From positions 1 to 23,934 of IMG/VR virus record IMGVR_UViG_3300035665_000238: 23,934 bases of DNA; one strand, given 5' to 3'. Position numbers and translations under genes: made by a program. Shown here piece after piece: positions 1-23,934 of the stretch (position 1 is its first letter; every line of letters starts with the position of its first letter). The stretch comes from a virus. The notes below the pieces were generated by a model. That model did no database searches. It had not been told where the DNA came from and saw only the letters and a program-made list of their open reading frames with translations.

Positions 1-1794
1 GCCTACGACCGTGCTTACATTGCGCGTTTCTACTGTGCCTGTTGGCGTAATTACGGATAGCGTAGGGCTTGATGTAGCCGAGATGCCTGTGGCATCATCT
101 ACTGTAACGGCTGTGGTAGTAGCGCTGATTATGCGTCCGCCTCTGCGTACACCGGCGCGTACAGGATCGCTGATTTCGATGACCTGCCCTGGACGTACCA
201 GCACACCGGCATCCATGGAAGCCGTGAAGGATACGGTTTCGGTTTCGTGCTTGTTGGAGTAGATGAGCCACTCGCCTAGGCGCTGGGCCTGACCACGCGA
301 TGTACAGGCGAATGCAATAAGTTCTGTCTTTACGACGCCGTACTTCTCTATGCCTTCTGGGTCTTCGACTACTTCGTAAGCGGTGTCACGAGTAATAGGA
401 TCGAGATATTGAACTACGGCTACGTTAGGGCGGGTTTTTAAGCTGGAGCCGCTATAGGTGAAGCCTTCCTCGCTGACGTTTGCGTACGTGAATAGGTAGC
501 TGCTATCGACGGGCTTGTCTTGTGCAAATGTGAGGGAACCTACATTCCAGTAGGGCATAGCTCGGAATACCGAGCACATATCATTGATCAGCTTATAGGC
601 GTCTTCGGCAGTTTGGATGTTTACGTTGCAAGAGAAGCGCGGTTCGTAGCCGCCGAAGCCGTCGTAGATACCATGTTTGCCTGTTGTGCTGTTGTAATTG
701 TTAGTTGTACCTGTACGGGGAGGTAGACCGCGTGCTGCGCGTTCCGCAATTTCAGCTGCAGTCGTGTATGTATCGAGAGCCGAGCAGTATTGACTAGCCG
801 AGAAAAAGGCCCACTTGTCGAGCTGAGCTGCCGCAAGATGATCGCCGAATCCGTAACGAGTATTCGTTAGGAGGTCGTAGAGACACCAGGCTGGATCGCT
901 TGTCCATTGCGCTGCCCCGAACGATCCACCCCATACACCGCTGTAAATAAGTGCGCCTGTAGTTTGGTCTACAGTTGCTATGTTGGGGATACTTACCTTT
1001 ACTCCTCGGACAAGGTATGTGCGGGAAGGAATGGACGAGAATTGCTCAGCGTTAATCCTTATAGCTGCAAGGGCGCTATTGGGATACGCGAGTTTGCCCC
1101 AGGTAATTTCGCTGTAGCTTGTCCAAGCGAAGGCGTTAGTGATCTTGGCGCTGCTGCCGCCTACGTCCTGCTCGGAGGAGTCGGCGGTGATACGTGTGAC
1201 CTTTATGTCGATGGGAAACGGGCCAGAGTTAAACCCCTGCAGTAAGTAATTGCGTTGGTATGGACTGGCAGTACGTCCTCGGATCGTATCGTCTACTACT
1301 GTTGTGTAGCCGCCGCCGTTTCGCTGAACAGAAATCTGGAGGCGAAATACGGAACCAACGATGTCGCCTTGATCGGTTATGCGCTGTAGTGCAGGCACCG
1401 TTATTAGTACCCTAGCGCCATCTACGCTAACGTCTGTTATCGTTCTTACAATAGGGGTAGCTTGAACTACAGTGGTTCCTACATTGAACTCATTAGCGAT
1501 TTCGTCAAAACCATCTAAGTAGCTCTGATTTTGGGTGCCCGTGCGTGTGAGTATTGTTACGTCTGAAAAGTTGTACGAGTTATCGGGGTTCTGAACCGGA
1601 GTATTGTTGAAGTAGACGGACTTAAGTCCGTCCTTAAGACCGCTGATTTCTCCTTCGCTGAGTAGATCAACGACTTTGGCGTACGAGGCAGAGAATAAGC
1701 TGGAGGCTTCCTCGGTGGGAGTGCGCTGCTGACTACCGCCGCCGCCGCCTTTACCGCCACCACCACCACCGCTGCCAGCAATAAACTCAGTCAT
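1..1794 (-). CDS. J: Tail tip / central fibre protein, gpJ-like (N-terminal part, cut by window edge)
   Basis: This is the host-contact protein at the tail tip, modelled on lambda gpJ. The frame is open for 598 codons from the ATG at 1794 to base 1, where the window ends, so the C-terminal receptor-binding part is not visible. I translated it by hand. The N-terminus has two glycine runs around a lysine (residues 9-20), then TPTEEASSL, LLSEGEISGL and DGLKSVYFNNTPV, which match the pattern of the lambda gpJ N-terminus (SEG.I.G..DGLKSV..N.TPV). Later segments such as YGFGDHLAAAQLDKW and FRAMPYWNVGSLTF also fit the gpJ family. Its ATG overlaps the gpI stop as ATGA, so translation is probably coupled to gpI. 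Family assignment is by recognition of motifs and gene order; receptor specificity cannot be inferred here. Confidence 0.93.
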   Translation of the reverse strand, partial: MTEFIAGSGGGGGGKGGGGGSQQRTPTEEASSLFSASYAKVVDLLSEGEISGLKDGLKSVYFNNTPVQNPDNSYNFSDVTILTRTGTQNQSYLDGFDEIANEFNVGTTVVQATPIVRTITDVSVDGARVLITVPALQRITDQGDIVGSVFRLQISVQRNGGGYTTVVDDTIRGRTASPYQRNYLLQGFNSGPFPIDIKVTRITADSSEQDVGGSSAKITNAFAWTSYSEITWGKLAYPNSALAAIRINAEQFSSIPSRTYLVRGVKVSIPNIATVDQTTGALIYSGVWGGSFGAAQWTSDPAWCLYDLLTNTRYGFGDHLAAAQLDKWAFFSASQYCSALDTYTTAAEIAERAARGLPPRTGTTNNYNSTTGKHGIYDGFGGYEPRFSCNVNIQTAEDAYKLINDMCSVFRAMPYWNVGSLTFAQDKPVDSSYLFTYANVSEEGFTYSGSSLKTRPNVAVVQYLDPITRDTAYEVVEDPEGIEKYGVVKTELIAFACTSRGQAQRLGEWLIYSNKHETETVSFTASMDAGVLVRPGQVIEISDPVRAGVRRGGRIISATTTAVTVDDATGISATSSPTLSVITPTGTVETRNVSTVVG

Positions 1795-2372
1795 GCGCTT
1801 ACCTGATCTACGTCAATGCCGGCACTAATAACGACTGAACCAACAAGCATTTCGCCGTAGATAATCGGTACGGGTGTACCTTGGCGACTTGTGTTCTGAA
1901 TGCCGCTGAAGCTGTAGGACTTGCGCGGGTCGTTGGGGGAGTCGGTGCCTAAGGAGAGGGTGGGGGTTGGGGTAAGGAGTTGTGCGACGCCGCCTAATAC
2001 GAGGCTGGCGCCAATACCTCCAACCATAGTTGCAATCCCTGCTCCAGCGGCTGCTATACCCAATGGGATAATTACAAAGCTCAGCGCAATCAGAGCTGCT
2101 CCTGCGATGATTCGACCAACGGCGCCTGCGCCGGTCACGACGGGAACGATTTTGATTGGCTGCTTACCGGCGGGGTCGTGCAGCTCGTCTTCACCGAGGT
2201 CGTAGTCGCCGAGACTTACGCGGTAGTGCTGGTCCGCCATGTGACGCTCCAGCTCTGGCCAGTTGGCGAGTAGGAAGCGCACGGCCTCAGCGGCACTGCT
2301 TACGTCGGCCTCAAGCACGCGCTTGCCGATGAACTTCGCCAGGCGTCCGTAGAGTTTGATCTTACGCAGCAT
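1791..2372 (-). CDS. I: Tail assembly protein, gpI-like
   Basis: A 193-residue homologue of lambda gpI, needed for assembling the tail tip and absent or uncertain in the mature virion in lambda. The N-terminal part (about residues 1-75) looks like the ubiquitin-like fold of the family, with [11 protein letters not shown] and [12 protein letters not shown] long Gly/Ala/Ile-rich hydrophobic stretch follows (about 80-135), then a C-terminal segment with the family's typical [20 protein letters not shown] motif. The start ATG lies inside the gpK gene; the two overlap by 11 bases (coding strand CATGCTGCGTAAG), as in the compact lambda K-I arrangement. The stop overlaps the gpJ start. Length and position between gpK and gpJ support the call. 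Confidence 0.93.
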
Positions 2373-3063
2373 GGCGAAGCCTCCTTCCCGTGCATTTTAG
2401 TAGCCATCCGCCGTAGAGGTCACGGCTGCTAAGGCGGCCTTGGAGGTGGTGGAGCACAAGCTGGTCGCCGAGGTAGACGCCGACGTGGTTGAGGCCGGTG
2501 CTGTTGATCGCCATAAGTAGGGCGTCGTTAGGTTGTAGTTCCTCGTCGTCGTTCAGTTCGCGGAAGCCTGTGTCGCGCCAGCAGGCATCGAACATCGGGT
2601 CTAAGCGGAAAGCTTCTGCGTGCAGGGGTCGCTGCCAGTCGCGTAAGTGGATGCCTTGCTCGGCGTAGTAATCGCGTACAAGGGTCCAGCAGTCGGTTAT
2701 GCCCCAGACCCACTGGCGGCCGACGAGTGGGGCGGTGTAGCCCTCGGGGTTACATTCGCCCCATGTCTCGGTTTTGGGGTTGACGATATACCAGGGGAGG
2801 TTCGTTTTTTCGCAGGCTAAGCGATCTGCTTGGGAGGGGAAGGGAGGGGTGGTTGGATGGCTGTGGACGATGGCGGTGATTTCGCCTGTGTCCTCAGCAG
2901 CGGCATAGTCGGAGGGGTCGAGGGCGAAGAACTCGTCTGGATCTGTTGCCAAGTTCTTGCAAGGCCAGTAAATTTCACGCCCTTTGATTACGACGAGCAG
3001 GCCGCACGCCTCCTTGGGGTCTTGCGCCTTCGCGTGCTGCAGTGCCTCGATTTTCCATTGCAT
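2362..3063 (-). CDS. K: Tail tip assembly peptidase, gpK-like (JAMM + NlpC/P60)
   Basis: A 233-residue two-domain protein. Residues 1-100 form a JAB1/MPN metalloprotease domain with E18 and the zinc motif H67-S-H69-P ending S77..D80. Residues 110-233 form an NlpC/P60 cysteine peptidase domain with C125 in [12 protein letters not shown]193 in NHVGVYLG, and H205 in LVLHHLQGR as the likely triad. In lambda, gpK takes part in tail tip assembly; the NlpC half is thought to cut peptidoglycan at infection. All residues expected for both active sites are present, so both domains may be active. The gene starts 3 bases after the gpL stop, with no visible Shine-Dalgarno sequence (CACTTAAGACCTATG), which suggests reinitiation from gpL. 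It overlaps gpI by 11 bases. Confidence 0.95.
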
Positions 3064-3068
3064 AGGTC

Positions 3069-4046
3069 TTAAGTGAAGAATGTACCGATGCCTGGGTAGG
3101 AGCCGAACGGAAGCTGGCCTCGGATACCGAAGCGTAATTTACAGCTGCTCAAGCGCTTACCGCACTCGTCCAGTGCTTGGGAGTTTACACCTACATCTTT
3201 AGCGTTAAAATAGACTAGGCTGTTTAGGTCTGGATAGGTGGCTAGGTAGTATGTGGCGTTGAATTGACCGCCGGAATTACCGTTGCGGCCTTCCCATATG
3301 CCGTAGTTGCGGAAGTGTTGATTAGCGGTTGCGTTGGTGTAAGCGGCAGCGACATCGGGATAGGTGGTGCGATAATAGGTGGCGTTAAATTGGCCAGTGC
3401 TATTTATCGAGCGACCTTCGCTGTAACCGAAGTCGGCATAGTGCTCACGCAATGGCCTAGCTTGAGGGCCGACTGGGTTGTAGCCGCACTCTGTCGATAG
3501 GTATTTCCACTGGCAGATGTTGCTTATACATTGCCTTTTGGGCGCACGTACACCGGCGAGGTCGAAGGCCGCTACAAGCTCGAACTCAACGAAATCACGG
3601 GTTTCTACGGTTTTGCGGTCTATGTAATAGATTTCGCGGGGGAACTCTGCGGTACTGTCTGGTGTTCCGTAAGGGTTAGTACCGCCTGGGAAGTTTACGG
3701 CGTCGATGTAGCGAGCTAGGGTGCGGATGCGCGTCACTTTGGCACCCTCTAAGCCGTCCGGTAGGCTAAGTAGCAGTGCGGATATTGTGCCAAGTATGTT
3801 GCTTACGCGCAGCTTAGGGCGCGGTAATTGTCCGTTTCCTGTGTACTCAAACCCCTCAGCTTCTACGGGGAAGCGAGTGTAGCTGTTGCCGGCCCAGACG
3901 ACCTCACCGTTGGCGTTGAGGCTCGTGCCGGCGTGGAAGCGGTAAGTGCTAGCTATTCCGTGTTGTTTGACGTTTAGTTCTAAGATGAACAGCTCGATTA
4001 CTGCGCTGGGTGCAGCAGCCTGTAATGCAGCAATAGGTACAGCCAC
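3069..4046 (-). CDS. L: Minor tail protein gpL-like, iron-sulfur protein with inserted repeat domain
   Basis: A 325-residue member of the lambda gpL family, which sits between the tape measure tip and gpJ and binds a [4Fe-4S] cluster. Residues 1-170 are the usual beta-rich domain. The C-terminal cluster ligands appear as C178, C187, C295 and C302: the 9- and 7-residue spacings equal those of lambda C173/C182 and C205/C212. The loop between the pairs is about 108 residues instead of 23, because of an insertion (about residues 196-281) carrying PDV-type repeats. A further C173 is present. The start is GTG at 4046, preceded by GAGGTG at good spacing that overlaps the gpM stop. Family and ligand assignment rest on spacing and gene order; the role of the insertion is unknown. 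Confidence 0.92.
3204..3461 (-). repeat. PDV-type repeat insertion inside gpL
   Basis: About 86 residues (gpL 196-281) are inserted in the loop joining the two cysteine pairs. They contain [18 protein letters not shown], then [18 protein letters not shown], then a second [15 protein letters not shown]. An earlier half unit reads [18 protein letters not shown]. The unit is 42 residues; at DNA level the word ggataggtgg recurs at 3232 (nine of ten bases plus context) and 3358, a period of 126 bases. The pattern of a PDV motif followed by a G..EGR motif is common in large secreted and surface proteins, notably of cyanobacteria. That recognition is from memory and has not been searched. Confidence 0.8.
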
Positions 4047-4051
4047 AGCGC

Positions 4052-4387
4052 TTACACCTCAAACACTTGACGGAATGTAGCCCTAATTTGGTTGTTATTG
4101 CAATTACTAAGCGTTACCTGCCACTCCTCACACACATACTTACCGGCAGAGCCTCGCGGTGGGGTCCAGTCGAAGTTTTCCACGCCGCCGCGTGCGTCTA
4201 AGAAGGCGACGATAAGATCGCGCTCTGTGTCAGTGCGGTTGGAGAAAACGAGCTGCCACTCCTTAGGGTTAGTGTTTAAGCCGAATCTTATCCGCTGCTC
4301 GTAACCGTCGCCTGCCGCAAACTTACGCGCACGAGGTTTGCTTACCTCGGTGGGCTCGTAAGAACTTATGTAGGTGAATGTAGCCAT
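4052..4387 (-). CDS. M: Minor tail protein gpM-like
   Basis: A 111-residue protein of the lambda gpM family (Phage_min_tail), part of the tail tip complex that joins the tape measure end to gpL. Recognisable segments are PRARKFAAGDGYEQRIRFG near residues 19-37, LVFSNRTDTERDLIVAFLDA, and FDWTPP...Y.CEEW, which matches the family's W.PP and C.EW signature. Length is typical (lambda gpM is 109 residues). It starts 9 bases after the tape measure stop. The start context is GCACTTATGGC with no Shine-Dalgarno sequence, the same context as two other genes here. The stop codon lies within the ribosome binding region of gpL. Confidence 0.95.
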   Translation of the reverse strand: MATFTYISSYEPTEVSKPRARKFAAGDGYEQRIRFGLNTNPKEWQLVFSNRTDTERDLIVAFLDARGGVENFDWTPPRGSAGKYVCEEWQVTLSNCNNNQIRATFRQVFEV

Positions 4388-4396
4388 AAGTGCAGC

Positions 4397-7300
4397 TTAG
4401 CGGCTTAGTAGGCCGCCGGGGCGTTGCTGGCGTACCAGCTCCGCTTGGACGGCTTGGGAAATTACGCGGCCGAGCTGCTCGCCCTGACCGGCATTGCCCT
4501 GGACCGATGTGCCGCTTGCATCGACGCTCACGTTTACGGTAACTGGAGCACCTCCGCCTGCCTGCTCGACGCCGAGGCGCCCATTAGGGAGGCGGCGGAG
4601 CGGCATGATCGCTTCCGGGCCAGCCTCACCCATAAGCCCGAGGCGGCCGGCGCCGCCATTGGCGAATTTGAACATAGTCGGCTGATCGACGATACCGCCC
4701 ATAGCAAACGGGACGATGCCGTTGGCGGCGTAGGCGTTGCCTAGGGCATTCAGCTTGATTCCACTGAACGCCAGTGGATTAAATCCGGCTTGGGTACTGC
4801 CAAACACAGAAGCACCAGATACCGGGCCAGCGCCAGAAAAACTGAATCCGCCGCTGCTGCCGCCTATGGCGCCGATGATCTGCATAACGCTGCGCAGAAT
4901 TAGCTGCTGAATGATCATACGCGATGTACTTTCCAGCACACTCTTGGCGAACTCTTGGAAATTCGCCTTACCCGTCGTGGTTAGGCTGAAGATGGCGTCC
5001 TCGACGCCCTTGATGCCGGTCTGGGCGAGCTGGGCCGTGGCCTCGCGCATGGTGCCGATCGACTGGACGTAAGCTTCGGCGCCTTCGCGTAAGCCGAGGC
5101 CGATGCGCTCGTCTTGGCGAGTGCGCATCGCTGTGTTGAAGGCGTCTGCAGCTTCTGCATTTTCTCGCAGAAGCCGCGCACGCTCGGCGTACTGTTCGTT
5201 CTGCGCAGCTAGAGCGCGTTGAAGTTCGTCTTTTCTATCGGGGTTGTCTGCAACAAGCTGATTATATGTTGTTTGTTCCTGGCTTTGCTCTTTACGAAGT
5301 CCGAGTAGACGCTCTTCTAGGTCTATAAACTCAGGGCGCACACCTTCCAGGGTAAGGCGATTACGCAGAGTCTGCAGTTCGTTACTGTCGCGCATTGTCG
5401 CGTTTTGTTGCCTAAGGGCATCTGTGGCCTTGAGCGTGAATTGTTCAAATAGCGCAGCGCGTTCCTTAGATACGTTGGCTTCGATAAGTTGTTGCTGAGC
5501 TTCGGCCTGCGTTACGTCGAGGCCCTCGATGACCGCACCACCGCTCGCTCTGATTGCACGATTCTGCTGGGCTGCGGCGCCTGTGGGCATCCGCGCGGTT
5601 CCGGCAGATTGTGTGGGACGCACGAAATACCCTGATTTGAAGTAATCCAAATCGGGGTAGTTACCAGCGGTAAGACCGCGCTTACGAGACTGGTGGAATA
5701 CATTATTTCCGCCTGTATATACGCCTACATGCGGAGTATCACCGGGACGCCCAGTAGCAACAATATCACCGGGACGCAGTTTACTCCAGTCCCGCATGAC
5801 TGTACCTGCATTGCGTACTGTGTCTGCCCATGCGGTTACACCGGGCAAAGTTATACCTAAAGACTTATAGAAGCTCTTAACAGACTCAGAGCATTGGTTT
5901 GCAATACCTGTGAATTTTGCTGCCTCAGCAGTTGCTTTTGCGATGGCAGTAGCACTTATGCCCGTACCACCGGCGCGTAGTGCCGCTGCACCTTGGGCGT
6001 CAAAGGTGGCACGTACTGCAGCGCTTTGTTGCGTCTGCTTAGCCAGGCGCACGTCTTGAGCTGCACGGACACGGCGCTCCTCGATTTCGCGGAGGCTGCG
6101 CTGCAGATCCTCAAAGTTGCTTACGATGCCGCGTGCTGCACCAGTTTCGCGTAAGATGCGGTTCTGTGCCTGGGCGTCGTCGAGGCGTTTCTGCAGCTCG
6201 TAGCGTTGGCGGTCCAGCTCGATTTGGTGCTGGAATACCCTGTCGGCTGCACGCAGCTGCTGGTCGAGCAGGGTGTTGGCCAGGCGCTGCTGTTCGGCGG
6301 CCGCGGCTTGGCGCTCTCTGTCGGCTTTGTCCTTGGCTGCTTTTTTCTTCTTTTCCTCGTCTGTGGCAGGGGAGGGGAATACGGACGGGCTTTCTGCAGT
6401 GCTCTGTTGCGCCTGCGGAAGCTTAAATATAGGTGACATTGCGGTAGCACCCGCCGCTATACCCTTTGTTACAGCCTGGCCTACATCTGCAATTCCAAGC
6501 AGTTTGAGGCCCGCCAGCAAAGGATTGCTGTAGTTGATCATGTTGCTGACGGTTTCGCGCCAGCGGCCTTTGATGAAGTCAAAAATGCTAGACCAGAACT
6601 TACCTACATTAGTGGCCACTATCTGCATGGTATCTCCTAGCCCTCCCACGTCTATGCCGATAGCCTTTAACGCTGTAGAGCTTATTGTTTGCAATCCTGT
6701 GAAGAAACTGCCAATACGAGTCCAGAACGCAGAGACATCGTTGGCGATACTATCCCAAAACGCTTTAGCAACCTGTAGGTATGCAGGCATTCCCGTGGCG
6801 AAGAAATCCCGTACAGGTGCTGTGAAATCCATGAACGCATCACCGGCAGCACCGATTGCCTTAGCCACGCCCACAAACCCTTGTGCAGCAGCGACTACGG
6901 CAGGTGTAATGTCGGTTATAAATACGGCAAATGCGTTTTGCAGATCGGCACCCAGAGGTTGCAGAGCGCGTCCTACCTCTAGTTGCATGTTTTGCATTGC
7001 AACTGTCAAACGAGCGCCGGCTTCTTGGCTGGACTTGGCGATCTTGAGTGCCGTTTGTCCGTACTCAGTGCTGATTAGCTGCAGGAACTTCATTAGGTCG
7101 TTCAGACCTACTTGGCCCTCCTGGAGCGCCTTCTGTAGTTGAGGGCCGGTCATGCCGGCCGCCTTGGCGAATAGGACAAATGTGCCGGGTAGACGCTCAG
7201 CGATTTGGTTAAGTTCTTCGGCGCTGACCTTGCCCTTGGAGAAGACCTGCGTGAGTGCGAGGAGGGCGCCATCGGCCTGCTCGGCGTTGCCACCAGTGGC

Positions 7301-9175
7301 TTTCACTGCCTCGCTTACTGCACGGAACGCGAAGGCCGAGTCGGTAACCGTTCCACCGGCGCCGGTCACAGCGGCACTCAGTTGGGTCATGCTTCGGATC
7401 GCAATCTCCTGGGGGATATTGAGATCGCGGGTCGCGGAGTCAGCAGCTGCCAAAGCGCGGGTGTAAGCGTCCTGGGAGCCAAGAATGCCCCGCAGAGCGA
7501 TCTGCAACTTGTCGATGCGGGCCGAGTAGTCGGTGACGTCACCGAGCTGCTGGCGGAACATGCCGACCTGCGCACCAGCGGCCGCGCCAGCGAAGGCGCC
7601 GCCCACGCCGCCCACGGCCAAGCCGCCGAGGCCGCCAAGCAGGCCCTCGGGGCCGCCGAAGATGCCACCGCTAAGCGCCGCGCCGACGCCCTGGGCGAGC
7701 TGCATCCCGCTTAGGCGGCGACCTCGGCGCTTATCCGCGATGCCCATACGCCTGTCAAAGTCGGCAAGCTGAGTATCAAACTCTTTCTTACGTAGTTGGC
7801 CTTCTAACTCAAGCCCTTCAAGAGCCTTGTCAATATAGATTTGATTGTATTTAGCTTGTAATTCAGTGCGCTGTATGAATGCCCTCTCATAAATGTCCGT
7901 TACAGATCGTTGTGCAGATTCAACGGACTGCAGCGCCTGCGTAGCTGCTTCCGGGAATGGCTGCGGGCCTATGGGGCGGGCGTACGCGGCTTCGTCTACA
8001 CGGATTCGCCCCGGTGTGTACGCACCAGCGGCAATCATGGCTCCTGTGTTGGGATCTCGGTAACCTCCAACGCCAGGCGCTAATGGTCCCTGAGTTGCGT
8101 AATACTCTTGAATACCGGCTAATTTGCCTTCTCTACGGCGTACGCCACTTTCTGCGATGTTGAGCTGTCTAAAGGCGTCAGCAGTACCTAATATGTCCGT
8201 CCGCAACTGCCTCTGTATTTCGGCCATACGCAGAGCCACGTCCACGTATGTGGAACTGCCGCGTGTGGTATTTACAAGGCGCTCGCTCAATTCCGCCAGT
8301 TCTTGATTAAGACCTGCGGTAGTGTTGGGCAGATCGCCCATCCGCTGCCCGATGCGCTCTGCGGAATAAAAGCCTGTGGTTAAGGTGGTTTCGTTAAATG
8401 CGGCAGCAGCTGTGCGCACAGCTTCGCGTCCGCTGCGGACGCTTTCACCGAATGTAAGTTGCCGCTGTGCGGTGAGTGCCCTATTAAGACGTTGTTCTGC
8501 GGTGGCGCGTTCTTCTATGGTGGTAGCTAGTCTGCGCTCCCTACCGCTGCGCAGATCAATCTCGTTGATTACTTGTCGCTGCAGCTCGATACCCGCGTTT
8601 ATCGACGTAAGTGTCGCTCGTACTCCTGCTGCTGTGGCCGGGAAAGCTCTACTAAGCGCTACGTTAAGCTCCCTTGCTACGGTGGTTACTGCTGTTATGC
8701 GCTCTGCGATCTGAGCAATATCGCTGCTTAGCGTGTCGTAAGCTCTGGAATTAGCGCGGGTCTGCTCCTGAATGCGTACCAGGGCAGCCCGGTGTTCTTC
8801 AAGGGCGCGGACGTTACGTGTGGTTTCGCTGAACGTGGCTACCAACGCATTGCGTTGTGCCATAAGCGTGTCCGTAGCACCTCGTTGTACTTCGCCTACA
8901 CGTCGAATGTCGTCGGCTAGGCTTCTATACGCATCGCCGCAAAAGTCGGCCTGAGACCGTAAGCCTTGTAGTGCTGATACAAGACCTTTGGTTACTGCTT
9001 CACTATTACCGGCTGTCTTAGCAAATTCAAATATACTATCGCGGACACCTATGATGTCCTGCTCGGACATCTTTGTGACTTTGCTTAAGTCACGAAACGA
9101 GCTGCGGATCTTATCTAAGCCTTCAAACTTTTCTAAGCCTAAACGTACAATAATATCTTCAATCTGCTTAGCCAT
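4397..9175 (-). CDS. H: Tail tape measure protein, gpH-like, with embedded NlpC/P60-like peptidase
   Basis: A 1592-residue protein that sets tail length and is carried inside the tail tube. The N-terminal 480 residues are helical and charged. A Gly/Ala-rich stretch (about 495-540) precedes a canonical tape-measure core (about 555-700; includes FSKGKVSAEELNQIAERLPG). A Lys/Glu-rich coiled-coil region (about 935-1060) follows. A cysteine peptidase-like domain spans about 1085-1190, with C1095 (NQCSESVKSFY), H1149 (PHVGVYTG) and H1161 (VFHQSR). The C-terminal lambda-type domain starts near 1385 (GIKGVEDAIF) and includes GEAGPEAIMPLRRLPNGR near 1515. The ATG has a strong upstream GGGGGAGGAT and overlaps the gpT frame by 8 bases. 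At about 105-150 residues per 15-20 nm, the length predicts a long tail, but I cannot fix a number. Confidence 0.96.
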   Translation of the reverse strand: MAKQIEDIIVRLGLEKFEGLDKIRSSFRDLSKVTKMSEQDIIGVRDSIFEFAKTAGNSEAVTKGLVSALQGLRSQADFCGDAYRSLADDIRRVGEVQRGATDTLMAQRNALVATFSETTRNVRALEEHRAALVRIQEQTRANSRAYDTLSSDIAQIAERITAVTTVARELNVALSRAFPATAAGVRATLTSINAGIELQRQVINEIDLRSGRERRLATTIEERATAEQRLNRALTAQRQLTFGESVRSGREAVRTAAAAFNETTLTTGFYSAERIGQRMGDLPNTTAGLNQELAELSERLVNTTRGSSTYVDVALRMAEIQRQLRTDILGTADAFRQLNIAESGVRRREGKLAGIQEYYATQGPLAPGVGGYRDPNTGAMIAAGAYTPGRIRVDEAAYARPIGPQPFPEAATQALQSVESAQRSVTDIYERAFIQRTELQAKYNQIYIDKALEGLELEGQLRKKEFDTQLADFDRRMGIADKRRGRRLSGMQLAQGVGAALSGGIFGGPEGLLGGLGGLAVGGVGGAFAGAAAGAQVGMFRQQLGDVTDYSARIDKLQIALRGILGSQDAYTRALAAADSATRDLNIPQEIAIRSMTQLSAAVTGAGGTVTDSAFAFRAVSEAVKATGGNAEQADGALLALTQVFSKGKVSAEELNQIAERLPGTFVLFAKAAGMTGPQLQKALQEGQVGLNDLMKFLQLISTEYGQTALKIAKSSQEAGARLTVAMQNMQLEVGRALQPLGADLQNAFAVFITDITPAVVAAAQGFVGVAKAIGAAGDAFMDFTAPVRDFFATGMPAYLQVAKAFWDSIANDVSAFWTRIGSFFTGLQTISSTALKAIGIDVGGLGDTMQIVATNVGKFWSSIFDFIKGRWRETVSNMINYSNPLLAGLKLLGIADVGQAVTKGIAAGATAMSPIFKLPQAQQSTAESPSVFPSPATDEEKKKKAAKDKADRERQAAAAEQQRLANTLLDQQLRAADRVFQHQIELDRQRYELQKRLDDAQAQNRILRETGAARGIVSNFEDLQRSLREIEERRVRAAQDVRLAKQTQQSAAVRATFDAQGAAALRAGGTGISATAIAKATAEAAKFTGIANQCSESVKSFYKSLGITLPGVTAWADTVRNAGTVMRDWSKLRPGDIVATGRPGDTPHVGVYTGGNNVFHQSRKRGLTAGNYPDLDYFKSGYFVRPTQSAGTARMPTGAAAQQNRAIRASGGAVIEGLDVTQAEAQQQLIEANVSKERAALFEQFTLKATDALRQQNATMRDSNELQTLRNRLTLEGVRPEFIDLEERLLGLRKEQSQEQTTYNQLVADNPDRKDELQRALAAQNEQYAERARLLRENAEAADAFNTAMRTRQDERIGLGLREGAEAYVQSIGTMREATAQLAQTGIKGVEDAIFSLTTTGKANFQEFAKSVLESTSRMIIQQLILRSVMQIIGAIGGSSGGFSFSGAGPVSGASVFGSTQAGFNPLAFSGIKLNALGNAYAANGIVPFAMGGIVDQPTMFKFANGGAGRLGLMGEAGPEAIMPLRRLPNGRLGVEQAGGGAPVTVNVSVDASGTSVQGNAGQGEQLGRVISQAVQAELVRQQRPGGLLSR

Positions 9176-9530
9176 CCTGCTTATCCTCCCCCTTAGCCAA
9201 CGCGCTGAGAGCGGCAGTTTCCATGATCTGCAGGCCCTCCAGCATGTCGAGGCGGTCGTCCACGCAGTATAGGTCCATCAGGCCGCCAGGCATCAGCAGC
9301 ACCTCGTATTTCAAACCGAGGTAGCCCGCCATGGTGGTGTTCCACTGCGTCTGCATTCTTAGGAACATCATTACGATGTCCCAGTTCTCGTCCCAGACCT
9401 CGTAAGGGGCGGCGGGTTCTGGTTGCGCGTCTACGGGCAAGACTAAGCCGAACACCTTAGCGTCGGCTTCGGTCTTATCCTCTTCGCGCTTAGTGCTTCC
9501 GCTTACCCAGAACTCCGCCGCACCCTTCAG
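9168..9530 (-). CDS. GT: gpT-like extension, made by -1 frameshift from gpG (DUF1799-like)
   Basis: This frame is the T part of a gpG-T tail assembly chaperone. It is open from the slippery site down to 9168 and gives 120 residues when entered by a -1 shift, for a fusion of 228 residues (108 from G). The junction reads LKGAAEFWVSGSTKR. Downstream, YEVWDENWDIVMMFLRMQTQW and GLQIMETAAL are typical of the DUF1799 family that occupies the T position in many lambda-like phages. A GTG at 9455 could give a stand-alone 95-residue product, but it lacks a Shine-Dalgarno sequence; the frameshift route is better supported. In lambda, gpGT binds the tape measure while the tube polymerises around it. The end overlaps the tape measure start by 8 bases. 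Confidence 0.85.
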   Translation of the reverse strand: MKGAAEFWVSGSTKREEDKTEADAKVFGLVLPVDAQPEPAAPYEVWDENWDIVMMFLRMQTQWNTTMAGYLGLKYEVLLMPGGLMDLYCVDDRLDMLEGLQIMETAALSALAKGEDKQDG

Positions 9531-9853
9531 TTTCCCGACTTAGCGCCGTCGAAGGTCTCGGTGTAAGCCTTCAGGACACCGCGCACCCAGTAGGGGTCGT
9601 CGGCGAAGTCGGTGAGCGCTTCGATGGAAAAGGGGAGGTCAGTGCCGTCTTCGTCGCTGATGCCGTTCCAGCCGAGCACGACGGCTTTGAGCAGAGGCAG
9701 ATCGCCCTTCTCGCTGAGCTTGCCGAACTCCTTACGGCCCAGGCGCTTGAAGGTGATGTCGAAGGTGCTGGAGTCGAACGTGCCGCCGTCAGCGGGTTCT
9801 TCGATGGTTACAGGCCACTTGAAGGTCTTGACCTTCTTGCGAACGAACGCCAT
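9527..9853 (-). CDS. G: Tail assembly chaperone, gpG-like
   Basis: A 108-residue protein immediately after the tail tube genes and before the tape measure, the position of lambda G. It contains FKWPVTIEEPADGG, a phenylalanine- and charge-rich beta region, and LLKAVVLGWNGISDEDG followed by PFSIEALTDFADDPYWVRGVLKAY. The segment GW.G..DEDG..LPFS.E.L..F.DDP is a common signature of phage tail assembly chaperones. The last codons are GGA AAC TGA, so the stop directly follows a slippery heptamer that joins this frame to gpT. The start context is GCTTATGGC with no Shine-Dalgarno sequence. It is expected to coat the tape measure as gpG and recruit tail tube protein through gpGT. Confidence 0.92.
   Translation of the reverse strand: MAFVRKKVKTFKWPVTIEEPADGGTFDSSTFDITFKRLGRKEFGKLSEKGDLPLLKAVVLGWNGISDEDGTDLPFSIEALTDFADDPYWVRGVLKAYTETFDGAKSGN
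9530..9536 (-). promoter_or_regulatory. -1 ribosomal frameshift slippery heptamer GGGAAAC
   Basis: On the coding strand the heptamer is G GGA AAC in the gpG frame, matching X XXY YYZ, and is followed at once by TGA. After a -1 slip the ribosome reads GGG AAA CTG AAG into the open T frame. An in-frame TAA in the T frame lies 3 codons upstream, so entry must occur in a window of about 12 bases that contains this heptamer. Lambda uses GGGAAAG at the same place. I see no clear stimulatory pseudoknot downstream. Confidence 0.9.
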
Positions 9854-9922
9854 AAGCTGTTCGGATGAGTTACTGGATGTACCGGCTTAGTGTAGGTGCT
9901 TTTCGCGTAAGCGGTGGCGGGG

Positions 9923-11176
9923 TTACGCGAAGGTGAGGCAGCACTCAGCTCCCACCCCAGAGCTGGATGCCTCGCCGTAACCCAAGATGTAAAAATCGTT
10001 AAAGGGGGAGTCGTCAAGCAGTAGGGAATCTGTTTCTGCCGAAGCTGCCGCAGTAGGAACGCATGTAAATGGTAAGTTCAGCATCAAAATACTGTCTGTC
10101 TCTGCGTAGGACGTACTGCCTATGTCAATACCGGACGCAGCGAACCCTACAAGATTGCCAACAGCATTACCGTGAATAAACTGTAGCTTGCTTAGGGTAC
10201 CGTCGCTTAGTGCAGCGGTAAAGTAGTCTTTTGTTGCGATTGTAGGTGCCTCGATCGTGGCTGTACCTGAAACGACACGATCTACGATACGCACTTCTTT
10301 ATTGCAGCCGATAAGTTCACGGTAGACTATGTTGTTACCTAAGTCGATGGATAGTTCTTGGACACAGGCCGCGTAATCCAGCAGCGAGAAAGCTCCACTG
10401 TTTCCTTGCGTAAACACTAAGGGTGTTGCTTGATCGGCATAAGTTACAGATGTTAGTGCTGTATCGGTGGGTGGATTGTAAATGCCTGTGAGCGTGAAGC
10501 TTAGAGAAGGGATTTGCGCCACGGTTGCGCTTAGAGTGAACGTGCCACGGCACCCTGTAAGTCGGTGCAGTACGCCGTCTACGTTGTAATAAATAGTGGC
10601 TGAGCCAAAGCCGCTGCTTACGGGCGTGTAGGTGTACTGCTGTCCGATGGCGTAGGCGCTTGTATTGTCTGCGGTGACGCTGCCGCTAAGGTAGCGCACA
10701 GTAGCGACTTTAGTAGCACCAACGTAAGAGGTAATAATTCCGACATTACCGCTGCCCGTACCTGCGGTAATGCGAATGATTAGGTTGGTGTAAGCGTTGT
10801 CGGTGGAGCTTGCTGAGGCTGCGAGTGTAATTGTGTTGACGCCGCCTGCGGTAGCTGTGCCGGTTATGGCGGATGAGGTGTAAGTCTCTGTGAATCCGCA
10901 GGCTTTAAGTAGGGGGCTGAAACGCGGAGCTGTAGAGGGTGTGCCGGATCCGGTCAGATCGACGGTGAATGTGCATTGGACGTGGGTGTTGGCCAGCAAC
11001 TGCTCGGTGGAGCCCAGGTAGGGCCGTACCACGTCCCTGCTTACGGAATCGCTCTGTACGGGCGTGATGTTTAGGTCGCGGACGAGGATGGCCGCAGATG
11101 CCCCTGGCACCGGATCCTGACCGTAAGTGGCTTCACTTACGGCGAGGAGCAGCCGGCGATTGCTCAGCAGAGGCAT
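9923..11176 (-). CDS. Tail tube protein paralogue 2
   Basis: A 417-residue protein closely related to the gene just upstream: 42 of the first 60 residues are identical by hand count, including LVRDLNITPVQS, VRPYLG and EQLLAN. It has the same layout: a tube-domain N-terminus, an inserted beta domain with ITLAAS...YTNLIIRITAGTGSGNVGIITSY (about residues 105-180), and a return to the tube fold. The C-terminus differs and is longer, ending in a poorly conserved serine-rich tail (about residues 385-417). The tube domain is homologous to major tail proteins. Having two copies suggests a major and a minor tube subunit, or a tube/tip division, but this is inference. GC is visibly lower than in paralogue 1 and the words CTTAS are frequent (16 against 2). 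Confidence 0.85.
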   Translation of the reverse strand: MPLLSNRRLLLAVSEATYGQDPVPGASAAILVRDLNITPVQSDSVSRDVVRPYLGSTEQLLANTHVQCTFTVDLTGSGTPSTAPRFSPLLKACGFTETYTSSAITGTATAGGVNTITLAASASSTDNAYTNLIIRITAGTGSGNVGIITSYVGATKVATVRYLSGSVTADNTSAYAIGQQYTYTPVSSGFGSATIYYNVDGVLHRLTGCRGTFTLSATVAQIPSLSFTLTGIYNPPTDTALTSVTYADQATPLVFTQGNSGAFSLLDYAACVQELSIDLGNNIVYRELIGCNKEVRIVDRVVSGTATIEAPTIATKDYFTAALSDGTLSKLQFIHGNAVGNLVGFAASGIDIGSTSYAETDSILMLNLPFTCVPTAAASAETDSLLLDDSPFNDFYILGYGEASSSGVGAECCLTFA

Positions 11177-11224
11177 CTAACTTACGGCGAAGCTATGGGA
11201 CTGTGACCTGCGCTGCTGATGTGC

Positions 11225-12388
11225 TCAGGCGTAGATAAGGCGGATCTCGTCGTTGCCGGTGGTGGAGGGCACAGCGGTGTAGGGCAGGGCGAGCATGTGG
11301 ATGCCGTCCTGGTCGGAGTAGCTGGGCGCTCCGATGTCCACGCGGTTGGACACCAGCGAGACGATGTTACCAGCGGTAGTTCCATGGATGAAGGAGAGGT
11401 CACCCAAGGAGGCGTCGGTGAGGGAGGCGGTGAAGTAGTCCTTCTCTGCGATGGTGGGTGCTTCGATCGTTGCGGTGCCGGACACCGAGCGATCGGTGAG
11501 CAGCACTTCCTTGGTGCAGCCGACGAGTTCGCGATAGATGATGCTGTTGCCGATGTCCATGGCAACCGACTGGAGGCAGCCGGAGTAGGCGAGGAGGTTG
11601 AAGCCACCACTGTTGCCTGCCTTGAAGACGAGCGGGCTGGCTTGGTCGGCGTAGGTTACGGAAGGCGCGGCGGTGTCGGTGGGGGCGTTGTAGATGCCCG
11701 TCATCGTGAAGTCGAGGGTCGGGATCTGGCCGACAGTGGTGTTCAGCGAGAACGTGCCACGGGCGCCGGTGAGCTTGTGGAGAACCCCGTCGATGTTGTA
11801 GTAGAGGGTTACCGAGCTGAAAGCGCTGCTGACAGGGGTGTAGACGGTCTGGAGACCGATGCTGTAGACGCTGGTGTTGTCGGGGGTGACGTTGCCGGCG
11901 AGGGCGCGGAGGGAGGCGACGCGGGTGGAGCCCACGTAGCCTGTGACGAGCGCGACGGTGCCACTGCCAGTGCCGCCGGTGATGCGGATGATCTGGTTCT
12001 TGTAGGCGTCGTTGGTAGCGCTGGAGCCGACCGCCAGTGTGATGCTGTTCAGGGCGCCCGCAGTGGCGGTGCCGGTGACGGCGGGACTGACGGCGGTCTC
12101 GGCGAGACCGCAGGCTTTCAGGATCGAGCCGTAGCGGGGTGCGGTGCCAGCAGTGCCGCTTCCAGCCAGCTCGACACTGAAGGTACATTCAACGCGAACG
12201 TTGGCGAGCAGCTGCTCGGATGCGCCCAGGTAAGGACGAACCAGGTCACGGTTAACGCTCTCGCTCTGGACCGGCGTGATGTTGAGGTCACGGACCAGCA
12301 CGGCGTCGGTGCCCAAGGGAGAGGGGTCGGAGCCGTAGGTGGCCTCGATCTCCGCCAGAAGAAGGCGCTTACGAGTGAGGAGTGTCAT
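11225..12388 (-). CDS. V: Major tail tube protein, paralogue 1
   Basis: A 387-residue tail tube protein in the lambda V position, between the tail terminator and gpG. Residues 1-100 contain the conserved phage tube motifs (EATYGSDP, LVRDLNITPVQSESV, RPYLGASEQLLANVRVECTF, PRYGSILKACGLAET). Residues about 104-178 are a small inserted beta domain (NSITLAVGS...KNQIIRITGGTGSGTVALVTGYVG), a type seen in many phage structural proteins. Tube-type sequence resumes with YYNIDGVLHKLTGARGTF and continues to the C-terminus. It is GC-rich with few rare-looking codons, consistent with high expression, so I take this as the main tube subunit. The start is ATG at 12388, 6 bases after the upstream stop, with only a weak AGG upstream. 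The symbol V is by position and role, not by close similarity to lambda V. Confidence 0.88.
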   Translation of the reverse strand: MTLLTRKRLLLAEIEATYGSDPSPLGTDAVLVRDLNITPVQSESVNRDLVRPYLGASEQLLANVRVECTFSVELAGSGTAGTAPRYGSILKACGLAETAVSPAVTGTATAGALNSITLAVGSSATNDAYKNQIIRITGGTGSGTVALVTGYVGSTRVASLRALAGNVTPDNTSVYSIGLQTVYTPVSSAFSSVTLYYNIDGVLHKLTGARGTFSLNTTVGQIPTLDFTMTGIYNAPTDTAAPSVTYADQASPLVFKAGNSGGFNLLAYSGCLQSVAMDIGNSIIYRELVGCTKEVLLTDRSVSGTATIEAPTIAEKDYFTASLTDASLGDLSFIHGTTAGNIVSLVSNRVDIGAPSYSDQDGIHMLALPYTAVPSTTGNDEIRLIYA

Positions 12389-12394
12389 CGTGAA

Positions 12395-12616
12395 TTACCT
12401 GGGGATGTCTGAACGCTGCGTACGCTGCACAAGCGTGCGCTGGCCGGTCGAGGGGTCGAAGGTGTACGAGCCGCCTTGGCCGCTGTACTCGTCAGTAAGC
12501 ATAGGTGCGGGCGCTTCAACAGATTCTGCTGCGGCTTCTTGCGCCGGTTCTTGCAGACTGTCCTCAGCAACTTCACTGCTCAGGGCATCCTTGAATGCTG
12601 CTGTAGTTCTTGCCAT
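12395..12616 (-). CDS. Small protein of unknown function between tail terminator and tail tube
   Basis: A 73-residue acidic, Ala/Glu/Gln-rich protein that I do not recognise. The N-terminal half (AAFKDALSSEVAEDSLQEPAQEAAAES) is probably disordered or helical. The C-terminal third contains GSYTFDPSTGQRTLVQRT, a small motif that looks like a conserved peptide. No membrane segment, signal peptide or cysteine is present. It is kept as real because it lies in the same strand and frame-tight series, fills the gap between two structural genes, has a good start shared in context with gpM and gpG (AGCACTTATGGC), and is only 6 bases from the tail tube start. It might be a scaffold or tail assembly factor; there is no direct evidence. 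Confidence 0.7.
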   Translation of the reverse strand: MARTTAAFKDALSSEVAEDSLQEPAQEAAAESVEAPAPMLTDEYSGQGGSYTFDPSTGQRTLVQRTQRSDIPR

Positions 12617-12671
12617 AAGTGCTTGGGGGCTGCGTCGAGTCTAAGCGGCGGACATGGCACAGTTTGCGAGC

Positions 12672-13097
12672 TTAGCTGCTTAGTGTTGCCACTTGCGTGC
12701 GGTAAAGGATGCGGAAGTTGTTGAAAATTACGCCTACGGGGGTGTCGGCAGCTTCCAAGGTAAATTCGGTGGGGCCTGGTTGGATGTCTATGCAGAGACC
12801 GCCCAGAGTAAGGTCGGCCATTAGTTTGCTGTGTAGCGATTCGATTATGGGATCGGCAGCTTGATCGGGCACTGCGTCGCGCACGATAATTACCACGCGC
12901 ATGTTTAGTACGTGGTCGAGTGTGGGCAGCGATGTGTTTTGCGTCGGCACGTTGCTTACGGGCTCGACGATGAGCGCGGCGCTCTCGGCGCGTGCCACAG
13001 GCTCGACGCGGCTGCGGTAGATGCGCGTGCCAACGCCAACGGTGCCGACGAGCGTGGTGCGCACCGCGCTAAGGATTTGCTCGCGCTTGGTTGTCAT
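12672..13097 (-). CDS. U: Tail terminator, gpU-like
   Basis: A 141-residue protein in the lambda U position. The tail terminator caps the tube when the length set by the tape measure is reached and makes the joint to the head. Segments VGTRIYRSRVEPVARAESAALIVEP, then a beta-strand HVLNMRVVIIVRD, LHSKLMADLTLGGLCIDI and FRILYRTQ fit the gpU-like family (GTRIYR.R.EP.AR.E.PAL.VEP). The start ATG overlaps the upstream stop as TGATG. The stop is in the word AGCTAAGC. The 55-base gap to the next gene shows nothing notable beyond two more copies of that word class. Confidence 0.87.
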   Translation of the reverse strand: MTTKREQILSAVRTTLVGTVGVGTRIYRSRVEPVARAESAALIVEPVSNVPTQNTSLPTLDHVLNMRVVIIVRDAVPDQAADPIIESLHSKLMADLTLGGLCIDIQPGPTEFTLEAADTPVGVIFNNFRILYRTQVATLSS

Positions 13098-13711
13098 CAG
13101 CGCACCTCGGTGGCGACGAGACGACCGCGACGAAAGCTGAGGTTCTCGGTGCCGCTGTGGTTGGCGATTCGCAGCGCCACTTCATCGCCGGAAGCCATGC
13201 TGATCATCCAGTTGGTGACGAGTTTGGCTTCGTCGCTAGCGGAGCCGGTGAAGGCGCGGCACTCCGTTTGGTCTAAGGCAGTGCCGTTCTTGGCCAGCTT
13301 GATGCCTAGGACTTTGTTATTGCCGCTTGCGGTCTTGGCGTCGATACTACCATAAATTTGCATTAGACGAGTAGCACCGCTTGTGTTCTTTATGGCGAAG
13401 GTATCGGTGGTGCCGAGCGTCATGCCGCTTGCGGATGCGGTGTCGAAGATGCCGGTAAGTCCCGTGGTGACGTAGACGCCTTGGGTGGTGATCGTGATGG
13501 TATCGGCGTCCATCTTGCTGGCCTGGCCGCGTACCAGGTCGGTGTCAGCGAAGATGTAGGGGAGGGCGGTCCAAGCTGTTGAGCCGGTGCCGACTTTGAT
13601 TCTGCGGGTGTCGGACTCGATGCCCATCTCGCCGGAGAGGAGCGTGGGGTTGGCGGCGGTCCAGGCCGCTGCGGTGTCCGTGCGTAGTTGGATCTGGGCG
13701 ATGGTGCTCAT
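13097..13711 (-). CDS. Short fibre-like / capsid-surface protein with Mtd-type N-terminus
   Basis: A 204-residue protein. Residues 1-55 contain IQLRTDTAAAWTAANPTLLSGEMGIESDTRRIKVGTG and WTALPYI. This is the N-terminal repeat found in the Bordetella phage Mtd protein and in many phage fibres, where it often mediates trimer attachment. Residues 60-204 are a beta-rich domain with alternating hydrophobics and a segment IYGSIDAKTAS...LGIKLAKNGT...ALRIANHSGTENLSFRRG, resembling TNF- or C1q-like jelly rolls used as head fibres. Its place among head-completion genes favours a capsid-surface fibre over a tail fibre. It overlaps gpFII-like by 4 (ATGA) and gpU by 1 (TGATG). No reverse transcriptase or template repeat is visible nearby, so I do not propose a diversity-generating system. 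Confidence 0.75.
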   Translation of the reverse strand: MSTIAQIQLRTDTAAAWTAANPTLLSGEMGIESDTRRIKVGTGSTAWTALPYIFADTDLVRGQASKMDADTITITTQGVYVTTGLTGIFDTASASGMTLGTTDTFAIKNTSGATRLMQIYGSIDAKTASGNNKVLGIKLAKNGTALDQTECRAFTGSASDEAKLVTNWMISMASGDEVALRIANHSGTENLSFRRGRLVATEVR

Positions 13712-14142
13712 GCTGTACCCCCACTGATGTCGTTGCCATCAATGTAAGTGGTGGAGGCGGCACCGCCGTTGATCAGTGGGTTGAGCTGATCTAGGCCGAG
13801 GTCGTCGATCGAGACCACAGCGCCGTTAGCGCTAATGGGGGTGGTGGAGGTGGTATGCGTGGTTTCTAGGTCGCGTTGTAGAGATAGTTGCGTGAACACC
13901 CCGTCACTAATTAGGACGTTGGCGCGTACGGTATAGGCTGCGCCGTTTACGGTAAGTTTTGAGCCGTAGAGTAGGTCGCCAAACTTAGCGGATTCGCAGG
14001 TAAGTGTGTATTCGGTGCTGATTACTTGGCCATCGACGATTAGTTCGCTGGGCATGTCGAGGATGCCTAAGCCGGTTATGGCGCCGGCTACGACGCTTAC
14101 GCCGAAGTCGGCTAAGTAGAGGCCGGTGTCTTCGGTGATCAC
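13708..14142 (-). CDS. FII: Head-tail connector, gpFII-like
   Basis: A protein of 144 residues if started at the GTG at 14142. That start overlaps the upstream stop as GTGA and has GCGAGGG at suitable spacing, so I prefer it to an upstream GTG at 14190 (160 residues) that would lie 52 bases inside the previous gene. The core (YLADFGVSVVAGAI...ILDMPSELIVDGQVISTEYTLTCES, FGDLLYGSKLTVNGAAYTVRANVLISDGVFTQLSLQ) fits the gpFII family: FG..L..G..L.V.G..Y.VR...L.DG.FT...L. In lambda gpFII caps the filled head and binds gpU of the tail. Its C-terminus carries an extra Ser/Thr/Ile segment (about 115-144). The role is assigned by this motif and location. Confidence 0.8.
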   Translation of the reverse strand: MITEDTGLYLADFGVSVVAGAITGLGILDMPSELIVDGQVISTEYTLTCESAKFGDLLYGSKLTVNGAAYTVRANVLISDGVFTQLSLQRDLETTHTTSTTPISANGAVVSIDDLGLDQLNPLINGGAASTTYIDGNDISGGTA

Positions 14143-14438
14143 GCGAATACCCTCGCTGGGTGTTTGGGTTCGACGAGGTAAGCGTCCCACCCATCAGGCA
14201 GCTCACCGATGTAGTTGACGTGCCAGCCGCTCAGCAGTACGGGCGGGGTAAGCACTTCGCCGGTGTCGGGGTCGCAGGTGCCGCCTCGGTAGATGGGGCC
14301 GATCACGTCCAGGGCGTGGGTGTGGCTGGCGGTGAGCACCACGGTGTCGCCGTCGTCATTGGTGGTGGTAAGGCCAGCAGCATCCAGGGCGGCCATGCCG
14401 GTGGATTCGTCGGGGAAGCGGATGTAGGTGGTGGTCAT
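14139..14438 (-). CDS. Conserved phage hypothetical protein
   Basis: A 99-residue protein; function is not known to me. It begins MTTTYIRFPDESTGMAALDAAG and ends with SGWHVNYIGELPDGWDAYLVEPKHPARVFA. I have seen this general pattern (RFPDE, GWHVN..GELP.GW) in proteins of other tailed phages, usually close to tail or head-completion genes, but no activity was attached. One C and a DPDTGE segment are present; there is no membrane segment. It overlaps the upstream gene by 4 bases (ATGA) and the gpFII-like gene by 4 (GTGA), so it is translated as part of the head-completion set. Its size and composition would fit a minor structural or assembly protein. Confidence 0.75.
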   Translation of the reverse strand: MTTTYIRFPDESTGMAALDAAGLTTTNDDGDTVVLTASHTHALDVIGPIYRGGTCDPDTGEVLTPPVLLSGWHVNYIGELPDGWDAYLVEPKHPARVFA

Positions 14439-15661
14439 TGCGTGATCGCCTGGAGGGTGGAGTTGGAAAGGCGCTGGGGGAAGAACGCGAGGCGCTTGAT
14501 GGTGCTGTTGAGAGCGCCTGCGCCTGTTGGATTTGCGCCCAATCTCAACTGGTCAACTGTCGGAATTGTTGCGCTTGTATCTTCCGTGCCTAGCGTCCCA
14601 GCATTTGCAAAATTAATTGAATTCAGTACATAAGAAAGTGCGAACTGTTGTTGCGTTCCAAATGTGTAGGCAATGGTATTATTTGCTTGAGTTATGCCTC
14701 CTGTTACAACGCGAGCAACGCGGGCGCTTATGCCAGCGTCCGCTTGGATGCGATTGTTTGCAGTCCCATCAGATGCTGAAAACAAAGTTGTACTAAGGGC
14801 TGGATTAATTGCATTAACAAACACCGTCCCCTCACTCTGCCGATACCAGGAGCTGAAGTTTGCCCCCGTGATGCTGGCAACGTCCGCGCTGCGGGTGGCT
14901 GCGGCTGTGGTGGTGGGGATGTAGCTGGTGGCAAAGGCACCGGCTTCTAGTTGGGCGCCCCAGAGGTGAACAGTAGTGCCGTAAGTGGCTGGACTAAATC
15001 TATAAAGATAGGGGCGAACAAGAACACAGCCAACTGGTGTCGTGAATGTATATGTTACCCTTCGCCATTCCGTTGTTACCGGCGTAATGCTAGGCGCAAT
15101 GTCTGCTGCAATAAATGCCCCGTTTGTATCATCTCTTACGGCAAACCTAAAATCAGCCGCTGCCATTGTTCCTAGCTTGACGTAAAAGCTCCATGTGTAA
15201 GCAGTGGAAGCTAGGCAGGCTACTGCTTGGAAGATTGCAGGGGTGCCAGATACAGTCGCAAAAGTATCTGCCGTAAGAGTTCCATTTGGAGCAGTTTGTG
15301 CATTAGGAGTGACCGTAGCGATTGAAGGGTCTGGTGGATTCCAACTCGCATTATCAAACTCCTCACTCCGCAGCAGCAGATTCGTCCTCTGCTCCTCCAC
15401 CAGCAGCCCCAGGCTTTCGCCGGTCGTGGGGTTGTGGTCAAACCTCGGCACATCCACAGCTGCCGTCTGCAGCGTTCCCGCGCTGTCGATGTAGGTCGCG
15501 CTGCTGGCGCGGGTGAAGCTCACCAGCGGGCCGACGTTCTTGGTGGCGGCGAAGTTGAGGTCGAGGGACGCGCCGCCGAACAGGCCGGTGCTGAGCAGGC
15601 CGGTGTGGATGCTCTGCTCCAGGCCGCCGGATTGGAGCTGTGTGCCAAGGCGTTCAGCCAT
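14435..15661 (-). CDS. Carbohydrate-binding-like capsid or fibre protein
   Basis: A 408-residue protein. Residues 30-105 hold a motif set common in phage appendage and decoration proteins: LDLNFAATKNV, FTRASSATYIDSAG, VDVPRFDHNPTTGESLGLL, EEQRTNLL. Residues 105-245 resemble a carbohydrate-binding (CBM-like) beta sandwich with STAYTWSFYVKLG and TTEWRRVTYTFTT. Residues 260-408 look like a second, concanavalin/LamG-like sandwich (GTVFVNAINP, FSASDGTANNRIQ, IKRLAFFPQRLSNSTLQAI). Its place between the capsid gene and the connector points to a capsid-surface adhesion protein. The base composition is patchy: an AT-richer middle (roughly 14530-15350) sits between GC-rich ends. The start overlaps the previous stop (TGATG). 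Confidence 0.75.
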   Translation of the reverse strand: MAERLGTQLQSGGLEQSIHTGLLSTGLFGGASLDLNFAATKNVGPLVSFTRASSATYIDSAGTLQTAAVDVPRFDHNPTTGESLGLLVEEQRTNLLLRSEEFDNASWNPPDPSIATVTPNAQTAPNGTLTADTFATVSGTPAIFQAVACLASTAYTWSFYVKLGTMAAADFRFAVRDDTNGAFIAADIAPSITPVTTEWRRVTYTFTTPVGCVLVRPYLYRFSPATYGTTVHLWGAQLEAGAFATSYIPTTTAAATRSADVASITGANFSSWYRQSEGTVFVNAINPALSTTLFSASDGTANNRIQADAGISARVARVVTGGITQANNTIAYTFGTQQQFALSYVLNSINFANAGTLGTEDTSATIPTVDQLRLGANPTGAGALNSTIKRLAFFPQRLSNSTLQAITQ

Positions 15662-15993
15662 CAGCTAACTCCAAGCACCGTTGCAACGCTGGGCGTACCA
15701 CCCGAGATGCTGACGAGGCGGAGGCGGGCGAACTGCACCGGGCAACCACTCAGGGCGTAGCCATAGGTGCCGTTGGCCGTGATGGTGGTATCGACGTTGG
15801 CCGAGCTGAGGTTGAAGAAGTTGGTGCCGTCGAGGCTGCCCTCAAAACGGACCACCACGTTGGTGCCGATGCCACTTACGGTGACCTGGAAGGTCATGTT
15901 GGCGCCCGTCAGCGTTTGCGCTGCGGTAACGCCGACGCTGCTCAGCGTGTCGAGAGTGGCGGTGTCGAAACCGCTGTCGTATCCGAAGGGCAT
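15661..15993 (-). CDS. Small beta-rich structural protein, probable capsid decoration
   Basis: A 110-residue, Thr/Ser/Gly/Val-rich protein. Alternating hydrophobic residues (MTFQVTVSGIGTNVVVRFEGSLDG and FARLRLVSISGGTPSVATVLG) suggest an all-beta fold. The pattern V.FEGS.DGTNFF.L resembles small phage proteins annotated as structural or head decoration. It has no family match that I can name with certainty. The start ATG has GCGAGG at about 5 bases. It overlaps the next gene by one base (TGATG). The similar size and beta content of the gene upstream (16076-16459) suggest both decorate the capsid, but they are not obvious duplicates. Confidence 0.7.
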   Translation of the reverse strand: MPFGYDSGFDTATLDTLSSVGVTAAQTLTGANMTFQVTVSGIGTNVVVRFEGSLDGTNFFNLSSANVDTTITANGTYGYALSGCPVQFARLRLVSISGGTPSVATVLGVS

Positions 15994-16032
15994 GGGAGCC
16001 TCGCTAAGCGGTGCGCGGGTGCGAATTGATTA

Positions 16033-16060
16033 GGCTGCGCAGCAGGTAAGCCACGCAGCC
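16033..16060 (-). other. Possible hairpin after decoration gene
   Basis: A 7-base inverted repeat (GGCTGCG / CGCAGCC) with a 14-base loop lies in the 82-base gap after the gene at 16076-16459 and before the one at 15993. No T-run follows on the coding strand, so it is not a convincing intrinsic terminator; it could tune read-through or mRNA processing. The rest of the gap holds words of the CTTAS class and nothing else that I recognise. Confidence 0.3.
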
Positions 16061-16075
16061 CGGATATACGGCAGC

Positions 16076-16459
16076 TTAGCCGTACTTCTTGACGCCCACG
16101 GCGTTCACGGAGAAGGTGAACGAGGGGGTCGTGCCACCGAGGGTGTAGGTGGCGCGGACGTAGCGCTTGGCTTCGTCGCGGTTTACGACCAGCTTCTGTT
16201 GGGAAGCGGTTGTGGTCACGGTGGTGAAGGCGGCGCCGGTGATGGCGGTGTAGCCGGAGCCGAGCAGATCGGAGTGCTCGACGGTGACTGCGAGAGTCGG
16301 GGTGGTGCCGGTGCCGGCGGCGCTGTCAAGCAGCAGCACGATGTCGCCATCGTATTGCTGCAGGTCGAGGCCGGTGCCGCTGCCGGTCGCGGTGCGAGCG
16401 GCGGTGGGGTGGAAGCTCAGCAGATCGAGCTTGTCGAGTGCCTGTTGAATGAGGGCCAT
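16076..16459 (-). CDS. Probable head decoration protein
   Basis: A 127-residue, Thr/Gly/Ala-rich protein. The layout (ALDKLDLLSFHPTAARTATGSGTG..LQQYDGDIVLLLDSAAGTGTTP.LAVTVEHSD, then AKRYVRATYTLGG) matches a class of small beta-rich phage proteins found next to capsid genes and called structural or decoration proteins. The EHSD...Y..I.GA.FT.V segment is typical of that class. It is the best candidate for a gpD-like stabiliser here, although it has no close resemblance to lambda gpD. The start has a strong GAGGAGG 8 bases upstream, embedded in the end of the preceding gene, which fits a need for high output. Confidence 0.75.
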   Translation of the reverse strand: MALIQQALDKLDLLSFHPTAARTATGSGTGLDLQQYDGDIVLLLDSAAGTGTTPTLAVTVEHSDLLGSGYTAITGAAFTTVTTTASQQKLVVNRDEAKRYVRATYTLGGTTPSFTFSVNAVGVKKYG

Positions 16460-16462
16460 GGG

Positions 16463-16681
16463 TCAAGCCTCCTCGGCTGTAGGGACGGTGGTGGTTTTGC
16501 GGGTTCGCTTGGGAACCTCGCAGATGGGCTCGGGCTCTACGGCAGGCTCGGGCTCGGGGGCGAGCTGAGCCTTGTTCATGCCAATCAGCAGATTGGCGAT
16601 GCTGGGGATGACCTCAAGGATGGAGCCGGCGCTTACCGGCTCCCCAGAGACCATCACTGAGCGAAGGATCTCGATCCTCAT
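16463..16681 (-). CDS. Small conserved protein after the capsid gene
   Basis: A 72-residue protein. The N-terminal part (MRIEILRSVMVSGEPVSAGSILE, then a helical IPSIANLLIGMNKAQLAP) resembles small hypothetical proteins often found just after capsid genes in tailed phages. The centre is a Glu/Pro-rich linker (PEPEPAVEPEP) and the end is basic (PKRTRKTTT). It starts 5 bases after the capsid stop without a clear Shine-Dalgarno sequence, so it is probably translated by reinitiation. Function is not known; a small assembly or connector factor is possible. Confidence 0.7.
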   Translation of the reverse strand: MRIEILRSVMVSGEPVSAGSILEVIPSIANLLIGMNKAQLAPEPEPAVEPEPICEVPKRTRKTTTVPTAEEA

Positions 16682-16686
16682 GGCGA

Positions 16687-19500
16687 TCAGGTGCCGAAGC
16701 AGAAGGCGCCAGGTTGCTTGACCGCGAAGTCAACGTCCTGGAGGGCGATGACGCGGACCGTGCCAGCGGTGGAGCCGGCGTAGGGATCGACGGTGAGGTC
16801 GAGGCCGGACCACATGCCCACGACGAACTGGGAGAAGTCGCCGAAGAGGCAGTCGTTGGTGGTGAGCTGGTTGCTCACGATCACGGGGTAGCCGTTGATC
16901 TCGTCGTTCTCGTAGACGAACTGGCCAGCCGAGGAGGTGGACTTCTCGGTGCTCTTGAGGGCACCGCGGGCGGCGGCGTTGATGATGTAGCGCATCGAGC
17001 CAGCGTCGGCGTTGGCGGTGGCCACGTCGGTTTCCATGCCGATGTACTCGGCGAAGGTGCCGAAGGTGCTGATCGTCTGAGCGCCGATGCCGGTGGTGTT
17101 GGTCAGGCCGAGGGGCTGGTTGGTGGAGCCGGTGCCGTAGACGGCAGCGCGGTCCAGCTCAAGGGCGATGATCTTGGCCAGGTCGGCGCGGATCATCGAC
17201 TCCACGTCGATCGAAGCCTGGAGCAGCAGACGCCTGCTGTAGTCAACGAAGGCGCCCACGGTCTTGGGCGTCATGTTCACTTGGTCGATTGCTTGCTGGC
17301 TCTCGGTGGGTGAGCCGCTTTCGCCGACCCAGTACGCTGTAGCGGCGGAAGATTGTCTCGGGAGGCTGATGTTGCCTTGGAGGCCGCTCAGCATGGTGAC
17401 GCCGGCTTGCATCATCGCCATGCGGTTACGCAGGAGGTCGATGAAGCTGCCGCTCAGCAGGTCGGTGGAGACGAGGTTGCCACCGGCGGTGCTGGTGCCG
17501 ACCACGAGGTCGCGGCGGAGCACTTCGTTGGGGATGACGATGCCGTTGGAGGAGCGCTGATACTTCTCGGCGGCAGCCTTGCCGACCTCGATTTCAAACG
17601 CGGCGGCTTCGCGGGCAGCGCGATCGCCGGGGTTGATGAGGTGGTTGAGGGCGCGGACGAAAGAGAAGCTGCGGACTTCCTTGTCCGTGAGGCCGAGGGC
17701 GGCGGAGTCGTCGTCATGGACGCGACCTTGGACTTCGACGCGGGTGCGTCCGATTTGGTTCAGCACGGCTTCGCGGGCTTGGTCGAGGGTGGATTCGTTG
17801 TCGATGAGGGTGTCAGCCAGATCAGTGCCGATCTGGTGCTGGGCGCACATGGCGCGGATGGCCGCAACACGCTCACGCTCGGACTGCCGAGCGGCGGATT
17901 GGACCTCCTGGACGTTGGTGGCTTGTTCCATGGATGGAGGATCTTGGGGGAAGTCAGCTCCGCGCTCGGCGGTCTGCTTAGTTTCTAGTGTAGGGGTTGA
18001 CGCTTGATTTGTTTCTTGCGTCGTAAGTGGCGTGGGGGATGTGTTGGTGTCGTCGAGTGCGCGGCCCAGGCCAACGGTCTGGTCGGCGGGCACGCTTACT
18101 GAGGAGACTTCCAGAACGTTCCAGCCCACTACTTGCATGTCGCCGTTAGATGCTTCGCGCACATCGTTGATCTCGTAGGCGAAGGATACGTTGCGGACGA
18201 TGCCCGCTTCGATGTCACGACGGCGCTTGTATTCTTCGGTGCCTTTTTCGGTGGTGTTGGGGCTCCATTTCGTTTTGACGTAGAGGCGACGATCGTCGCC
18301 AAGCCAGGCTTTTTCGGCGACGCCGAGCACCACGTCGCGGTTGTGATTCCAGAGCCAGGGGCCGCCGTCGTTCATGCGGGCCAGGTCCATGGCGCCGTCA
18401 TCGTGCATCAGCACCTCGCGGCCCCACCAGCGCTCCACGGGCGCCTCGGAGCTGAAGCTAAAGGTGAGGCCGGCGTCTGTGCTTTCTTCGACGCGGAGAC
18501 CTTGCGGAGCTTCGCGCCTAAGCACTTCCTTACTGATGGCCTTGATGTCGATTTTGCCGTCCATGGACTTGCCTGTAGCGGGCTCAAAGGAGATGGGCGT
18601 GTAGTCGTGATCGCTAAGCCACTTCTTAGCTTCACTTACTGTAAAGCGTGCGGCGTCGAATCGTAGGGCTTGGAGGCGCACGGGGTCGTCGCCTTTGATT
18701 CCGTAAATGGAGTCGATGCCTTGGGCGAAATCGTTGTTCTTGCGGCGGAACTCATCGAACTGGCCTGGGTCTAAGAGGCGGGCGGCGTGTTCGTTGGGGT
18801 AAGGGCGCTGCTCTAAGTCGGAAGGGGCGGTGCGGTCGTCGTCGTCGTCGTCCGAAGATTCGTCGAGGGGTTCGATTTTGCGGAGCGTCGAAAACTTGTG
18901 ACCTACTAGGGTTTCGGTTTCGCTCCAGCCGTCCTGCTTAGGGCGGTAGATGCGGATGAGAGCGGCGGGGTCGTCGGCGGAAGCGTCGATGCTGAAGTCG
19001 CTGCCGGGGACGCCGAGAGTGCCGGTACGCATGACGTGCTCGATGCGGCCGCGGGCCGTGCCACCGCTGGATTGCCAGGCAACGAAGTCGCCTTCGCTCA
19101 GCTCGCCGGCTGCGGCGCGTTGGGCTGCGTAGTCACGCACAGACTTAGCGGCGAGGCGCACTTCGTCGGCAGAGGTAACGGTACGGCCTTCGGCTGAGGC
19201 GTCAGCCTGGGGAGTGAGCAGCTGCTCGGGGATGATCCAGAACTTGCAGGCGCCTTCGGGGGCGATGTCGCCGGCAACGACTTCGCAAGCGCGGGGGCCG
19301 GCGTAAAAGATGCAGTTGGAGCACTGCATCCCTTCGCTGGCGAAGGGGCTAACAGGCATGTAATGAGCGCCGTGAGCGCCAATGCCCTGATCAAACTGAC
19401 CGAGTTCATCAACAATTTCCTCCAAGGCTTCGTAGAGCGCAACTTGGGGAGCTGTAAGGTCTGGCGTCAGCTCGCGTTGCTGAGTAGAATCGTCGGCCAC
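16687..19500 (-). CDS. Prohead protease / major capsid protein fusion with N-terminal Cys-motif domain
   Basis: A 937-residue single frame. Residues 55-90 contain C60-x2-C63-x8-C72-x12-C85, like the spacing of HiPIP iron-sulfur proteins. Residues 130-210 are a small beta domain (GDFVAWQSSGG, DPAALIRIYRP, VGHKFSTL). D-rich residues 217-222 follow, then YPNEHAARL...DPGQFDEFRRKNNDF (233-260). A prohead protease occupies about 335-485; H386 (WNHNRD) and S439 (RNVSFAYE) are the likely catalytic pair. A Thr/Gln-rich linker and scaffold-like helix (485-600) lead to an HK97-fold capsid protein (about 600-937; SIDVESMIRADLAKII, GSTNQPLGL). The start is GTG at 19500. No internal start at M524 has a Shine-Dalgarno sequence, so the capsid part is released by cleavage rather than made separately; that last point is inference. 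Confidence 0.93.
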   Translation of the reverse strand: MADDSTQQRELTPDLTAPQVALYEALEEIVDELGQFDQGIGAHGAHYMPVSPFASEGMQCSNCIFYAGPRACEVVAGDIAPEGACKFWIIPEQLLTPQADASAEGRTVTSADEVRLAAKSVRDYAAQRAAAGELSEGDFVAWQSSGGTARGRIEHVMRTGTLGVPGSDFSIDASADDPAALIRIYRPKQDGWSETETLVGHKFSTLRKIEPLDESSDDDDDDRTAPSDLEQRPYPNEHAARLLDPGQFDEFRRKNNDFAQGIDSIYGIKGDDPVRLQALRFDAARFTVSEAKKWLSDHDYTPISFEPATGKSMDGKIDIKAISKEVLRREAPQGLRVEESTDAGLTFSFSSEAPVERWWGREVLMHDDGAMDLARMNDGGPWLWNHNRDVVLGVAEKAWLGDDRRLYVKTKWSPNTTEKGTEEYKRRRDIEAGIVRNVSFAYEINDVREASNGDMQVVGWNVLEVSSVSVPADQTVGLGRALDDTNTSPTPLTTQETNQASTPTLETKQTAERGADFPQDPPSMEQATNVQEVQSAARQSERERVAAIRAMCAQHQIGTDLADTLIDNESTLDQAREAVLNQIGRTRVEVQGRVHDDDSAALGLTDKEVRSFSFVRALNHLINPGDRAAREAAAFEIEVGKAAAEKYQRSSNGIVIPNEVLRRDLVVGTSTAGGNLVSTDLLSGSFIDLLRNRMAMMQAGVTMLSGLQGNISLPRQSSAATAYWVGESGSPTESQQAIDQVNMTPKTVGAFVDYSRRLLLQASIDVESMIRADLAKIIALELDRAAVYGTGSTNQPLGLTNTTGIGAQTISTFGTFAEYIGMETDVATANADAGSMRYIINAAARGALKSTEKSTSSAGQFVYENDEINGYPVIVSNQLTTNDCLFGDFSQFVVGMWSGLDLTVDPYAGSTAGTVRVIALQDVDFAVKQPGAFCFGT

Positions 19501-19518
19501 GATTACTTTGCTTTGTAT

Positions 19519-19542
19519 GGGCCGCAGTCTATCTGCAGGCCC
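19519..19542 (-). other. Hairpin between portal and protease/capsid gene
   Basis: The inverted repeat gggccgcag/ctgcaggccc forms a 9-base stem with one bulged base and a 5-base loop. It sits in the 62-base gap 19501-19562, upstream of the GTG start of the capsid fusion gene. No T-run follows on the coding strand, so a terminator is unlikely. A role in mRNA processing or stability of the capsid message is possible. It is not proven by sequence alone. Confidence 0.4.
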
Positions 19543-19562
19543 AGCAATAGATGCGAGGCGGC

Positions 19563-21155
19563 TTAGCTGCGCTGCTTAGCGGCGGCGCTGAGGTCGGTGC
19601 GGAGATTGATGGGCTCATCCTCGCCCTCTAAGTAGAGGGGTTCGATGTTGCGGCCGGGGGTTTCTGCAGGTGGATCGGTGGGTGTGGGAGCGGGGGCAGC
19701 GCCGCTTAGGCCGAGTTCTTGTTTGATCTCGTTCTCCTTGCTGATGGTGGTCATGGTGCTCATGAAGTCGTTGCCGGTGTACTCCATGATTTGTTCGGCG
19801 TGGGTTTGGAGCTGCAGGGCGCGGCTCATCTCCATGGCCTTCATCTCCTTGGCGGGATCGACCCAGCTCCAGGCGCGGGCCTGCCAGTGCGGAGTGTTGT
19901 AGCGCTCAGGCCGGGTCCACACGTCGCTGAACATCGGCATAGGCAGCTCAGTAAGTGCGGCCGCGGCGAGCCACTCCTCAAATACGCGCTGGTGTACCTG
20001 CTGAATTAGTACAGACTGAATTACGCGCCAGTGATCGCGGTCTTCCAGGATGCTGAGCCTAGAGGAGCTGTAATTGGTGTCCGAGAAGTCGCGGCTAAGG
20101 GTCTCGTAGGAGCAGCCGTAGCCGGCGGCGAAGCGGCGGGCGAGGGTGCGGACCACCGCTTCGTACTGGCCGTCGTCAGGGCCGAAGTCGGGCGGGATGG
20201 CAGTTTCGCCGGGGAGCAGGAAGTTGTAGCTGCCGGGTTCGGTGTTCCAGAGGCGCTTGCTGTCCTCCAGGGCGGGCGTGCCATCGGGGTTGGTGCTGCC
20301 GAAGGTCTCGGGCTCGGGGGTCTGGATCCAGCCGAGGCTGTTGGCCTGCACACGCTTCCGCGTCCAGTGCGCCTCCTCGTACTTACCGAGATTCCACGAC
20401 GTAGTAATTACAGAAGCGAACCAGGGGACTCCGCGTGTCTGCCCGACGCGCTCAGGCATAAAGACGTGGATAAAGTCGGCAGCGTCAATAAAGAGATGCT
20501 TCTCATTACTGCCGATGTAGTTGGTGAACTCAACGTCACCAGGGTGCTTACGCAGAATTGCGTAGCGGGTGGGCCTGCCCCATTCATTTAGCTCAACACC
20601 CATACGCCAGTAGTGCCTAGGGCGGTCGCTAAGTCCGGTGTATTCGTCGTCGATTTGATCGGCTTCGATTAGCTCCAGGCTTAGGGGGACTTTGCTGCGG
20701 CCCATGGGTTGGCGGACCAGGCGGATGCCGATCTCGCCGGATTCGGGTAGGGCGCCGACGATGCTGAGTTCGATCCCGTGGAAGCTGAGGCGGCCGGTTA
20801 CGTCGCAGGAGTCGGGGCGGCACCAGTTGTTCCAACCGGCGAGGAGGGCGGCGTTGCGGCGCTCGTCCTTTTCGCTGCCGTCAGGGCGGAGCACCTGGGG
20901 CTGCATTTGGATGCCGCGGGCGCCGACGACGTTGATTTGGGTGGTGCGCTTGGCTTGGCGGGCGTAGGGGTTGTCGCGGACCAGCGCACGGCTGCGGTTG
21001 CGCAGCACCTTGAGGCTGCCCCGGATCTCGGCGTCGGCGCTGTTGCCGGAGGCGAGGAAGTCAGCCGTGAAGCGGTTCCACTTAGCGGCGTCGTAGGCGC
21101 GGCGGCCGTGTCGCGCAATGGCGAGCTGGCGGCGGAACCAAGTGCGAAGGCCCAT
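19563..21155 (-). CDS. B: Portal protein, lambda gpB family
   Basis: A 530-residue portal, the dodecamer at the capsid vertex through which DNA enters and leaves and on which the terminase docks. The lambda portal hallmarks are present: RNRSRALVRDNPYARQAKRTTQINVVG (about residues 51-77), the SGEIGIRLV strand, RRPMGR-like ARQ segment, ADFIHVFMPERVGQTRGVPWF, and YETLSRDFSDTNYSSSRLSILEDRD (about 348-372). The C-terminus (about 485-530) is proline- and acid-rich. Length is close to lambda gpB (533). It starts 6 bases after the gpW stop with no strong Shine-Dalgarno sequence, indicating coupling. The stop lies in AGCTAAGC. Confidence 0.97.
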   Translation of the reverse strand: MGLRTWFRRQLAIARHGRRAYDAAKWNRFTADFLASGNSADAEIRGSLKVLRNRSRALVRDNPYARQAKRTTQINVVGARGIQMQPQVLRPDGSEKDERRNAALLAGWNNWCRPDSCDVTGRLSFHGIELSIVGALPESGEIGIRLVRQPMGRSKVPLSLELIEADQIDDEYTGLSDRPRHYWRMGVELNEWGRPTRYAILRKHPGDVEFTNYIGSNEKHLFIDAADFIHVFMPERVGQTRGVPWFASVITTSWNLGKYEEAHWTRKRVQANSLGWIQTPEPETFGSTNPDGTPALEDSKRLWNTEPGSYNFLLPGETAIPPDFGPDDGQYEAVVRTLARRFAAGYGCSYETLSRDFSDTNYSSSRLSILEDRDHWRVIQSVLIQQVHQRVFEEWLAAAALTELPMPMFSDVWTRPERYNTPHWQARAWSWVDPAKEMKAMEMSRALQLQTHAEQIMEYTGNDFMSTMTTISKENEIKQELGLSGAAPAPTPTDPPAETPGRNIEPLYLEGEDEPINLRTDLSAAAKQRS

Positions 21156-21161
21156 GGTGGC

Positions 21162-21413
21162 TCAGTTGAAGCGGACGTAGAGGGAGCGACCATCGCCGCG
21201 GCCGGCGTTCAGGCTGTTGGCCATGCGGTCACGGGCGATTTCGGCTTTTAGCTGATCGCGCCACTGGATGAGCTGCGCCAGGTCGGCGCGTTTCACCATA
21301 CGACCACCTGTAGGTGTGCCGATCCGATATTCTTGCGCACCTGAGATAAGGGTGCGAATAGCGGCTTCTACTGCTTCCAGGTCCGCTAGACGTTGCGCAG
21401 CTGGAGACGCCAT
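21162..21413 (-). CDS. W: Head-tail joining protein, gpW-like
   Basis: An 83-residue protein between terminase and portal, exactly where lambda W lies. LADLEAVEAAIRTLISGAQEYRIGTPTGGR, then VKRADLAQLIQWRDQLKAEIAR, match the gpW pattern of two helices flanking a short beta hairpin, with G....RADL..L..WR. gpW binds under the portal after packaging and lets gpFII attach. Length is slightly greater than lambda gpW (68). There is no Shine-Dalgarno sequence before the ATG. The 87-base gap upstream (21414-21500) contains no gene; it holds the direct repeat listed separately. Confidence 0.88.
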   Translation of the reverse strand: MASPAAQRLADLEAVEAAIRTLISGAQEYRIGTPTGGRMVKRADLAQLIQWRDQLKAEIARDRMANSLNAGRGDGRSLYVRFN

Positions 21414-21482
21414 CTGACTACTACGTTTCGCCTAAGTCTAGGTGGTAAGCGTTGCAGTGATACGCGCTAAGCGTTAAGCGCC

Positions 21483-21508
21483 GCGGCTTAGCGGCGCGGC
21501 TTAGCGGC
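21483..21508. repeat. 13-base perfect tandem repeat overlapping the terminase stop
   Basis: gcggcttagcggc occurs twice, head to tail (21483-21495 and 21496-21508). The TAA stop of the large terminase (21501-21503) falls inside the second copy. A related word, gctaagc, lies at 21467 and could pair with either gcttagc. The 87-base gap thus consists mainly of CTTAS-class words. It may be a small regulatory hairpin region or simply low-complexity duplication. Confidence 0.8.
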
Positions 21509-23369
21509 CGAGGACGTTGAAGGCGGCGGAGGAGCGGGCGGGTTGGGAGGGGGCGTCGTCGGGGGAGGGGCGGAGCTTGCGTTCCAGCTGCTCCCAGATG
21601 GTGCGGCGGTCGTAGAGCTGGTAGAGACGGTGCAGGGAGGCGTAGGCGTAGACGAGTTCGTCGAGGGCTTCGTTGGGCTGGCTACTCTTCTTTACCCAGA
21701 CGCGCTGGGGGTAGCCGTTCTTGTAGCGCATTACCTGCTTTTCGGCAGTTAGTTCCTCAAAATAGTCGAGGGGTGTTTTGGCGTGGAAGTGGAGGTAGCC
21801 GGGGCCTGGGTCGTTGTGCTTTAGGCGGCCGAATAGCAGCGATTTGATGGCGTCGGAGCCAACGGGGAATACTTGGGCGCCTTTGCGTAAGGTTTGGCCT
21901 TTGTGGTTGAGATCGACCTTGCTGGCCTTGCCGATGGGCGGTTTGCCCTTAGTGGACATGCCTTTGATGGCGATGACGCCCTGGGCGGCGCGGTCGCGGG
22001 CGTAGGCGTAGACGGTGGCGGTGTGGTGGCCGCCAGAGTCGATTGCGCACACACTTACACGTAAGTCGATGCCGTCTTCACTCAAGAACGGTCGGCTTAG
22101 CACTTCGTCGAGTTGTTTCCATACGTCGGGGCGGGAGGGGTCGCCGTAGAGCTTGCTGCGGTCGATGAGCCACGCCTCCTCTTCGCGTCCCCACGCCCAG
22201 ACGCTGAGGCTTAGGCGGTCGTCCTGGCAGTCGCAGCCGATCGTGAGCGCCAGGGCGGAGGAGGGGACGATGAGTGCTTCGTAGGTCTCCTTGGCGGTGC
22301 GTTCCAGCAGGGCGGAGGCGCCGATCTTGGAGGCGTATTCGTCTTCCCAGACCTCGCCTAGGACGGTGTTTACGAAGGTCTTTAGTTGCTCGGCGTCGTT
22401 CTTCGACTCCAAGAACTCTTCGACCAAATTAGACCATGAGGCGTTGGGGGAATAGGAGTAGGCGGCCCAAATGTGGAAACTTACGTGCTTGCCGTTGCCT
22501 GGAATTGTGGAGCGCCATTCGCCGCGTTCGACCATCCAACGCTTCTTAGAGTGTGGGATGAGTTCGTTGCAGGATTCGCACTTGTAGGCGGTGGTGGATG
22601 GGTCGTTGTCGGTCCAGGTCATCTGAGCCCAGCGCAGGTACTGCATGTGGTTGCAGTGCGGGCAGGGCACGAAATAGCGGCGCTGATCGCCCTGGGCGAA
22701 GAGGCGCTCGATGCGGCTGAAGTCCTTGATGGTGGGGGTGGAGCCGGCGACGATTTTGCGGTTCCAGTAATACTCGGTTCGGCGGATGCCGAGCTTGATC
22801 TGGTCGCCCTCCGTGCCAGCCGAGGGTGGGTAGCCATCCGTCTCGTCGAACAGGACGACGCGGCGGCTCACACGGCGGAAGCCCCGCGGCGAGTTGGCCC
22901 CAACAAGGCTGAGCGTTCCACCCGGAAATTGCTTTTGCAGGATCGTGTTGGCGCCGTCCTTAGCTTTGGCGTCGCTTACGAGGCCGGCTAGGCAGGGGGT
23001 GTCGCGCAGCATGGGCGCGATTTCTTCCTTGGAATAGCCCTGCGCGTCTTCGATGGTGGGCTGCACCAACATCAGGGGGCAGGGGTCTTGGTGGATGTGA
23101 TAGGCAATTACGTGGTTGAGGATTTTGCTGTAGCCGACTCGCGCCGACTTCATAAGGGTTACTTGTTCAATTAGCGGATCACTTATGGCGTCCATGATCC
23201 CCTTCTGGTAGGGGAGGGTGTGCCAGCGGCCGCCTTCGGCGCTGCTCTCGACGCTGAGGTAGGCGTAGGTGTCGGCCCACTCGCTAAGCGTGAGGCGGCG
23301 CGGGGGTTTGAAAGCGCTAAGCGCCGCGCTTTCCAGGCGAACAATACTGCTAAGCGGCGTAGTTGTCAT
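21501..23369 (-). CDS. A: Terminase large subunit, lambda gpA family
   Basis: A DNA-packaging motor and nuclease of about 622 residues from the ATG at 23369. A TTG at 23402 would add 11 residues and overlap the small subunit; I prefer the ATG, 11 bases after that gene's stop, but neither start has a good Shine-Dalgarno sequence. Numbered from the ATG: the gpA-type ATPase loop KSARVGYSK (74-82), Walker B VVLFDETDG (D175, E176), a four-cysteine zinc-ribbon-like element (C236, C239, C264, C267), and the nuclease acids D380 (IGCDCQDD) and D444 (CAIDSGGHH). Length is close to lambda gpA (641). Product and motifs fit packaging with cos-type cutting, but the cos site would lie beyond the right edge. 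Confidence 0.97.
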   Translation of the reverse strand: MTTTPLSSIVRLESAALSAFKPPRRLTLSEWADTYAYLSVESSAEGGRWHTLPYQKGIMDAISDPLIEQVTLMKSARVGYSKILNHVIAYHIHQDPCPLMLVQPTIEDAQGYSKEEIAPMLRDTPCLAGLVSDAKAKDGANTILQKQFPGGTLSLVGANSPRGFRRVSRRVVLFDETDGYPPSAGTEGDQIKLGIRRTEYYWNRKIVAGSTPTIKDFSRIERLFAQGDQRRYFVPCPHCNHMQYLRWAQMTWTDNDPSTTAYKCESCNELIPHSKKRWMVERGEWRSTIPGNGKHVSFHIWAAYSYSPNASWSNLVEEFLESKNDAEQLKTFVNTVLGEVWEDEYASKIGASALLERTAKETYEALIVPSSALALTIGCDCQDDRLSLSVWAWGREEEAWLIDRSKLYGDPSRPDVWKQLDEVLSRPFLSEDGIDLRVSVCAIDSGGHHTATVYAYARDRAAQGVIAIKGMSTKGKPPIGKASKVDLNHKGQTLRKGAQVFPVGSDAIKSLLFGRLKHNDPGPGYLHFHAKTPLDYFEELTAEKQVMRYKNGYPQRVWVKKSSQPNEALDELVYAYASLHRLYQLYDRRTIWEQLERKLRPSPDDAPSQPARSSAAFNVLGR

Positions 23370-23379
23370 GTGCAGCAGC

Positions 23380-23934
23380 TTAGGCGTCAGATTTAGCAGC
23401 AAGGTCTTCTAGCGTCTCTCTTACGATGTCGTCCAGCAAGCTTATGGCGTCGGTGTCGAGGTCGGGGATGCGCTGTTTGGCCTTTGTGGGGATACCCAAA
23501 ATCTTAGTGCGAGCCATGGTGATAATTTCGACCCATTTGGCCTCAACTTCCTCCGCTTTTACCAAAATTCGCTCTTTTTCCTTGCGTTCCAGCTCCAATA
23601 GCTCGGCTTTTAGGTGCTCGGTGCGGGCGCGGGACTCGTTGTAATCGGGTATGGCCTCGTTGGTTTCCGCCAGGTTGCCGCCTGAATCGGCCTGTTGATC
23701 GCGGCGCTCCTGGGGGGTGAGTTCCCCAGGCCGCTTAGGGGTGCGTTCGATCGTTCCAGCAGGGGGCTTAGGGCCGCGGCCGATGCGTTTCTGGGTGTTG
23801 CGGTCCCATTCTTCGCGCATGGTGGCGGAATTTACGAGTTCACGACCGTCCCCGGTGCGTACCACCGATAGACGGTTTGTACGAATTGCTGCGTAGACCG
23901 CTTCACTGGTAACGCCGAGGGCTCGTGCCGCGTC
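23380..23934 (-). CDS. Nu1: Terminase small subunit, Nu1-like (5' end cut by window edge)
   Basis: The frame is open from the right edge (184 codons visible), so the true start lies outside. The first visible residues (DAARALGVTSEAVYAAIRTN, followed by RLSVVRTGDGRELV) form a winged helix-turn-helix like the DNA-binding domain of lambda Nu1, which recognises cos. Residues about 28-80 carry basic and proline-rich sequence (RTPKRPGELTPQERRDQQ). The rest is a helical assembly region (EHLKAELLELERKEKERILVKAEEVE). The protein should bring the large subunit to DNA and start packaging. A GTG at 23865 would remove the helix-turn-helix and is unlikely to be the start. The stop is in GCCTAAGC. Confidence 0.9.
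   Translation of the reverse strand, partial: DAARALGVTSEAVYAAIRTNRLSVVRTGDGRELVNSATMREEWDRNTQKRIGRGPKPPAGTIERTPKRPGELTPQERRDQQADSGGNLAETNEAIPDYNESRARTEHLKAELLELERKEKERILVKAEEVEAKWVEIITMARTKILGIPTKAKQRIPDLDTDAISLLDDIVRETLEDLAAKSDA

Follow-up and report, generated by a model that had tools for sequence, protein, structure and literature searches.

PDV-type repeats between the cysteine pairs of a phage tail-tip protein L, a candidate surface module

The tail-tip hub protein L (gpL) of an uncultured lambda-like phage, virus record IMGVR_UViG_3300035665_000238, carries two PDV-type repeat units, in permuted register, in the loop between the two cysteine pairs of its iron-sulfur domain. On balance we favour the view that this insert is a swappable surface module for weak host binding, probably to glycans. 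The position and recurrence of the insert are read from sequence, its fold is a prediction, and its exposure and rotation are taken from the literature on homologues; we infer adhesion and glycan binding, the latter because of the occupants of the same slot elsewhere and the partners of the repeat in bacteria. Only the occupant of the loop is new, since the insertion position was already known.

The gpL gene and its insert

The window is the whole stretch of DNA that was analysed, 23,934 nucleotides (positions 1 to 23,934 of the record). Its tail genes are arranged in the customary way, with the tape measure first, then M, L, K, I and J, which places gpL between gpM and gpK/I/J (Table 1). In a profile search, Phage_tail_L (PF05100; 175.1 bits against a cut-off of 25) and TIGR01600 (197.8 against 70.75) each matched gpL in two stretches that flank the insert.

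Table 1. Coordinates of gpL, its insert and the neighbouring tail genes in the window
Feature	Position	Strand	Details
gpL, tail-tip hub protein L	3069..4046	minus	325 aa + stop, GTG start; PF05100 1.5e-51, TIGR01600 1.4e-58, phrog_18 6e-75
gpM-like distal tail protein (context)	4052..4387	minus	PF05939 8e-26
gpK-like protein, JAB + NlpC/P60 (context)	2362..3063	minus	PF14464, PF00877
gpI-like protein (context)	1791..2372	minus	phrog_32 1e-51
gpJ, truncated by window end (context)	1..1794	minus	PF24801, PF13550, phrog_31 1e-189
Cluster cysteine pair 1, C178 + C187, spacing 9	3486..3515	minus	invariant alignment columns
Cluster cysteine pair 2, C295 + C302, spacing 7	3141..3164	minus	invariant alignment columns
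Stretch extra versus lambda-type relatives, residues about 191-276, two permuted PDV-type units	3219..3476	minus	comparison with relatives, e.g. L065; AlphaFold2 pLDDT 90
Second half of repeat unit, residues 198-219	3390..3455	minus	profile match 25-39 at 3402..3446
Full 42-residue unit, residues 220-261	3264..3389	minus	profile match 1-39, E 1.3e-20, at 3276..3389
First half of repeat unit, residues 262-276	3219..3263	minus	profile match 1-18, E 5e-6, at 3210..3263

Lambda gpL (PDB 8iyk) belongs to the same family and shares the L-K-I-J order. Its cysteines 173/182/205/212, which bind a [4Fe-4S] cluster, are spaced 9/23/7 (PMC10721106) and correspond to those of the window gpL, spaced 9/108/7. 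The claim of the first-pass annotation that the lambda spacings of 9 and 7 are kept while the loop grows from 23 to 108 residues is therefore borne out, the lambda protein having the short gap and no insert. The four cluster cysteines are invariant at these two spacings across 40 aligned gpLs, and close relatives of the window protein read 9/9/7 or 9/23/7. The insert had been placed at 3204..3461; the insert itself stands, but its position was off by about 15 bases.

The 42-residue period proposed at the outset is equally sound. When the loop is compared with itself, the highest score falls at offset 42, where 20 of 65 positions are identical, a value reached in none of 5000 shuffles (best shuffle 18), and the two repeat copies agree at 19 of 31 residues. 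On the record the repeat profile reads half a unit, a whole unit and another half, that is, two units in permuted register; run over the whole record, it found no copy outside the gpL loop. A chance repeat was rejected on the shuffles and on the strongest profile match (Table 1), and an assembly artefact because identical or near-identical genes recur on contigs of many metagenomes.

Several other features of the window are recorded here in their own right. The tape measure protein (4397..9175, minus strand) has an internal NlpC/P60 domain at residues 1095-1170 (E 3e-6), and gpK has another. The protein at 14435..15661 (minus) is of virion type and matches CBM_4_9 weakly (E 6e-4, under the cut-off), and the 937-aa open reading frame at 16687..19500 (minus) appears, by eye, to be a prohead protease and a capsid protein fused in a single frame. 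A tandem pair of tail-tube-like paralogues (9923..11176 and 11225..12388) shares the motif NITPVQS.SV.RD..RPYLG, and just one of the two is terminated by a 97-bp segment (9955..10051, minus). Copies of this segment also occur in L007 (about 5130-5240) and L103 (minus), and it is present in two genes of one contig; it has the appearance of a translated mini-element that was recently copied, and its RNA folding was not better than that of shuffles. Among clues to the host, the nearest terminase, from Synechococcus phage S-LBS1, matches at just 46%, and those of Roseobacter and enterobacterial phages follow closely. No relative was found among genome contigs, and psbA was absent in seven related contigs.

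Predicted fold, placement and other occupants of the loop

AlphaFold2, given only the insert and an alignment that combined gpL inserts with bacterial repeats, predicted a compact, all-helical structure (mean pLDDT 90.2, pTM 0.80) with short bridged turns between helices at residues 7-20, 35-41, 43-48, 54-65, 77-83 and 85-92, consistent with a module that would fold independently. In a model of whole gpL most of the insert region kept a pLDDT of 83-95. Because this model was poor outside the insert and its core was unfit for placing it, the orientation was taken from lambda, RcGTA and R4C. Foldseek matched the predicted insert to no PDB entry (best E 1.4), and no solved structure in the PDB has the sequence or the fold of the repeat. 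An EF-hand was considered and rejected, as the PDB matches to calcineurin, troponin C and calmodulin were weak and not significant and in gpL the inter-helix turn is without the acidic residues that a calcium loop would have. Matches in BFVD were not significant either (E 0.05 and up); most were giant-virus glycosyltransferases, which would agree with the bacterial association of the repeat, a weak point on its own.

In lambda the iron-sulfur domain of gpL lies on the outer surface of the tip (PMC10721106) and rotates outward as a rigid body upon tip opening (PMC11101478). By this analogy the insert, which sits on that domain, would be found on the side of the tail tip, as had been proposed at first pass.

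The same loop is occupied in other systems. In the gene transfer agent RcGTA, the iron-binding part of g13 comprises residues 143-167 and 250-263, and an oligosaccharide-binding domain fills the interval, 168-249 (PMC7296036). The hub of roseophage R4C is laid out alike, its domain spanning 162-243 (PMC10276861); these positions are the residue ranges given in the papers, and a profile search of the PDB did not find the RcGTA hub sequence. Both proteins are baseplate counterparts of gpL in which a domain of ~82 residues, named for its likeness to a sugar-binding domain and also resembling that of the T4 hub, splits the iron-binding domain. The R4C authors propose horizontal acquisition and a role in adhesion (PMC10276861). 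The window insert shares this placement, between the cysteine pairs and inside the iron-sulfur domain, and by analogy may work like the OB-type insert. It consists of PDV-type repeats, and since its predicted fold is helical and not the beta-barrel of the OB-type domain, it is not a member of that type.

For the JBD30 upper baseplate protein gp50, the available part of the source (PMC11445458) gives Cys147/156/238/245 with a putative metal bound, that is, a spacing of 9/82/7 with an insertion between the pairs as in the window gpL, and reports no PDV repeats. The cultured cyanophage S-CBS4 of Synechococcus has in gp036 cysteines 169/178/439/446 (9/261/7), a large insert of another kind in the same slot and without a Pfam match. 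Among ten gpL-like proteins of a phage collection the gap is 22-23 in seven and 261 in S-CBS4, and those of Prochlorococcus phage MED4-184 (L171) and marine virus AG-345-A17 (L172) are without the iron-sulfur cysteine domain, both ending shortly past the first domain. Five IMG/VR gpLs (L012-L016) hold a beta domain in the same slot that weakly resembles the End_beta_barrel of phage endosialidase (PF12195 at 3e-5 in L013, below the curated cut-off). The first-pass statement that no gpL with such an insertion had been described thus holds for the PDV repeat only; the slot itself is known from RcGTA, R4C and JBD30, and here from S-CBS4.

Insertions also occur elsewhere in gpL. Beta-rich inserts of ~200 residues lie C-terminal to the fourth cluster cysteine in L021, L034, L039 and L067, and a Pfam search with one of them gave no significant match. 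A second insertion place lies near residue 124 of L073, between NFP and NPxGTPDPTAEFP, with a domain resembling the CBM_4_9-like protein at 14435..15661 of the window (BLAST 1e-8); in AG-345-A17 this place holds a Thr-rich, beta-type domain.

The repeat in viruses and bacteria

The best 80 of 592 gpL relatives from IMG/VR show the loop in several states: it may have 9 residues or 23 as in lambda, or hold PDV-type repeats or the beta-type insert of L012-L016. The first-pass annotation had pointed to gpL homologues as a place to look for the repeat, and it does occur there: at least nine distinct gpLs carry it (the window, L011, L073, L090, L091, L093, L095, L099 and L190), always in the same loop, which is 107-109 residues long in those measured, and closely related gpLs lack it. 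A viral search that used the repeat alone returned 25 loci, all 25 of them gpL; no copy in other virion proteins was found.

On a tree of the gpL core, with the insert left out, the PDV state is patchy and needs six changes, which suggests exchange of the insert between gpLs; a single PDV clade was not rejected (AU p 0.33). A recent exchange was rejected, given that a single clade remains compatible with the tree and that fourfold sites are saturated in most pairs. In five of seven pairs, identity to the window gpL is 72-84% for the insert versus 70-82% for the core; among L090, L091 and L093 it is 92-94% versus 74-81%, and in L011 the insert is less conserved (53% versus 77%). The inserts of L090 and L093 share 92% of amino acids and 38% of fourfold sites. 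Because amino acids are kept while fourfold sites are near saturation, these comparisons point clearly to purifying selection on the insert.

The repeat is also widespread in bacteria. A bacterial consensus, FDADYYLAQNPDVAAAG...HFLTYGAKEGRDP, aligns with the gpL insert, and positions F, Y, D, H, G, E and R, invariant or nearly so in the alignment, are present in the gpL units. A tblastn search against plasmid proteins, with the repeats of the window and L011 gpLs joined as query, gave a best value of 1e-9, and genome matches have 39-58% identity per unit. They fall in Alphaproteobacteria, Betaproteobacteria, Cyanobacteria, Lachnospiraceae, Bacteroidota and others. The search of cyanobacterial genomes proposed at first pass gave strong matches in 8 of 59 sampled (a Laspinema genome, which belongs to this phylum, included); Cyanobacteria are one of several groups with the repeat. 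In bacteria the units stand in tandem, with as many as 9 in an array and a period near 38, whereas gpL has exactly two units, permuted, within a phage tail protein.

Among 36 repeat proteins, in which one protein may count twice, the commonest partners are RTX (7), GT1-type (6) and GT2-type (5) glycosyltransferases, DUF3048 (5), WbsX (4) and CAP (4); amidase also occurs. A Rhodospirillum rubrum plasmid carries the repeat in an RTX protein adjoining a type I secretion gene, an Enterobacter plasmid in a glycosyltransferase, and an Azospirillum plasmid in a methyltransferase-glycosyltransferase. The initial description of such repeats as typical of surface or secreted proteins fits the RTX and cell-wall proteins, but many copies sit in glycosyltransferases. 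As enzymes are among the bacterial partners, the repeat might instead serve in protein binding or in folding. No model covering it came out of the Pfam and NCBIfam scans (in the bacterial sets, among the 25 commonest families listed), and a literature search on the motif returned nothing relevant.

Proposed role and its alternatives

We propose that the iron-sulfur loop of gpL is a site at which phages dock accessory domains. Three copies of the two-repeat module, one per gpL by analogy with lambda, would stand on the outside of the tail tip. There they would bind a host surface glycan weakly and reversibly, holding the phage while gpJ seeks its receptor, and on tip opening they would travel with the iron-sulfur domain, given the rigid-body rotation of that domain in lambda. 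The cysteine frame is intact around the insert, in favour of a surface module. Against this, the insert evolves no faster than the core, unlike a typical arms-race adhesin.

This restraint would also suit repeats that pack on gpJ or on an adjacent gpL and lend stability to the cone or to the iron-sulfur domain, with no host binding. The constant loop length, well conserved among distant gpLs, and the unvarying repeat number agree with such a structural part, as does the composite domain that the C-terminal domain of lambda gpL forms with gpJ (PMC10721106). We nevertheless regard it as unlikely: close relatives manage without the PDV insert, the slot accepts unrelated folds, and the repeat family stands alone as a module in bacteria. 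Its occurrence in bacterial RTX and cell-wall proteins would fit docking to protein, with the repeats binding, for instance, a side fibre or a protein on the host surface that bears the same repeats; contacts between repeats are conceivable, and we give this reading little weight. An insert gained by recombination and merely tolerated in an exposed loop, as near-neutral decoration, would account for the patchy tree and for the variety of inserts seen across several gpL loops. It is improbable, as the retention of amino acids despite saturated fourfold sites indicates purifying selection.

Beyond the preferred reading of a glycan-binding surface module, we suggest, tentatively, that PDV-type repeats make up an undescribed family of small, helical modules that bind glycans and are shared between phage tail tips and bacterial proteins (polysaccharide enzymes, secreted proteins and cell-wall proteins), and that the gpL loop is a general slot for module exchange that changes surface binding. 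The two-unit insert offers a small, cloneable representative of this widespread, apparently unnamed bacterial repeat. What the iron-sulfur cluster contributes on the outside of lambda-like tips is an open question (PMC10721106). The loop between the cysteine pairs takes at least four different inserts, namely PDV repeats, the OB-type domain, the endosialidase-barrel-like domain and the S-CBS4 domain, and this suggests that the cluster doubles as a rigid clamp holding surface modules that can be exchanged.
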